Below, one piece after another: positions 1 through 64,000 of a DNA stretch of 64,000 bases. The stretch's first letter is position 1, and each line of letters opens with the position of its first letter. The notes under the pieces are model-generated. The model ran no database searches and had not been told where the DNA came from. It saw only the letters and a program-made list of their open reading frames with translations. Location: the NCBI RefSeq assembly GCF_000614145.1, contig NZ_BAKK01000007.1:62001-126000 (forward strand), in the 5' to 3' direction. The stretch comes from Bacteroides faecichinchillae JCM 17102. Lineage in GTDB: Bacteria; Bacteroidota; Bacteroidia; Bacteroidales; Bacteroidaceae. The position numbers and the translations under genes were made by a program.

Positions 1-304
1 CTTTTGTTCCGCTGTATTCATCTGCTACTTTCAGGAAACCTGTAAAACCGATGCTGTCACCGTTTAAAGCTTGTTCAAAAGCATCTTGTTCAAAGTATTC
101 TTGTCCTTTGAAAAGTGCTGCTTGTGCTTTCTCTTCACGTGGCTCTGCATAGAGGTGCTTGTACATGATAAAACCTGCTACGATGATGACTACAGCCGCA
201 ACACCACCGATGATTGCATTTTTGTACTTGATAAGAAATGCTTCCGATTGTGTCAGTGCATCTTCTACGTTCAGATGTTCGTTCTGATTCTTTTGTTCTG
301 CCAT
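1..304 (-). CDS. TPR-type membrane-anchored protein (N-terminal part)
   Basis: Reading leftwards from the ATG at 304, the protein begins MAEQKNQNEHLNVEDALTQS, has a single hydrophobic segment at about residues 29-46 (start AIIGGVAAVV), then a soluble part whose first helices (FKGQEYFEQDAFEQAL) look like tetratricopeptide repeats. The gene runs off the left edge, so only about 101 residues are visible. A short cytoplasmic N-terminus, one TM helix and a TPR-like periplasmic domain fit the YfgM-like / TPR proteins found beside recF in Bacteroides. The function is inferred only from this layout. It is divergent from recF and has its own -7 box at 354-361. Confidence 0.75.
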   Translation of the reverse strand, partial: MAEQKNQNEHLNVEDALTQSEAFLIKYKNAIIGGVAAVVIIVAGFIMYKHLYAEPREEKAQAALFKGQEYFEQDAFEQALNGDSIGFTGFLKVADEYSGTK

Positions 305-353
305 TTTTATATGATTCTTTTTGTTATTATTCGTTGTTTGATAATTCGACTCG

Positions 354-361
354 CAAAATTA
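354..361 (-). promoter_or_regulatory. -7 box for the TPR protein gene
   Basis: On the minus strand this reads TAATTTTG, an exact match to the Bacteroides TAnnTTTG box. It lies 50 bases upstream of the start at 304. No clear TTTG -33 element is seen at 19-21 bp. Confidence 0.5.
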
Positions 362-435
362 GTTTTTTTATATCTACCAACGAAATTTAGAGGCATCTTT
401 TTTTATATTACACTCGAAAACCACGAAAATCTTGC

Positions 436-443
436 TACTTTTG
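436..443 (+). promoter_or_regulatory. -7 box for recF
   Basis: TACTTTTG matches TAnnTTTG. It sits 22 bases before the ATG at 466, which predicts a very short 5' leader and supports 466 rather than the upstream GTG at 457 as the start. Confidence 0.5.
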
Positions 444-465
444 TGAACAAATTAACGTGTGTGCA

Positions 466-1575
466 ATGATACTGAAACGGATATCCATATTAAATTATAA
501 GAACCTGGAACAAGTAGAGTTGGATTTTTCTGCTAAACTGAATTGTTTTTTCGGGCAGAATGGAATGGGGAAGACGAATTTGCTGGATGCTGTCTACTTC
601 TTGTCTTTCTGTAAAAGTTCGGGCAATCCGATTGATTCTCAGAATATTCGTCACGAACAAGATTTTTTTGTGATTCAGGGATTTTATGAGGCGGAGGATG
701 GAACACCGGAAGAAATTTATTGCGGAATGAAACGTCGTTCGAAGAAACAGTTTAAACGTAATAAAAAAGAATATAGTCGTTTCTCCGATCACATTGGTTT
801 TCTTCCATTGGTGATGGTTTCACCTGCTGACTCGGATTTAATCTCAGGAGGAAGTGACGAACGTCGCCGTTTTATGGATGTTGTGATTTCTCAGTATGAT
901 AAGGAATATTTGGATGCTTTAATTCGATACAATAAGGCATTGGCACAACGCAATATCTTGTTGAAAAGTGAGTTCCCGGTGGAGGAAGAATTGTTTCTGG
1001 TATGGGAAGAGATGATGGCGCAAGCTGGTGATATTGTATTTCATAAGCGTGAGGCTTTTATCAGCGAATTTATTCCTATTTTCCAGTCCTTTTATTCTTT
1101 TATTTCTCAAGATAAGGAGCAAGTCGGTCTGACTTATGAGTCGCATGCAAAGGATACCTCATTACTGGAAGTGTTGAAGCAGAGTCGGGAACGGGATAAG
1201 ATTATGGGATTTTCATTGCGTGGCATTCATAAAGATGAATTAAATATGCTTCTGGGTGAGTTTCCTATTAAGAAAGAAGGATCGCAGGGACAGAATAAAA
1301 CTTATCTGGTTGCTCTGAAACTGGCACAATTTGATTTCTTGAAACGTACGGGGAGGACCATACCTCTCTTGTTATTGGATGATATTTTTGATAAGTTGGA
1401 TGCTTCGCGTGTAGAACAGATTGTGAAACTGGTAGCAGGGGATAATTTTGGTCAGATCTTTATTACGGATACTAACAGGGAACATCTGGATCGTATTTTA
1501 TATAAAGTAGGAAGTGATTATAAAATGTTCATTGTAGAACAAGGCGTCATTCGTGAAATGGAGGTGGAACCATGA
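466..1575 (+). CDS. recF: DNA replication/repair protein RecF
   Basis: RecF is an SMC-like ABC ATPase that loads RecA at single-strand gaps together with RecO and RecR. From ATG 466 the protein is 369 residues, the usual RecF length. The Walker A motif GQNGMGKT is at residues 30-37, and the Walker B LLLLDD with following IFDKLD is near residue 302. The N-terminus MILKRISILNYKNLEQVEL is typical of the family. An in-frame GTG at 457 would add three residues but lies closer to the -7 box. The stop overlaps the ATG of the next gene (ATGA), so the two are translationally coupled. Confidence 0.97.
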   Translation: MILKRISILNYKNLEQVELDFSAKLNCFFGQNGMGKTNLLDAVYFLSFCKSSGNPIDSQNIRHEQDFFVIQGFYEAEDGTPEEIYCGMKRRSKKQFKRNKKEYSRFSDHIGFLPLVMVSPADSDLISGGSDERRRFMDVVISQYDKEYLDALIRYNKALAQRNILLKSEFPVEEELFLVWEEMMAQAGDIVFHKREAFISEFIPIFQSFYSFISQDKEQVGLTYESHAKDTSLLEVLKQSRERDKIMGFSLRGIHKDELNMLLGEFPIKKEGSQGQNKTYLVALKLAQFDFLKRTGRTIPLLLLDDIFDKLDASRVEQIVKLVAGDNFGQIFITDTNREHLDRILYKVGSDYKMFIVEQGVIREMEVEP

Positions 1576-1858
1576 AAAGAAATAATGCGGAACAAATTGG
1601 GAAATTGATTCAACAGTTTCTTCGTCAGGAGAGCTTGAATCTCCGCTGAATGAACAACGATTGATGGACGCCTGGCCTCAAGTGTTGGGACCTGCAGCAA
1701 GTTATACCAGCAATCTTTATATCCGTAATCAAACGTTATACGTACATCTGACTTCTGCTGCTCTTCGCCAGGAGTTGTTGATGGGGCGCGAAGTTTTGAT
1801 ACGCACATTGAATAAGAAAGTCGGAGCAACAGTGATTACCAACATTATTTTTCGTTAA
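1572..1858 (+). CDS. DUF721 (DciA-like) protein, frameshifted
   Basis: The ATG at 1572 overlaps the recF stop. The frame MKRNNAEQIGKLIQQFLRQE runs to a premature TGA just after 1640. Restoring one G at about 1637 joins it to the second frame (SPLNEQRLMDAWPQVLG ... NIIFR), giving a protein of about 95 residues. The family is DUF721, related to DciA, a helicase-loading factor in bacteria lacking DnaC/DnaI; the DciA role is an inference. Gene order recF-DUF721 is common in Bacteroidota. The single missing base in a GG pair resembles other lesions in this window and is probably a sequence error. The 3' end overlaps the convergent PHP gene by 14 bases. Confidence 0.8.
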
Positions 1859-2635
1859 GGAAAGGGATTTTATCAATTACTTTCATTCCCAGATTTTGGA
1901 GCGTTTGACGGGCGCGGTCATAATAAACAGGAGTTTCTAAATATTGATAATGATGTGCGTCTACTCCGATAATGGCAGTGCAGCCTTCATGCGTTGCTAC
2001 TTTCCAGAATTCAGGATGAGGGATATTTGTGATGCCGTTTGTCTCATTATAATCTGCGTACCAATGTTATATTCTAATGGCAGATTTAATTGTTTAGCCA
2101 CCCGGCAAATATGTTTGCTAACTAATTTACAATGATGGTCGAATTCGGAATAAGAACGCATGAAAAGATCAGGATGAGCCAGATAGGCAAATAATCCGCT
2201 TTCCATTCCTTCAATAGCACTTTCTTCATAAAGTTCGAGCATCTCTATCGTATCGGTATGGCGACCAAAATAGGGGAATTTCTCGTCTGTATGAAAATGA
2301 TGATTTCCAAAGATGATATAGTCTAATTGGTATTCCTTGATTATACCTTTTAACCAATGTAGGTAGTTAGGAAAGTATTCACATTCCAACCCGATTTTGA
2401 TACTAATCTGATTTTTATATTTCTCTCGCAACAAGCGGAGACTTTCAATGTATTCCGGTAATTCTTCAGGAAGCATGCGGATATCGGATACATAATTTGT
2501 ATCGTACTTCCAAGGGGTGTGATCAGAAAAACCAAGTTCCTTGTAACCACCTTTGATGGCACTTATAATAAAATCTTCATCACTTCCTGTTGCATGATGG
2601 CAGCGGATGGTGTGGGTGTGATAATTTGTTCTCAT
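1845..2635 (-). CDS. PHP-family histidinol-phosphatase, frameshifted
   Basis: The PHP-domain metal phosphoesterase is most like histidinol-phosphatase, the penultimate step of histidine synthesis. The metal-ligand motifs appear in order: NYHTHT at the N-terminus, GFSDH, GLECE, FGNHHF, AHPDLF and, after the lesion, GVDAHH. The first frame (start 2635) loses register near 2062. Adding one G there continues into DYNETNGITNIPHPEFWKV and ends at the TAA at 1845, giving 263 residues, a normal length. PHP phosphatases also act on other phosphates, so the substrate is inferred. The start lies inside the 3' end of the upstream cyclo-ligase gene. Confidence 0.8.
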
Positions 2636-3170
2636 TGTTTGTTATAATAATATCCATTCGGATGTCATGTGGTTCTGCCGGAACTTCTTCTACTAATTGA
2701 AATGGAAAACAGATGCCGGCCTTGTAGGCTGACGGGATTTGCGGCAAAAGACGGTCATAATAACCTTTTCCCCGTCCTAACCGATTTCCTTTCTGATCAA
2801 AGGCTACACCGGGAACGACAATAAGGTCTATAGATTCATAGTCTGTGAATGCTTCACCCACTGGTTCTTTGATACCATAACTACTAATTTGCATATCTTC
2901 GGAGTTAGTATATAACCGCAGTTCCAGCTCATTACCTACAACTACCGGTAGCAGAATCTGTTTTTTATTACTCCACTTCCGGATAAAGTCATGTGTATCT
3001 ACTTCATCATTCAATGAATGATAGAGCAATACGGTTTTTGCCGCTCTGAAAGTCGGATGAGCTTCAAGAGCGGCAAGTATTTTAGCAGAGTGTTGCTTCT
3101 GCATATCTGAAGATTTCAGTTGGATCTTCATGGATGATATATGCATTCGCAGTTCTTTTTTCCTTTCCAT
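2580..3170 (-). CDS. 5-formyltetrahydrofolate cyclo-ligase
   Basis: This enzyme converts 5-formyl-THF to 5,10-methenyl-THF using ATP, recycling folate in the cytoplasm. The glycine-rich motif GRGKGYYDRLL with the preceding VVPGVAFDQKGNRLG is the family signature and binds phosphate. The start MERKKELRMHISSMK is typical. At 196 residues it is slightly long. The last 20 or so residues (NNENKLSHPHHPLPSC) look non-conserved and overlap the PHP gene by 56 bases in another frame. Its 5' end likewise lies 89 bases inside the S41 gene. Either these are real overlaps or small indels removed the original stops. Confidence 0.88.
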   Translation of the reverse strand: MERKKELRMHISSMKIQLKSSDMQKQHSAKILAALEAHPTFRAAKTVLLYHSLNDEVDTHDFIRKWSNKKQILLPVVVGNELELRLYTNSEDMQISSYGIKEPVGEAFTDYESIDLIVVPGVAFDQKGNRLGRGKGYYDRLLPQIPSAYKAGICFPFQLVEEVPAEPHDIRMDIIITNNENKLSHPHHPLPSCNRK

Positions 3171-4830
3171 CGTTTTTATCCTTTGTTACTTCTTCCTCCG
3201 TTGTTTCGGGAGCTTTAGGAAAAGCTTCTCCTTTTTGAAGGATCTCTATTCCTTTATTGACAGTAGCATCTGTCTGATTGAAGTATTTGATATAGGATTC
3301 CAGACCTAACATATTATAAATAATGTTACCGTAAATATTTCTTTCGAGTAACTTATGTGATTTCTGGATTAAGATATTTCTTCTCTTTACTCCTTTGCTT
3401 TCTGCATAATGGATAAATTGTTCTATCAAACCTTGGCGGCGCAAGTAATCCAATAATTCTTCTTCAGTCTCATATTGACTGAGTTTCTGACGATTATTGT
3501 CTGTATATTGGAAAGTGAACTGATTAGTCAGTCCTCGGCTGATAACCGTAGACAGATAAGTCGTAACACCTGTTGTATCTTGAGGAACGAATATATCCGG
3601 CATGATACCGCCACCGCCATATACCGGACGTCCTAAACTGGTGTAATAGAGTTCATTTTCATTTTGCTTGATACTATCACGAGAGAAGAATTCACCATGT
3701 TCGTAACGGTTGTATATATCCAATTCATAGTTCCGGTCTTTGCCGCTTTCATAAGGGCGTTGAATACATCTTCCGGATGGCGTATAATATCGTGCAATAG
3801 TTAAGCGGATGGCAGAGCCGTCACTAAAGTCAATCGGTTGTTGTACAAGACCCTTTCCGAATGAACGACGTCCTACAACTGTTCCGCGGTCATTATCCTG
3901 TATAGCTCCGGTGAAAATTTCACTGGCAGATGCAGAACCTTCGTCAGTTAAAACGATCAGAGGTATCTTCTGGCAACTTCCTGTGCCATTGGCAAATTCT
4001 TCTGCACGAGGATATTTTCTACCCTGAGTATATACAATCAGTTTGCCTTCGGGTAAAAATTCATTCACCATGCGGATGGCAGCTTCCATATATCCTCCAG
4101 TATTGCCACGAAGGTCGATAATCAGACCTTTGCTGTTTTTGTGGTTCAGTTGAGCCAGTGCATTGAGTAATTCAACATGAGTAGTACGTCCGAATTTGCT
4201 GACTTTCACATAACCGATACTATCGTTTAGCATATAAGCTGCATCAACCGTATTTTGAGGAATATCCCCACGTGTGATGGAGAAATCCAATAAGTTTTTC
4301 TCACCCATACGTTTCACGCCCAATTTTACTTGAGAACCTTTCGGGCCTTTCAATGTACGCATGGCGCGTTCATTGGTCACCTGTTTACCAACAAATAAAC
4401 TATCGTCTACCATGATGATACGGTCACCAGCCATCAGTCCTACTTTTTCGGATGGACCACCTTGGATCACAGCATTTACATGGATCGTGTCATTTTGTAT
4501 GGTAAATTGAATACCGATTCCACTAAAACTTCCTTCAAGTTCTGAATTGACTTCTTCCAGATTTTGAGCAGGAATATAAGTTGAATGTGGATCGAGCTCT
4601 GCAAGGATTTGTGGCATCGCTTTTTCCACAAGATCAGCCATGTTTACGGTATCTACGTATTGATCATCTACAATCCGTAACAAGGCATTCAATTTGTTGG
4701 ATGAGCCGTTGATAATACCCAGACGGTTGCCTGCAAAGTGTTTGGCATAAAAAGTACCGATAAGAATCCCGATAACCACGCTGATAGCTATGATGACAGG
4801 TGTAAAACGTGAAGAGTTTTTTGTACTCAT
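3082..4830 (-). CDS. S41 family C-terminal processing peptidase
   Basis: This is a secreted tail-specific protease (CtpA/Prc type). The N-terminus has a signal anchor (residues about 10-30, PVIIAISVVIGILIGTF). A PDZ domain follows at about 85-170 (GIGIQF ... GGPSEKVGLMAGDRI), then the S41 domain with the serine of GSASASEIFTGAIQ near residue 300 and the general-base lysine in GRRSFGKGLVQQ. It probably works in the periplasm on misfolded or signal-bearing proteins. The last 30 residues run into the next gene in another frame, and a stop exists one frame away immediately before the cyclo-ligase ATG, so the C-terminus may be altered by an indel. It is part of a tight leftward gene block. Confidence 0.9.
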   Translation of the reverse strand: MSTKNSSRFTPVIIAISVVIGILIGTFYAKHFAGNRLGIINGSSNKLNALLRIVDDQYVDTVNMADLVEKAMPQILAELDPHSTYIPAQNLEEVNSELEGSFSGIGIQFTIQNDTIHVNAVIQGGPSEKVGLMAGDRIIMVDDSLFVGKQVTNERAMRTLKGPKGSQVKLGVKRMGEKNLLDFSITRGDIPQNTVDAAYMLNDSIGYVKVSKFGRTTHVELLNALAQLNHKNSKGLIIDLRGNTGGYMEAAIRMVNEFLPEGKLIVYTQGRKYPRAEEFANGTGSCQKIPLIVLTDEGSASASEIFTGAIQDNDRGTVVGRRSFGKGLVQQPIDFSDGSAIRLTIARYYTPSGRCIQRPYESGKDRNYELDIYNRYEHGEFFSRDSIKQNENELYYTSLGRPVYGGGGIMPDIFVPQDTTGVTTYLSTVISRGLTNQFTFQYTDNNRQKLSQYETEEELLDYLRRQGLIEQFIHYAESKGVKRRNILIQKSHKLLERNIYGNIIYNMLGLESYIKYFNQTDATVNKGIEILQKGEAFPKAPETTEEEVTKDKNDGKEKRTANAYIIHEDPTEIFRYAEATLC

Positions 4831-4860
4831 GTCTATTCCTTTTTTTAACGTTCTTCTTTA

Positions 4861-5310
4861 TTATTTGTTAGGTGAGGAATGATCGTCCGGTTCTGTATAG
4901 ACAATTTCAATTCCTGCTCGTTTTAATAGTTCTATTCCATCTTCCAGACGGTAGTGCTCTGAGTAAACTACCCTTTTGATTCCTGCCTGAATGATGAGTT
5001 TCGCACATTCAATACATGGTGAGGCAGTTACATACATCGTAGCCCCGTTACTACTGTTGTTAGAGCGGGCTATCTTGGTGATGGCATTTGCTTCAGCGTG
5101 AAGAACATACGGTTTTGTGAGATTGTTTTCGTCTTCGCATACATTTTCGAATCCCGAAGGTGTTCCGTTATATCCATCGGAGATAATCATCTTATCTTTT
5201 ACGATCAATGCTCCTACTTTACGACGCTGACAATATGAGTTTTCTGCCCATATACTGGCCATACGTATGTAACGTTTGTCAAGTTCTGATTGTTTCTTTT
5301 CTGTGTCCAT
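4861..5310 (-). CDS. dCMP deaminase (ComEB-like)
   Basis: Deoxycytidylate deaminase converts dCMP to dUMP for thymidylate synthesis. Of its 149 residues, the zinc site is visible as HAEANAI (His ligand and catalytic Glu) and the PCIECAK cysteine pair, preceded by the RRKVGALIVKD and YNGTPSGF substrate-loop motifs of the dCMP/CMP deaminase family. It sits 30 bases upstream of the S41 gene and 19 bases after the DUF4847-like lipoprotein gene in the same direction, so co-transcription is likely. Confidence 0.92.
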   Translation of the reverse strand: MDTEKKQSELDKRYIRMASIWAENSYCQRRKVGALIVKDKMIISDGYNGTPSGFENVCEDENNLTKPYVLHAEANAITKIARSNNSSNGATMYVTASPCIECAKLIIQAGIKRVVYSEHYRLEDGIELLKRAGIEIVYTEPDDHSSPNK

Positions 5311-5329
5311 CTTGTCGATTCCTTTCTGC

Positions 5330-5818
5330 TTACTTTAACACGCGGAAAAACATGCGGAATGTTCCTTTTGAATTTTTGTAAATAAGATATAGATTGTTCT
5401 CATCTCCTTGATAAGAAGCAGCAGCATTTATTCCTTCCAGAAAGTTCTCAGCAAGTTTATCATTGTCGCTTTGCCCTTTGATAGTAGCATTGAATCCGTT
5501 GTTTTTAGCATTGGCACTCCAGGTACCACTCAGATTGCTGGTGACTGTTGTTCCATTTATTTTTCCTTCAATGACGTCTCCTTCTACTATCCCTTCAAAT
5601 TTGATTGTATAGGTATTGGCTAGATTCAGTTTTTTGATAGTCTCTTCTTTTGAGATTCCCCAAAATGGTTCGTACATTCTGGTTTCCCCTTCTCTGGCTA
5701 TAAAGGACAGTTTCCAGGTTTTTCCTGTGAAGATAGCGGCTACGTCATCTGTGTCATTACAACCAGCAAACAGAGGTAAGAGCATAAACAGGCATACTAT
5801 TTTATATATCACTTTCAT
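5330..5818 (-). CDS. small lipoprotein, DUF4847-like
   Basis: A 162-residue protein with a lipoprotein signal peptide (MKVIYKIVCLFMLLPLFAGC, lipobox LFAGC). The mature part begins with an acidic stretch, then TGKTWKLSFIAREGETRMY, a beta-rich pattern resembling META/lipocalin-like small domains. It resembles the Bacteroides DUF4847 family, whose function is not known; this assignment is from memory of the family and its usual place beside an M3 peptidase. The start is 15 bases after the M3 stop. Confidence 0.7.
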   Translation of the reverse strand: MKVIYKIVCLFMLLPLFAGCNDTDDVAAIFTGKTWKLSFIAREGETRMYEPFWGISKEETIKKLNLANTYTIKFEGIVEGDVIEGKINGTTVTSNLSGTWSANAKNNGFNATIKGQSDNDKLAENFLEGINAAASYQGDENNLYLIYKNSKGTFRMFFRVLK

Positions 5819-5833
5819 ATTTACTGTTTTTAT

Positions 5834-7930
5834 TTATTTGATTCCATTTCTTTTTAATAAGGCATCTATGGTTGGTTCTTGTCCGCGAAAACGTTTGTAA
5901 AGTACCATCGGATGTTCGGTGCCTCCCTTAGAGAGGATGTTCTTGCGGAACGAGTCTGCTACTTCCTGGTTGAATATGCCTTTTTGTTTGAATAGTGAGA
6001 AGGCGTCTGCATCCAAGACTTCAGCCCATTTATAACTGTAGTATCCAGCTGAATATCCTCCGGCAAAGATATGAGAGAATTGAGTACTCATGCAGGCATC
6101 GCTCACAACCGGTAGTATCTGTGCTTTCTTCCAAGCTTCTTGTTCGTATACCCTGACGTCACCTTCGAAAGGGGTGTTGCGGGTATACCATGCCATATCG
6201 AGCAATCCGAAACTGACTTGTCTGAGACAAGCATACGCTGCATTAAAATTAGAGGAGTTTACGATACGTTGTATCAGTTCATCAGGAATTAACTCACCTG
6301 TCTGATAGTGCTTGGCAAATGTATGAAGAAACTCTTTTTCAATGGCAAAGTTTTCCATAATCTGGGAAGGAAGTTCCACAAAATCCCAATATACATTGGT
6401 GCCGCTCAGATTCTGGTAAGTAGAGTTGGCAAACATACCATGCAAACTATGGCCAAACTCATGCAAAAATGTTTCTACTTCATTAAAAGTAAGTAAAGCT
6501 GGTTTATTTGCTGTTGGTTTGGTAAAATTCATTACGACAGAGACGTGTGGACGGCTGTTTTCACCTGTTTTCCGGTCGATCCATTGTTCCTTGTAACTTG
6601 TCATCCAGGCTCCGGCACGTTTTCCAGTACGAGGATGAAAATCCGTGTAAAGAACTGCCAGGTATTTTCCATCTTTATCAAATACTTCGTAAGCTTCCAC
6701 TTCTTCGTGATAAACCGGAATGTCCTGATTCTTTTTAAAGGTGATTCCATATAGCCTCTCAGCTAAACCGAATACTCCCTTTTTCACTTGTTCCAGTTCG
6801 AAATAGGGACGGAGCATCTCTTCATTAAGATTGAATTTCTTGTTTTTTAGTTTGTTTGAATAGTAACTCCAATCCCATGGCATTACAACAAAGTCGTCGC
6901 CTTGTTCCTGACGTGCCAGATCCTGTATCTCTTGGTATTCTTGTTGCGCAGTAGGAGTATAGGCTTCCAATAATTGATTCAATAATTTGTATACAGCATT
7001 ACTGGTTTCTGCCATTCGCTTCTTTAACGTGTAATCTGCATAATTGTCATATCCCAGTAACTGGGCTATTTTCATACGGGTATTCGCTATCTTTCTTACG
7101 ATATCGATATTGTTATATTCGTTATCGTGAGTACATTTGGTATTGTATGCTAAATAAAGTTTGTGACGTAATTCGCGATTGTCAGCATAAGTCATAAAAG
7201 GAACATAGCTCGGGGCATGAAGAGTAAATGCCCATCCTTCCTTTTCTTCACTTTTTGCAGTTTCAGCAGCTGTTTCCATAACAATCTCCGGTAATCCGGC
7301 AAGATCGGCTTTGTTCGTCAGTAACATTTGGTAATGATTGGTTTCTTTCAGGTTATTTTCGCTGAAAGAAAGTGTCAGCATACTCAATTCATTAGTTAAT
7401 TGACGGTATTGTTCGCGGGCTTCACCTTCGAGGTTGGCACCGTGACGTACAAAACTATCGTATATATCATCCAATAAACGGTGTTGTTCCTGTGTCAGTT
7501 GCAAGTCTTCTTTTTGGTTATAGACTTCTTTCAGGCGATCGAATAGCTTTTCGTTTAGCGTGATATTATTGCTGTGCTCACTGAGTAACGGCATCACTTT
7601 TTGTGCCAACGCTTGCAGCTCATCATTCGTTTCTGCGCTGAGCATATTACTGAAAACGGTGGTAACTTTATCCAGCAACTTTCCGGATTGTTCGAAAGCT
7701 TCCACAGTGTTGGCAAAAGTTGCTTTCTCCGGATTCTGAATTATAGCTTCTATTTCCGCCTTTTGCTGATTGATCCCTTCAAGAATAGCAGGTTCGTAAT
7801 GTTCCGTTTGGATACGATCGAACGGCACTGTTTCGTGCGGGGTCTGATATTGTTCGAAGAATGGATTTTGAGCGCTCAATATATTGTTCATGATGCAAAC
7901 TAGTATCAATGTTATTAATATTCTCTCCAT
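5834..7930 (-). CDS. M3 family metallopeptidase (peptidyl-dipeptidase Dcp type)
   Basis: A 698-residue zinc oligopeptidase. The active-site motif HEFGHSLHGMF is near residue 489, with the downstream Glu ligand in the ENFAIEKEFL segment. An N-terminal signal peptide (about residues 1-20, ending LSAQ) indicates export to the periplasm. Length and motifs fit dipeptidyl carboxypeptidase (Dcp), which removes C-terminal dipeptides, rather than the shorter oligopeptidase F group. It heads a leftward block with the lipoprotein, dCMP deaminase and S41 protease genes. A TAnnTTTG match at 7938-7945 lies so close to the ATG that the mRNA would be nearly leaderless. Confidence 0.93.
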   Translation of the reverse strand: MERILITLILVCIMNNILSAQNPFFEQYQTPHETVPFDRIQTEHYEPAILEGINQQKAEIEAIIQNPEKATFANTVEAFEQSGKLLDKVTTVFSNMLSAETNDELQALAQKVMPLLSEHSNNITLNEKLFDRLKEVYNQKEDLQLTQEQHRLLDDIYDSFVRHGANLEGEAREQYRQLTNELSMLTLSFSENNLKETNHYQMLLTNKADLAGLPEIVMETAAETAKSEEKEGWAFTLHAPSYVPFMTYADNRELRHKLYLAYNTKCTHDNEYNNIDIVRKIANTRMKIAQLLGYDNYADYTLKKRMAETSNAVYKLLNQLLEAYTPTAQQEYQEIQDLARQEQGDDFVVMPWDWSYYSNKLKNKKFNLNEEMLRPYFELEQVKKGVFGLAERLYGITFKKNQDIPVYHEEVEAYEVFDKDGKYLAVLYTDFHPRTGKRAGAWMTSYKEQWIDRKTGENSRPHVSVVMNFTKPTANKPALLTFNEVETFLHEFGHSLHGMFANSTYQNLSGTNVYWDFVELPSQIMENFAIEKEFLHTFAKHYQTGELIPDELIQRIVNSSNFNAAYACLRQVSFGLLDMAWYTRNTPFEGDVRVYEQEAWKKAQILPVVSDACMSTQFSHIFAGGYSAGYYSYKWAEVLDADAFSLFKQKGIFNQEVADSFRKNILSKGGTEHPMVLYKRFRGQEPTIDALLKRNGIK

Positions 7931-8007
7931 AAAAACACAAAAATACTAATTTTGTGGGTTATTCAACTGATAATCTCTTGCTTTTTAACAATATATAAAG
8001 TGAAAGA

Positions 8008-8041
8008 TAAAAAAAACCGCTACGGTTTCCCGCAGCGGTTT
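8008..8041 (-). terminator. gapA intrinsic terminator
   Basis: Arms AAACCGCT (8014-8021) and AGCGGTTT (8034-8041) form an 8-bp stem. On the minus strand the stem is followed by a T-run (8008-8016 read as A on the plus strand). It lies just past the gapA stop. Confidence 0.8.
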
Positions 8042-8062
8042 CATATATGTTCAGGCTTCTAA

Positions 8063-9162
<1,100 letters not shown>

Positions 9163-9213
9163 CAAAAATGTTTTTATATTCGCATATTAAATTCACATTA
9201 AATATTGAAAAAG

Positions 9214-9657
9214 ATGGGAAAGAGTAAATTTTTGCAAGACTTTAAAGCGTTTGCTATGAAAGGAAACGTGATTGACATGGCTGTCGGTATCATTATCGGT
9301 GGGGCTTTTGGGAAAATTGTATCGTCGTTGGTGGCTAATATTATCATGCCTCCAATTGGCTTACTAGTTGGTGGTGTGAACTTTACGGACCTGAAATGGG
9401 TATTGAAAGCGGCGAAAGTCGGAGCCGATGGGAAAGAGATTGCTCCTGCTGTAACTTTGGATTACGGGCAATTTTTACAGGCAACTTTTGATTTCCTGAT
9501 TATCGCTTTCTCTATATTTTTATTTATACGTTTGATTACCAACTTGATGGCAAAGAAACGGGAGGAAACTCCGGCTGCTCCTCCGGTGCCGCCGGAACCC
9601 ACTAAAGAAGAGGTATTGTTGACGGAGATTCGTGATTTGCTGAAAGAGAAACGATAA
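9214..9657 (+). CDS. mscL: large-conductance mechanosensitive channel MscL
   Basis: MscL is an inner-membrane channel that opens under hypo-osmotic shock. The start ATG at 9214 gives 147 residues: [22 protein letters not shown]1 with the pore-lining [20 protein letters not shown], a periplasmic loop, TM2 ([15 protein letters not shown]), a proline-rich linker and a charged C-terminal helix [16 protein letters not shown]. An in-frame TTG at 9205 is less likely. It is divergent from gapA and followed by its own terminator. Confidence 0.97.
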
Positions 9658-9667
9658 AAGACTAACA

Positions 9668-9720
9668 AAAAATAAGGTCGATTTTACTGTATGTTTTCAG
9701 TAAGTCTGACCTTATTTTGT
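9668..9720 (+). terminator. mscL terminator hairpin
   Basis: AATAAGGTC (9671-9679) pairs with GACCTTATT (9708-9716), with an inner TTACTG/CAGTAA helix, followed by TTTTGTTTA. This long stem lies 10 bases after the mscL stop. Confidence 0.75.
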
Positions 9721-9767
9721 TTATGTATTCTATTCAAGTTACTTTGGAGCTAAAAATAGGAAAAGGT

Positions 9768-10187
9768 CTATTCAGTTTGAGGACAAAACTCCTTTAGCTC
9801 TTTTAGATAGTTATCTTTATTTAATGTCCAATTGTCATTACGATATCTTATTGTTTTATAAAGTATATCTAGGTATTTCTTTTCGTTATTTTTCCCCTTC
9901 TCGTTGAAAAAGCATTTAATAAATATTATTAGGTGGTCTTTTTGCTTTGTAGATGTAAACTCCCGTATAATAAATGTATTTACCCAGATATGTATTTGAT
10001 ATTGGTGCAATAAAAACAATATCTGCATTGAACAGTTTTTTGCATCTTTATCAGTAAATGTTTTTATGCTCTTTTTGATATCAGTGTCCTGATTTTTAGA
10101 GATTATACCTCCTTTGTTAGTTAAACCTAGGGCAGTATTTATGTCATTTATCATTTGGTTTTGGGTTAATGTTTCATCTCTTCTCAT
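9768..10187 (-). CDS. hypothetical protein, 139 aa
   Basis: I do not recognise this protein. It starts MRRDETLTQNQMINDINTAL, is rich in Lys/Asn/Ile and has no signal peptide or clear TM segment. The region is more AT-rich than its neighbours gapA, mscL and guaA. It lies 77 bases downstream of a peptidase-like remnant on the same strand, and the pair may be the leftovers of one acquired gene set. Confidence 0.5.
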   Translation of the reverse strand: MRRDETLTQNQMINDINTALGLTNKGGIISKNQDTDIKKSIKTFTDKDAKNCSMQILFLLHQYQIHIWVNTFIIREFTSTKQKDHLIIFIKCFFNEKGKNNEKKYLDILYKTIRYRNDNWTLNKDNYLKELKEFCPQTE

Positions 10188-10264
10188 TTTATGCCGATAG
10201 TAATAATGTAATGAGAGAAAGAATGAATAAATGTATACTTCTTCGTTTTTTCATATTATTGATG

Positions 10265-10576
10265 TTACAAATTATAATTAATGTCAGCATTAACTCCGCT
10301 TATGGTATATGAACTTCTGATCTCAGAAATCATACATGTATCCATACAGTTGTTTTGATCATCTCGGTAAAGTGCAAAGCCATTACTAATATTTATTATA
10401 GTGACAGCATGTCCTGTATTGGGACCTATTTTTAGAACAGCAAATAATCTTGTTTTTGTATCCCCACATTTATATAAGGTAGGTATGCTTATTATTTGCT
10501 GTTTTGTAAAAAAATGATCTAATACTAAAGAAAGTGCGCTTCCGGGTACTCCTTCCTCACCGAATACTTTTTCTTT
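10265..10576 (-). pseudogene. remnant of a papain-fold-like secreted/peptidase protein
   Basis: An open frame of about 104 codons on the minus strand has no start codon: a TAA at 10577-10579 precedes it directly and it ends at TAA 10265. The sequence (KVFGEEGVPGSALSLVLDHF ... TRLFAVLKIGPNTGHAVTII) is protein-like. The GHAVTI segment resembles the catalytic-His region of papain-like or C39-like cysteine peptidases. The N-terminal half with the catalytic Cys would be missing. Either the gene is truncated or an upstream frameshift hides the rest. The family assignment is tentative. Confidence 0.4.
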
Positions 10577-10607
10577 TTATTATTCTGGCTGTTTGCGTAC
10601 TTTTTTC

Positions 10608-10615
10608 TATTTTTG
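10608..10615 (+). promoter_or_regulatory. -7 box for guaA
   Basis: TATTTTTG matches TAnnTTTG, 31 bases before the guaA ATG. A TTTG at 10592-10595 is too close (12-bp gap) to serve as a normal -33 element. Confidence 0.5.
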
Positions 10616-10646
10616 CAAATCATTTATTTAAAATCGATCCATTTAT

Positions 10647-12167
10647 ATGCAGGAAAAGATAATAATTCTTGATTTCGGTTCGCAGACAACACAGCTCATC
10701 GGACGTCGTGTACGCGAATTGGATACGTATTGTGAAATTATTCCCTACAACAAATTCCCTAAAGAAGATCCAACAATTAAAGGAGTTATCCTCTCCGGAA
10801 GTCCTTTTTCGGTGTACGATGAAAATGCCTTCAAGGTTGATCTGAGCGAGATTCGTGGCAAATATCCAATCTTAGGTATCTGCTACGGTGCGCAGTTTAT
10901 GGCTTATATTAATAATGGGAAAGTAGAGCCGGCCGGTACACGTGAATATGGTCGTGCGCATCTGGCTTCTTTCTGCAAAGATAATGTACTTTTTAAAGGA
11001 GTACGTGAGAATACACAGGTATGGATGAGTCATGGAGATACGATTACTGCTATTCCTGAAAACTTCAAGAAGATAGCTTCTACTGATAAGGTGGACATTG
11101 CTGCTTATCAGGTTGAGGGAGAAAATGTATGGGGAGTACAATTCCACCCGGAAGTATTCCATAGTGAAGATGGCACTCAGATTTTGAAGAATTTCGTTGT
11201 AGACGTTTGCGGTTGTAAGCAAGATTGGTCTCCGGCTTCTTTTATTGAAAGTACCGTTGCCGAGTTGAAAGCCAGTTGGGGGATGATAAAGTAGTGCTTG
11301 GCTTGAGTGGCGGTTGATTCGTCGGTTGCTGCTGTTTTGCTAAATCGTGCGATTGGCAAAAATCTGACTTGTATCTTTGTTGATCATGGTATGCTGCGTA
11401 AGAATGAGTTCAAGAATGTGATGAATGACTATGAATGCTTGGGCTTGAATGTGATCGGTGTAGATGCTAGTGAAAAGTTCTTTACTGAATTGGCTGGCGT
11501 GACAGAACCTGAAAATAAGCGTAAGATTATCGGTAAGGGCTTTATTGATGTATTCGATGAAGAAGCTCACAAAATAAAAGATGTGAAATGGTTGGCTCAG
11601 GGTACTATCTATCCGGATTGTATTGAATCATTGTCTATCACAGGAACGGTTATTAAAAGTCATCACAATGTAGGTGGTCTACCGGAGAAGATGCACTTGA
11701 AGCTTTGTGAGCCACTTCGTTTATTGTTTAAAGATGAAGTTCGTCGTGTAGGTCGTGAATTGGGTATGCCGGAACATTTGATTACTCGTCATCCGTTCCC
11801 CGGACCGGGCTTGGCTGTTCGTATTTTGGGGGATATCACTCCTGAAAAAGTACGTATTCTGCAAGATGCTGATGATATCTATATTCAGGGATTGCGTGAC
11901 TGGGGATTGTATGACCAGGTATGGCAAGCCGGTGTTATTCTGCTTCCGGTTCAATCTGTCGGTGTTATGGGAGATGAGCGTACTTACGAAAGAGCGGTAG
12001 CATTGCGTGCTGTTACTTCTACTGATGCGATGACTGCTGATTGGGCACATTTGCCTTACGAATTCCTTGGTAAAGTTTCGAATGATATCATCAATAAGGT
12101 AAAAGGGGTGAACCGCGTTACCTATGATATCAGTTCCAAACCACCGGCAACAATTGAGTGGGAGTAA
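10647..12167 (+). CDS. guaA: GMP synthase (glutamine-hydrolysing), two lesions
   Basis: GuaA aminates XMP to GMP. The N-terminal class I glutamine amidotransferase domain shows the nucleophile in GICYGAQ and the His/Glu pair in [10 protein letters not shown]. The C-terminal ATP-pyrophosphatase and dimerisation domains follow, ending in the usual KPPATIEWE. Two lesions lie 35 bases apart: one base missing near 11275 (expected SLGDDKVV) and two bases missing near 11312, inside the PP-loop SGGVDSS. Together they remove three bases, so both outer parts are in one frame. Restored length is 507 residues. It is most likely sequence error, because the lost segment is the essential ATP loop. Confidence 0.95.
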
Positions 12168-12257
12168 AATCCGGATGTTTTTTTATTGTGCAATTACCGT
12201 AAATGCTCATTGACAATTTGATATAAAGTAGTTTATTGGTGTTGCAGAAGTTATATT

Positions 12258-12297
12258 AAATGTGTTGCGGATATTTTATCTACAACACATTTTTTTC
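12258..12297 (+). terminator. guaA terminator
   Basis: AAATGTGTTG (12258-12267) and CAACACATTT (12283-12292) form a 10-bp stem followed by a run of T. It lies about 90 bases past the guaA stop; the rest of 12168-12365 shows nothing else. Confidence 0.75.
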
Positions 12298-12365
12298 AAG
12301 ATCCATTTTATATCACTAAAATATACGATTAGCGTTACGGGCCTTAAACGGCAATCAATAAGGTT

Positions 12366-13406
12366 ATGGAAAAGAAAGTACGTTTTGGAGTAGTCGGTAC
12401 AAATACTATTACTGATAAGGTAATTGTCGGTGCCCGGCAAGATAGCCGGTTTGAGTTAGTGGCTGTATGTTCACGCACACAAGAAAGAGCGAATTTGTTT
12501 GCAGCAAAACACCATATCCCATACACTTTTACTTCATTGGAGGATATGGCAAGGAGTCCGCTGATCGATGCCGTATATATAGCGACTCCAACCTATTTGC
12601 ACGCTTCTCAAAGCATGTTGTGCATGCGTCATGGAAAGCATGTGCTATGTGAAAAACCTCTTGCTTCGAATGCGGTGGAGGCTAAAGCTATGATTGAGAC
12701 CTCGCATAAGTACGGTGTGGTTTTAATGGAAGCCATGATAGCAACCTTGAATCCGAATTTTCGTATCGTAAAAGAGTATTTGGAAAAAATAGGAACTATT
12801 CGCCGTTATTTTGCATGTTATTGCCAGTATTCTTCCCGCTATGATAAATTCAAAGAAGGAATTGTTCTGAATGCGTTCAAGCCTGAATTGTCAAATGGTG
12901 CAGTAATGGATATCGGGATTTATACTATTTATCCAATGGTAGCATTCTTCGGTCGTCCTCATAAGATTGATGCGAGTGGTATTCTACTTTCGACAGGGGT
13001 AGACGGACAGGGAGTTGTCAATTTTCAATATGAGGGCATGAATGCAACTGTGCTTTACTCAAAAATAGTAAACTCTTTCCTCCCTACGGAAATTGAAGGT
13101 GAAGAAGGTAATTTACTTCTAGATAAAATCCAGACCATACAAGAAGTTACATATTTTCCGCGCCAAACTGCTATATTGGACAGAGGAACAGCTATAGCCT
13201 CTGAATCGATCGGTGTTCAATTGGATAAAGATAAATATTTCTATGAAGTGGAAGAGTTTATAAATTTGATAGAGCAAGGCAAGCTTGAATCTGAAATAAA
13301 CAGTCACAACCATTCACTTATCTCGATAGAGATCATCGATGAGATACGCAGACAAATAGGAGTAGTTTACCCGGCGGACAAAGAACCGAAATATGATATC
13401 GGGTGA
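12366..13406 (+). CDS. Gfo/Idh/MocA family oxidoreductase
   Basis: A 346-residue NAD(P)-dependent dehydrogenase. The N-terminal Rossmann motif is FGVVGTNTITDKV, where the usual G-x-G-x-x-G is partly changed. The family motif CEKPLASNAVEAK follows, with the C-terminal alpha/beta substrate domain beginning near residue 125. Members oxidise or isomerise sugars and inositols; the substrate here cannot be read from sequence. It stands alone between guaA and the lipoprotein cluster. Confidence 0.9.
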   Translation: MEKKVRFGVVGTNTITDKVIVGARQDSRFELVAVCSRTQERANLFAAKHHIPYTFTSLEDMARSPLIDAVYIATPTYLHASQSMLCMRHGKHVLCEKPLASNAVEAKAMIETSHKYGVVLMEAMIATLNPNFRIVKEYLEKIGTIRRYFACYCQYSSRYDKFKEGIVLNAFKPELSNGAVMDIGIYTIYPMVAFFGRPHKIDASGILLSTGVDGQGVVNFQYEGMNATVLYSKIVNSFLPTEIEGEEGNLLLDKIQTIQEVTYFPRQTAILDRGTAIASESIGVQLDKDKYFYEVEEFINLIEQGKLESEINSHNHSLISIEIIDEIRRQIGVVYPADKEPKYDIG

Positions 13407-13682
13407 CTGCTTATTAAATTCAATGCAGTCCGAATTGTGTCTGAACAGATATATTTTTTCTTTATTCATTTTTTTCTTTTTCAATTTTAATCAATAGTAA
13501 AACTTGATTATTGTCTTCTTATTACAAATATTTTTCAAAATATTTTAATAGTCGATATTTTTATTTACTTTCATATTATATTTCAATTGATACCATTTTC
13601 TATATATCTAAAGGTGTTGATTAGATTTAGTTTCCGGTTACTAAATTAAAATATCGTTTAACCATATAAAATCAAATGCTTT

Positions 13683-14000
13683 ATGAAAACAGAAACTAAA
13701 TTAAAACTATTTCCTTCATTTCTTTTATTAATGCTATTTTCTTGCAAGGATTTAGATATCGTAGAAGAACAGCCTGTTGCTGAAACACCAACGACAACAA
13801 TAAGGAATGTTAATACTATTTCAGATGAGTCCAAACATCAAGCACAGTCTGACTTTGGAAACATGCTAATGGATCAGGTTATTTACCGGGATTCTATGTA
13901 CATATTAAATCTTAATGCGGAAGCAGCAGATCTGAATATTCCGGATAGCTTATATAATGTCTATACTCAATTAGTAAATGAATTAAATACACTACAATGA
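13683..14000 (+). CDS. small lipoprotein, 105 aa
   Basis: The N-terminus MKTETKLKLFPSFLLLMLFS followed by CKDLD is a lipoprotein signal (lipobox LFSC). The mature part is Thr/Asn/Asp-rich with no domain I recognise. The preceding 276 bases (13407-13682) are very AT-rich and hold no gene. The stop overlaps the next ATG (ATGA), so the two lipoprotein genes are co-translated and followed closely by the damaged hydrolase gene. Confidence 0.65.
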   Translation: MKTETKLKLFPSFLLLMLFSCKDLDIVEEQPVAETPTTTIRNVNTISDESKHQAQSDFGNMLMDQVIYRDSMYILNLNAEAADLNIPDSLYNVYTQLVNELNTLQ

Positions 14001-14692
14001 AAATCAAATATTCTATATTTATTCTGATTATCTTTTTTACTACGACGTTTAGCAAGTGTGAAAAAGAAGTCTATGATGCGGTGTTTAAAAATAAAAGTTT
14101 CGTGGAATGCTATATTAATGGTGAATTTGTTAGAAGTGAAGGATTGAGTAAAGCTTTTGAAGTTCCGCCGACATTTCACATGAATTATTCATATAGTTTT
14201 AAAGATGATATCTTTACTTTTAATATTAGTAAATATATGGATTCCAAAGATGGTAAACGATTTGATCTCAAAATATCTTTTGCTCAGAAAAAATTACCAA
14301 TAATAGGAGAAAAGTATTACTTCAGAAAAGAAGTTGATAATACAAAGATCTATGGTTTTGAAGATGATTTTTACGTTGCAACAGTTGGAGTTGATCCTTA
14401 TCTCTATCAATGTGCAGACACTTCTTTGATACCTAAAGAAATTAGAAAAAAAAGGATAACGCTAAGAACGAATACTACAACTAGTGGCTATATTGAATTT
14501 ACTAAAATAGACGTCAAGAAAAACGAACTGGCGGGTTTGTTTGAGTTTGAGGCATCAGGTGTAAGCAAGGATGTACCCGAAGCTACATATAAGGCATCAG
14601 TAACTAATGGCAAATTTGAAGCTCTATTAGTAGAAAAAGATAGGACTTATTACGGAAAGGAATTCTTATTTGATACTGACATTATATATTAA
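13997..14692 (+). CDS. secreted/lipoprotein-like protein, 231 aa
   Basis: The N-terminal hydrophobic segment (IFILIIFFTTTFSKC) ends at a Cys, suggesting a lipoprotein although the lipobox is not ideal. The mature part is beta-rich and resembles the many uncharacterised Bacteroides surface proteins with a single beta-sandwich (patterns such as DIFTFNISKYMDSKDGK). The specific function is unknown. It overlaps the upstream lipoprotein gene by four bases and is 12 bases ahead of the hydrolase pseudogene, so the three likely formed one unit. Confidence 0.6.
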   Translation: MKIKYSIFILIIFFTTTFSKCEKEVYDAVFKNKSFVECYINGEFVRSEGLSKAFEVPPTFHMNYSYSFKDDIFTFNISKYMDSKDGKRFDLKISFAQKKLPIIGEKYYFRKEVDNTKIYGFEDDFYVATVGVDPYLYQCADTSLIPKEIRKKRITLRTNTTTSGYIEFTKIDVKKNELAGLFEFEASGVSKDVPEATYKASVTNGKFEALLVEKDRTYYGKEFLFDTDIIY

Positions 14693-14704
14693 ATTACCAC
14701 ACTT

Positions 14705-16779
14705 ATGAGAAATATTATATTTTTTATATGCTGCCTGGTATCTTTTCCGATATGGGCGCAATCGGTAGAGGATAATCCAGAAGTAAGAAGCTGGTTAGAT
14801 AAAATGTTCCAACATCTTGATAAGACTAAAGTTCCCCATGGTTTATTACGTGATTATGCTTTCGAATTGGCTGATTTGGATATATAATGGTAAAGAACTT
14901 AATGATAGCAATTATGTAAATAAAGTCGGTTATGAGAATCTATTGAGAACTATCCGTTCTTCTGCTGTAGGAATAAAACCTTTTGATGCTGAAGAAGTAT
15001 TAGCAGCGCAATATGCCTTTAATGAAAAAGGTAAAGGTGTTATGGGAATTGTTCTGTATCAATATTCATATATTAAGGAAGATGCTTTAACCAATAACCT
15101 TATTAGATAAGAAAATGAGCAGGTATTCGATAATGTAATCAATGGCGTTTGGCAAAATCCTTATGCTACAGGATATACATTAGGATTTTCTGTTCAAGAT
15201 AGCACATTATATGGTAGTACCATTACCTATTCTTTCCCTGCTACTATTTGGAAGAGCAATATTACAGCAAGTAGTGTTGAGTTTGATGCAGATGACGGTA
15301 GAGGTTATATACTTATAACAAAGGGAGGAAGTCATTCTGTAACTTATAGTAATGATGGAGTCAAACATTTGAAAATGAGAGCAAAACTTTCGAATGGTTA
15401 CTGTTTATATAGCCACAGCTTGGCGAAAATCATTTCTGATGCAGAAATTTCAACGAGAGCAATAAAAGATGGTGTGATAGAACCTGATGAAACGAAAGAT
15501 TTTGAGGTAACCTTACCCTATAATGGTATAATAACCAAAGGACGAATCTCCTATTTATTTGCTGCAAACACTGAAAAAAAGATAAAGAAACCTTTTATTA
15601 TTATGGAAGGATTTGACCCTATCGAACTTGTGAAAAAGGAAGAAGCATACCGCGGAGATATAAAATATGGGACTACCAATTTAAAAACATTTGTAACATA
15701 TCTGCAAGATAGATATTCTGCATATTATAAACTTACAAGTGAATACGACATTATTTATATTGATTTATTTGACTGTAAATGTAGTATTCAGGCAAATGCA
15801 AGATTGTTTGAACGTGCTATGGAAATAATAAATGAGAGGAAAATTCAAGAAGGTTGTACGGAGAAGAACATTGTTTTTGCTCAAAGTATGGGAGGTCTAA
15901 TTGCTAGATATGGATTAAAGGAGATGGAGAACCAAGGCAAAATTCACTATACCTCTCTCTTGTTTTTCCAGGATACTCCGCATCTTGGTGCTCATATTCC
16001 CATGGGTATATTGCAAGGAATGAATGGTCTTTTAAGTTTTTATTATGAGAATAAAATCTTTGGGAGATTGGATTTTGGTGATGTTAAGTCGAAGTTAGCT
16101 CCGATTCTTTATAGTGATGCCGCCAAACAAATGTTTATCAATTTTGTAAATAGCAATGGCGATGTTGATAATTCAGTCCACAATGCGTGGCAGCGCGAGC
16201 TATCTCAGATGGTTAATGGAACAAATGAAGGTGAAAATAGATGGTCCCAATGTAGCTACAAACGGAAGTAAATACGTGATCAGAAATAACACTCAAAATT
16301 ATGCAATAAATTGGAATAGCTCTGATGAATCGGTGGCTACTATTGATAATACGGGTACACTGACAATGAAGAAGCATGGAATTATTACTATTACTGCAAA
16401 TTGTGTAATTAATAACATAACGACTAAGTTCCATAAAGAAGTTATGGTCGGTTTCCCGCCATTTGTGCTTGAATGGTCTATTGATGGTCAATATGTAGTA
16501 ACTGCTAGATGTATAGATCCGAACGATGAACCATTCATGAAATATCTTCTATATGAATGGAAGCTTAAAGGAGATAATGTGTCAAGTGTTAATATGGATT
16601 GGGTACAATCAACAGAACCTGAGAAGAAACTAGTGTTTGGTTATGGATAGGCCCTATATCAGTTGTGCTTCTCAGTTGCTGGTCGATTTGTGGACTTTGC
16701 GTACCCCCCCTGTTTGTATTCAAGGACTACTGAATTCAAATTTAAATTATATTACTTTTTGCCCTCATGCCCTCACTAA
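14705..16779 (+). pseudogene. damaged gene for a secreted PGAP1/lipase-like hydrolase with Ig-like domain
   Basis: The gene starts with a signal peptide (IIFFICCLVSFPIWAQ). It shifts frame near 14884 (DLDI then NGKELND; two bases lost in a TA run), has an in-frame TAA at 15108 followed by continued homology-like sequence (ENEQVFDNVINGVW), shifts again near 16220, and meets a TAG near 16648. The middle part contains an alpha/beta-hydrolase elbow, FAQSMGGLIARYGL, as in PGAP1-like lipases. The part after 16220 (NYAINWNSSDESVATIDNTG) is a BIG2/Ig-like fold. The last open frame ends at 16777, inside the left inverted repeat of the VirE unit. In-frame stops distinguish it from the simple deletions elsewhere, so true decay is plausible. 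Confidence 0.65.
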
Positions 16780-16865
16780 CTGCTGCAACCTCTTTGTTCA
16801 TCGGAGTTACAGCAGTTAGAGCAATGATGGTGGCAGAGTGGTGGCAACCTTTTGCCCTCACTCTA
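16759..16865 (+). repeat. left imperfect inverted repeat (107 bp) of the VirE unit
   Basis: Aligned with the reverse complement of 19507-19613 it matches at 76 of 107 positions without gaps (counted by eye). The two ends are best conserved: TTGCCCTCATG at the outside and the perfect 15-mer TTTGCCCTCACTCTA (16851-16865) at the inside. It also folds internally: CTAACTGCTG (16776-16785) with CAGCAGTTAG (16810-16819), and AGAGTG with CACTCT at the inner end. The stretch 16866-17035 beyond it shows no gene. Confidence 0.65.
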
Positions 16866-17081
16866 TATTCTGATTTTAATCTTCTTGCAGATGTAAGTAG
16901 ATAAATGTGCATTCAATTGTAATACAGGTAGTTAAATTGCGTGATTAATGTGGAGATGTACAGTGATTATAGTAAAAAGTATAATGCGTCTGCCCTGACT
17001 TTATTATAAGTAATGAGCAGAAGTATTAATAGATTAGTTCTCCTTCTCCTATTATAAACTTTATTCTTATTAATAGTAAAG

Positions 17082-17211
17082 TTATTCTTTATTAATTGAA
17101 ATCTATAAATGCAAGTTTCGTTTATATAAATGCAACTTGCATTTATATAAACGAAAGCCCTGTTTTTATAAACGCAACTTGCATTTATAGTTTATATCTA
17201 ATAAAGAATAA
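17082..17211 (+). repeat. nested palindrome / iteron-like array upstream of the VirE gene
   Basis: Three nested inverted repeats: outer arms TTATTCTTTATTA (17082-17094) and its complement 17199-17211; middle arms CTATAAATGCAAGTT (17103-17117) and complement 17176-17190; and an inner 41-bp perfect palindrome 17116-17156 (20-bp arms, one central C). The 11-mer TATAAATGCAA occurs at 17104 and 17125, inverted at 17137 and 17179, with a one-base variant at 17167. Such arrays are typical of replication origins or operator sites, but no function is shown here. Confidence 0.6.
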
Positions 17212-17404
17212 TTTCTCTATTAGAGGAAAAGAAGTTAGGCATTAAATAACAGGAAGTTTGTTATTAATGAAGTGGAGAATATCTATTAATGAAGAATTTA
17301 AAAGTCATCCGTTATCTATAAAAGCTTGTATTCTGAGAATTAATAGTGTACCTTTACGGGTATTAAGTAATAAATTGTAATAGTAGAAAAATAGATAAAG
17401 TAAA

Positions 17405-19498
17405 ATGAAGATTTCTTTAATCAGACGAGATGGATCGAATGGGAAAGAGGCTCTGAGTGTATGTGAAGCCAATGCCTTGTTCGACAAAATGAAGACAGAA
17501 ACTAAACCGGGATATGTCACGGCTTTGCGCGAACTGATACCGATGTTGGAGGGGACGTATGCCCGGTACGAACATATAGATAAATTGCCGTACGTTTATC
17601 CTGCCATGGAATATGCCCGTATCAAAGGAGGTGGACGAAGAATGAAACAGTATAACGGACTGGTACAGTTGGAGGTAAACCGATTGGCCGGCTTGTCCGA
17701 AATGGAACTTGTAAAGCGTCAAGTAGCACTGTTACCCCAGACTTTTGCTGCATTTTGCGGTTCTAGTGGCCGTAGTGTGAAGATATGGGTACGTTTTGCA
17801 TTGCCGGATGATCGAGGACTGCCTGTGAAAGAAGCAGAGGCAGCACTGTTTCATGCACATGCCTATTTGCTGGCTGTGAAATGTTATCAACCAATGCTTC
17901 CTTACGACATTGATCTAAAAGAACCGGTACTGACGCAAAAATGCCGTATGACATTGGACGAGAATCCTTATTATAATTCCGATGCAGCACCGTTCTGCCT
18001 GGAACAACCGCTGGCAATGCCGGGTGAAGAAACATTCCGGCAACGGAAACAGGGAGAGAAGAATCTTTTATTGCGGTTGAAACCGGGATTTGAGTCGGCT
18101 AAAACTTTCACGAAGATTTACGAGGCTGCATTAAACCGATCGCTTCAGGAAATGGAGAATTGGAAACGTGGTGATGACTTGCAACCTTTATTGGTACATC
18201 TTGCCGAACATTGTTTTAAAGCTGGTATACCCGAGGAGGAGGCTGTGCGTCAGACGCTTATCCATTATTATAGAGAGGAAGACATATTGCTGATACGCCC
18301 GGTATTTCATAATCTTTATCAGGAATGCAAGGGATTCGGGAGGAAAAGTAGCGTGGGCAGGGAACAGGAAACAGCTTTTTTGTTGGAGGAGTTTATGAAC
18401 CGCCGTTATGAATTCCGTTATAACACAGTGCTGGATGATTTGGAATATCGCCAACGTGATTCCGTTCATTTCTATTTTAAAGTTGTAGATAAGCGGGTGC
18501 GTAACAGTATTTCTATCTGTGCTTTAAAAGAAGGTATCAATGCATGGGACCGTGATGTAGACCGCTTCCTGAATTCAGAATTTGTCCCTTTGTACAATCC
18601 TGTAGAAGAATATCTTTATGATGTAGGTCGTTGGGACGGTAAAGACCGTATTCGTGCATTGGCAGACTTGGTTTCCTGTACTAATCCATATTGGAGGGAG
18701 TTGTTCTATCGTTGGTTTCTTAGCATGGTGGCTCATTGGAGAGGAATGGACCGGCAACATGGCAACAGTACTTCGCCTCTGCTTGTCGGTGCGCAGGGTT
18801 ATCGCAAATCGACGTTTTGCCGTATGATTTTGCCGCCAGAGTTACGTTTCGGATATACGGATAGCATTGATTTTAAGAGTAAGCAAGAAGCGGAACGTTA
18901 TTTGGGACGTTTTTTCCTGATTAACATCGATGAGTTCGACCAGGTCAATGTTAGTCAGCAGGGTTTTCTGAAACATTTGTTGCAAAAGCCTGTCGCTAAC
19001 TTGCGTAAGCCTCATGGTAACACGATCCGAGAGATACGTCGTTATGCTTCTTTTATTGGTACCAGTAATCAGAAAGATTTGCTTACCGACCCCAGTGGTA
19101 GCCGTCGTTTCATTTGTATTGAGGTGATAGCTCCTATCAAAACTAATGCTACCATCAACTATAGACAGCTTTATGCCCAAGCAATGGAGGCTGTTTCCAA
19201 AGGTGAGCGTTACTGGCTGGATGACGAAGATGAGAATATCTTGAAGCAGACGAACCGAGAGTTTGAACAGATGAGTCCTTTAGAACAGCTGTTTCATTGC
19301 TTTCTCCGTCCGGCGGAAGAGGAGGAGGATGGCGAATGGATGACATCCATGCAAATTTTGAATTATTTGCAGACGAGGACGCGCGATAAGTTGGCTATCA
19401 ATAAGGTGGCAGTATTTGGCCGGACACTTCAGAAGTTAAATATCCCTTGCCGGAAATCTAGCAAGGGGACACTTTATCATTTGATGAAAATGGAGTAA
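17405..19498 (+). CDS. VirE-domain P-loop protein (BT4734/BF3469 type)
   Basis: A 697-residue protein with the Bacteroides VirE N-terminal domain (about residues 50-190, primase-like RRMKQYNGLVQLEVNRL). The VirE helicase/ATPase domain has a P-loop variant GAQGYRKST near residues 463-471 (Arg before the Lys) and Walker B FFLINIDEFD near 502. The following GTSNQKDLLTDPSGSRRF is the SF3-like sensor region. The C-terminal part fits a DUF3874-like winged domain. Related genes sit in mobile regions, often with HU-like and amidase genes, which are absent here. Function is unknown; helicase-primase activity is inferred from the fold. It lies alone between matched inverted repeats. Confidence 0.88.
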   Translation: MKISLIRRDGSNGKEALSVCEANALFDKMKTETKPGYVTALRELIPMLEGTYARYEHIDKLPYVYPAMEYARIKGGGRRMKQYNGLVQLEVNRLAGLSEMELVKRQVALLPQTFAAFCGSSGRSVKIWVRFALPDDRGLPVKEAEAALFHAHAYLLAVKCYQPMLPYDIDLKEPVLTQKCRMTLDENPYYNSDAAPFCLEQPLAMPGEETFRQRKQGEKNLLLRLKPGFESAKTFTKIYEAALNRSLQEMENWKRGDDLQPLLVHLAEHCFKAGIPEEEAVRQTLIHYYREEDILLIRPVFHNLYQECKGFGRKSSVGREQETAFLLEEFMNRRYEFRYNTVLDDLEYRQRDSVHFYFKVVDKRVRNSISICALKEGINAWDRDVDRFLNSEFVPLYNPVEEYLYDVGRWDGKDRIRALADLVSCTNPYWRELFYRWFLSMVAHWRGMDRQHGNSTSPLLVGAQGYRKSTFCRMILPPELRFGYTDSIDFKSKQEAERYLGRFFLINIDEFDQVNVSQQGFLKHLLQKPVANLRKPHGNTIREIRRYASFIGTSNQKDLLTDPSGSRRFICIEVIAPIKTNATINYRQLYAQAMEAVSKGERYWLDDEDENILKQTNREFEQMSPLEQLFHCFLRPAEEEEDGEWMTSMQILNYLQTRTRDKLAINKVAVFGRTLQKLNIPCRKSSKGTLYHLMKME

Positions 19499-19506
19499 AT
19501 GAGGCA

Positions 19507-19613
19507 TAGAGTGAGGGCAAACAGTTGTTCTCACTCTACTACCATCGGATCTCTCATAGCTGAAATCACGATGAATAGGGGATTTGGTGAGGATAGTGAG
19601 AGCATGAGGGCAA
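19507..19613 (-). repeat. right imperfect inverted repeat (107 bp) of the VirE unit
   Basis: Partner of 16759-16865, starting 9 bases after the VirE stop. TAGAGTGAGGGCAAA (19507-19521) is the perfect complement of the left inner end, and AGTGAGAGCATGAGGGCAA (ends 19613) matches the left outer end with one mismatch. TAGAGTGAG (19507-19515) and CTCACTCTA (19530-19538) form a hairpin at the inner end, as in the left arm. The right edge is 13 bases from the stop of the Crp-family gene. Confidence 0.65.
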
Positions 19614-19626
19614 TGATGTATACTAT

Positions 19627-20307
19627 TTATAGGAGGCTATTACTATTTTGTAACTTTTGTGCATCCGGGATAACAATCTCTTTTCTATGCAACTCAATTA
19701 AACCGCAATCCTGCAATTCATTCAGTGTTTTGGAAATATTGAGCCGCGTATCATCCAAGCAGCGTGCCAAATCGTCCATCTTCACTTTAAAGATCTTTTC
19801 ACCCTGTGGCTTTTCACAGTGCGACAGGAAGAAACGATTGATTTTACTTTTTAAATCCGGTGTAGGTTCTTCCCATAGACGAGCATAAAGATTTTGAGCA
19901 CGATTACTGATAATGTTCATATAGTTGAGACGAAAAATCTCATACTTGAATAAGTCATTTAGCACAAAGGATTTGCTGATATTAACAGAATGTGCTTCGG
20001 TTTTAGCTACATAAGAAGATTTATAAGTCGTACTCATACCAAACAAAGACTGTGCCTCGATCAGATAAGGAGCTTCCACTTGTTCTATTACTGTATATAT
20101 ATCTTCTTTTGCCCTTGTTATTATAGAAATCTCACCCTTTAGCAGAAAACTGAGTTGTTTGCATGGACTACCGCTCTCTATAATTGTTTCCCCTGCTTTA
20201 TGTTTGATAAAAAGCAATTTGACCTTATCCAATATACTGGTAAAATCTTCATGGCAAAGACCTTGAAATAAAGGTAATTGGAGTAAAGTGTCGAACATTG
20301 TTTCCAT
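19627..20307 (-). CDS. Crp/Fnr family transcriptional regulator
   Basis: 226 residues. The N-terminal cyclic-nucleotide-binding beta-roll (about 20-115; [20 protein letters not shown]) is followed by a long dimer helix and a C-terminal winged HTH at about 165-215 ([20 protein letters not shown]). No Fnr-type cysteine cluster is present. The phosphate-binding cassette is not well conserved, so the effector is unknown. It is divergent from marC with a shared promoter region; its own -7 box is at 20333-20340. A start nine bases downstream (MFDTLL) is also possible. Confidence 0.9.
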
Positions 20308-20332
20308 GAGCTAAAATCTTTTGTTAATTTCA

Positions 20333-20340
20333 CAAATTTA
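20333..20340 (-). promoter_or_regulatory. -7 box for the Crp-family gene
   Basis: The minus strand reads TAAATTTG, matching TAnnTTTG, 26 bases upstream of the start at 20307. Confidence 0.45.
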
Positions 20341-20416
20341 CTCATAATACGATATTACTAATCCCATCTGACCTTACTTTTTGTTTTTTTTATTGTTTGA
20401 AAGCCTAAAAATAGAG

Positions 20417-20424
20417 TATATTTG
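20417..20424 (+). promoter_or_regulatory. -7 box for marC
   Basis: TATATTTG matches TAnnTTTG. A TTTG at 20396-20399 gives a 17-bp gap, slightly short for -33. An unusually strong Shine-Dalgarno AAGGAGGA lies at 20432-20439 ahead of the ATG at 20445. Confidence 0.5.
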
Positions 20425-20444
20425 CAATAAAAAAGGAGGATATT

Positions 20445-21042
20445 ATGTTTGCAGGCTTTAATTGGCAGCAAATGTTCAGTGCATTTATTGCACTTTTTGC
20501 TGTAATAGATATTATTGGTTCTATACCTATTATCATAAACTTGAAAGAGAAAGGTAAGGGAGTGAATGCAATGAAGGCTACTATAATCTCTTTTGTATTA
20601 TTGATAGGGTTCTTTTATGCAGGAGATATGTTATTGAAGCTCTTTCGGGTAGATATTGAATCATTTGCGGTTGCGGGTGCGTTTGTTATATTTCTTTTAT
20701 CTTTGGAGATGATTCTGGATATTGAAATTTTTAAGAATCAAGGTCCTATTAAAGAGGCTACTTTAGTACCTCTTGTTTTTCCCTTATTGGCAGGTGCCGG
20801 AGCTTTTACTATGTTACTTTCCTTCGGGCAGAATATGCTGATATCAACATAATTATAGCTTGATACTAAATATGATCTGGGTTTATTTTGTGGTAAGTAT
20901 GACCGGACGGGTAGAACGCTTTTTGGGTAAGGGTGGTATTTATATTATTCGTAAGTTTTTCGGGATTATTCTTTTAGCTATTGCTGTAAGGCTATTTACT
21001 GCAAATATTACCTTGTTAATAGAAGCGTTGCAAAAACATTGA
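20445..21042 (+). CDS. MarC family integral membrane protein, two lesions
   Basis: MarC (UPF0056) proteins are six-TM inner-membrane proteins of unknown transport role. The first frame (MFAGFNWQQMFSAFIALFAV) breaks near 20824, where TLLSLRAEYADINI is expected, and again near 20861. Adding one G and one T restores a 199-residue protein, the family length. The second part carries the last TM helices (MIWVYFVVSMTG, GIILLAIAVRLF). Both lesions are single missing bases, as elsewhere in the window. It is convergent with the rhomboid gene; an 11-bp inverted repeat (21064-21074 / 21092-21102) lies between them. Confidence 0.88.
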
Positions 21043-21092
21043 TTGAAATATTGAATATCAGGTAAGTCTATAGTGCATAAGACGATATCTAA

Positions 21093-21770
21093 CTATAGAC
21101 TTTCCGTATCTTCTTTGTCATTTTTTTCTGTATCTTCCTCAAAGTTTTCTTTTTCAATATTCTCTTCCTCTATTTCATTTTCATCTGCAAAAGGATCCGG
21201 ACGTTGGGGGCCATAGTTTACAAAAGCAAATGCACAGAGGACTCCCATAATACCACCACTGAGATGTCCTTCCCACGACATATTGGCAGGAGAAAAATAA
21301 GGAAACATATGCCATACAATTCCCCCGTATAGAAATGTGACTAATAAAGATATGGCAATTAGTGGAACATATTTGCGAAGAATACCACTGAAAAAGAGAA
21401 AGAAAGCAAGGCCGTAAACCAGTCCACTTGCACCAATATGCCATCCCGGTTTGCCAATGAAGAATGTGAGTATTCCGCAACCAAGCCAGATAAGTATGAA
21501 AATTCTACCGGATATTCCCCGATAAAAGTAAAATAAACACCATGATAAAAAGAATAAGGGGAGGGTATTTGCAAATAAATGACTGAAACCACTGTGTATC
21601 AATGGATGAGTCAGAATACCTATTATCCCCCTTTTCTCCATAGGATAAACTCCCAGATGAGAGAAGTCCCAGTCCATTCCTACTTCAATCGTTTTAAGTA
21701 AGTAAAGGATAAAAATAAGGAACAAAGATCTGGCTGCAGCTAGCATGATACGCTGAATGTCCTGCTTCAT
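21093..21770 (-). CDS. rhomboid family intramembrane serine protease
   Basis: The catalytic Ser is in HIGASGLVYG and the catalytic His in GHLSGGIMG, with about six TM helices between residues 10 and 190. An early HSGFSHLFANTLPLF segment supplies the family His/Asn residues. The C-terminus is a strongly acidic cytoplasmic-type tail (Glu/Asp/Asn repeats, last 35 residues). It cleaves TM substrates within the membrane; substrates here are unknown. The ATG at 21770 (MKQDIQRIML) is preferred to the upstream in-frame ATG at 21800, which would add ten hydrophilic residues. Confidence 0.92.
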   Translation of the reverse strand: MKQDIQRIMLAAARSLFLIFILYLLKTIEVGMDWDFSHLGVYPMEKRGIIGILTHPLIHSGFSHLFANTLPLFFLSWCLFYFYRGISGRIFILIWLGCGILTFFIGKPGWHIGASGLVYGLAFFLFFSGILRKYVPLIAISLLVTFLYGGIVWHMFPYFSPANMSWEGHLSGGIMGVLCAFAFVNYGPQRPDPFADENEIEEENIEKENFEEDTEKNDKEDTESL

Positions 21771-21959
21771 TACATTCTTTTCTTTAGATATTTTACACAA
21801 TACTACGAATATTTACACAAAATCTGAAAATAAAAAGCCTTTTTATTTTTGTTTTTATCTATAATTTGTACATTTGGGCATTATACCTATGTAGACAGTG
21901 CTCTGAGCGGTGTTTATATGCTATGGACCAAATAATTAACCTTTAAATAATGCACAACT

Positions 21960-23896
21960 ATGAGTTATTTACGATTTGACAAGACCCTCATGACGAATCT
22001 GGAAGAATCCCTGCAACGGGAAATTCTCCGGACGAACAAAGCAGGAGCTTATCATTGTACAACGATTGTTGATTGTAACACACGCAAATATCACGGGCTG
22101 TTGGTAATTCCTGTGCCAAATCTCGACGATGAAAATCATGTGCTGCTATCTTCTCTTGATGAAACGGTAATTCAACACGGTGCGGAGTTTAACTTGGGTT
22201 TACATAAATATCAAGGAAACCACTTTAGTCCGAATGGACATAAGTATATTCGTGAGTTTGATTGTGAACATATCCCGGCGACAACTTACCGTGTTGGAGG
22301 TGTGGTTCTACGAAAAGAAAAAATCTTTGTACACCATGAGAATAGAATTCTGATTCGTTATACATTACTTGACGCGCATTCGGCTACCACCTTGCGTTTC
22401 AGACCTTTTCTAGCTTTCCGCAGTGTGCGTGAATATACGCATGAGAACTCGCAGGCGAGCCGCGATTATCAGATTGTGGAGAATGGTATCAAGACTTGTA
22501 TGTATCCCGGTTATCCGGAGCTGTTTATGCAGTTGAATAAGAAATGTGAATTTGTTTTTCAGCCTGACTGGTATCGGGGAATCGAGTATCCTAAAGAGCA
22601 GGAACGTGGATACGATTTTAATGAAGATCTCTACGTGCCTGGGTATTTTGAGGTAGATATCAAGAAAGGTGAAAGTATTGTCTTTTCTGCCGGAACATCT
22701 GAGATCACTCCCCGTAAGTTGAAACAAACATTTGATGCGGAAGTTGCCGACCGTACTCCACGAGATAGTTTCTATCATTGCTTGAAGAATTCGGCTCACC
22801 AATTCCACAATCAACAGGGAGATGAACATTATATTCTTGCCGGTTATCCTTGGTTTAAGTGTCGTGCTCGCGATATGTTTATTTCTCTGCCGGGATTGAC
22901 CCTTGCTATCGACGAGGTTGATCAATTTGAAGATGTGATGAAAACTGCGGAAAAGGTAATTCGTAATTTTATCAATGATGAACCGGTAGGATATAAGATA
23001 TATGAAATGGATCATCCGGATGTATTATTGTGGGTTGTTTGGGCTTTGCAGCAATATGCTAAGGAAACTTCCCGCGAACAATGCCGCCGGAAATATGGCA
23101 AATTGTTGGTTGATATCATGGAATTTATCCGTCAGCGGAAACATGAGAATCTATTCTTACATGAGAATGGCTTGCTTTTTGCTAACGGCGTGGATAAGGC
23201 AATTACGTGATGAACTCTACAGTAAACGGTCGCCCGGTAATTCCCCGTACAGGATATATTGTTGAGTTTAATGCATTGTGGTATAATGCGTTGCGTTTCA
23301 CTGCTGATCTGGTTCGCGAAGGAGGCGATGCTCATCTTGCCGATTCGCTCGATGCACAAGCAGAAGTAACAGCTCAATCATTTATAGAAGTATTCCGTAA
23401 CGAATACGGTTACTTACTTGATTATGTAGACGGAAATATGATGGATTGGAGTGTACGTCCCAATATGATCTTTGCCGTCGCATTTGATTATTCACCTCTA
23501 GATAGGGTACAAAAGAAACAAGTGCTTGATATTGTAACTAAAGAGTTGCTGACTCCGAAAGGGCTTCGTACATTGAGTCCGAAGAGTGGGGGATATAACC
23601 CGAATTATGTTGGTCCTCAGATACAGCGTGATTATGCTTACCATCAGGGTACAGCTTGGCCGTGGTTGATGGGATTCTATATGGAAGCCTATCTTCGTAT
23701 TTATAAAATGAGTGGTTTATCGTTCGTAGAGCGTCAGCTCATCGGACTGGAAGATGAACTAACCATTCATTGTATTAGTTCGTTACCCGAATTGTTTGAT
23801 GGTAACCCGCCTTTCAAAGGTCGTGGAGCTGTTTCGTTTGCTATGAATGTTGCCGAAGTGCTGCGTATTCTAAAGCTGTTGTCTAAGTATTATTAA
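21960..23896 (+). CDS. glycogen debranching enzyme (amylo-alpha-1,6-glucosidase), frameshifted
   Basis: A GH133-type debranching enzyme. The N-terminal glucan-binding domain begins near KAGAYHCTTIVDCNTRKYHG, and the (alpha/alpha)6 catalytic domain includes GYPWFKCRARDMFISLPGL and YHQGTAWPWLMGFY. The frame breaks at about 23209. Adding one G gives DKAITWMNSTVNGRPVIPRT and a 645-residue protein of normal length. It removes alpha-1,6 branches from stored glycogen in the cytoplasm. It heads a rightward cluster with GT4 and GH57 genes, 17 bases before the GT4 start, and a strong AGGAGG precedes that next gene. Confidence 0.93.
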
Positions 23897-23913
23897 AAGG
23901 AGGAGGAACGAAG

Positions 23914-25188
23914 ATGAAAGTTTTAATGTTTGGATGGGAGTTCCCCCCGCATATCTTAGGAGGTTTAGGAACTGCCAGTTATGGTCTGACGAAAGGAATG
24001 TCTCAGCAAAGTGATCTGGAAATCACTTTTTGCATCCCCAAACCATGGGGAGACGAAGACCAGAGTTTTTTGAGAATTATCGGTATGAACAGTACGCCTG
24101 TAGTCTGGAGAAATGTCGATTGGGATTATGTGAAAAGCCGTGTGGGTGGTTATATGGATCCGCAATTATATTATGATTTGCGTGATCATATTTATGCCGA
24201 CTTCAATTATCTTCATACTAATGACTTGGGTTGTATCGAGTTCTCCGGACGCTATCCGGACAATCTGCATGAGGAGATTAATAATTACTCTATTGTGGCA
24301 GGTGTAGTAGCCCGTCAACAAGAGTTTGACATTATTCACTCCCATGACTGGCTGACTTATCCGGCAGGTATTCATGCCAAACAAGTGTCCGGTAAGCCTT
24401 TAGTGATTCATGTGCATGCAACCGACTTTGACCGTAGTCGTGGCAATGTAAATCCGACAGTGTACGCCATTGAGAAGAATGGAATGGATCATGCCGACCA
24501 TATTATGTGTGTGAGTGAACTAACCCGTCAAACGGTGATTCATAAGTATTCTCAAGATCCTAGGAAGGTGTCTACTGTACACAATGCTGTTTCTCCGCTA
24601 TCGCAGGAGATTCAGGATATTGTTCCGTTAAAGAAACCGAATGAAAAAGTGGTGACTTTCTTGGGCCGTATCACGATGCAGAAAGGACCGGAATATTTTG
24701 TAGAAGCTGCTGCTATGGTATTACATCGTACACGTAACGTCCGTTTTGTAATGGCCGGTAGCGGTGATATGATGGATCAGATGATTCGTCTGGTTGCTGA
24801 ACGTGGTATTGCCGACCGTTTCCATTTCCCCGGATTCATGAAAGGAAATCAGGTATATGAAGTGCTGAAAGCCAGTGACGTATATATTATGCCTTCTGTT
24901 TCCGAACCGTTTGGTATTTCTCCGTTGGAAGCTATGCAGTGTAGTGTACCTACTATTATTTCCAAACAATCCGGTTGTGCTGAGATTCTGGAAAACTGTA
25001 TCAAAACGGATTATTGGGATATTCATGCGATGGCAGATGCCATTTACTCTATTTGTACTTATCCGGCAATGTACAATTACCTGAAAGAAGAGGGTAAGCG
25101 TGAAGTGGACGAGATTAAATGGGAGAATGTCGGATACAAGGTACGCGGTATCTATGACGAGGTTATAAAAAATTATGGTAAACAATAA
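23914..25188 (+). CDS. glycosyltransferase family 4 (glycogen cluster)
   Basis: A 424-residue GT-B fold enzyme. The N-terminal domain begins MKVLMFGWEFPPHILGGLG, the glycine-rich loop shared by GT4/GT5 synthases. HSHDWLTYPAG and VIHVHATDFDRS line the active site. The C-terminal nucleotide-sugar domain carries VTFLGRITMQKGPEYF and the E-x7-E motif SEPFGISPLEAMQ. Its place between debranching enzyme and GH57 genes suggests glycogen or maltooligosaccharide synthesis. A strong Shine-Dalgarno (AAAGGAGGAGG) precedes the start. Confidence 0.93.
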   Translation: MKVLMFGWEFPPHILGGLGTASYGLTKGMSQQSDLEITFCIPKPWGDEDQSFLRIIGMNSTPVVWRNVDWDYVKSRVGGYMDPQLYYDLRDHIYADFNYLHTNDLGCIEFSGRYPDNLHEEINNYSIVAGVVARQQEFDIIHSHDWLTYPAGIHAKQVSGKPLVIHVHATDFDRSRGNVNPTVYAIEKNGMDHADHIMCVSELTRQTVIHKYSQDPRKVSTVHNAVSPLSQEIQDIVPLKKPNEKVVTFLGRITMQKGPEYFVEAAAMVLHRTRNVRFVMAGSGDMMDQMIRLVAERGIADRFHFPGFMKGNQVYEVLKASDVYIMPSVSEPFGISPLEAMQCSVPTIISKQSGCAEILENCIKTDYWDIHAMADAIYSICTYPAMYNYLKEEGKREVDEIKWENVGYKVRGIYDEVIKNYGKQ

Positions 25189-25201
25189 AAGATTATAGAC
25201 T

Positions 25202-26602
25202 ATGAGAACTATCTGTCTTTATTTCGAAATACATCAGATCATACATTTGAAACGTTATCGTTTCTTCGATATTGGTACTGATCATTATTATTATGATGAC
25301 TATGCGAATGAAACCGGCATGAATGAAGTTGCCGAACGTTCATACATACCTGCGCTCAATACGTTGATTGAGATGGCAAAGAAATCGGAAGGTGCTTTTA
25401 AAGTCGCATTGTCCATTTCGGGAGTCGCTTTGGAACAGCTTGAAATCCATGCTCCGGCTGTGATCGACTTGCTTCATCAATTGAATGATACAGGCTGTTG
25501 TGAATTCCTTTGCGAACCTTACTCGCATGGTTTGTCATCATTGGCTAATGAAGATTGCTTCCGCGAAGAGGTACTTCGCCAGCGTGATAAGATGAAACAA
25601 ATGTTCGGCAAAGAACCGAAGGTGTTCCGTAACTCTAGTTTGATTTACTCGGATGAGATTGGTGGTATGGTAGCTTCCATGGGCTTTAAAGGAATGCTGA
25701 CAGAGGGTGCTAAACCTGTTTTGGGATGGAAGAGTCCTCACTATGTATATCATTGTAATCAGGCTCCCAGCTTAAAATTGTTATTGAGGGATTTCAAATT
25801 ATCTGATGATATTAGTTTGCGTTTCTCTAACTCGGAATGGGCGGAATATCCATTGTTTGCTGATAAATATATTAGTTGGATTGATGCATTGCCGCAAGAA
25901 GAACAAGTGATTAATATCTTTATGGAATTGGCCGCATTGGGTATGGCTCAGCCTTTGTCTTCTAATATTCTTGAATTCCTGAAGGCTTTGCCGGAATGTG
26001 CAAAAGCTAAAGGTATTACCTTCTCTACTCCGACTGAGATTGTAACGAAATTAAAGTCTGTTTCACAATTGGATGTTCCTTATCCGATGTCATGGGTAGA
26101 TGAGGAGAGAGATACTAGCTCTTGGCTGGGTAACATTTTGCAACGTGAGGCTTTCAATAAGTTGTATAGTGTGGCAGAACGTGTCCATCTTTGTGATGAT
26201 CGTCGTATCAAACAGGACTGGGATTATTTGCAAGCCAGCAATAATTTCCGTTTCATGACGACTAAGAATACGGGGATCTGGTTAAATCGGGGTATTTATG
26301 ATTCTCCTTACGATGCTTTTACTAACTACATGAATATCTTGGGTGACTTTATTAAACGAGTAGATTCATTGTATCCCATTGATGTGGATAATGAAGAGCT
26401 TAATTCTCTACTGACTACTATTAAGAATCAGGGAGAAGAAATTGCTGATTTGCAAAAAGAAGTTGCTAAATGGCATAATAAAGCAGAGAAAGAAGCTGTG
26501 AAGACCTCTAAAAAGGTTGTTGCGAAAAAAGAGTCGGCAACAAAGAAAGCGGTTAAGAAGGCTATTACGCGTCCACAGAAAACTGCGAAAAAAGAAGAAT
26601 AA
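25202..26602 (+). CDS. GH57 alpha-amylase-like protein with altered catalytic region
   Basis: 466 residues. The GH57 barrel starts MRTICLYFEIHQIIH. The Glu nucleophile region is kept (GMLTEG, near residue 168). The region that normally carries the Asp acid/base (F-M-D-Y-E-T-F-G-E-H-Q in related enzymes, as I recall) reads FMELAALGMAQ near residue 239, so Asp is replaced by Glu and neighbours are lost. The C-terminus is a coiled coil (EEIADLQKEVAKWHNKAEKE) followed by a Lys/Ala-rich basic tail. Activity is therefore doubtful; a regulatory or altered-specificity role in glycogen metabolism is possible. It ends the rightward cluster. Confidence 0.88.
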   Translation: MRTICLYFEIHQIIHLKRYRFFDIGTDHYYYDDYANETGMNEVAERSYIPALNTLIEMAKKSEGAFKVALSISGVALEQLEIHAPAVIDLLHQLNDTGCCEFLCEPYSHGLSSLANEDCFREEVLRQRDKMKQMFGKEPKVFRNSSLIYSDEIGGMVASMGFKGMLTEGAKPVLGWKSPHYVYHCNQAPSLKLLLRDFKLSDDISLRFSNSEWAEYPLFADKYISWIDALPQEEQVINIFMELAALGMAQPLSSNILEFLKALPECAKAKGITFSTPTEIVTKLKSVSQLDVPYPMSWVDEERDTSSWLGNILQREAFNKLYSVAERVHLCDDRRIKQDWDYLQASNNFRFMTTKNTGIWLNRGIYDSPYDAFTNYMNILGDFIKRVDSLYPIDVDNEELNSLLTTIKNQGEEIADLQKEVAKWHNKAEKEAVKTSKKVVAKKESATKKAVKKAITRPQKTAKKEE

Positions 26603-26623
26603 ATATATAATAATAGAATTTAG

Positions 26624-26665
26624 AGAAAGGTTGCTTCTGTATAGAAAAAGAGGCAACCTTTTTAT
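26624..26665 (+). terminator. terminator of the debranching-GT4-GH57 cluster
   Basis: AAAGGTTGC (26626-26634) pairs with GCAACCTTT (from 26653), followed by TTTTT, 22 bases after the GH57 stop. Confidence 0.8.
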
Positions 26666-26763
26666 TGTATAGGTAAATTAAATAATTATATAGATAAGTA
26701 AAGTTTATAATTGATTCTTCTTCACTGTTAATATATCAATTGCTTAATTTGCAGGATGAGTCA

Positions 26764-26822
26764 ATAAAAATCCCTATAAAGAATAGCTCGCTTTGGGATT
26801 TTGAGCTGTTCTTTATAGGGAA
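26764..26822 (-). terminator. terminator of the DUF4270 gene
   Basis: A 19-bp stem: TCCCTATAAAGAATAGCTC (26771-26789) with its complement at 26803-26821, one mismatch. On the minus strand a T-rich run (26764-26770) follows. It is convergent with the GH57 terminator. Confidence 0.75.
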
Positions 26823-26843
26823 ATGATAGGTTTCTTTTATATA

Positions 26844-28499
26844 TTAGTTTCCAAAGTTAGTGGAAACGACTTCAAGTTTTATTCTATAGTTTGGATCATC
26901 AATACCTTTGCTGCCACCTTTCAGACGTACATAACTGGGCTTTAAGTCATGCTGTACACTGATAATTTGTCTGTTTTGTGAGGTAGCATCATCATAAGTA
27001 ATAAGAACAGGAATGAGTAACACCTTATTCCAGTCGCTATATTTCTCCCAATCGGTTATGTTATTAACGGTTACAGTTTCTGTCTCACCTTTAGAATTAG
27101 TGAAATTGAGTGTTATTGTTTCATGATTCTTAAACTTCTTTTCTGCTTCTTCTCTCTCTCCATCGTCCAAACAATCATTTATTAAATTAGTAATATTATT
27201 AAAAACGTATTGATTGCTTGTACTGGAATGGGTAGTTAAGTAAGATGATTTATTATCTGTCAGCTGATTTTTTTCGAAGAATGAGTCTTTATATTTCTTA
27301 CGTATCAGCATTACGGTAGACGGATAAGTCATTCCAAACTTATTTTCACTTGATTGATTGTAATTAGAGAACGTTAGTTTTACAGCATTTAAAGTATCTA
27401 ATTGCAGTTTCTCATTAATCTCATTAATAGGAAGTGTAGCTTGAGTAAAGATACCGGCCGGAGATTTAATATAGGTATTATTATCCTGATCAATTAATTC
27501 TTGTATCTTTACAGGATCATTGCTTAATTGATTTGCTTGGATTACCTCACGAGTAGATATAAAACTGCGTTTATAATAATAGGTAGAGTCTGCTGTACTA
27601 CCCGATTTTTTAAGCTTTATACCAGTTGTTTCGTCTACTGCATAACATTTGTAAACCACATTCATTTCAACTTGGAATACATAGAGTATTGTTCCGTCCC
27701 CATAGTCACTTTTTATATAGACGCCTTTGAAAACATCGCTGAATTTATTGTAATCAAAAATTGCACCTGCTTTATCTGCTTGTCTTGAGGCTCTTAAGAT
27801 TTCTCCACCGACTTTATAAGAAATGTCTTTGTCGAAATTGAGGTATACGTAGGGTGTATAACCATCTAGGTTACGAATAGAATCCTTTACAGACAGATCA
27901 ACAGCCGAATAAGCTTTGCTTCCTAATAGATCTGCTTTATCATAGTAATTATTCGGATCAATATCAGTATAATAGGGCTTGTCTTTGAGTTCCAATTTTT
28001 TGTTTAATTCATAAACACTTAAACGGCAGGCCGTCAATGAATCTCCAAAATAGCTGTTATACCATAAATAAAGTTCAACAGTATGGATATTACCAATGGG
28101 TTCTCCGATTGGCTCGTTTTTATCATTGTCGTAAATTAATTGGATATCGTCGCTCGGTTCTATTACCATATAATTGTATGGTTCACCTTTATCATTTAAA
28201 GCATTATTTTTATAAACTCCCGGAAAAGTTAATTTCTCCGGACAGTTTATGGACGCTAGAAAACCAGCCTGATAAGCTCCAAAATAATCATCAGTAAATT
28301 TCCCTACATAACCGATATTGGTTTTTGCATAGATCTGACCAGTGGGAACGGAGTTTGTTGTTACATCAAAGGCTGTTAATCTTCCGCTAATATTTTGATC
28401 GCTTTCTGGAAACATTCCTAATCCCAGTCCGGCAGTGCTATCATCACATCCCCAAAATGTGATTGCTAATAAGGTTATCAAGGCATATTTTGCTTTCAT
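26844..28499 (-). CDS. DUF4270 lipoprotein
   Basis: From ATG 28499 (MKAKYALITLLAITFWGC) this is a lipoprotein with lipobox FWGC, followed by DDSTAGLGLGMFPESDQNI, the start typical of DUF4270. The large beta-rich mature part (TVELYLWYNSYFGDSLTAC) has repeated strand patterns. Function is unknown; the family is a surface or periplasmic lipoprotein group of Bacteroidota that often sits beside the glycogen synthase gene. It starts 20 bases after the GT5 stop, so the two are one operon. An upstream in-frame start at 28553 would overlap the synthase and hide the signal peptide. Confidence 0.85.
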   Translation of the reverse strand: MKAKYALITLLAITFWGCDDSTAGLGLGMFPESDQNISGRLTAFDVTTNSVPTGQIYAKTNIGYVGKFTDDYFGAYQAGFLASINCPEKLTFPGVYKNNALNDKGEPYNYMVIEPSDDIQLIYDNDKNEPIGEPIGNIHTVELYLWYNSYFGDSLTACRLSVYELNKKLELKDKPYYTDIDPNNYYDKADLLGSKAYSAVDLSVKDSIRNLDGYTPYVYLNFDKDISYKVGGEILRASRQADKAGAIFDYNKFSDVFKGVYIKSDYGDGTILYVFQVEMNVVYKCYAVDETTGIKLKKSGSTADSTYYYKRSFISTREVIQANQLSNDPVKIQELIDQDNNTYIKSPAGIFTQATLPINEINEKLQLDTLNAVKLTFSNYNQSSENKFGMTYPSTVMLIRKKYKDSFFEKNQLTDNKSSYLTTHSSTSNQYVFNNITNLINDCLDDGEREEAEKKFKNHETITLNFTNSKGETETVTVNNITDWEKYSDWNKVLLIPVLITYDDATSQNRQIISVQHDLKPSYVRLKGGSKGIDDPNYRIKLEVVSTNFGN

Positions 28500-28519
28500 G
28501 ATCATCGTTTCTTGATTTT

Positions 28520-29356
28520 TTATTCTTCTATTTGGTTTGCTGTAGCTTCCCATACCTGATCATAGAATTCGTTACAAGCATCTGCATAGTTATCCGGATT
28601 CTGGTAATCGAGTACCAATTTGCCTGATTGACGGGCATATTCGATAATGGATTGATCTACTTTCTCGCTGTTCTGGATTACTCCGTCAGAATAATCGACT
28701 GCTAGTTTGCAAAGAGTAGCATAGTCTATTGGTTCTTTTAAAGAAGCCAAATCTTTCTTTGTGATACCTTTTAACATTAGTTTGTTAGCAAAGTCCTCAC
28801 TAAATGTATTCTTGAAATCATCTTCGTATACAGAGAATACTATTTTTGCATCGCGGAAAGAAGGTTCGTCTTTATAAGCTCTCTTTATATAAAGAGGTGC
28901 TAATGCTGTCATCCAACCGTGACAATGAATAACGTCTGGACACCAACGAAGTTTCTTCACTGTTTCCAACACTCCTCGTGCATAGAAAATAGCACGACTG
29001 TCGTTATCATCATATTCTACGCCGTTTTCATCCGCTGTTTGCAGACGATTTTGGAAATAATCATCATTATCGATGAAATACACCTGCATACGAGCAGATT
29101 GGATAGAAGCAACTTTTATGATAAGTGGATGGTCAGTATCATCAATAATCAGATTCATCCCCGAGAGTCTAATCACTTCATGCAGTTGGTTTCTGCGTTC
29201 ATTGATATTTCCCCATTTAGGCATAAAGGTTCTGATTTCACGGCCTTTTTCCTGGATTGCCTGTGGCAGGTTCCTACCTATGTTGGCCATTTCGGATGCT
29301 GAAATGTAAGGTGTAATCTCTTGTGTAATAAATAAAACTTTATTCGCCTTTGTCAT
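28520..29356 (-). CDS. GT5 glycogen/starch synthase, N-terminal domain only
   Basis: 278 residues of the GT5 catalytic domain: start KVLFITQEITPYISASEMAN (equivalent of the K-x-G-G-L ADP-glucose loop, but here SASEMA), CPDVIHCHGWMTALAPLYIK, and a short C-terminal end after YSDGVIQNSEKV. The whole GT-B C-terminal nucleotide-binding domain is missing, although the ORF ends cleanly and is followed closely by DUF4270. Such short synthase homologues occur in Bacteroides; whether they need a partner is not known to me. It is divergent from panC, with a -7 box at 29385-29392. Confidence 0.88.
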   Translation of the reverse strand: MTKANKVLFITQEITPYISASEMANIGRNLPQAIQEKGREIRTFMPKWGNINERRNQLHEVIRLSGMNLIIDDTDHPLIIKVASIQSARMQVYFIDNDDYFQNRLQTADENGVEYDDNDSRAIFYARGVLETVKKLRWCPDVIHCHGWMTALAPLYIKRAYKDEPSFRDAKIVFSVYEDDFKNTFSEDFANKLMLKGITKKDLASLKEPIDYATLCKLAVDYSDGVIQNSEKVDQSIIEYARQSGKLVLDYQNPDNYADACNEFYDQVWEATANQIEE

Positions 29357-29384
29357 AATAACAATAGTTCACTATAATATTCTG

Positions 29385-29392
29385 CAAAGATA
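29385..29392 (-). promoter_or_regulatory. -7 box for the GT5-DUF4270 operon
   Basis: The minus strand reads TATCTTTG, matching TAnnTTTG, 29 bases upstream of the start at 29356. Confidence 0.5.
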
Positions 29393-29498
29393 GCAAAAAA
29401 AAGGAACTTTAAATAGCATATTCTTTCTTTATGTGGCAAATATTAGTTTATTTTGCAGAGTTTTTGCAAAAGACCCAAACATAAACCAATTAAAGAAA

Positions 29499-30347
29499 AT
29501 GAAAGTAATACACACTATCAAGGACTTACAGACTGAATTGACAGCTCTGAAAGCCCAGGGTAAGAAGGTAGGACTGGTACCCACAATGGGCGCTTTACAC
29601 GCAGGACACGCGTCGCTGGTAAAGCGTAGTGCAAATGAGAATGATATAACAGTAGTGAGTGTTTTTGTAAATCCCACTCAGTTTAATGATAAAAATGATT
29701 TAGCAAAATATCCACGTACGTTGGATGCTGATTGCTGCCTGTTGGATGATTGCGGAGCGACATTTGTTTTTGCTCCGTCTGTAGAAGAAATGTATCCGCA
29801 ACCGGATACTCGTCAATTTAGTTATGCTCCATTGGATACGGTAATGGAGGGAGCTTTCCGTCCGGGACATTTTAATGGCGTTTGCCAGATTGTTAGCAAG
29901 TTGTTTGATGCGGTAACCCCGGATCGTGCATACTTTGGCGAGAAAGATTTTCAGCAGTTGGCGATTATTCGTGAGATGGTTCGTCAGATGAAATATAAAT
30001 TGGAAATTGTAGGCTGTCCGATTGTTCGCGAAGAAGATGGACTGGCTTTAAGTAGCCGGAATAAACGTTTGTCTGCTGAAGAACGTGAAAATGCCTTAAA
30101 AATTTCTCAGGCAATCTTTAAAAGTCGTACCTTTGCAGTCTCTCATACGGTAAGTGAGACGCAAAAAATGGTGGAAGATGCGATAGAGGATGCTCCGGGT
30201 TTACGTTTGGAGTATTTCGAGATTGTAGATGGAAACACTTTGCAGAAGATAAGCAATTGGGAGGATACTTCATATGCAGTTGGCTGTATTACAGTGTTCT
30301 GTGGTGAAGTTCGTCTGATTGATAATATTAAATATAACGAACTTTAA
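29499..30347 (+). CDS. panC: pantothenate synthetase
   Basis: PanC joins pantoate and beta-alanine to pantothenate with ATP. From ATG 29499 it has 282 residues, the normal length. The [10 protein letters not shown] (HIGH-like ATP site) is followed by [30 protein letters not shown] and a KMSKS-like SSRNKRLS. An in-frame start at 29433 would add a non-conserved extension. panD follows 19 bases later. Confidence 0.96.
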
Positions 30348-30366
30348 ACTTAAAAGACGAAACCTT

Positions 30367-30720
30367 ATGATGATTGAAGTGTTGAAGTCGAAAATTCATT
30401 GTGCACGTGTCACAGAGGCCAATCTGAACTATATGGGTAGTATCACGATTGATGAAGACCTACTGGATGCAGCGAACATGATTCCGGGAGAAAAGGTGTA
30501 TATCGCTGATAACAATAACGGCGAACGCTTTGAAACCTACATTATCAAAGGTGAGCGCGGTTCCGGTAAGATTTGTCTGAATGGTGCTGCTGCCCGTAAG
30601 GTGCAACCAGATGATATTGTGATTATTATGTCATATGCACTAATGGATTTTGAGGAAGCGAAGTCGTTTAAACCGACTGTGATTTTCCCGGATCCGGCAA
30701 CGAACAAGGTAGTGAAGTAA
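30367..30720 (+). CDS. panD: aspartate 1-decarboxylase
   Basis: PanD makes beta-alanine from aspartate for PanC. It is a pyruvoyl enzyme cut between Gly24 and Ser25 (YMGSITID); with the first ATG (30367) the site falls exactly at residues 24-25, matching the family numbering, so this start is preferred to the second ATG at 30370. Further motifs are [16 protein letters not shown] and [12 protein letters not shown]. It has 117 residues and forms an operon with panC. Confidence 0.96.
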
Positions 30721-30748
30721 GAGAGAACAATTCTTTTATATGAAAAAG

Positions 30749-30785
30749 AAAATCCTTGATTGCATAAGCAGTCAAGGATTTTTTA
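30749..30785 (+). terminator. panC-panD terminator
   Basis: AATCCTTGA (30751-30759) pairs with TCAAGGATT (30772-30780), followed by a T-run (TTTTAT). Confidence 0.8.
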
Positions 30786-30798
30786 TGAGTATATATTG

Positions 30799-30826
30799 GA
30801 TATGCTATATTTAAATATAGCATATC
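30799..30826. repeat. 28-bp perfect palindrome between panD and the Nfn gene
   Basis: The left half GATATGCTATATTT is followed at once by its exact complement, with no spacer. A short ATT/AAT tract (about 30835-30856) follows. It lies in the convergent gap, after the panD terminator. Confidence 0.6.
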
Positions 30827-30886
30827 ACTCTATCATTAATATTAATATTAATATTAGCGATTATCAATTTTGATAATGCCTAGCTT

Positions 30887-33174
30887 TTATTTTTGTAATT
30901 GCTCATTCATAGCGGCAGCAGCTTTGCGGCCATCACCCATTGCTAGAATTACTGTTGCACCACCACGTACGATGTCACCACCTGCAAAAATCATCGGAAT
31001 GGAAGACTCCATATTATCATTGACAGTAATAGTACCTTTACGGCCAACTTCCAGACCTTTAATAGAACTTGGAACAATTGGGTTTGGCGATACGCCGACA
31101 CTAACGATAGCCAGATCGATATCAATTGTTTCTGTTGCTCCCGGAATAGCTATAGGCTACGGCGTCCCGAAGCATCCGGTTCTCCTAACTCCATCTTTTG
31201 AAGAACAACTTGTTTTACCCGGCCTTGTTCATCCGGAATATATTCGATCGGATTATGTAAGGTGAGGAATTCAATACCTTCTTCTTTGGCATGTTTTACT
31301 TCTTCAATACGTGCCGGCATTTCTTCTTCCGAACGACGATAAATGATCATGGCACGTTCAGCACCTAGGCGTTTGGCAGTACGTACAGAATCCATTGCTG
31401 TATTTCCACCACCAATAACTGCTACGTTTTTACCAAAAGCTACCGGAGTATCAGAATCTTCACTGGCTGCATCCATCAGATTAACACGAGTCAGGTATTC
31501 GTTAGAAGACATGATATTAATGGAATTTTCTCCCGGTATATTCATAAAGTTAGGTAACCCGGCTCCGGAAGCCACAAATATTCCTTTGAATCCTTCTTCT
31601 TGCAAATTTTCTACACTGATTGTCTTTCCTACAATACAGTCCTTGATAAATTTGACTCCCATCTTAGAGAGATTCTCAATTTCAACATCAACGATCTTAT
31701 TGGGCAAGCGGAATTCTGGAATACCATATTTCAATACACCACCGATTTCATGCAGTGCTTCGAATACGGTTACATCATAACCGTATTTAGCCATATCTCC
31801 TGCAAATGACAGTCCGGCAGGTCCAGAACCTATCACAGCTATTTTGATACCATTCTTGTCTGCAATGACGGGAACGGAGATTTGACCGCTTTCGCGTTCA
31901 TAATCTGCAGCAAAACGTTCCAGATAACCGACTGCTACCGGTTTTTCGTTCATTTTCAAATGAATACATTTGGATTCACATTGTTTTTCCTGTGGACAAA
32001 CACGACCACAAACAGCCGGAAGTGCACTTGTTTCTTTCAATGTCTTTGCTGCTTCGAGGAATTCACCACGCTCGATATTCTTGATGAAACGAGGAATGTC
32101 AATGCCTACAGGACATCCTTCCATACATCCCGGATTGGCACAGTCAAGGCAACGTTTAGCTTCGGTGACTGCTTGCTCAGCAGTTAATCCTTGATTCACC
32201 TCTTCTTTACGACTATGTGAACGATATTCGGGATCAAGCTCATTCATTTCAACGCGAGGAATAGCAGTGCGTTCTTTCGCTTTCATTGATTTACGCAATT
32301 CCTGTCTCCATGCAGCGTTACGGCTTTTTTCGTCTATTTCTTTGGTGGCTTCACATTCGGGCTCCAGTTTATGCATTTCTTCACGTTCAATGTTTTTGAA
32401 CGCGCCCATACGTTTCAGCATTTCATCAAAGTTAACTTGGTGACCGTCGAACTCAGGGCCATCTACACAAACAAACTTAGTTTTTCCTCCAACAGTGATA
32501 CGGCAAGCACCACACATTCCCGTACCGTCTACCATGATTGTATTCAATGATACTTCAGTTGGGATTTCATATTTCTTAGTAAGTAAACAAACGAATTTCA
32601 TCATGATGGCGGGACCGATAGCGAAACATTTATCTACTTTTTCGCGTTTGATCACTTCTTCCACGCCTTCTGTAACCAGACCTTTACGACCGTAAGAACC
32701 GTCATCAGTCATGATAATAACTTCGTCTGAACTTTCGCGCATTTCTTTTTCCAAGATGATGAGGTCTTTATTGCGACCTGCCAATACAGTAATTACCCTA
32801 TTTCCGGCAGCTTTCAAGGCTTGTACGATAGGAAGCATAGGAGCAACACCTACACCACCACCGGCACAAACTACAGTTCCGAAGTTTTCAATATGGGTAG
32901 CTTGCCCTAGCGGACCTACTACATCTGTTATATAATCACCTTCGTTTAATTCACAAAGACGGGTAGAGGAGAGGCCGACTTCCTGTACTACCAAAGTGAT
33001 AGTACCCTTTTTTATATCAGAACCGGCAATAGTTAAAGGCATACGTTCTCCTTTTTCACCCACACGCACAATCACGAAGTGCCCGGCCTTGCGGGATTTA
33101 GCAATTAAAGGAGCTTCAATTACAAGTTTAAAAACTTTTTCTGAAAAACGTTCTTTGCTAATGATTTTGTTCAT
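30887..33174 (-). CDS. fused Nfn-type NADH/NADPH-ferredoxin oxidoreductase (PyrK-like + GltD-like), frameshifted
   Basis: The N-terminal part (about 1-280) is a ferredoxin-reductase/PyrK-like flavin and NAD domain with a 2Fe-2S site (GTGMCGACR). A linker leads to a GltD-like part with 4Fe-4S cysteines (RCLDCANPGCMEGCP, VCGRVCPQEKQCESKC) and two Rossmann sites (IGSGPAGLSFA, VIGGGNTAMDSVR). In other bacteria these are NfnA and NfnB, which bifurcate electrons between NAD(H), NADP(H) and ferredoxin; Bacteroides has the fusion. The frame breaks near 31155. One added C restores AIPGATETIDIDLAIVSVG to MNEQLQK and a 762-residue protein. The transport or bifurcation role is inferred. Confidence 0.9.
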
Positions 33175-33233
33175 TATCTAATATTTTTGTTGGAATTATT
33201 ACGTAACTGCTATCAGAATGATGTAAATTTCGA

Positions 33234-33241
33234 CAAAGATA
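33234..33241 (-). promoter_or_regulatory. -7 box for the Nfn gene
   Basis: The minus strand reads TATCTTTG, matching TAnnTTTG, 60 bases upstream of the start. Confidence 0.5.
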
Positions 33242-33260
33242 CATCTTATTTCTGAAATAT

Positions 33261-33298
33261 AAAAAAGAAAAGCCACTCTTTTGATGAGTGGCTTTTTG
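33261..33298 (-). terminator. serS terminator
   Basis: AAAAGCCACTC (33268-33278) and GAGTGGCTTTT (33286-33296) form an 11-bp stem with a 7-base loop. The minus-strand side ends in a T-rich run. Confidence 0.8.
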
Positions 33299-33318
33299 AT
33301 ATTGAATATGAAAAGATA

Positions 33319-34593
33319 TTAGTCAATTATATCGAAACCACAGTACGGAACCAATGCTTTCGGAATCTTGATGCCTTCCGGTGTCTGATTATTTTCTAGT
33401 AAAGCAGCAACGATGCGGGGTAATGCTAGTGCTGAGCCGTTCAATGTATGACAAAGTTCTGTTTTCTTTTCTGCACTACGGTAACGGCATTTTAGGCGGT
33501 TAGCCTGATACGTATCAAAGTTGGATACGGAACTAACTTCCAGCCAACGTTTTTGTGCTTCAGAATATACTTCGAAGTCAAAACAGAGAGCAGCTGTAAA
33601 ACTCATATCACCACCGCAAAGACGAAGGATACGGTAGGGAAGTTCTAGTTTCTGCAATAAACCTTCTACATGGTCCAGCATCTCTTGATGAGATTGTTTG
33701 GAGTGTTCCGGTTTGTCAATGCGGACCAGTTCCACTTTAGAGAATTCGTGCAGACGGTTTAAGCCGCGTACATCCTTGCCATAAGACCCGGCTTCGCGAC
33801 GGAAACATTGAGTATAGGCACAGTTCATGATTGGCAATTGTTTCTCTTCCAAAATTACATCACGGTAAATGTTGGTAACAGGAACTTCTGCTGTAGGAAT
33901 CAGATATAAATCATCTACTTCGCAATGATACATTTGTCCTTCTTTGTCAGGAAGCTGTCCTGTACCATAACCGGAAGCTGCATTAACCACAGTCGGCGGC
34001 ATAATTTCAGTATATCCTGATTTACGAGCTTCATCCAAAAAGAAATTAATAAGTGCACGTTGAAGTTGGGCACCTTTACCTTTATATACAGGAAAACCGG
34101 CACCAGTGATTTTAACACCCAAATCAAAATCAATCAAATCATATTTTTTTGCTAATTCCCAATGAGGAAGTGCGTCTTTAGGAAGTTCAGTTTCCATTCC
34201 ACCCATTTTCTCCACAACGTTATCTTCGGCACCTACACCTTCAGGTACACTATCATAAGGTATGTTAGGAATGGTATAAAGTAAGTTCTGCATATCAGTG
34301 GCAGCTTCTGTCATTGTAGCATCCAGCTCTTTATTGATGTCTTTCAATTCGGCAACACGAGCACGGGCTGTTTCGGCTTCTTCTTTCCTACCTTCTTTCA
34401 TTAGTTGTCCGATAGTACGTGAAAGGGAATTAACCTCTGCCAGATTCTTATCTAATTGATTTTGTGTGTTACGTCTCTTGTCATTGAAAGCGATAACCTG
34501 ATCGATCGTTTCTTTTGCATTCTTGAAATGCTTTTTTCCCAGTCCGCGGAGTACCGCCTCTGTGTTTTCTGTAATTTGTTTAATAGTAAGCAT
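33319..34593 (-). CDS. serS: seryl-tRNA synthetase
   Basis: A class II aminoacyl-tRNA synthetase. The N-terminal tRNA-binding coiled coil (about 30-105; rich in Lys/Glu, AELKDINKELDATMTEA) is followed by motif 2 FRREAGSYGKDVRGL and motif 3 LNGSALALPRIVAALLEN. 424 residues is the normal length, with no lesions. It has its own promoter and terminator. Confidence 0.97.
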   Translation of the reverse strand: MLTIKQITENTEAVLRGLGKKHFKNAKETIDQVIAFNDKRRNTQNQLDKNLAEVNSLSRTIGQLMKEGRKEEAETARARVAELKDINKELDATMTEAATDMQNLLYTIPNIPYDSVPEGVGAEDNVVEKMGGMETELPKDALPHWELAKKYDLIDFDLGVKITGAGFPVYKGKGAQLQRALINFFLDEARKSGYTEIMPPTVVNAASGYGTGQLPDKEGQMYHCEVDDLYLIPTAEVPVTNIYRDVILEEKQLPIMNCAYTQCFRREAGSYGKDVRGLNRLHEFSKVELVRIDKPEHSKQSHQEMLDHVEGLLQKLELPYRILRLCGGDMSFTAALCFDFEVYSEAQKRWLEVSSVSNFDTYQANRLKCRYRSAEKKTELCHTLNGSALALPRIVAALLENNQTPEGIKIPKALVPYCGFDIID

Positions 34594-34632
34594 ATCTATA
34601 TACTTTTTTTGAACTTTCTTTGTTTCGAGTTA

Positions 34633-34640
34633 CAAAGATA
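34633..34640 (-). promoter_or_regulatory. -7 box for serS
   Basis: The minus strand reads TATCTTTG, matching TAnnTTTG, 40 bases upstream of the serS start. Confidence 0.5.
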
Positions 34641-34800
34641 GAGCAAAAAGATATGTAGGCATAGTTATTATACATTTTACGTATAATAATTGCCGTAAAA
34701 TCTAAGAATATATGCTTTTTTATCCATAAAGTGAATATTTGTCTTCATCTGTCATCTAAATATATCTTTTGATAAAAGTGATATATTACTTACAAAATAT

Positions 34801-34808
34801 TATCTTTG
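34801..34808 (+). promoter_or_regulatory. -7 box for the GH2 gene
   Basis: TATCTTTG matches TAnnTTTG, 89 bases before the GH2 start. The 300-base gap 34594-34896 otherwise holds only the divergent serS promoter. Confidence 0.45.
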
Positions 34809-34896
34809 AGACTTGATTAATGAAAATGCTATGACGTTCTTTGGGGAATGATCTTGTTATCAACGTATTCATCAAATACATTATAAAACTATTATT

Positions 34897-36732
34897 ATGA
34901 GAAAAAATGTCATTACTTGGTTTATCTTTTGCCTCTTGCTTTTATCTGGAGGCGTTTTTAATGTAAAGGCACAAAACTTGGAAAAGTTTACATTGCCTAC
35001 ACCTTGGACAGCGGAAGCATTAGCTACTAAAGTTCCTTTTCCAGAATATCCTCGTCCACAGATGGTGCGTTACAAGTGGTTGAATTTGAATGGAATGTGG
35101 GACTATATGGGTGGTAAAAAATTATCTGATCCCGTTACTGCTACTACCCCTCCTGTCTTTCCTGCTAACACAGAAAAAATACGTGTACCATTTCCTCCTG
35201 AAGCAGAACTATCTGGTATAGCTCGTAAAGGGGATACTTGCTTGTGGTATAGACGTAGTTTTGTTGTTCCGAAAGAATGGAAAGGCAAGAATGTGCTACT
35301 GAATTTTGGTGCGGTGGATCGTATTTCGTCAGTGTTTGTAAATGGTAAGAAAGTTGGAACTCATACGGGAGGTTATGATGCTTTTAGCTTTGATATCACT
35401 GATTACTTGAAATCGGGCGAAAACGTTCTCGTGGTAGGTGCCTACGACCCGAATGATGGTCGGGCTGCTTCGGGAAAGAACGGACCTCGTGGTGATTATG
35501 TTTATACTTCTGGTATTTGGCAGACAGTTTGGCTTGAACCGGTAGAGAAACAATATATTTCTCATATAAAGCTTGTGCCTGATGTGAAGAATAACCGTCT
35601 GGAAGTAGTAGCCTATAGTGATAATCCGGGATTGACAGTGACTGCAATTGCCAGTAACGGTAATTCGGAAGTTGCAAAATCAAATGGAAGTTCCAATACC
35701 AGTTTTTATCTGCCTATTCAGAATCCTCGTTTGTGGAGTCCGGATGATCCTTTTTTATACGAATTGAAATTGCAGTTGAAAGACCGGAAAGGAAAGATAA
35801 TAGACGAAATATCTTCTTATTTTGGTATGCGGTCGGTTACTATGGGTAAGGTAGATGGGGTGCTTCGTCCTTTGTTGAATGGAGAATTTGTTTTCCACAT
35901 CGGTCTTTTGGATCAAGGTTATTGGCCTGATGGTGCATTTACTGCTCCTACAGAACAGGCTTTGTTGTATGATATTGAGCTAGCTAAACGTGCAGGATTT
36001 AATGTGATTCGTAAACATATTAAAGTTGAGCCTCAACGCTGGTATTATCATTGTGACCGACTTGGTTTGATGGTTTGGCAAGATATGCCTAACCTTTGGG
36101 AGCCTGATGATGCAGATTCTGTGGCTGTTCGCAAACAGTTTCGTGATGAATTGAAAGTGATGATTGACCAACATGTTAGTTCACCATCTATTGTAATGTG
36201 GGTTCCGTTTAATGAGAATTGGGGAGCTTTTGAAGCAACCGACATTACTGATTGGGTGAAGAAATATGATTCCAGCCGTCTGGTAAATGGAATGTCCGGA
36301 TACAACTATGCTCCCGGATATCGTAAAGCATACGGAGATCCCGGTAATGGTGATTTTGTAGACATGCACCATTATGGTAAGATAGAACCTCAGGCAATGC
36401 CTCGGCCAACTGATAAGAGAGGGGCTTCCCTTGGAGAATTCGGAGGAAAAGGTTTATTTGTGCGTGGACATATGTGGCCTGTACGTAATGATGCTTATGA
36501 GATGATGTTGAATAAGGACCAATTAACGGATACTTATGTATTGATGGCTACTGAATTAGAGCAGATGATTAAATATTTTGGATTGAGTACAGCTATCTAC
36601 ACACAAACTACGGATGTGGAACATGAGATAAACGGTCTGGTTACTTATGATCGAAAAGTGGAAAAGATGGATCTTGATAAGGTGAAACAGATAAATCAAG
36701 ATGTAATAAAGAGTACGCGGAAAAAGAAATAG
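34897..36732 (+). CDS. secreted glycoside hydrolase family 2 enzyme
   Basis: 611 residues with a signal peptide (cleavage near VKAQ). It has the GH2 order: sugar-binding jelly roll (about 60-215; TCLWYRRSFVVPKEWKGK), Ig-like domain, and TIM barrel with the acid/base Glu in VPFNENWG and a likely nucleophile Glu in SLGEFGG. Members are beta-galactosidases, glucuronidases and mannosidases; specificity cannot be assigned. There is no SusC/SusD pair nearby, so it is an orphan enzyme rather than part of a polysaccharide utilisation locus. Confidence 0.9.
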   Translation: MRKNVITWFIFCLLLLSGGVFNVKAQNLEKFTLPTPWTAEALATKVPFPEYPRPQMVRYKWLNLNGMWDYMGGKKLSDPVTATTPPVFPANTEKIRVPFPPEAELSGIARKGDTCLWYRRSFVVPKEWKGKNVLLNFGAVDRISSVFVNGKKVGTHTGGYDAFSFDITDYLKSGENVLVVGAYDPNDGRAASGKNGPRGDYVYTSGIWQTVWLEPVEKQYISHIKLVPDVKNNRLEVVAYSDNPGLTVTAIASNGNSEVAKSNGSSNTSFYLPIQNPRLWSPDDPFLYELKLQLKDRKGKIIDEISSYFGMRSVTMGKVDGVLRPLLNGEFVFHIGLLDQGYWPDGAFTAPTEQALLYDIELAKRAGFNVIRKHIKVEPQRWYYHCDRLGLMVWQDMPNLWEPDDADSVAVRKQFRDELKVMIDQHVSSPSIVMWVPFNENWGAFEATDITDWVKKYDSSRLVNGMSGYNYAPGYRKAYGDPGNGDFVDMHHYGKIEPQAMPRPTDKRGASLGEFGGKGLFVRGHMWPVRNDAYEMMLNKDQLTDTYVLMATELEQMIKYFGLSTAIYTQTTDVEHEINGLVTYDRKVEKMDLDKVKQINQDVIKSTRKKK

Positions 36733-36791
36733 AAATGTGCCTTGTTGCTCAAGAGTCTTGTATGGGAATTTCTTTTGCTATTATATAGGAT

Positions 36792-36832
36792 AAAATGAGA
36801 TGTAATAGCCTGAATTACATCTCATTTTTTGT
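36792..36832 (+). terminator. GH2 gene terminator
   Basis: AAATGAGATGTAAT (36793-36806) and ATTACATCTCATTT (36814-36827) form a 14-bp perfect stem followed by TTTT. Confidence 0.85.
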
Positions 36833-36889
36833 TCGATAATCAATGTGCTAGTTCTAAAATTCAGATATTTTCATTCCACTAAATGGTTA

Positions 36890-37951
36890 TTAAGATGGAA
36901 GAAGTTGGTAGTAATATAGATAATCATCTTCTATATTTTTATCGCAAGCATATACAATATTGCTTGTTTCGTCAATGACGATGTCGCTGATGTATCTTCC
37001 TAAATTGATTGTATTTAGATTTTCACCTTCTAAATTGTAGATTTCTAATGAACTCCGAACATTTGATAAATTTTGTACTTGTGTTCCTTGATAGATTGCA
37101 TATATCGTATTTTTTCCACAAATCACATCTGAATAATAGTAAATCATTTCATCATCCCGATCTTTATTGTATAAATCGTTTTGGAGTTTGTCGTCTCCAA
37201 TAATTAATTTTAGATTAAAACCAAGAGAGGAAATTTGATAAACTTCCAAACGATTAATATATCTATAAGCGATAGCCATATAGTTATCACTTACTGAGAT
37301 CTTGCATTCATAAGGACCAGAATAATCATTTTCAGAAGGTTTTAATGAGAAATCTATTGCATCTACTACTTTTTCTGTTTTCAAGTTTAATAGTTCTACT
37401 GCAATTTCCTTAGGCATAAAACTTGTTCCTATAAACAAGCTGTCATCATATTGTTGCATTCGGGTATATGCTTTGGGAATTCCATGTTCTTTACTCCAAA
37501 TAGGGAAGTGGAATGTATGTGTGTGAATGAGTGAATCTGCCTTTGTTTGGTATATGTTCATTATATTCAGAGCATTTGAATAAATGCCTACATTTCCATT
37601 TTTTTTCATACGGCATAAAGATGGGATAATATACTCATTTGGTCCATTACCGATTTTTCCCCATTGTATGAGCTTCTGTGTATATAGGTCGAAGATGGAA
37701 AGAAAGGAAGAATCTTTATTGTTAAGTACATAAAGCTGATTATTGTTTAAAAACCATCTTTCTGGATAGAATATAAATGGTAATTTTAAGGAATCAACTT
37801 CGATTGATAATTTATCTTTTAGGTTTTTCGCAATTACGGGAATTTTTTCTTTTGATTTTTGTGATTGCGTACAACTAGAAAAGAAAACTATCATCAAGGC
37901 AAGTGTATACACTAGCCTTGATGTTTTTAGGTGGAATGCTTTATTTACCAT
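36890..37951 (-). CDS. BF3164-like (TolB-like beta-propeller) lipoprotein
   Basis: 353 residues with a lipoprotein signal (lipobox SSC near residue 27: MIVFFSSCTQSQ) and a repeated-blade pattern (NQLYVLNNKDSSFLSIFDL, NIMNIYQTKADSLIHTH) fitting the BF3164-like TolB-type propeller family of Bacteroides. Function is unknown. The start overlaps the stop of the upstream NVEALA gene by seven bases, so the two are translationally coupled; the pairing is common for this family. Confidence 0.8.
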   Translation of the reverse strand: MVNKAFHLKTSRLVYTLALMIVFFSSCTQSQKSKEKIPVIAKNLKDKLSIEVDSLKLPFIFYPERWFLNNNQLYVLNNKDSSFLSIFDLYTQKLIQWGKIGNGPNEYIIPSLCRMKKNGNVGIYSNALNIMNIYQTKADSLIHTHTFHFPIWSKEHGIPKAYTRMQQYDDSLFIGTSFMPKEIAVELLNLKTEKVVDAIDFSLKPSENDYSGPYECKISVSDNYMAIAYRYINRLEVYQISSLGFNLKLIIGDDKLQNDLYNKDRDDEMIYYYSDVICGKNTIYAIYQGTQVQNLSNVRSSLEIYNLEGENLNTINLGRYISDIVIDETSNIVYACDKNIEDDYLYYYQLLPS

Positions 37952-38199
37952 CTTTTACAATCTTCTTTTCCTTTTCCAGTTTGTTCTTTGTAGCAACAAT
38001 CATAGATTCTTTCTTCTCCACTCAATATTCTGCGGTATCCGTTTGAATTGTCGCATTTGAAGTGTTCTTCTTGGGCTAATGATTCTATATTCGCTAATAT
38101 TAGCTTTGATATTGGTTTTACCAGTTGTGTGCGATAAACATTATATCCCACTATTAACGTAATTACTGATAAAAATGTTACTTTGATAATCTTTTTCAT
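37945..38199 (-). CDS. NVEALA-family peptide
   Basis: 84 residues: a basic start and one hydrophobic segment (IIKVTFLSVITLIVGYNVYR), then LILANIESLAQEE, a variant of the NVEALA signature (here N-I-E-S-L-A), and a Cys-containing C-terminal tail (CDNSNG, DCCYKEQ, DCKRW; four Cys). The signature resembles a double-glycine-like leader followed by a mature peptide, so export and processing of the tail is an inference. It is coupled to the BF3164-like lipoprotein gene. Confidence 0.8.
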   Translation of the reverse strand: MKKIIKVTFLSVITLIVGYNVYRTQLVKPISKLILANIESLAQEEHFKCDNSNGYRRILSGEERIYDCCYKEQTGKGKEDCKRW

Positions 38200-38463
38200 G
38201 ATTTTGAGTTATAAAATGGTTACTTTCATACAATATTTTTTGTTATCCTCCTTTCTATTATAGCTATAATATTGATGAATGATGCATGTTTTCTGAACTA
38301 TTTAAAATATGTTGTTAGACAAAAATGGGAAATAAAAGTGGGAAAATCTACTATTTTTGCTGACCATTTCTGACCTATTGTAATTTTGGTTCTATTTTTT
38401 CATTTTTATTGTATAAAATTCTATCAGAGTTTCTTTTTTGGGGGAAAGAATTCTTATAGTAAT

Positions 38464-38541
38464 TTGAAACGTGCTGAATTGAAAATAAGTATTGAAGAAG
38501 CTGAACAATGGATAAGATTTAAAAAAGAGATTCTGGTTTAG
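38464..38541 (+). pseudogene. possible 3' remnant of a small protein gene
   Basis: The frame reads LKRAELKISIEEAEQW then a stop at 38539, with no usable start upstream (open back to about 38370). The text resembles the Lys/Glu-rich C-terminal helices of short Bacteroides proteins. The rest of 38200-38563 is AT-rich and holds nothing I can assign. It is weak evidence only. Confidence 0.25.
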
Positions 38542-38563
38542 GATAGCATCATGCTTCTCGGAT

Positions 38564-38610
38564 GAGAAAAAGAAAGGAGACGTAATCCGAACGATTACAT
38601 CTCCTTTCTT
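38564..38610 (-). terminator. rplU-rpmA terminator
   Basis: GAAAGGAGACGTAATC (38572-38587) and GATTACATCTCCTTTC (38593-38608) form a 16-bp stem with one mismatch. The minus-strand T-run is at 38564-38571. Confidence 0.85.
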
Positions 38611-38632
38611 AAAACTATTTTCAGTTGTACGA

Positions 38633-38896
38633 TTATGCCTCAGATACAGGAACGATAGAAACATATCTTCTATCTTCCTTACCTACTTTGAAACTTACTG
38701 TACCATCTACTAAAGCGAAAAGAGTGTGGTCTTTACCCATACCGATGTTTTCACCCGGATGGAATTCAGTACCTCTTTGACGAACGATGATGTTACCTGC
38801 TTTGCAAGCTTCGCCACCAAATATCTTAACGCCTAATCTTTTGCTGTGTGATTCGCGGCCGTTCTTAGAACTACCGACACCTTTTTTATGTGCCAT
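38633..38896 (-). CDS. rpmA: 50S ribosomal protein L27 (bL27)
   Basis: 87 residues starting [20 protein letters not shown], the conserved bL27 N-terminus that reaches the peptidyl-transferase centre, then [20 protein letters not shown]. The start is 21 bases after the rplU stop. The pair is one operon. Confidence 0.98.
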
Positions 38897-38917
38897 TTCT
38901 TCTTACTTTTAAATTGA

Positions 38918-39235
38918 TTAAGCTACTACTTCTGTGATTGTTAACTCTGTGAACTGCTGACGGTGACCGTTCAGTTTTCTATAACCTTTTCTTCTTTTCT
39001 TGTGGAAAACAAGAACTTTGTCACCTTTAACCAAGTTGGAAATAACTTGGCAAACAACTTTAGCACCTTCTACTACAGGGGCACCTACAGTAACATTTCC
39101 GTCTTTGTCTACCAAAAGAACTTTTTCAAACTCTACAGTTGAACCGTTTTCTGCACCTTCGATGTGGTGAACGAACAACTTCTGACCAGCTTCTGCTTTA
39201 AATTGCTGACCGTTAATTTCTACAATTGCGTACAT
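38918..39235 (-). CDS. rplU: 50S ribosomal protein L21 (bL21)
   Basis: 105 residues starting [20 protein letters not shown], with the conserved basic [20 protein letters not shown] near the C-terminus that binds 23S rRNA. It is the first gene of the rplU-rpmA operon, with a well-formed promoter upstream. Confidence 0.98.
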
Positions 39236-39271
39236 CTTATAATAAATGTATAAGTTAGCTCCGGCGGGTGG

Positions 39272-39289
39272 TCTTTAATCTCTTAAAGA
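39272..39289 (-). promoter_or_regulatory. hairpin in the rplU leader
   Basis: TCTTTAA (39272-39278) and TTAAAGA (39283-39289) form a 7-bp stem with a four-base loop, in the predicted leader between the promoter and the rplU start. It is a candidate site for ribosomal-protein feedback control; no known motif is matched. Confidence 0.4.
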
Positions 39290-39324
39290 ACTCTTGGTTA
39301 AACCCGTTGCGGAATAATCGGGCA

Positions 39325-39356
39325 CAAAAGTACTATTTTTATTTGTTTGTGACAAA
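39325..39356 (-). promoter_or_regulatory. rplU promoter (-33 and -7)
   Basis: On the minus strand TTTG (39353-39356) is followed after exactly 20 bp by TACTTTTG (39325-39332). Both boxes and the spacing match the primary Bacteroides sigma factor consensus. Confidence 0.75.
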
Positions 39357-39415
39357 TATTTCGTCGTTTTTTTCTTTGTAATCTTTCTAACCTTTGTACA
39401 CTCTTTACCAATTTA

Positions 39416-39489
39416 TTGGCACAGTTGTGCCAAAGGCTTGGCACTGTTGTGCCATTCCATTGACAAGGTTCTGCCACCGTAGTGGCAGA
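39416..39489. repeat. three short palindromes in tandem
   Basis: TTGGCACAGTTGTGCCAA (39416-39433), TGGCACTGTTGTGCCA (39439-39454) and TCTGCCACCGTAGTGGCAGA (39470-39489). The first two are near copies, the third a related GCCAC...GTGGC hairpin. They lie directly after the HAD gene stop and upstream of the rplU promoter. They may act as terminators or be a small intergenic repeat family. Confidence 0.55.
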
Positions 39490-39493
39490 AATA

Positions 39494-40132
39494 TTAGTCT
39501 AGTAACTCTGCCAAAGAGTTCATAATGATTCGATGAGGGTATGCTTTAAGTTCGTTGGCGGTAGTCATTCCATTGAGAACTCCGGCAAAATCTACTCCGG
39601 CATTTTGGGCAGTTTCGGCATCTACAGTGCTGTCTCCCACATATAAAGTCTCTTTTTGAGTACTTTTTAGATGTTTTAATGCAAACTGTACTCCTTCGGC
39701 TGATGGTTTTGCCGTTTTTACATCTTCTCCACCGACAACAATATCAAAAAAATCTTCCGGAAGGTAATTATTCAGATAGTCCAGTATTCGGAAACGATAT
39801 TTAGTAGAAATGATCCCGATACGTGCTCCCCGTTTTTTAAGTTCTTTCAGCGTAGGCAATGTCTCGGGAAAAAGAATAGTATTGGCATTCATATGTATAT
39901 CCGCTTCTTTTCTATATTCCAGTCGAAAAGCAGTTAGTTGTTCGGGATCTGTAATGCCAGTGAGGATATTAAAAGACTCTTCCAACGTTTTACCGATTGT
40001 CCGTTTGATGGCTTTGTCAGTTACATCAGTGTACTGATGACGGGTAAGTACTATTCTGAAACAGGTAACAATGCCGCGTGACGAATCGGCTAATGTATAG
40101 TCAAAGTCGAATAAATAGGTTTTATAGTCCAT
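39494..40132 (-). CDS. HAD-superfamily phosphatase (phosphoglycolate phosphatase-like)
   Basis: From ATG 40132 the protein starts MDYKTYLFDFDYTLADSSRG with the HAD motif I DFDYTL; a four-helix cap follows, motif II is IISTKY, and motif III/IV is KPSAEGV ... YVGDSTVDAETAQNAGV. Size and cap fit the Gph/PGP group. The physiological substrate is unknown. An in-frame TTG at 40150 is less likely because it overlaps the -7 box. Confidence 0.9.
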   Translation of the reverse strand: MDYKTYLFDFDYTLADSSRGIVTCFRIVLTRHQYTDVTDKAIKRTIGKTLEESFNILTGITDPEQLTAFRLEYRKEADIHMNANTILFPETLPTLKELKKRGARIGIISTKYRFRILDYLNNYLPEDFFDIVVGGEDVKTAKPSAEGVQFALKHLKSTQKETLYVGDSTVDAETAQNAGVDFAGVLNGMTTANELKAYPHRIIMNSLAELLD

Positions 40133-40147
40133 AGGAAAACTTTTCTG

Positions 40148-40155
40148 CAAAAGTA
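40148..40155 (-). promoter_or_regulatory. -7 box for the HAD gene
   Basis: The minus strand reads TACTTTTG, matching TAnnTTTG, 16 bases upstream of the ATG at 40132. Confidence 0.5.
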
Positions 40156-40169
40156 CTAAAATCCCATTT

Positions 40170-41054
40170 CTATTTTACAGGTTCAACTGTATATCCTTGT
40201 TTTTTCAGTAAGTTTAGTATTCCTTTTTCACCCGGAAGATGCAAAGCACCGACAGCTACGAAAGTTGGAGTTGTTTTCATAATATTGGGTAATTTCTCTG
40301 CCCATGCCTGATTGCGGTTGTAAATCATGGCATCATCTTCACCGGGGAGTGGATCACATTGATCTCCTTTACGCTCTTCGCTGAGGCTGAGCATAGAAGC
40401 CAGATCTTGTTTTGAATAGGCATCTGTCACCTTTTTCAAGATATCTATTGATTCATCCATATTATTAAGTACACACATTAATAACTGTGCCTGGCGTTTT
40501 AATGAAGTACCATTAAATAGCAAGTTAAATTGGAAGTCTACTGTTTCTAAGCCTTCTACCTTTTTACCTTTTTGAATAGCCAGGTTCTGAAAATAGGTAT
40601 CGAGTTGTTCTTGTGGCTTAAAGTTCTGAATGTGTTTTATATAGGCTATTACTATTATATTATTTTGTATAGCGGATGGCTTTAATTTAGGTACCAGTGT
40701 TAGGTCCATCCTTAGGTATTCCTTACAAATTTTGTTAGCAGTTTCGAAGTCAGCAGCTGAAAGAAGCGACATTAATGTCGTATCGCTTTCGGTCATCATC
40801 ATCTTTTGCATTCTTTGCATAGCTGCAGGTGTTTGTGTGTCTGATATTTTCAATTCTCCGTATACTTGTAACGTTTCGTCTAATGCTTTTTGTAGACCAT
40901 CAATGCTATCTTTGATGCTGAGTGGAGCTAAATGGTGTGTACCTATTATATAGGAAGGTTTTTCAAGGTCGTTTCCTGATATTTTCCATAACAGTTGTGC
41001 ATTTGCGCTAAGCGATATGCCTATCAAAATAACTGCTACAATGAATGATTTCAT
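40170..41054 (-). CDS. TraB/GumN family secreted protein
   Basis: 294 residues with a signal peptide (cleavage near SANAQ). The family motifs are GTHHLAP near residue 39, GLETVDFQFNLLF in the middle and FVAVGALHLPGEKGILNLL near the end. TraB/GumN proteins are related to Tiki metalloproteases; the GTHH and final His are candidate metal ligands. Activity is an inference. It lies upstream of the HAD gene on the same strand. Confidence 0.88.
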   Translation of the reverse strand: MKSFIVAVILIGISLSANAQLLWKISGNDLEKPSYIIGTHHLAPLSIKDSIDGLQKALDETLQVYGELKISDTQTPAAMQRMQKMMMTESDTTLMSLLSAADFETANKICKEYLRMDLTLVPKLKPSAIQNNIIVIAYIKHIQNFKPQEQLDTYFQNLAIQKGKKVEGLETVDFQFNLLFNGTSLKRQAQLLMCVLNNMDESIDILKKVTDAYSKQDLASMLSLSEERKGDQCDPLPGEDDAMIYNRNQAWAEKLPNIMKTTPTFVAVGALHLPGEKGILNLLKKQGYTVEPVK

Positions 41055-41080
41055 GACTCTTACTGTTTATAAGCTGATGA

Positions 41081-41593
41081 TTATTGTATCCTTCCACCAG
41101 ATATCCAATGTTTGGTATAGTAATCTTCATTTAGATTACTGACAATAACTCCTTTACTGGTACTGGCGTGGATGAATTTGCCGTTTTTTAGATAAATTCC
41201 CACGTGAGCTACTTTTTTCCCGGAGTTTCTGCTGGTAAAGAATACGAGATCACCTTCTCTGAGATTCCGTTTGCTGACTTTATAACTTTTCTTTTTCAGA
41301 TCTTCCGTATTTCGTGGAAGTTGGGTGCGGTAGACTTTCCGGTAGACTTGATAAGTAAGCCCTGAACAGTCTGTCCCTCTTTTTGAATCTCCACCGCCAC
41401 GATAAGGAACACCTATCCAATCGGCCGATTCCATATAAAGTTTATGATTATCTTCAAGATTAATATCAACTCCTAAACGGATAGAAGCCTTTGCTAATGC
41501 TTTATAATCCAGATGAGGGGCGGAAGTACGGCAAGAACTTAAACTTATGATCAGTCCTAGTAGTAAAATTGATTGTAAAAAGAGTCTTTTCAT
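41081..41593 (-). CDS. NlpC/P60 (C40) peptidoglycan endopeptidase lipoprotein
   Basis: 170 residues with lipobox LSSC (MKRLFLQSILLLGLIISLSS then C). The C40 domain has the catalytic Cys in GTDCSGLTYQVY and His in KVAHVGIYLKNGKFIHAS. It probably cleaves D-Glu-mDAP bonds at the outer-membrane side of the wall. It is downstream of the ABC exporter genes on the same strand. Confidence 0.92.
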   Translation of the reverse strand: MKRLFLQSILLLGLIISLSSCRTSAPHLDYKALAKASIRLGVDINLEDNHKLYMESADWIGVPYRGGGDSKRGTDCSGLTYQVYRKVYRTQLPRNTEDLKKKSYKVSKRNLREGDLVFFTSRNSGKKVAHVGIYLKNGKFIHASTSKGVIVSNLNEDYYTKHWISGGRIQ

Positions 41594-41614
41594 GGTCTTT
41601 CGCTGTTATTGGGG

Positions 41615-42319
41615 TTATTCTTTTATGTTGAAATAATCTTCTAACTCTTTTTCGGCAGAATTATTTTCATTAATGATATCTTTTATAATAATACCATTTT
41701 CCTGTAAAGCAATGCGTGGACATATGTCTATAATATGATTTAGATTATGGCTGGAGATAATGACAGTAGCTTGATGTTCCTCATTATATTTTTTGAGTAA
41801 ATGCTTGATGACAGATTGCGAACTAGGATCGAGGAAATTGAATGGTTCGTCCAAAATCAACAATTGCGGATGATGAAGCATGGCAGCGATAATACCGATT
41901 TTTTGTTTATTACCGGCCGAATAGTTACGAATATACTTTTTTTGCCCGATTATTTCACCGCTCATGAAACGCTCGAAGGGGAGGAGTCGCTCATTTACTT
42001 CTTCTTTGTTTAATCCATATACCTTACCGATGAAGTAAAAATATTCTTCCGGAGTAAGATAATCAATTAAAAAACTATAATCGATAAAAGCTCCGGTGAA
42101 GTTTTTCCAGTCTTCGCTTTGACTGACTTCAATACCATTGATGATTACTTTTCCTTTGTCTGCTTTCAATAAATCCAGCATTAACCGGAAAAGAGTTGTT
42201 TTACCAGCACCATTATTTCCTACCAGACCAAGCATATCACCTTGATTAAGCTCGTAATGTTCTATATCAATAGCTACCTTTGAACCAAAGTTCTTTTTAA
42301 GATTATCAATGTTAATCAC
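41615..42319 (-). CDS. ABC transporter ATP-binding protein
   Basis: 234 residues: Walker A GNNGAGKTTLFRL near residue 35, signature NYSAGNKQKIGI, Walker B LLILDEPFNFLD and switch His in VIISSHNLNHI. It is the short CcmA/NatA type that drives ABC-2 exporters, and it pairs with the DUF5687 membrane protein encoded 38 bases upstream. Confidence 0.93.
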   Translation of the reverse strand: MINIDNLKKNFGSKVAIDIEHYELNQGDMLGLVGNNGAGKTTLFRLMLDLLKADKGKVIINGIEVSQSEDWKNFTGAFIDYSFLIDYLTPEEYFYFIGKVYGLNKEEVNERLLPFERFMSGEIIGQKKYIRNYSAGNKQKIGIIAAMLHHPQLLILDEPFNFLDPSSQSVIKHLLKKYNEEHQATVIISSHNLNHIIDICPRIALQENGIIIKDIINENNSAEKELEDYFNIKE

Positions 42320-42357
42320 GGTTTTCAGTATTTTAGTGGTTATTGTTTCATGTATAT

Positions 42358-43847
42358 TTATTGGCGGCTGTTTCTGAAACCTTCCATATTTTCATAACGG
42401 CGTTTCATAAAGCGCTGATATATGTTTTTTATCCAGTATGGTGAAGCCAGAATGAATCCCAGTCCAATTATTAAAAGTGTGATATAAGCTATTGTTTCTC
42501 CAAACAATGCATTCAATGCACTATATAAAAGTAAGGGGACTCCAAAAGCACATAAACTTATGATTATCTGAATTCCGCCGTTGCTTTGGCGAGTTGTCAC
42601 TTTTTCGTTCAGTGGAATTGTTTGTTTGTTGTAAACAACTAACTGTAAATTACAAAAATAGATGAATCCTATTGTGTAGAAAAACCAAGAGAAAGCTCCC
42701 AGTAAAGTCAGTTTGTTCATTATGATGGCCGGAATCATCAATGTAAATGGTATGATTTCTCCTATGCTATACACATAATATTTAGCTCTTAGCAAACTCA
42801 GGATGGACCCTTTACGAGACATCATTCCATCCAGATAGTTGCCTTCAAACGACATTGTTCGTATGAGAATTATCATTCCAAATACACTGAAATTGTATAT
42901 GGCAATGATGGTGGGCATAAAACCTCCATCGTAAAGATTTGAAAAGCTTAGTACACAGCTAAACATTAGAATTAAAACGAAAGTATTGCGTAGCAAACCT
43001 TTGCAACTGCGATTGCGTAAAAGCATTTTTAATTCCAGTCGCATATATTCTCCTACTTCCCCATAGCGTTCGAAGACTTATAGTCGGAGACGTGTTTGAT
43101 TTTTGAATCGTTTGTTTTTGCCAGTTCAACATAGATTAGACAGGAAATGACTCTGCGGTTAATCCACCATAAAATAGCTATAATAAATATCGTGCCCATA
43201 AAATAAAGGATATTCCCTTCCATATATCTGTCTCCCAAATCTATTAGGAAAGAAGATACAGGACTATCGGGAATAATAAGTAGAAAAGTGATTCCGCCAT
43301 AAAAAGCGACAGGAAGCAATATCCACCAAATACGTTCATTGATAAGTGTGCGGCAAAGCAGATACCAGTAGTTGTTAATAAGAATAATGAGCCAGATACC
43401 TATAAGATAGCTGATAACGCCTAAAACACCAAAGAATTTTGTAATTGTGAGGAAGGAAAAAGGGACAAAAAGAAACAACCAGAATAGATTGAATAAGCTT
43501 AGTCCGGAACGTAAAAGTAAAAAATCGATGATACGTTTTTTTTTAACCGGCAACAGGAGGTAAGGCTTTACCTCCTGAGTCGGTGTCTTTTGAAACGGAA
43601 TACGCAACAGGAAATCCAGTGCCAGAATAAAAATCAGGGCGATGCCGTTCATTACATGATATGGTTCCCAATTGGGAACCATATTTGTAAACGAAGAGGC
43701 AAGTATTGTACCGAAGAGTATCAAGTAACCAGCCCAACCGGCCGCCATTACATAGCTGATAATTTTACCCGCTAAATTCTCCTCATACATTGGATGTCGC
43801 TTGGCAGCAAGCCGTCCATGCCTGCGTAATTCGTTAAATATCATCAT
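42358..43847 (-). CDS. DUF5687 ABC-2-type membrane protein, frameshifted
   Basis: Two reading frames, starting at 43847 (MMIFNELRRHGRLAAKRHP) and re-opening near 43044 (MRLELKMLLRNRSC), join into one 496-residue protein if one T is added near 43076, giving KFFERYGEVGEYMRLELK. About 12 TM helices are visible across the two halves. DUF5687 proteins are ABC permease subunits of Bacteroidota; the exported substrate is unknown. With the ATPase gene it forms an exporter operon. The lesion is a single base, as in other genes here. Confidence 0.82.
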
Positions 43848-43868
43848 ACAGTTGATTGTTGAAGAATA

Positions 43869-46726
43869 TTATTTATCTGTTTTCTTAATATCTTCTTCAG
43901 GTACAGTCATTGTAACTTGAATTTCATTTTTCTGTTTCAGCAATTTAGCAAGGAATTCTTTTACGTCTTTTGCTGTCATGTTGTTAATCAATTCTTCATA
44001 CCCTTTTGTTGAATCAATACCACTATAGAAATATGCATTCAAGTTACTTAGCCAATAGCTGTTTTCTTTTTGTGCATCTTTGTAATTCTTCAGCATATAT
44101 TCTTTGATCTTCTGCATGTGTTCTTCAGACGGGCCTTCTTTAGCCATTTTTTGAAGCTGCTCGGTTACGATATTTGCTAATTTGGCTTTCTTAACCGGAT
44201 CAGGATCAGTCTGGAATACGATTTGCAGAGTAAGTTCTTCTTTCGGATACTGGCTAAGACTACCGTTACAACTTACACCGTATGTACCACCCTCTTTTTC
44301 ACGGATTTCGGCTGTATAAACCATATCCAATGCTTGTTCAAGGAAGCTGAGAGTTATGTTGTTACGCAGGTCATATTTGCATTTTCCGCTGAATAGGAAC
44401 ATAATAGTTGCCATTGGAGTTTCCTGTTTCTTAGCAAACTCTTTCTTGTATCCACCTTTACGGATATTCATTTTCGTATCTTTGAAAGTCTCTTTACGAT
44501 TGATAGCAGGCAGACCTCCCAGATATTTAGCAATTAAAGGTTTAACTTCTTCGATATTGATATTACCTACAAAATAGAATTTGAAGTCGCTCGCATCTTT
44601 GAAGCGATCCATATACATTTCGATGATACGATCGTAATTGATATTATCAACCATTTCTTCTTTCAGATCCAACATACGAGGATGGTTGCCATATAGAATG
44701 TGAGATACAGTATCCTGGAATGCTTTCATCGGATTAGCATCTTTATTTTGTAAAGCAGCTTTCAGACGATTCTTGTATGATTCGAATGCTTCGTTATCCT
44801 TGCGTGGAGCAGTGAAAGACAGATAAGTCAGTTGCATCATTGTTTCAAAGTCTCTTGGAGGGCAGCTTCCTGAAACAGATTCTGTCAATGAACTTATCGA
44901 TGTGCCTACAGAAGCGCGTTTACCTGCAAGAGCTTTGCTCAATTCCACTTTATTGAAGTTGCCGAGACCACCTACTGTTGCTACGCTGTTAATCTGAGAG
45001 ATATCCAGAATTTCATTGTCCGGGAATAAGCTGGTACCACCGAAGCTAATACCTTGCATTAAGATTTGATCAGCTTTAAAATCTGTCGGTTTGATATATA
45101 CAGTCACACCATTAGAAAGTACTAATTTTGTTGATCCATAGATTTCTCCACTATTTTCAGAAACAATTGTTCCACCTTTTGGCTCTTCTGAAAGCAAAGG
45201 CTCAGTAGAAACTTTATCTTCATACGCTTTAACGTCGAGTGTTTTAGTTTCTTTCAACCATGAAGCAATTTCTTCTTTAGTTGGATATTTCATACCTTCT
45301 TTTTCAGGACCTGCCATCATAACTACCTGATTGTTGTCAGTGAGCAGTTGTCCCATGATTTGGTTGATATATTCAACTGTAATTTGCGGAGCTAATTGTT
45401 TGATGATCGCACATTCAGCTTCAAGACCCGGAATTGGTTCATTGTCGAGGAAGCTGTTGACATATTCGTCTACAAAACCGCCGTTCTTTCTCTTATCACG
45501 TTCATTATAAGCTGTTTCGATAGCTTGCAGGTAATTGGCACGTGCACGTTCGTACTCTGTTGCAGTGAATCCGAATCGACGTGCGCGTTCAGCTTCTTGT
45601 AGTACAGTCTTCATAGCCAGCTCAATACCGTCTAATTTGCTGCTACCACTCAAAGTAAAGGCTTCTTTGGTTTTGGCAAGGAAGAAGTTACCATAACCGG
45701 CATTTGCGCTTGTGAAAGGAGGTTCAGCTGTCTGGATCAGTTCTGCTAGACGATTGTTCAACATGGTGATTGCCATATTTAACATATACTGAGTTGCATA
45801 ATAATTGACCGTATTCTTTATTGAATCCGGAGTGGCTTCATGTTTGTAGAAGATGTTGAAAGAAGGAGTTTTTACTTCTTTATCCGTACCAATATAGATC
45901 AGAGGTTCTTGGTTGTCAGGTACCGGATAGTAGATGCGTTCTGCCGGGCTTGTCGGAGCTTTTACATCAGCGAACACCTTCTTCAATTTGGCTTCGATAT
46001 CGTCTACATTAATATCACCGACAATTACAATACCTTGCAAATCCGGACGATACCATTTTGCGTAATATTCGCGGATGTCCTGATAAGGGAAGTTATTGAT
46101 AACATCAATGCTTCCGATAGGCATACAATCTGAATATTTAGAATCCGGGAACAAGGTAGGCAGAGCATCAGTCATGATACGTTGCATTCCACTGTTACGG
46201 CTTCTCCATTCTTCACGAATCACACCACGTTCTTTGTCGATTTCTTTGTCGAGCAATTTGATAGCGCTTGACCAGTCGTGCAGAATAAGCAGACAAGAGT
46301 CTACTACATTTATATTTTCAGTAGGAACATTGCTGATGTTGTAAACTGTTTGATCAACGCTGGTGTATGCATTCAGGTTAGTGCCGAATTTAATACCTTT
46401 GGTTTCACACCAAGGATGATACCTAATCCATTTTCATCACCCGGGAAATTTTTAGTTCCGTTAAAAGCCATATGTTCCAGAAAGTGTGCCAAACCACGTT
46501 GCTGTGGTTCTTCGAGAATAGAACCTACTTTTTGTGCAATGTAGAATTCCGCACGTTTTTCCGGAAGTGCGTTGTGACGAATGTAATAAGTAAGCCCATT
46601 GTCCAGTTTACCTATGCGGACATCTTTGTCCACAGGTAGCGTTTGCATGGGCTGTGCAAACACGAATTGGAAATTGCAGCATATCGTTAAAACTGCAATA
46701 AATAATCCACGTAATAAATGTTTCAT
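43869..46726 (-). CDS. M16 family zinc peptidase, frameshifted
   Basis: 952 residues after adding one C near 46414 (expected [20 protein letters not shown]). Signal peptide at the start ([10 protein letters not shown]). The inverted zinc motif is [14 protein letters not shown], with the distal Glu after the lesion in [13 protein letters not shown] second, inactive M16-like half follows (residues about 500-940), giving the pitrilysin-like two-domain layout. It is probably a periplasmic or outer-membrane-associated oligopeptidase. It is 21 bases upstream of the DUF5687 gene. Confidence 0.9.
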
Positions 46727-46840
46727 GTTTTATATTTAGTTAAAAAAAATATTCTTGTTCTATTAGTTTCGCTAATCATAAATGTTAAATCACCAATAAT
46801 GTATTATTCTTTGTGATAACTTATTTTATTCCGATTTTTC

Positions 46841-46973
46841 TTATTCCGGGCTGATCATTAAAAACTCTAATTGCTTTCCTTCATCGATCAAACTTTTAAC
46901 AAAGTCTGCAGCATCTTTGCCATTATATTTTCAACAGGTTATTAATTGCTGAGACTGATTGTAAATGTTTCAT
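46841..46973 (-). CDS. possible small protein (about 44 aa), frameshifted
   Basis: The ATG at 46973, 12 bases after the kdsA stop, begins MKHLQSVSAINNLLKI and then meets TAA. Two bases missing in the ATATAA run near 46926 would join it to YNGKDAADFVKSLIDEGKQ and a stop at 46841. The same kind of TA-run lesion with the same following residues Y-N-G-K occurs at 14884. The joined peptide is amphipathic and charged; I do not recognise it. The rest of 46742-46840 shows nothing. Confidence 0.35.
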
Positions 46974-46984
46974 CGCTTGATATA

Positions 46985-47785
46985 TTATTTGACAGCTTCC
47001 CGTATTCTTACTAATTTAGTCAATAATCCTTCTAATAAGTCCAGTTTCAGCATATTAGCCCCATCACTTTTGGCTACTGCCGGGTTTTCGTGAGTTTCAA
47101 TAAATAGTCCGTCGGCGCCTACGGCGATACCAGCTTTTGCAACAGTTTCAATCAGTTGTGGCATTCCACCTGTCACGCCACTGGTCTGATTCGGTTGTTG
47201 CAATGAGTGAGTAACGTCCAATATCACAGGATAACCGAATGATTGCATTTCAGGAATACCACGATAATCAATTACTAAATCCTGATAACCGAAAGTCGTA
47301 CCACGTTCAGTCAGCATCACATTTTTGTTTCCAGCTTCCACCACTTTATCTGCTGCAAATTGCATAGCGATAGGAGAGAGAAATTGTCCTTTTTTGATAT
47401 TTATGATTTTCCCAGTTTTTGCAGCTGCAATCAGAAGATCAGTTTGACGGCAAAGAAATGCTGGAATCTGGAGTATATCTACATATTCTGCGGCCATTTC
47501 TGCTTCGTCGGCTGCATGAATGTCTGTTACGGTAGGAACACCGAAAGTATCATGCACTTTTTTCAGAATTTTGAGTGCTTTCTCATCACCGATGCCCATA
47601 AAAGAATCCATACGTGAACGGTTTGCTTTGCGGTAAGAACCTTTGAATACATAAGGAATCTTCAGAGATTCAGTGATTTTGACTACACGTTCTGCAATAC
47701 GCATTGCCATATCTTCGCCTTCTATCACACATGGACCTGCCAGCAAAAAGAAATTATTAGCAGGATTGTTTTTAAGTTCTATCAT
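46985..47785 (-). CDS. kdsA: 3-deoxy-8-phosphooctulonate synthase
   Basis: KdsA condenses PEP and arabinose-5-phosphate to Kdo-8-phosphate for lipid A/LPS core. It has 266 residues. Motifs are FFLLAGPCVIEGEDMAMRIA, FKGSYRKANRSRMDSF, KKGQFLSPIAMQ and LTERGTTFGYQDLVID. The residue after the KANRS motif and lack of the metal-type CDF signature suggest the common non-metal class, but I am unsure. It has its own -7 box at 47811-47818. Confidence 0.95.
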   Translation of the reverse strand: MIELKNNPANNFFLLAGPCVIEGEDMAMRIAERVVKITESLKIPYVFKGSYRKANRSRMDSFMGIGDEKALKILKKVHDTFGVPTVTDIHAADEAEMAAEYVDILQIPAFLCRQTDLLIAAAKTGKIINIKKGQFLSPIAMQFAADKVVEAGNKNVMLTERGTTFGYQDLVIDYRGIPEMQSFGYPVILDVTHSLQQPNQTSGVTGGMPQLIETVAKAGIAVGADGLFIETHENPAVAKSDGANMLKLDLLEGLLTKLVRIREAVK

Positions 47786-47810
47786 TTTAGTATTTACAAA
47801 TTACGAGTTA

Positions 47811-47818
47811 CAAAATTA
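47811..47818 (-). promoter_or_regulatory. -7 box for kdsA
   Basis: The minus strand reads TAATTTTG, matching TAnnTTTG, 26 bases upstream of the kdsA start. Confidence 0.5.
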
Positions 47819-47874
47819 CAGTCTTTCTAATTAATAGGATTAAACAGATAGGTTCATTTTACTCTATTTATCGC

Positions 47875-48801
47875 TTATTTAGGAATAATCAGTGTTGTCT
47901 TCTCTAAAAGTACACCTATTTCTAACGGGAAATGTTTTGGTAAAAGACGACCATCTAAATCTACGGAAGCATTTTGTGCACGTAGGACTTTAACTTTTCG
48001 TGTCCGGTAACTTTTCACCGTCTTATGATTCAAAATTCTTCCTTGAATCAACATCCATAGTCCAGAAATGATTTGCAAAAATTCCGGCCGATAGATAACA
48101 GATACATCCAACCAGCCGTTATAAGGTACAGCACTCGGTGTTTGTCCCCATCCCCATGCACTACCTACACAGACAGTCATGATACGTCCGCGGATATGTT
48201 CGTCATTGATCCGAAGATGCATGCGATAGAGTTTCCGTTCAAATATCAACGAAAATAGTGCAGCTAAGTATGATAAAAATTTAACTCCCCAAAAACGTTT
48301 GGTCTGATCAGTGATTTTTACGATTCGTGCACCTAGACCAATATTGACAGCATTGAGGAAATAGCGACGTTGATGATCTTGCCCATCATAATAAGAGCAG
48401 TAACCTACATCTATTTTTTTGAGACGATGATTGATAATACAATCTACAGCTGTTTTATATTCGGTAGTAAGTCCCCAGTATTTAGCAAAGTCATTTCCAA
48501 TTCCATTCGGAATGATACCAAGAGCGATATTATCTTTATCTTCAGCATCAGAGAGCATAATTCCATTGATAGCATCATTCAGCGCACCATCACCACCTAC
48601 AATAACAATTGTACGATAACCATTATTAGCAAGAATTTTGGATAGGCGTTCCACTGAACCGAAACCCTCGGATTGTACATAGTCATAATTGACACCTTTA
48701 CCGTCCATATACTCCTTGATCTCTTTCCATCGTTTCTGTACCTTGCGGGTACCGGCTTTAGGGTTGTAAATAACTCCCCATTTTCCTGGTTCTACACTCA
48801 T
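47875..48801 (-). CDS. diacylglycerol/sphingosine-type lipid kinase
   Basis: 308 residues of the DagK/YegS/BmrU family. The catalytic-domain motif IVIVGGDGALNDAINGIM is near residues 66-83, followed by LGIIPNGIGNDFAKYWGL and a beta-rich C-terminal domain ending VDLDGRLLPKHFPLEIGV. These enzymes phosphorylate lipids such as diacylglycerol at the inner membrane. In Bacteroides, which makes sphingolipids, a ceramide or sphingosine-like substrate is also possible; sequence alone does not decide. Confidence 0.9.
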   Translation of the reverse strand: MSVEPGKWGVIYNPKAGTRKVQKRWKEIKEYMDGKGVNYDYVQSEGFGSVERLSKILANNGYRTIVIVGGDGALNDAINGIMLSDAEDKDNIALGIIPNGIGNDFAKYWGLTTEYKTAVDCIINHRLKKIDVGYCSYYDGQDHQRRYFLNAVNIGLGARIVKITDQTKRFWGVKFLSYLAALFSLIFERKLYRMHLRINDEHIRGRIMTVCVGSAWGWGQTPSAVPYNGWLDVSVIYRPEFLQIISGLWMLIQGRILNHKTVKSYRTRKVKVLRAQNASVDLDGRLLPKHFPLEIGVLLEKTTLIIPK

Positions 48802-48822
48802 ATAAAACTAATAAATATGCGA

Positions 48823-48830
48823 CAAAGATA
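48823..48830 (-). promoter_or_regulatory. -7 box for the lipid kinase gene
   Basis: The minus strand reads TATCTTTG, matching TAnnTTTG, directly abutting the miaA stop codon region and 22 bases upstream of the kinase ATG. Confidence 0.5.
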
Positions 48831-49751
48831 CTAAAACTCTTGCAGTTTATCTAATACAAATGCTATCTTTTCTTCCATAGGTAACTCTGCACTAATCCAA
48901 TGGATGGTAAATCCTCTCCGTTCCATGCCACGAAACCAGGTCATCTGACGCTTGGCAAACTGATGAATAGCTGTTTCCAAACCTGTGAACATCTCTTCAT
49001 AAGTTAGTTTTCCTATGACATGTAATGTCAGGTATTTATATTCCAAACCGTAATAAATCAGATCATCCGGAGCGATTCCCTGCGCGATTAGATGCCGTAC
49101 TTCATCCACCATTCCTTCAGCCAATCGTTGCTTTAAACGGCGGGTAATTTTTTCACGTCTTAATTCCCGATCGATGTTTACACCAATAATAAGACTGTTC
49201 AGCTTTGGAAATTCCTGTTCAGGGACTGGATGAGCCATATAATACTCTTCAATTTCTATGGCGCGTATTGCACGTTTTACGGTATCTACATCCGTAGAGT
49301 TGTGCAGAGTCTTATATTGGCTTAACATACTGGTTAATTCTTTAAGGGAATAATTAGCTAGGCGGGCACGTAATTTCGGGTCCTCAGGTACAGGCAGTAG
49401 CTTATAACCTTTCAGTACAGCTTCAAGATACATTCCTGTTCCTCCACATAAAACGGGGAGACAGCGTTTTTGTTTGATAGAATCGTAAGAAATAAGGAAA
49501 TCCCGTTGATATTCGAATACATTGTATTTATATCCGGGATTGGCAATGTCGATCAGGTGATACGGAATAGTATGTCCGTTAATTGTGTAATCGGCCAAGT
49601 CCTTTCCGGTACCTAGGTCCATACCCCGATAAATCTGACGGGAGTCGGCACTGATAATTTCTGTATTTAATTTGTGAGCCAGAGCGGTGGCAAATGGTGT
49701 TTTGCCCGAAGCGGTGGGCCCGAGTATGGCAATTAAATCATAGTCCGGCAT
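48831..49751 (-). CDS. miaA: tRNA dimethylallyltransferase
   Basis: MiaA adds a dimethylallyl group to A37 of tRNAs reading UNN codons. From ATG 49751 (MPDYDLIAILGPTASGKT) it has 306 residues. Walker A is GPTASGKT, the substrate motif is IISADSRQIYRGMDLGTGKD, followed by PVLCGGTGMYLEAVL and the C-terminal RQMTWFRG. The longer reading from TTG 49778 overlaps the -7 box (49776-49783) and is rejected. Confidence 0.96.
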   Translation of the reverse strand: MPDYDLIAILGPTASGKTPFATALAHKLNTEIISADSRQIYRGMDLGTGKDLADYTINGHTIPYHLIDIANPGYKYNVFEYQRDFLISYDSIKQKRCLPVLCGGTGMYLEAVLKGYKLLPVPEDPKLRARLANYSLKELTSMLSQYKTLHNSTDVDTVKRAIRAIEIEEYYMAHPVPEQEFPKLNSLIIGVNIDRELRREKITRRLKQRLAEGMVDEVRHLIAQGIAPDDLIYYGLEYKYLTLHVIGKLTYEEMFTGLETAIHQFAKRQMTWFRGMERRGFTIHWISAELPMEEKIAFVLDKLQEF

Positions 49752-49775
49752 AGTTTCATTCTTTAAAATGTCGGG

Positions 49776-49783
49776 CAAAATTA
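49776..49783 (-). promoter_or_regulatory. -7 box for miaA
   Basis: The minus strand reads TAATTTTG, matching TAnnTTTG, 25 bases upstream of the miaA ATG. Confidence 0.5.
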
Positions 49784-49828
49784 CGAAATTATCTGATATA
49801 AAGGCGTTCCTGTATCTATGTTTTTAGG

Positions 49829-52477
49829 TTATTTATTGATCGTTTGTTGAACATGATAAACTTTTCCATTTTTATCCACTCCTTCAATGATGATAGTCTG
49901 AGGAGCCTTGCTATCTGCTGTATAGTATTCTATCGTGGCTTTCCCTTCGTTATCGAATTGTAAAGATGGATTCCAGTAAATAGTAGTTCGTAGATCTGAT
50001 TTCGCGAGGTCCGTTTTTTCAGGAAAAGCGTAAGTCGGATGGTAGAATTCTACAGTATCACAATATCCTAATGGGGTATAGGTTGCAATGCCTGGTACTG
50101 GTTTCCTTGGAATGTTTTTCGGGTCTTTTAAAGTGATGACGATAGCACCTGCTGCAGCACGAGGACCCAAAATCATTGTATCTGTTTCACGAAGAAGGCT
50201 TATGCTTGATATATTATCTGCAAAAATATCTTTTAATATATAATCATCATTGTCATAAATGATATCATTAATAACGATTGCCGGTTGATCGGCATTATTT
50301 CGGATATGTAATTCACTTCCATTTGAAACGGTAACTCCCGGAAGATTGATGGCAATATCGTAAGCTGTTCGTCCTGCATATTGTTTTAGTCTGTCTCCTT
50401 CAAGAGTATAGGTATTGATACCGCCTGTATAAATACTTTTGGAACTGGCTTTTTCGCGCTTGGCAGTTACAAGAACTTCTTTGAGGTTATAAACGCGCAT
50501 ACCTCCCTCCATGTAATATTGGTCACGAGTGTTGAGCAGATAATCCTGCATTAAAGTAGGCATTCCGTTGTAGAACGGACTCTTATGATATATCTTTGGA
50601 TATTGGAGTGTATCCATTTCGATTTCAACTCCGGGAAATCCTTTTTGGGTACGTGCTTGGACAACAAACGTAGTACTATCTTTGAATGAAGTGTTGATAA
50701 CAAATTCTCCCTTTTCGTCAGTAATGGTCGTTTCAAATATGTTTTCTTTGGGTGCTAAAGCGTAAATAGGTCCCTTTTTTACATTATTGCCAAAGAAACC
50801 CCTGATTCGGCCACTAATTGTTTGTCCCTGTTCTATATAATTCTTGAAATTTAATGAAGGAGGGATAACGAGATTTTTGAGAATATGTCTTCTCCATCCA
50901 TGTGTCATCATCAAGAAGTCCAATGCACGAAGTGTTTTAAAATCTTGGTTAAGGAAATAATATCCAGGATTTTCTATGTATCCTTTCAAGTCAGAAGTTA
51001 GCAGGAGATTTGATGAAATATTATCGGCAAGAGAATCGGGTTGAACTTTTTGTCGGTCTGTAATGCTAATAGAAAAACTACCAGCAATAGGATTGTTATT
51101 ATAGTCTTTTCCTGAAATTTGTAGAGATACTTTTTCTTTTTTGCCATAAGAAGGTTTGTCAGTAACAATCTGCCATTGACCGGATTTTCTGTCGGGGACG
51201 AATATTAACCGTTCACTAAGAGTATTTCCTCTTCCGTCGATTAATAAAAAATGAGTAATTCCTTCCTGAAACAAACTATCATTCATTCTTCCGAAAGTAC
51301 TGGGTGGATTGATCGGTTGTAAGATCGTAAGTTTCTCCCGGGTATGGGCAACTAAAAATAGTTTTTGAGGCCATTCAGTGGTTTCTGTTTTTTGAATTTC
51401 AAAACGTATGTCATCGCGACGATGTGTCATAGAAAGAGCAATACCTTTTTCTTCTACAGTGGGGAGATTAAAACGTTTCGTGATTCCGTCACTGCTCTTG
51501 ATCATGGCATAATAAGCGTCCGGAACAATCGTACTCAATGTGAAAACTCCCATTCCATCATGTTCTGAACGAAAAGAACTTAAGGTGTCTCCTTTGGAAT
51601 TAAAGAGAGTACCCTCCACTTCTTTGGAGAAACCATCTGATCCTTGTGCTTTAAAAGCTACATTTTGATGAGAAATGGCAAGCAAAGCACCACCCTCCGG
51701 GAAGAATGTAACATCGAAATCCTTCCCAAAAACAGGTAGATAGAAAACTTTCTTATAAATGTATTCCGGATCATCAAACACTACTTCAATACTACGGTTA
51801 GCAGTTGGTTTCAAGTCGGGAAGAGAAATAGATATCAGACCTTTTGAGTCTGTTTGTCTTTTCCCTTTATCTTTTACTTTTCCGTTTTCAATGTAACGAT
51901 AACGAATATTGGTGTTAATGAAAGGTTCTTGCGTATTACTGCTGAATTTTATTTTTGCAGTATAATGCGTTTCATCCTCCTTTTGGTATTCTATGGTTGA
52001 AATAATCGTATTGTCGATGGAATTTCCGATTTTCAGATTACATGAATAGATGAAGTCAGGATCCTCATTCAACATCCAACTGCTATATCCTCTCAGATAA
52101 TAATCTCCGGCTGGGAGAGTAGCGGGTAACGTAAAAGCATTATGAAATCCCAAGGAGTCACGTCGAACCTTCCTGCGTTCCAGAACTGAGTCAGAACGAT
52201 TGATTAGTTCAGTAATGATGAAGTTGCTTTGAGAGTTATCTTGATGAGTAGTGGCATTTACAAGATATCCTTTAAACCATATCTTTTCACCTGCTCCATA
52301 ATAAGGTTTGTCCAAATGCAGATATAACTTTTCATTGGGTATTTTTTCCCGGATATTGAAGTTAGCGATAATCGTATCTTGCATTTCTTGTGCTGATAAC
52401 GATGAGAAGCATAGCAACATTCCAAGAGCTATCTTTATACTGCTTCTTTTGGGCAAAGAGATGATTTTGCTTGTCAT
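49829..52477 (-). CDS. MG2-like / TonB plug-domain outer-surface protein
   Basis: 882 residues with a signal peptide (LGMLLCFSSLSAQ). It opens with an alpha-2-macroglobulin MG2-like domain (EKLYLHLDKPYYGAGEKIWF), several beta-sandwich repeats, a carboxypeptidase-regulatory-like domain (ISGRIRGFFGNNVKK ... TTITDEKGEFVINTS) and then a TonB plug-like domain at about 700-810 (AGRTAYDIAINLPGVTVSNG). No TonB beta-barrel follows. This layout is found in Bacteroidota surface proteins of unknown role. It ends an operon with an ABC transporter and a DUF4836 lipoprotein. Confidence 0.82.
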   Translation of the reverse strand: MTSKIISLPKRSSIKIALGMLLCFSSLSAQEMQDTIIANFNIREKIPNEKLYLHLDKPYYGAGEKIWFKGYLVNATTHQDNSQSNFIITELINRSDSVLERRKVRRDSLGFHNAFTLPATLPAGDYYLRGYSSWMLNEDPDFIYSCNLKIGNSIDNTIISTIEYQKEDETHYTAKIKFSSNTQEPFINTNIRYRYIENGKVKDKGKRQTDSKGLISISLPDLKPTANRSIEVVFDDPEYIYKKVFYLPVFGKDFDVTFFPEGGALLAISHQNVAFKAQGSDGFSKEVEGTLFNSKGDTLSSFRSEHDGMGVFTLSTIVPDAYYAMIKSSDGITKRFNLPTVEEKGIALSMTHRRDDIRFEIQKTETTEWPQKLFLVAHTREKLTILQPINPPSTFGRMNDSLFQEGITHFLLIDGRGNTLSERLIFVPDRKSGQWQIVTDKPSYGKKEKVSLQISGKDYNNNPIAGSFSISITDRQKVQPDSLADNISSNLLLTSDLKGYIENPGYYFLNQDFKTLRALDFLMMTHGWRRHILKNLVIPPSLNFKNYIEQGQTISGRIRGFFGNNVKKGPIYALAPKENIFETTITDEKGEFVINTSFKDSTTFVVQARTQKGFPGVEIEMDTLQYPKIYHKSPFYNGMPTLMQDYLLNTRDQYYMEGGMRVYNLKEVLVTAKREKASSKSIYTGGINTYTLEGDRLKQYAGRTAYDIAINLPGVTVSNGSELHIRNNADQPAIVINDIIYDNDDYILKDIFADNISSISLLRETDTMILGPRAAAGAIVITLKDPKNIPRKPVPGIATYTPLGYCDTVEFYHPTYAFPEKTDLAKSDLRTTIYWNPSLQFDNEGKATIEYYTADSKAPQTIIIEGVDKNGKVYHVQQTINK

Positions 52478-52491
52478 AGTGTATTTGTATT

Positions 52492-53697
52492 TTAATTTTT
52501 ATGCATCCAGATTGAGATAACTTTTCGTCTGACTGCTAATATATTAATCATGGAGACGATAAGAAATAAGAAAATTCCCATGCTGATTGCTACCCATAAT
52601 GAACCTGTTTCCAATTGAGGAAAGAGCAAACGGATACTGTTTATATAATAGGTACGTATCCAGGATACAATGCCAATAGATAATAAGAGTACAATGACGT
52701 TTAGCCCTACTGTCAATATCTGGTATGGTAAAGCAACCCTGACAGGACTGTATCCGATTAACAACAAACTTTCCAGTTTGGTGGTGTTCTTTTGAAGTAA
52801 TAGGAAGATGCTTAACATTAGAATATAGAATGACAGAACACTGATAAATAATCCTACTCCTAGTACAATACCAACGACCAAGCGAAGGAAATAAGTTGTT
52901 TTTCCTGCATCCAGTTTTCCGTCTTCTGTCTCATAGCCTTTTTGTTGGAAATAGTTGGCGATGGCCGAGTCGGCAGGATTATTTACTTCGATAATCAAAC
53001 GTGCCGGTTGTGCTTCTATGTTCGGTGCAAATTTTTTATTTGCCCAATCCATAAATGATTGAGGAACTAAAATGGTATTTAAGCGGTTTGAGAAACCGAC
53101 AATATTTCCTTTGAATTGTTCTACTTGCCCGTTGCCACGTAAAATGATGTTCATTTGGATGAGGCTTATTAATCCTTCCGAAATTTTGGGTAAGCTACGA
53201 CTTTGGGCAAATCCGAAATTATATAGATTCAGATAATTGCGGGGAATAATAATCGGTATTTCTTGTACTTCTTTGTCGAAGTGCCATTTGTCGAGATTGA
53301 TGTCTACAAATTCATCGGGTACTGATTCAAAGAACATCTCAGTTGAGAGGTTGATACCTGTTTCTTGCATTCCTAAACCTGCCGAGACTTTGAATTGTGA
53401 AGGAGTGAAAGCACCTATCGTTTTAGTGAACGGTTGTTTTTTCAGATCGGCAATTTCTTCAGGAGAGAAAGCATTATTTTTATTGATAAAAGTGCCAAGC
53501 GTACTCACTTTCTTTGTAGCAATAATGAAATCTTTTTTCATAAAACTATCTCCTTTTGTGAATACTGGAATGACATCTTTGTAGAATTGCACGCTGAGCA
53601 ATACGATCATCATACCGAACAGATTGGCTAAAAAGAAACCGGCTAATTGACCGATATTTATATGTTGGCGGAGAAGTTTCCAGACAAGAGTGTTCAT
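52492..53697 (-). CDS. FtsX/MacB-like ABC transporter permease
   Basis: 401 residues with one N-terminal TM helix (LAGFFLANLFGMMIVLLSVQ), a periplasmic domain of about 210 residues and three C-terminal TM helices, the FtsX/MacB topology. It ends 14 bases before the MG2/plug gene and follows the matching ATPase gene. It probably acts as a mechanotransmission or lipoprotein-handling ABC system rather than a simple importer. Confidence 0.85.
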   Translation of the reverse strand: MNTLVWKLLRQHINIGQLAGFFLANLFGMMIVLLSVQFYKDVIPVFTKGDSFMKKDFIIATKKVSTLGTFINKNNAFSPEEIADLKKQPFTKTIGAFTPSQFKVSAGLGMQETGINLSTEMFFESVPDEFVDINLDKWHFDKEVQEIPIIIPRNYLNLYNFGFAQSRSLPKISEGLISLIQMNIILRGNGQVEQFKGNIVGFSNRLNTILVPQSFMDWANKKFAPNIEAQPARLIIEVNNPADSAIANYFQQKGYETEDGKLDAGKTTYFLRLVVGIVLGVGLFISVLSFYILMLSIFLLLQKNTTKLESLLLIGYSPVRVALPYQILTVGLNVIVLLLSIGIVSWIRTYYINSIRLLFPQLETGSLWVAISMGIFLFLIVSMINILAVRRKVISIWMHKN

Positions 53698-53763
53698 TTA
53701 CAATCTTCTTATTTATGGTTTACATATAAAGGGTTCATCAAGCATTTTACTTTGGAAAGTGTG

Positions 53764-54438
53764 TTATAGTTGCAACACCCGATTGTAAGGCAATTCAATA
53801 TGCTTTCCAATAGAGGTTACAATCACTCCGGCACTTTGCATTTCAGCTTCAGCAATGATGAGTTCGCCCATTATTCGGCTATTCTCATCATCGAGATGAC
53901 TGATAGGTTCATCCAGAAAAATAAAGTCGAAAGGTTGGCAGAGTGCACGTATAAAGGCAACTCGTTGTTGTTGCCCAAAAGAAAGTTTCCCTGCTTTCAC
54001 GTACAATTTATCGGTAATGCCCAATTTTTCAAACAGCGATAAAATTTCTTTTTTCTTTTTATATCCCGTCAGGTTATTTTTTAATTGTACATTTTCAAGA
54101 GCAGTAAGCTCAGTAAAGATGCGTAAATCTTGAAAAAGCATACTCAATGAATGTTTTCTCAGGTGAACCCATTGATTCACAGAGTATGCTTTGATATTGG
54201 TATCATCGAAATTGATAATCCCTTGATAGTCGTTGCGATTGCCATAAATGTAGCTACACAACGATGATTTTCCGGTACCGGAAGCGGCCTCTATCAAGTA
54301 CATCTCACCTTTCTGAAAGGTGAGATTCTGATGCCATACATCTGAGGTTACCGAATTACGGTCAGCAAACACTTGGGGCAGTGTTTGCTGGAGGTGAATA
54401 CTATTCATACCGTTCATTTGCAGATTACATGCCGGCAA
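53764..54438 (-). CDS. ABC transporter ATP-binding protein (MacB/LolD-like)
   Basis: Walker A EAASGTGKSSLCS, Q-loop MLFQDLRIF, signature LSFGQQQRVAF and Walker B FIFLDEPISHLDDEN. The 224-residue reading overlaps the upstream DUF4836 stop by 14 bases; a start at the later MNSIHLQQ (54408) is equally possible. It pairs with the permease encoded downstream. Confidence 0.9.
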   Translation of the reverse strand: MPACNLQMNGMNSIHLQQTLPQVFADRNSVTSDVWHQNLTFQKGEMYLIEAASGTGKSSLCSYIYGNRNDYQGIINFDDTNIKAYSVNQWVHLRKHSLSMLFQDLRIFTELTALENVQLKNNLTGYKKKKEILSLFEKLGITDKLYVKAGKLSFGQQQRVAFIRALCQPFDFIFLDEPISHLDDENSRIMGELIIAEAEMQSAGVIVTSIGKHIELPYNRVLQL

Positions 54439-55972
54439 ATTGTTTGGCAGAATCTACTATTTGTTTAAGTGCATTAACATTTTTATCTTTCAGGCAAAGA
54501 GCAACTTCGTTGACTTCACTTTCTGAACTAGAAGACAAATAGGAAATCTGAGAAGCTAAATCAAAATATGTTTTAGCCTCTTTGCCTCCAAAGCCTGTTA
54601 CCATTTTTACAATAGGCAAGTCCAGAATAGCTTCTACATTAACAGCTATAAACATATTCTTATCTTTCATGCCGGAAGCGTACGGAGTATCTTTGATAGA
54701 CTTATCTTCTGTCTTACCAATATTCTTATAGAGCAGTTCGTCATTAGTGGCGTACATAAATTTATCTTTTACTCCGAAGAATACATTCATATTTTTCGTT
54801 TTGTAAACATACTCATTTTTGCCTAATTCAATAATATCTTCTCCTTTTTTTAATCCTAGGTTTTGTTTGTTTTTATAGAGAGCTTCAAGTACAGAGCCAT
54901 TTTTCATTTCTGCATAAGCTGCAAAAGTAGGCATGCTGGTCATAGTTACATTGATCAGCCCACCAGAGATATCGCCATTGAAGGAGCTGAATAAATCCTT
55001 TATTTCAGCAGCCTTTGCGATAGATACTTGGTCGCGAAATTCTGCATTCTCGTTGATTATATTATATATTGCTTCTCCATTGACTCCTGCATTGAAGAAC
55101 ATTAATGTAGATGCCGGGAAGTATTTCGTAAATGTATTATTTGATTTTTTAAAAGCTTCTTGTTGCTTCTTAATCAGAGCTTTTGCTTCATCATTTTCTG
55201 TATAATTTTCAGTCTTGAGCACAATACGTCCTTTTTCAAAATTCAGTCCACCTAACAACGTGATGTCTTCTAATTTAATATTAGGAGGAAGTGCTAAACT
55301 GACTGGTTCTCTGTATTTTTTTGGAGTAGCCATCATAGAAACGAAGAAATTGATATCGTTCTTTGCCTTTATTACTCTCTGGAAAGCAGCGGATTTAACA
55401 ATGCTGCTATCGGGCGTTTGTTTCATCAAGTTTCCGATTGCTTTCTTAGCTTCTTCTGTCTGTGTGTGTCCATTTACTGCAACGATCATGATTGCAGAAT
55501 TGTTGAAAGCAATTAAGCTACCATTCATGGTAGTAAACCTATAATCTTCAGTTTCTGTAATGGGTTGAATAAGTTGTTCCTTAAGCATTATGTCTAAAGA
55601 AGAATTCAGGTCGTCTTCGTTATTTATTTTGGCTACCACTGTAGGATAAGGAAAAGTAGGAGAAGTAAATATATAGAATGGCGATCCCACATCAATTCCC
55701 GATTCACTGGGAGACTTTATCACTTTTTCCAGTTGCTGGAAGGTCGCTGCATTCATTCCGCTTTTCAATGCGTCCAGTACTTTTTGTTTAGCTGCTTCAT
55801 TTTCTTTATCATTTAATCCGGCTTTGTCAATTAACGATTTCAAATCGATAGCTGCTACAGCCGAAGCATCAGAAGGTATTACGTTTGTATATTCCGATTG
55901 TTTGGAACATGCTGCGAGAAAAACAATCAGTACTGCCAGTGCTGAGAGTTGTGAAATCATTTTCTTTACCAT
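54425..55972 (-). CDS. DUF4836 lipoprotein
   Basis: 515 residues with lipobox LAAC (ALAVLIVFLAAC). The mature start SDASAVAAIDLKSLIDKAGL and the long alternating alpha/beta body fit DUF4836, a Bacteroidota family of unknown function. It is first in a four-gene operon with an ABC ATPase, an FtsX-like permease and an MG2/plug protein, so a role in the same envelope process is likely. Confidence 0.85.
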   Translation of the reverse strand: MVKKMISQLSALAVLIVFLAACSKQSEYTNVIPSDASAVAAIDLKSLIDKAGLNDKENEAAKQKVLDALKSGMNAATFQQLEKVIKSPSESGIDVGSPFYIFTSPTFPYPTVVAKINNEDDLNSSLDIMLKEQLIQPITETEDYRFTTMNGSLIAFNNSAIMIVAVNGHTQTEEAKKAIGNLMKQTPDSSIVKSAAFQRVIKAKNDINFFVSMMATPKKYREPVSLALPPNIKLEDITLLGGLNFEKGRIVLKTENYTENDEAKALIKKQQEAFKKSNNTFTKYFPASTLMFFNAGVNGEAIYNIINENAEFRDQVSIAKAAEIKDLFSSFNGDISGGLINVTMTSMPTFAAYAEMKNGSVLEALYKNKQNLGLKKGEDIIELGKNEYVYKTKNMNVFFGVKDKFMYATNDELLYKNIGKTEDKSIKDTPYASGMKDKNMFIAVNVEAILDLPIVKMVTGFGGKEAKTYFDLASQISYLSSSSESEVNEVALCLKDKNVNALKQIVDSAKQFAGM

Positions 55973-55997
55973 ACTATATTTTTTTAATGTTAAGCAA

Positions 55998-56696
55998 TTA
56001 TTGATTCATCAGATTCAGTGTGTGGCAAGCTACCAATGCGGCTGTTTCTGTTCGAAGTCGAGATTTCCCGAGGCTGATTGGGATAAAGCCATGTTCAATA
56101 GCTTTCCTGACTTCCTCTTCACTAAAGTCTCCCTCCGGACCAATCAGAACAAGAGCGTCCTCTCCGGAATTCAATTTATTTTTTAAAAACGGTTTTTCCC
56201 CTTCATAACAATGAGCAATAAACTTCTGTCCTTGAAACTCCTGAGTAATAAACTTATCAAAGTCAATCATTTCGTTGAGTTTGGGCAGACGAGCTTTTAG
56301 AGATTGCTTGATGGCGGAAACCAGAATCTTTTCAATGCGCTCTGTCTTAATTACTTTCCGTTCCGAAAACCGGCAATTAAGAAAAGTCAGTTCATCAAAT
56401 CCTATTTCTGTCGCTTTTTCTACAAACCATTCGTTACGATCCATATTTTTGGTGGGTGCCATAGCAATATGTAAATGGCAGGGCCAAAGTGGTGCCTGAA
56501 AAATAGTTTCTTTTATGGCAACGAGACAACGTTTGTTTGTTGCCGCCGTAATCTCTGCTTTATAAAAAAATCCTTTTCCGTCTGTCAGAGTTATCTCATT
56601 CCCGGTATTCAGGCGCAAAACGCGTGTACAGTGTTGAGCTTCCTCCTCTGGAAGTTCATTACTGGTCTGTATATTGGGAGTATAAAATACGTGCAT
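55998..56696 (-). CDS. rsmE: 16S rRNA m3U1498 methyltransferase RsmE
   Basis: 232 residues: PUA-like N-terminal domain (SNELPEEEAQHCTRVLRLNT) and C-terminal SPOUT fold with the SAM knot IGPEGDFSEEEV and LGKSRLRTETAALVACH. It methylates U1498 of 16S rRNA. It is followed closely upstream by the bifunctional nuclease gene, six bases apart, in one operon. Confidence 0.95.
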   Translation of the reverse strand: MHVFYTPNIQTSNELPEEEAQHCTRVLRLNTGNEITLTDGKGFFYKAEITAATNKRCLVAIKETIFQAPLWPCHLHIAMAPTKNMDRNEWFVEKATEIGFDELTFLNCRFSERKVIKTERIEKILVSAIKQSLKARLPKLNEMIDFDKFITQEFQGQKFIAHCYEGEKPFLKNKLNSGEDALVLIGPEGDFSEEEVRKAIEHGFIPISLGKSRLRTETAALVACHTLNLMNQ

Positions 56697-56702
56697 AATA
56701 AT

Positions 56703-57296
56703 TTATTGATTTTGATTTCTTACATTGATTTGATCCCGTATTTTAGCCGCCAGTTCATAATTTTCGGCCTTGATCGCTTTTTCTAATTCTTCTTCAAGTG
56801 ATATGGAAGTGGCATTGGAAGGTACTGGGTTTTCCTGCTCCTCTTTGTTATTGCCGGAATCTTCATTACGGGGCCTTTCTTCATCTGACATATGGAGACA
56901 TTCCCGTTCAAGGATCGAATCATATATAAGAATAGGACAGTCTGCACGCACAGCTAAAGCAATAGCATCTGAAGTACGTGCATCAATACGTGTAATTTCG
57001 TCGTCTTTTTTAAGGTAAATATAAGAAAAAAAGATACCTTCTTTTGCTTTGTAGATTAATACTCGGAGGAGACTTGCACCCATTACAGTAAGACTCGTCA
57101 TAAACAAGTCATGAGTTAGAGGGCGAGGGGTTTTGATTCCTTTTAGGTACAAAGCTGTTGCTTGAGCTTCTGCGGGACCGATGATAATGGGCAACTGCCG
57201 TTCACCGTTAACTTCACCCAGCAACATGGCAAAAGCACCGACTTGTGCCTGGCTATTTGTGATATTTCTAACTTGTAATTCTATCTTTTTATCCAT
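56703..57296 (-). CDS. bifunctional nuclease-domain protein (DUF151) with UVR motif
   Basis: 197 residues. The BFN domain (residues about 5-135; ITNSQAQVGAFAMLLGE, RPLTHDLFMTSLTVMGASLL, RTSDAIALAVRADCPIL) is followed by a polar linker and a UvrB/UvrC motif (LEEELEKAIKAENYELAAKI). BFN proteins have reported nuclease or regulatory activity in other bacteria; the role here is unknown. Confidence 0.92.
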   Translation of the reverse strand: MDKKIELQVRNITNSQAQVGAFAMLLGEVNGERQLPIIIGPAEAQATALYLKGIKTPRPLTHDLFMTSLTVMGASLLRVLIYKAKEGIFFSYIYLKKDDEITRIDARTSDAIALAVRADCPILIYDSILERECLHMSDEERPRNEDSGNNKEEQENPVPSNATSISLEEELEKAIKAENYELAAKIRDQINVRNQNQ

Positions 57297-57307
57297 TGTT
57301 CTTTAAC

Positions 57308-58558
57308 TTAATTTTCTAGCTTTCCTCGTTGGTGCTTGTATTTAAATACTAGTGCAAATAAAATGCCTATAACTAAGGCATAAGCTGCAAAAATAAGCCA
57401 TATATCAACCCATTCGCGGCTAACTAACTGGCCATTAGCATATACAGAGAAAGCGTCTACAACAGCACCACTGGCATATCCTCCTATAATCGCGCCTAAT
57501 CCGTTGGTCATCATGAAAAATAATCCTTGTGCACTGGCACGGATGGAAGAATTTGTCTCTTGTTCAACAAATAACGAACCTGAAATGTTGAAAAAATCAA
57601 AAGCCATGCCATAAACAATCATAGAAAGAATCAGCATCCATAAGCCACTTCCCGGATCTCCGAAACCGAACAATCCAAAACGGAATACCCACGCAAACAT
57701 GCTGATAAGCATTACCTGCTTGATTCCGAAATGTTTCAGAAAGAAGGGTATGGCAAGAATGAATAATGTCTCAGACATCTGTGATATAGACAACAGGATT
57801 ACCGAATGTTTCACACCAAATGAATCTGCGAATTCCGGAATATTGGCAAAGCTGCCGAGGAAGAGGTCTCCATAAGTATTTGTAATCTGTAGTGCCGCTC
57901 CCAAAAGCATGGAGAATAAGAAGAAAATAGCCATTTTCTTTCTTTTGAATAATACCAGTGCATCCAGCCCAAAAGAGGAAAGAAGTGATTTTCTTTCAGT
58001 CTTGGCAGGAGGGCAGGCTGGGAGAGTGAAAGAATACAGTCCCAACAATAAAGCAGATGCACCACCTACATAAAGTTGGGCACTTGAATTTTTAAAACCA
58101 GTAAGGTCTACCGCCCACATGGCGCAGATAAAACCGATAGTTCCCCATACGCGGATTGGAGGAAAATCTTTGATCAGATCGCATTTATATTGTTCCAATG
58201 CATTGTACGAGACGGTATTCGCAAGTGATAAAGTAGGCATATATACCAGCAGATTGAGTAGCATAGCCCAATACATTTGGTCGTATCCGGTAGCTGTAGA
58301 AGCGTAGAAAAGACATGCGGCACCTGCTATGTGGCAAAATCCGTATAAGCGTTCGGCATTGAACCATTTATCGGCAATAATGCCGATAATGCCGGGCATG
58401 ATCAGGGAAGCAATTCCCATAGTGGCGAAAATGGCTCCAATTTGTCCTCCTTCAAAATGAAGTTCTCTACCCATATACCCGCCTAATGAAATTAACCATG
58501 AACCCCATACAAAGAATTGCAAGAAATTCATAATGATCAAACGAACTTTTACACTCAT
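57308..58558 (-). CDS. MFS transporter, nucleoside:H+ symporter type
   Basis: 12 TM helices. From ATG 58558 (MSVKVRLIIMNFLQFFVWGS) the sequence has the NupG-like conserved WGSWLISLGGYMG, FNAERLYG and PPIRVWGTIGFICAMW. This MFS branch transports nucleosides, or in Bacteroidota also sugars or other metabolites. The extended start at 58603 adds non-conserved residues. It has its own -7 box. Confidence 0.88.
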   Translation of the reverse strand: MSVKVRLIIMNFLQFFVWGSWLISLGGYMGRELHFEGGQIGAIFATMGIASLIMPGIIGIIADKWFNAERLYGFCHIAGAACLFYASTATGYDQMYWAMLLNLLVYMPTLSLANTVSYNALEQYKCDLIKDFPPIRVWGTIGFICAMWAVDLTGFKNSSAQLYVGGASALLLGLYSFTLPACPPAKTERKSLLSSFGLDALVLFKRKKMAIFFLFSMLLGAALQITNTYGDLFLGSFANIPEFADSFGVKHSVILLSISQMSETLFILAIPFFLKHFGIKQVMLISMFAWVFRFGLFGFGDPGSGLWMLILSMIVYGMAFDFFNISGSLFVEQETNSSIRASAQGLFFMMTNGLGAIIGGYASGAVVDAFSVYANGQLVSREWVDIWLIFAAYALVIGILFALVFKYKHQRGKLEN

Positions 58559-58610
58559 AACTTTTTTAATTTGTGTTTCTCTTTTATTGAATAATAGATG
58601 CAAATATAAT

Positions 58611-58618
58611 ATTTTCGT
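58611..58618 (-). promoter_or_regulatory. -7 box for the MFS gene
   Basis: The minus strand reads TATATTTG, matching TAnnTTTG, 53 bases upstream of the ATG at 58558. Confidence 0.5.
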
Positions 58619-58694
58619 TGATTGAATGGTTAAGTAAATCGATAAAAAGGTAATATAATGGGATAAAAAGGGGTAAAATCGTAAAGAAAGGTAT

Positions 58695-58764
58695 ATAAAA
58701 AAGAAGGCTATCTATCCCAGACAGCCAATCTTTGTTAACCTTAAATCTAATACCATGAAAAACA
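58695..58764 (-). ncRNA. candidate small RNA with its own promoter and terminator
   Basis: On the minus strand a TATATTTG box (58770-58777) is followed by about 40 bases including GGTATTAGATTTAAGGTTAA, then a hairpin with arms at 58719-58726 and 58706-58713 (GGCTGTCT with AGATAGCC, one G-U pair) and a TTCTTTTTT run. This is the layout of a free-standing sRNA of about 65-75 nt in the gap between the methyltransferase and MFS genes. The ends are estimates. It could instead be a leader upstream of the MFS gene. Confidence 0.45.
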
Positions 58765-58888
58765 CAGTGCAAATATACTGCGTTTTATGTTATAGAACAT
58801 AATGTTTTGATGAAAATCTTCTATTTATTAACTCTAATTAACTTTGTTGGTGCTTTAATTCTGTTATGTAATCCAAAAGTATCAAGGA

Positions 58889-60065
58889 TTACTCAACGTA
58901 CAGCACTAATCCCTTTAGGTATTCACCTTCCGGATGATAAATATTAACCGGATGATCGGCAGGTTGAGTCAACTGGTGAAGAATACGAACGCTACGACCT
59001 GACATAGCTGCTGCTGTGAATACTGCTGTACGGAAATTATCTTTGGTGACTACTTGCGAACAAGAGAATGTAAACAGGATACCTCCAGGTTTTATTTTCT
59101 CAAAAGCTTTTGCATTCAACTTTCGGTAGCCTTGCAGTGCATTTCTCAGTGCATCTTTGTGTTTGGCAAAAGCCGGTGGGTCAAGAATGATCAAATCATA
59201 TTGATCTCCCATGCGGTCGAGATACTTGAAAGCATCTTCGGCAAAAGCCTCGTGACGCGGATCATTGGGAAAATTCAACTCCACGTTTTTATTCGTTAAG
59301 TCGATTGCTTTTGCAGAACTATCTACAGAATGAACAAGTTTAGCTCCTCCACGCATAGCATAAAACGAAAAACCGCCGGTATAGCAAAACATATTTAATA
59401 CAGAACGGTCTTTTGCGTAACGTTCTAGCAATGAGCGATTCTCTCGTTGGTCTACAAAAAACCGGTTTTCTGTCCTTTCAACCAATCTACATGAAATTTC
59501 AGACCGTATTCCTGAGCCACGTTATCACTGCTCCCTCCTTTCAGGAAACCGTTTTCAGGGAAAAGGTCGGCTTTGAAAGGAAGAGTTGTTTCGGATTTAT
59601 AATAAATGTTCTCGATTTTATCCCCCATTACTTCGGACAATGCTTCCGCAATAACCATACGGTCTATGTGCATTCCGGCAGAGTGTGCTTGCATGACAGC
59701 GGTTTTTGCATAAATGTCGATGACTAATCCAGGTAAATTGTCACCTTCTCCATGTACCAGACGATAAGTGTTGTTTGTCGGATTGACAGCGATACCAATG
59801 CTGCGGCGCATATCGTAGGCGATAGCAGTTTACGTTTCCAGAAATCCGGATTAATAGGTTCTTGTTGGAAAGAAAGCACTCGTACGGCTATACTTCCAAT
59901 CTGGAAATGACCTTCGGCTATAAACTCTTTTTTAGAGGTATATACTTCTACTACTTCACCTTCTTCTGGTTCTCCGTCGATACGTGAAATAGCTCCGGAG
60001 AAAATCCAGGGGTGAAATCTTTTAAGAGACTCTTCTTTGCCGGGTTTGAGATATACTTTATGCAT
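58889..60065 (-). CDS. class I SAM-dependent rRNA methyltransferase (RlmI-like), two lesions
   Basis: The start MHKVYLKPGKEESLKRFHPW is a PUA domain typical of the RlmI/RlmK group; the C-terminal Rossmann methyltransferase shows SVLNMFCYTGGFSFYAM and LIILDPPAFAKHK. The reading shifts near 59820 (one G missing; expected KLLSAYDMRRSIGIA) and near 59461 (one T missing in a T-run; expected TGFFVDQRENRSLL). The restored protein is 392 residues. It probably makes m5C in 23S rRNA; the exact site is unknown. It lies 45 bases after the exonuclease gene stop and is in the same operon. Confidence 0.9.
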
Positions 60066-60110
60066 GGTCGTTTATTTTAGATAGAATAGAAATAAAATAC
60101 TATTTTTCAA

Positions 60111-60770
60111 TTATTTGTTAGCTGTAGCCGGTGAATTGGTAATTATTTCTTCCTCGGGTGAAGGAAGATTCTCAACTTCATAATCCCCTGTACGTTTCAG
60201 TTCCTGCAAGAGATTATAAATGTTAAGACATGCCCAAGCGTCAGTAGCGGCGTATTGTTTTTGTCCGTCACTTAATACGTCAGCTTCCCAATTGGATAAC
60301 CGTTGTGATTTGGAGATCTTTTCTTTAAACAAGATGCCATATATTTTCTGTAAGCTTTTGTCTTGTATTCCAAATTGGCGTACATAATCCTGTAACTCGA
60401 CACAATTCTTTTGATTAAAAGGAGCCCGCTTATGCAACATCATGAAATCATCTTTCAACGAAAGTCCCACTTTGATAATATTCGGATTTTCTAATAGATC
60501 AATGAGCGGCTGTATAAGTCCCATCATATTGAGGCGGAACAGAAAACAGCATTCATCAGAAGAAATCTGAAGGAGAGCTACCTTGTGAGATTGTCCTTTG
60601 GTAAAAGACGGACGTGTTTCGCTGTCAATACCCAATATGGGTTGGGACTGGAGATATGCAACCGCCTTGATTGTTTCCATTTCCGACTGGATAACATGAA
60701 TTCGTCCCGGAAAAATAGTTTTCGGGAGATCTTTTATTTCGTCTTTATTTATAGTTCTTTTTAATATCAT
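60111..60770 (-). CDS. 3'-5' exonuclease (DEDDy, RNase D-like)
   Basis: 219 residues. The DEDD motifs are ILGIDSETRPSF (Asp, Glu), a middle Asp in KVGLSLKDDFMM and the Exo III YAATDAWACL with the catalytic Tyr. It lacks HRDC domains, so it is a short single-domain form. It starts five bases after the DUF5063 stop. Confidence 0.92.
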   Translation of the reverse strand: MILKRTINKDEIKDLPKTIFPGRIHVIQSEMETIKAVAYLQSQPILGIDSETRPSFTKGQSHKVALLQISSDECCFLFRLNMMGLIQPLIDLLENPNIIKVGLSLKDDFMMLHKRAPFNQKNCVELQDYVRQFGIQDKSLQKIYGILFKEKISKSQRLSNWEADVLSDGQKQYAATDAWACLNIYNLLQELKRTGDYEVENLPSPEEEIITNSPATANK

Positions 60771-60775
60771 TTTGT

Positions 60776-61456
60776 TTATTCATCATCATGACAATGGCAG
60801 CCGTCTTCGTGGCAGTGACAATCATGATCATCGCAATGGCTTTCATCATAGTCGTGGCAATGGCAATCATCTTTTCCACAACAATAATCGTCATTGTCTG
60901 GTTCGTTATATTCTTCTTCGTTATTCTCATCCTCCTCATCATTCTGGTTGTATTTCACATCGTGAAGTGCACGTAGTGTATTCACTAGTTTCTGTCCCCA
61001 GAGCATTCCGAAGTTTTCCTGGCAGATGGCCAATGAATCGTTCATCGTTTCATTCAATCCAAGTTGGAAGACGAAAATAAAATCTTTAATATCCTGGTAG
61101 ATATCAGCCAGATCTTCCGAAATAGATTTCTTGATGGGCTGATCGCTATAAGCCATGTCCTGTACGAATACATCCAGATAATCATCCTTTTCCCCCATTA
61201 AACCTACTAGGTTTATACGTAGAATTTCATAAATTTCTTCAGTGACATACGTTTCAGGAGCCTCGTCTCCAATAGTTTCGCATTTGGGAAGCATGGAAGC
61301 TTTTAGATAAAGTAGGGGCAATATTTTTAGTGACGTATCAACGAAAGCACTACGTTTCATACTTTCGGCACGTTCGAGAAATCTGCAAAACTCGGCAGCC
61401 ACCGTTACAAATTCAATCACATTTTTTTCAAATATCGTTCGGCTCTCTTTTTCCAT
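60776..61456 (-). CDS. DUF5063 protein with Cys/His-rich acidic tail
   Basis: 226 residues. The helical DUF5063 domain covers about 1-165 (FVTVAAEFCRFLERAESMKR ... NFGMLWGQKLVNTLRAL). The last 60 residues are Asp/Glu/Asn-rich and then repeat Cys-x-Cys-His units (DYCCGKDDCHCHDYDE, HDCHCHEDGCHCHDDE) with about nine Cys and eleven His. This looks like a metal-binding or metal-sensing tail; that is an inference. Function is unknown. It heads the leftward exonuclease-methyltransferase operon and has a -7 box at 61477-61484. Confidence 0.85.
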   Translation of the reverse strand: MEKESRTIFEKNVIEFVTVAAEFCRFLERAESMKRSAFVDTSLKILPLLYLKASMLPKCETIGDEAPETYVTEEIYEILRINLVGLMGEKDDYLDVFVQDMAYSDQPIKKSISEDLADIYQDIKDFIFVFQLGLNETMNDSLAICQENFGMLWGQKLVNTLRALHDVKYNQNDEEDENNEEEYNEPDNDDYCCGKDDCHCHDYDESHCDDHDCHCHEDGCHCHDDE

Positions 61457-61476
61457 AATCAGCTTGATTTGAAACG

Positions 61477-61484
61477 CAAAGGTA
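61477..61484 (-). promoter_or_regulatory. -7 box for the DUF5063 operon
   Basis: The minus strand reads TACCTTTG, matching TAnnTTTG, 21 bases upstream of the DUF5063 start. Confidence 0.5.
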
Positions 61485-61500
61485 AGAAAAAGGATTGAAT

Positions 61501-61534
61501 GAGCGCAGCGCTCGTTATTTTTTTATTATTTTTG
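61501..61534 (+). promoter_or_regulatory. ftsK promoter region with small palindrome
   Basis: TATTTTTG (61527-61534) matches TAnnTTTG 38 bases before the ATG. The 13-base palindrome GAGCGCAGCGCTC (61501-61513) occupies the -33 position and could be an operator or a divergent-promoter separator. Confidence 0.45.
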
Positions 61535-61571
61535 CGGCTTAGATTCAGATTCCAATTTATTAAAAGTTATA

Positions 61572-64000
61572 ATGTTCATGGCAAAAAAGAAATTAGATAA
61601 GGAGGCAGATCAAACTCCATCTTCCCTTAGTAAGATTGTTGCGTATTTTAAGAATGAGACGATCCACTTTGTGATTGGATTGATGTTAGTTATCTTTTCT
61701 GTTTATTTATTGTTGGCATTTTCCTCGTTCTTTGCTACGGGAGCGGCTGATCAGAGTATCATTGATAGCGGAAATCCCGCTGATTTGGCAGCAGTAGATA
61801 ACCATGTGAAGAACTATGCCGGTTCGCGTGGAGCGCAGTTGGCAAGCTATTTAATTAATGACTGTTTCGGAGTCTCTTCTTTCTTTATCCTTGTCTTTTT
61901 GGCAGTGGCAGGATTGAAGTTGATGCGAGTACGCATTGTCCGTTTATGGAAGTGGTTTATTGGCTGTACTCTCTTACTGGTTTGGTTCTTCCGTTTTTTC
62001 GGATTTGCTTTTATGAACCATTATCAGGATTCTTTTCTCTATTGGGGAGGTATGCATGGTTATAATGTGAGTCGTTGGCTGATATCTCAAATAGGTGTAC
62101 CTGGTGTATGGATGCTTTTGTTGGTCACAGCGATTTGTTTCTTTATATATATGAGTGCACGAACTGTTGTTTGGCTACGCAAATTATTTGCGTTGAATTT
62201 CTTGAAACGGAAGCAAAAAGAAGAAGGTCAAGTGCCACCGATGGGAGAAACACAAGAGTTTACTACCTCTCAGCCACAGGAAGTGGAATTTAACCTGAAG
62301 AGAACTTATAAACAAAATTCTCCTGCACCGATAAAAGATGTACCAGTTGAAGAACCGCAGGATGATTCATTCTTATACACTTCAGAATCGGAGACAGTTT
62401 CTAAAGAAACTAATGAAGATGAAGTAACAATGGTTTTTGAACCGGCAGCTCCCAATACAACAGTTGTATCAACAGAAGACTCCGGCAATGGATTTGAACC
62501 GGGATTTGATGTAGAATCGGCTCCTGAAGAAGAAGAATACCAAGGTCCTGAAGTAGAACCTTATAACCCGACTAAAGATTTGGAGAATTACCGATTCCCG
62601 ACTATCGACCTGATGAAGCATTTTGAGAATGATGATCCTACTATTGATATGGATGAGCAAAATGCAAATAAGGACCGTATTATCAATACATTACGTAGCT
62701 TTGGCATTGAGATTAGTACGATTAAAGCAACGGTGGGGCCTACGGTTACTCTGTATGAGATTACTCCTGAACAAGGAGTACGAATCTCTAAAATTCGCGG
62801 TTTGGAAGATGATATTGCATTGAGTTTGTCTGCTGACGGTATTCGTATCATTGCTCCGATACCGGGTAAAGGTACGATCGGTATTGAAGTTCCGAATAAG
62901 AATCCGAAGATAGTATCCGGCCAGAGCGTGATCGGAAGCAAGAAATTCCAAGAATCTAAATTTGATTTGCCGATTGTACTGGGTAAAACTATTACTAACG
63001 AGGTATTTATGTTCGACCTTTGCAAGATGCCACACGTGTTGGTGGCAGGTGCGACCGGTCAGGGTAAGTCTGTTGGATTGAATGCTATCATTACCTCTTT
63101 ATTATATAAAAAACATCCGGCTGAGTTGAAGTTTGTATTGGTCGATCCCAAAAAAGTTGAGTTCAGTATCTATTCGGTTATTGAAAATCACTTCCTGGCG
63201 AAGCTTCCTGATGGAGGCGAACCAATTATTACCGATGTGACAAAAGTAGTTCAGACATTGAATTCGGTTTGTGTGGAAATGGATACGCGTTACGACCTAC
63301 TGAAAATGGCTCATGTGCGTAATGTGAAAGAATATAATGATAAATTTATCAATCGTCGTCTGAACCCTGAAAAAGGGCATAAGTTTATGCCTTATATAGT
63401 GGTGGTGATCGATGAGTTTGGAGATTTGATTATGACTGCCGGTAAGGAGGTTGAACTTCCTATCGCCCGTATTGCACAGTTGGCACGTGCAGTTGGTATT
63501 CATATGATTATTGCTACACAGAGACCGACTACAAATATTATTACCGGTACGATTAAAGCCAATTTCCCGGCTCGTATTGCATTTCGCGTTTCTGCTATGA
63601 TGGACTCTCGTACTATTCTTGACCGTCCGGGAGCCAATCGACTGATAGGTAAAGGGGATATGCTTTTCTTGCAAGGGGCTGATCCGGTACGTGTGCAATG
63701 TGCTTTTATCGATACGCCGGAAGTAGAAGAAATTACGAAGTTTATTGCCCGTCAGCAAGGTTATCCTACTCCGTTCTTCCTGCCTGAGTTTGTCAGTGAA
63801 GATAGTGGTAATGATGTGGGTGAAATAGATATGGGACGTCTTGATCCGTTGTTTGAAGATGCTGCCCGCTTGATTGTGATTCACCAGCAGGGGTCTACTT
63901 CATTAATTCAACGTAAATTTGCAATCGGTTACAATCGTGCCGGACGCATCATGGATCAGCTTGAAAAGGCTGGAATTGTAGGACCTACCCAAGGTAGCAA
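61572..64000 (+). CDS. ftsK: DNA translocase FtsK/SpoIIIE (partial)
   Basis: Open from ATG 61572 (or ATG 61578, MAKKKLDKEADQ) to the right edge, about 809 codons. The N-terminal four or so TM helices cover about 30-215 (e.g. FVIGLMLVIFSVYLLLAFSS). An acidic Pro-rich linker precedes the motor domain from about 330. Walker A is GATGQGKSVGLNAI at about residue 493, and Walker B is VVVIDEFGDLIM. The gamma winged-helix end begins EDAARLIVIHQQGSTS near the window edge. FtsK pumps chromosomal DNA through the division septum. No frameshift was found. Confidence 0.95.
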   Translation, partial: MFMAKKKLDKEADQTPSSLSKIVAYFKNETIHFVIGLMLVIFSVYLLLAFSSFFATGAADQSIIDSGNPADLAAVDNHVKNYAGSRGAQLASYLINDCFGVSSFFILVFLAVAGLKLMRVRIVRLWKWFIGCTLLLVWFFRFFGFAFMNHYQDSFLYWGGMHGYNVSRWLISQIGVPGVWMLLLVTAICFFIYMSARTVVWLRKLFALNFLKRKQKEEGQVPPMGETQEFTTSQPQEVEFNLKRTYKQNSPAPIKDVPVEEPQDDSFLYTSESETVSKETNEDEVTMVFEPAAPNTTVVSTEDSGNGFEPGFDVESAPEEEEYQGPEVEPYNPTKDLENYRFPTIDLMKHFENDDPTIDMDEQNANKDRIINTLRSFGIEISTIKATVGPTVTLYEITPEQGVRISKIRGLEDDIALSLSADGIRIIAPIPGKGTIGIEVPNKNPKIVSGQSVIGSKKFQESKFDLPIVLGKTITNEVFMFDLCKMPHVLVAGATGQGKSVGLNAIITSLLYKKHPAELKFVLVDPKKVEFSIYSVIENHFLAKLPDGGEPIITDVTKVVQTLNSVCVEMDTRYDLLKMAHVRNVKEYNDKFINRRLNPEKGHKFMPYIVVVIDEFGDLIMTAGKEVELPIARIAQLARAVGIHMIIATQRPTTNIITGTIKANFPARIAFRVSAMMDSRTILDRPGANRLIGKGDMLFLQGADPVRVQCAFIDTPEVEEITKFIARQQGYPTPFFLPEFVSEDSGNDVGEIDMGRLDPLFEDAARLIVIHQQGSTSLIQRKFAIGYNRAGRIMDQLEKAGIVGPTQGS

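What the first reader, a model, noticed from the sequence alone, without database searches (positions are those of the whole stretch)
16759..19613. Lone VirE-domain gene enclosed by matched 107-bp inverted repeats
The segments 16759-16865 and 19507-19613 align as reverse complements without gaps at 76 of 107 positions by my count; the outer and inner 15-19 bases are nearly perfect. The left repeat starts inside the 3' end of a damaged hydrolase gene, and the right one ends 13 bases from the Crp-family gene. The VirE protein is a P-loop, primase-like replication-type protein. Together this looks like a self-contained 2.85-kb unit that inserted at the hydrolase gene. VirE-domain genes are common in Bacteroides, but I know of no description of such repeats around them.
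Basis: partly seen in the sequence, partly recalled or inferred. Interest (0 to 1): 0.75.

Follow-up and report, generated by a model that had tools for sequence, protein, structure and literature searches.

The report
Replication-protein gene between paired dispersed repeats
A Bacteroides gene for a replication-type helicase sits between two mirror-image copies of a short palindromic repeat; many relatives of the gene have the same layout with repeats of their own, and gene-free copies of some of these repeats are scattered through the genomes, which looks like a jumping element without a recognisable jumping enzyme.

Summary
In detail: 16759-16865 and 19507-19613 are reverse complements at 76 of 107 positions. 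It is not a local curiosity. Of 57 dereplicated VirE (BT4734-like_N + VapE-like) loci with enough flank, 29 carry matched inverted arms around the gene, against 11 of 570 mismatched pairings; motifs differ between lineages (by eye). In several pairs of relatives in unrelated surroundings, DNA homology stops at the outer ends of the arms (cleanest: 93% over 3381 bases, offsets 0 and +4). Gene-free arms are dispersed in intergenic DNA (at least 11 of one lineage in the window's own genome); one gene-free copy has two inverted arms. So the arm-to-arm stretch behaves as a discrete unit, laid out like RAYT-REP units. The protein differs: its C-terminal half folds like PriRep1, an initiator-helicase (Z 24.3), and its primase-like N-terminal domain may lack catalytic residues. 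No target duplication, no clean empty site for a gene-free copy and no movement was shown; 28 of 57 loci showed no arms. Insertion into the hydrolase gene is not supported: a relative has that gene as one open frame ending 326 bases before the same arm.

The parts
16759..16865 (+). left arm: ~107-base inverted repeat; GCCCTCAC-like motif at 16761 and 16769, spacer with CTTTGTTCATCGG, two degenerate reverse copies (16815, 16838; 2 mismatches each), then an inner hairpin with a forward copy (16854)
   Evidence: (ssDNA fold z -3.0)
19507..19613 (-). right arm: reverse-complement partner, starting at the 9th base after the VirE stop codon; inner hairpin 19507-19538 with 14 pairs (two of them G-T); spacer with CCCTATTCATCGT
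   Evidence: (z -2.7)
17405..19498 (+). VirE gene, 697 aa: PF08800 (57-190), PF05272 VapE-like (409-621), PF12990 DUF3874 (623-692); C-terminal half folds like PriRep1
16990..17300 (.). A/T-rich dyad with ~21-base-spaced palindromic repeats (core 17104-17190) upstream of VirE; arrays of this kind follow many gene-free arms but also occur without arms, so they are not specific to VirE. Limits judged by eye
16866..17404 (.). interval between left arm and VirE; in L023, L024, L027, L028, L057 and L031 it is longer and holds an antisense HU-HIG-like frame (shortened in L023), absent here

Best explanation
The stretch 16759-19613 is one copy of a family of small Bacteroidales mobile units: a replication-initiator-type primase-helicase gene (VirE/BT4734-like), in fuller forms with an HU-HIG gene, between two inverted copies of a palindromic repeat (mostly 100-150 bases) that the gene's product most likely recognises. 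Shown by sequence: the arms are paired within a locus far more than between loci; in several comparisons arm-to-arm DNA behaves as a unit in different surroundings; related arms, alone or in one examined case as a gene-free pair, are dispersed in intergenic DNA of genomes with the matching gene and of some where no such gene was found. Inferred: the VirE product binds the repeated motifs in the arms as initiators bind origin repeats, unwinds the DNA there, and copies or liberates the unit, so that it and gene-free derivatives spread by a replicative, single-strand-based route without target duplication, as RAYT is thought to do for REPs but with an unrelated protein. Cutting and joining would be done by host enzymes or by an activity not recognised in the protein. 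The window copy lacks the HU-HIG gene and shares its place near crp with its closest relatives, so it may no longer move.
For: Paired arms: 29 of 57 dereplicated loci vs 11 of 570 mismatched pairings, direct-orientation control 2 of 57; before dereplication 40 of 76 loci at score 45 or more (86 loci in all, 10 lacked flank). Unit borders: L027 vs L289 93% over 3381 bases, offsets 0/+4 from the arm ends; L069 vs L070 -1/-1; L070 vs L042 +1/0; L041 vs L042 +4/-3. Different places: among 8 loci of the >=72% clade, 27 of 28 pairs share no flanking homology within 2.8-3.9 kb. Dispersed arms: at least 11 in the window's genome and 11 at 10 loci of its neighbour G030, none of the 22 overlapping an ATG-started frame of 100 aa or more by over 20 bases; 7 copies of an L027-like arm in G091, within a longer shared repeat; a gene-free pair of inverted arms in G110 (L200 5146-5581). 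Protein: PriRep1 7pds Z 24.3 over 369 residues; K468, S469, T470, D509 and E510 identical in 53 of 53. Arms fold as hairpins, z -2.7 to -5.1 (5 sequences).
Against: No movement was observed and no clean empty site was found for a gene-free copy: the two lineage-specific sites (L234, L245) hold other sequence in the other genome, and 10 of 11 G000 copies have a counterpart in G030. No target duplication above chance (own mean 1.75 vs 1.98, n=40). 28 of 57 loci show no arms within 1.3 kb upstream and 0.7 kb downstream. Many pairs do not end at the arms: several stop 50-200 bases inside the arm-to-arm stretch (e.g. L023 vs L027), and the L046-L054/L077 and L089-L096 groups continue 350-590 bases beyond the right arm. 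L069 vs L042 ends at the arms, but their left flanks share a protein-level relative. The arm core is significant only in some clades. Of the 13 genomes with L005-type arms, 12 were; four of these (G044, G093, G106, G110) showed no L005-type VirE block, which fits orphan copies but also arms independent of VirE. Binding of arms by VirE is inferred, and the match of motif to VirE lineage was judged by eye.
Confidence: 0.6

Rival explanations
1. The arms are duplicated replication origins of a former plasmid or phage-satellite replicon; the VirE gene is its initiator, carried around by larger elements, and the arms do not move by themselves.
For: PriRep1-like fold; relatives on Bacteroides plasmids and on fecal records labelled phage; motif copies around a spacer look like an iteron origin (layout of SaPI origins recalled, not tested).
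Against: Gene-free arms are dispersed at many places and some copies end at the arms, which a passive origin pair does not predict.
Confidence: 0.2
2. Arms are the inverted ends of an ordinary transposon family whose transposase acts in trans; VirE is cargo or a helper.
For: No frame other than VirE between the window's arms was recognised as a gene; paired ends and gene-free derivatives are typical of transposase-driven families.
Against: Arm motifs differ between VirE lineages (by eye); no target duplication above chance. No search for a transposase elsewhere in these genomes was made.
Confidence: 0.13
3. Arms are cis-regulatory or terminator-like palindromes of VirE, copied locally, with dispersed look-alikes.
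For: Right arm begins at the 9th base after the stop codon with a strong hairpin.
Against: The arms match each other over 100 bases, bound the homologous unit in some pairs and occur in 7-12-kb stretches without a VirE match; the hairpin is not followed by a T run.
Confidence: 0.05

Closest known systems
RAYT-REP units (REP-associated tyrosine transposases)
   Same: one gene between two inverted copies of a palindromic repeat that also occurs scattered between other genes (PMC2817692, passages)
   Different: protein is a VirE primase-helicase, not an IS200/IS605-type transposase; repeats are mostly 100-150 bases with several motif copies, not a short REP with GT(A/G)G head
PriRep1, initiator-helicase of staphylococcal pathogenicity islands (7pds; SaPI origin recalled)
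   Same: C-terminal half of VirE shares the fold over 369 residues
   Different: SaPI are large islands with integrase and phage-interference genes (recalled); here one or two genes between arms
BT4734-like / VirE_N primase family and CAPP_B
   Same: PF08800 N-terminal domain; PADLOC PrimPol model matches 57-189; PMC8211822 (passages) says VirE proteins occur in mobile and transposable elements
   Different: the metal-binding pair of DbCAPP (D86, D88; PMC8211822, passages) appears as E90/N92 in the window and is poorly conserved in 53 sequences (correspondence assumed); the passages read mention no repeats
MITEs
   Same: gene-free derivative with inverted ends (L200)
   Different: no transposase-bearing partner recognised; target duplication not seen by eye at L200

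Membership tests
RAYT-REP units | gene flanked by two inverted palindromic repeats | tested here: met
   in 29 of 57 relatives
RAYT-REP units | same repeat dispersed in intergenic DNA | tested here: met
   (L005 lineage); for the window's own arm only one weak further copy
RAYT-REP units | IS200/IS605-type (Transposase_17) protein | tested here: not met
   Pfam: BT4734-like_N, VapE-like, DUF3874, and DUF5906 below its cut-off
classical insertion sequence / MITE | transposase gene inside the unit | tested here: not met
   window unit: only VirE recognised
classical insertion sequence / MITE | target site duplication | tested here: inconclusive
   no excess over mismatched pairs, n=40, ends known to within a few bases only
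SaPI/PICI | primase-helicase initiator of PriRep1 type | tested here: met
   fold only
SaPI/PICI | integrase and phage-satellite genes in the element | tested here: not met
   only VirE recognised between the window's arms
BT4734-like AEP-helicase family | PF08800 + PF05272 (+ PF12990) architecture | tested here: met
BT4734-like AEP-helicase family | active AEP metal-binding residues | tested here: inconclusive
   columns 90 and 92 often not acidic; correspondence to DbCAPP assumed, AEP fold supported only at Z 7.5

The most novel reading that the evidence does not exclude
A class of bacterial transposable element whose only shared protein is a replication initiator-helicase and whose inverted ends are copies of its own origin-like binding site: it spreads by firing replication at its ends, seeds gene-free copies of them across the chromosome, and changes recognition motif lineage by lineage.
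Probability: 0.35. Interest if true: 0.88.

Novelty: new variant of a known kind. Interest (0 to 1): 0.7.

Why it matters
VirE-type genes are frequent in this genus (7 matches in this genome; 65 of 119 genus genomes have one at E <= 1e-50) and I know of no tested function for the arm-bounded ones. If they are the engines of a dispersed-repeat family, that gives them a function, explains a set of intergenic palindromes in these genomes, and offers a case of mobility driven by a replication initiator, testable because lineages provide their own matched arm and protein.

Tried and rejected
Insertion into the hydrolase gene: rejected. One arm sequence for all VirE genes: rejected, the window's arm was found at none of the other six VirE matches of its genome. 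Upstream palindromic repeats as VirE-specific iterons: rejected; a search with the L200 unit returned 25-36 matches in each of five genomes, most of the listed ones to its array part (candidates scored were capped, so these are not full counts), and such arrays occupy the same intergenic sites without arms. A core CCYTATTCATCGK in every arm: rejected beyond the window's clade, L005, L031 and, marginally, L075/L086/L095. Target inside hairpin loops (seen by eye at L078, L075, L200): not seen at L027/L289, not tested statistically. Rfam (15000-22000), tRNA and NCBIfam gave no match. Arm counts are capped at 7 scored candidates per genome, so it was used only for presence (13 of 119). My notes first put the arm-positive loci at about 43 of 76; the listing gives 40. 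Literature: nine searches of the held library listed no paper whose title or abstract start describes such arms around VirE; only passages of three papers were read. Subscription journals are mostly not covered, and two papers I recalled (on HU-HIG, and on the AEP superfamily) were not held.
Full report
Observation. The two 107-base segments are reverse complements at 76 of 107 positions without gaps. Apart from the left arm against a stretch overlapping itself (56), the best other ungapped match to the left arm in the window is 49; the mean is about 27, sd 4.6. Of the frames between the arms only VirE (697 aa) was recognised as a gene; its domains are PF08800, PF05272 and PF12990.

The window copy in its own genome. 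G000 (4.78 Mb, 144 contigs) has seven VirE matches; the other six are 34-56% identical to this one. The window's arm was found at none of those six; one weak gene-free relative lies on C144 near position 1779. Arms of other sequence flank other copies: by the score four of the seven (L001, L002, L004, L005) reach 45 or more; L003, L006 and L007 do not.

The pattern is general. Of 79 loci from genome contigs and the seven of G000, 76 of 86 had enough flank. Local alignment of each upstream stretch with the reverse complement of its own downstream stretch reached 45 in 40 of 76. After dereplication it was 29 of 57, against 11 of 570 mismatched pairings and 2 of 57 in direct orientation; of 48 longer genes among the 57, 25 had arms. 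Motifs, read by eye, differ: GCCCTCA (window clade), CTATCAC (L005, L071), TTGTCACT (L002 group), GTGACAGCA (L046-L054), TGCAACA (L045), GCCAGCAC (L078), ATCCTACA (L038), GACTGACA (L092-L096). Five arms folded as single strands gave z -2.7 to -5.1. 28 of 57 loci show no arms in the span searched.

The arm-to-arm stretch as a unit. L027 (G091) and L289 (G086) are 93% identical over 3381 bases that start at the first base of the left arm and end 4 bases after the right arm, with no homology found outside. L069 vs L070, L070 vs L042 and L041 vs L042 stop within 4 bases of the arms. L069 vs L042 does too, but their left flanks share a protein-level relative. Other pairs are less clean: several end 50-200 bases inside the stretch, the L046-L054/L077 and L089-L096 groups continue 350-590 bases beyond the right arm, and pairs at one and the same place continue further. 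Among eight loci of the window's clade (72-100% protein identity; L029 without detected arms), 27 of 28 pairs share no flanking homology at tblastx E <= 1e-5; L057 and L289 share part of the right flank. The window's unit lies between guaA and a Crp-family gene. Of 16 relatives fetched around the Crp gene, 9 have guaA and crp adjacent with no VirE, 4 have VirE beside crp (in 3 of these most of the right arm is missing), one has VirE 13 kb away, and 2 showed neither guaA nor VirE in the stretch. In L023 and L024 VirE lies 1.9 and 0.6 kb from crp.

Fuller and reduced forms. In 15 of 40 arm-bounded loci the left interval holds an antisense frame resembling HU-HIG; two of these were tested and match PF18291. 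The window, L022 and L025 lack it. L083 keeps arms that match over 176 bases although its VirE frame is broken.

Dispersed arms. A search with the L005 locus in 23 genomes returned many short matches to its arms alone (list cut). In 40 fetched loci there were 44 arm copies, including those of L005-type VirE loci. Eleven gene-free ones are in G000 and eleven in ten G030 loci; none of these 22 overlaps an ATG-started frame of 100 aa or more by over 20 bases. In eleven other stretches of 7-12 kb around arms of the window's clade (L193-L203) no VirE match was found. L200 among them has two inverted arms with a repeat array between and no gene. A genus-wide search found L005-type arms in 13 of 119 genomes; 12 of the 13 were also, where eight (G000, G009, G012, G021, G030, G082, G086, G091) showed a long L005-type VirE match and four (G044, G093, G106, G110) did not. 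Ten of the eleven G000 copies have a counterpart in G030 (six by flank alignment; L238, L240, L242 and L244); L234 does not, and L245 of G030 is missing in G000. At those two sites the other genome holds different intergenic sequence with other repeat arrays, so no clean empty site was obtained.

Protein. The model of the whole protein has mean pLDDT 83 and pTM 0.69. The best PDB match is PriRep1 (7pds, Foldseek E 3e-16; Z 24.3, 369 residues between 313 and 697, rmsd 4.6), followed by the NrS-1 C-terminal region (Z 14.2). A profile search of PDB sequences gave only 7pds. The first 210 residues, folded alone (pLDDT 92.6), match AEP primases weakly (RepB' Z 7.5, S-2L PrimPol Z 7.4, and HP0184, not labelled a primase, at 6.6; no Foldseek match better than E 0.005). 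K468, S469, T470, D509 and E510 are identical in 53 of 53; the columns expected to hold the AEP metal ligands are E90 (acidic in 26 of 53) and N92 (acidic in 8 of 53 among the commonest residues listed). DbCAPP needs D86 and D88 in the same domain type (PMC8211822, passages); the correspondence of columns is my assumption.

Mechanism. The anatomy fits an initiator that binds motif arrays in the arms, opens them and drives copying of the unit; gene-free copies would be moved in trans. Replicative single-strand transfer is preferred to cut-and-paste because target duplications do not exceed chance and no transposase was recognised in the unit. Binding, replication and movement are all inferred.

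Comparison. The layout is that of RAYT-REP units (PMC2817692, passages), but the protein fails that family's defining feature. PMC8211822 already states that VirE proteins occur in mobile and transposable elements (passage), and PMC5862659 lists a BT4734-like family of AEP primases (passage); the passages read mention no repeats. The literature searches are listed under Tried and rejected.

Noticed in passing
G047:C65:124088-136348; G001:C58:39300-55824; G036:C3:100363-105694; loci L087, L091, L093, L099: Several VirE genes are split near codon 450-510 with about 9-14 kb between pieces and a few residues repeated, or are intact with an extra copy of the last ~190 codons nearby, as if an integrative element uses the gene as its site.
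   Followed up: no
window 16990-17300; L275, L277, L278, L279: Arrays of ~14-22-base palindromic repeats recur in intergenic DNA, and the repeat type at one intergenic site differs between species (by eye). Function unknown; separate from the arms.
   Followed up: partly
L046-L054, L077, L045, L075, L086: DUF6078-like genes recur beside or inside VirE units (PF19555 hit for the L075 copy; the others judged by eye).
   Followed up: partly
L035 and L067: Left flank of one matches right flank of the other and vice versa, as if VirE units lie at the same place in opposite orientations.
   Followed up: no
   Followed up: yes
L176-L183: L027-like gene-free arms share a fixed outer end but differ in how far the shared repeat continues on the other side.
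   Followed up: partly
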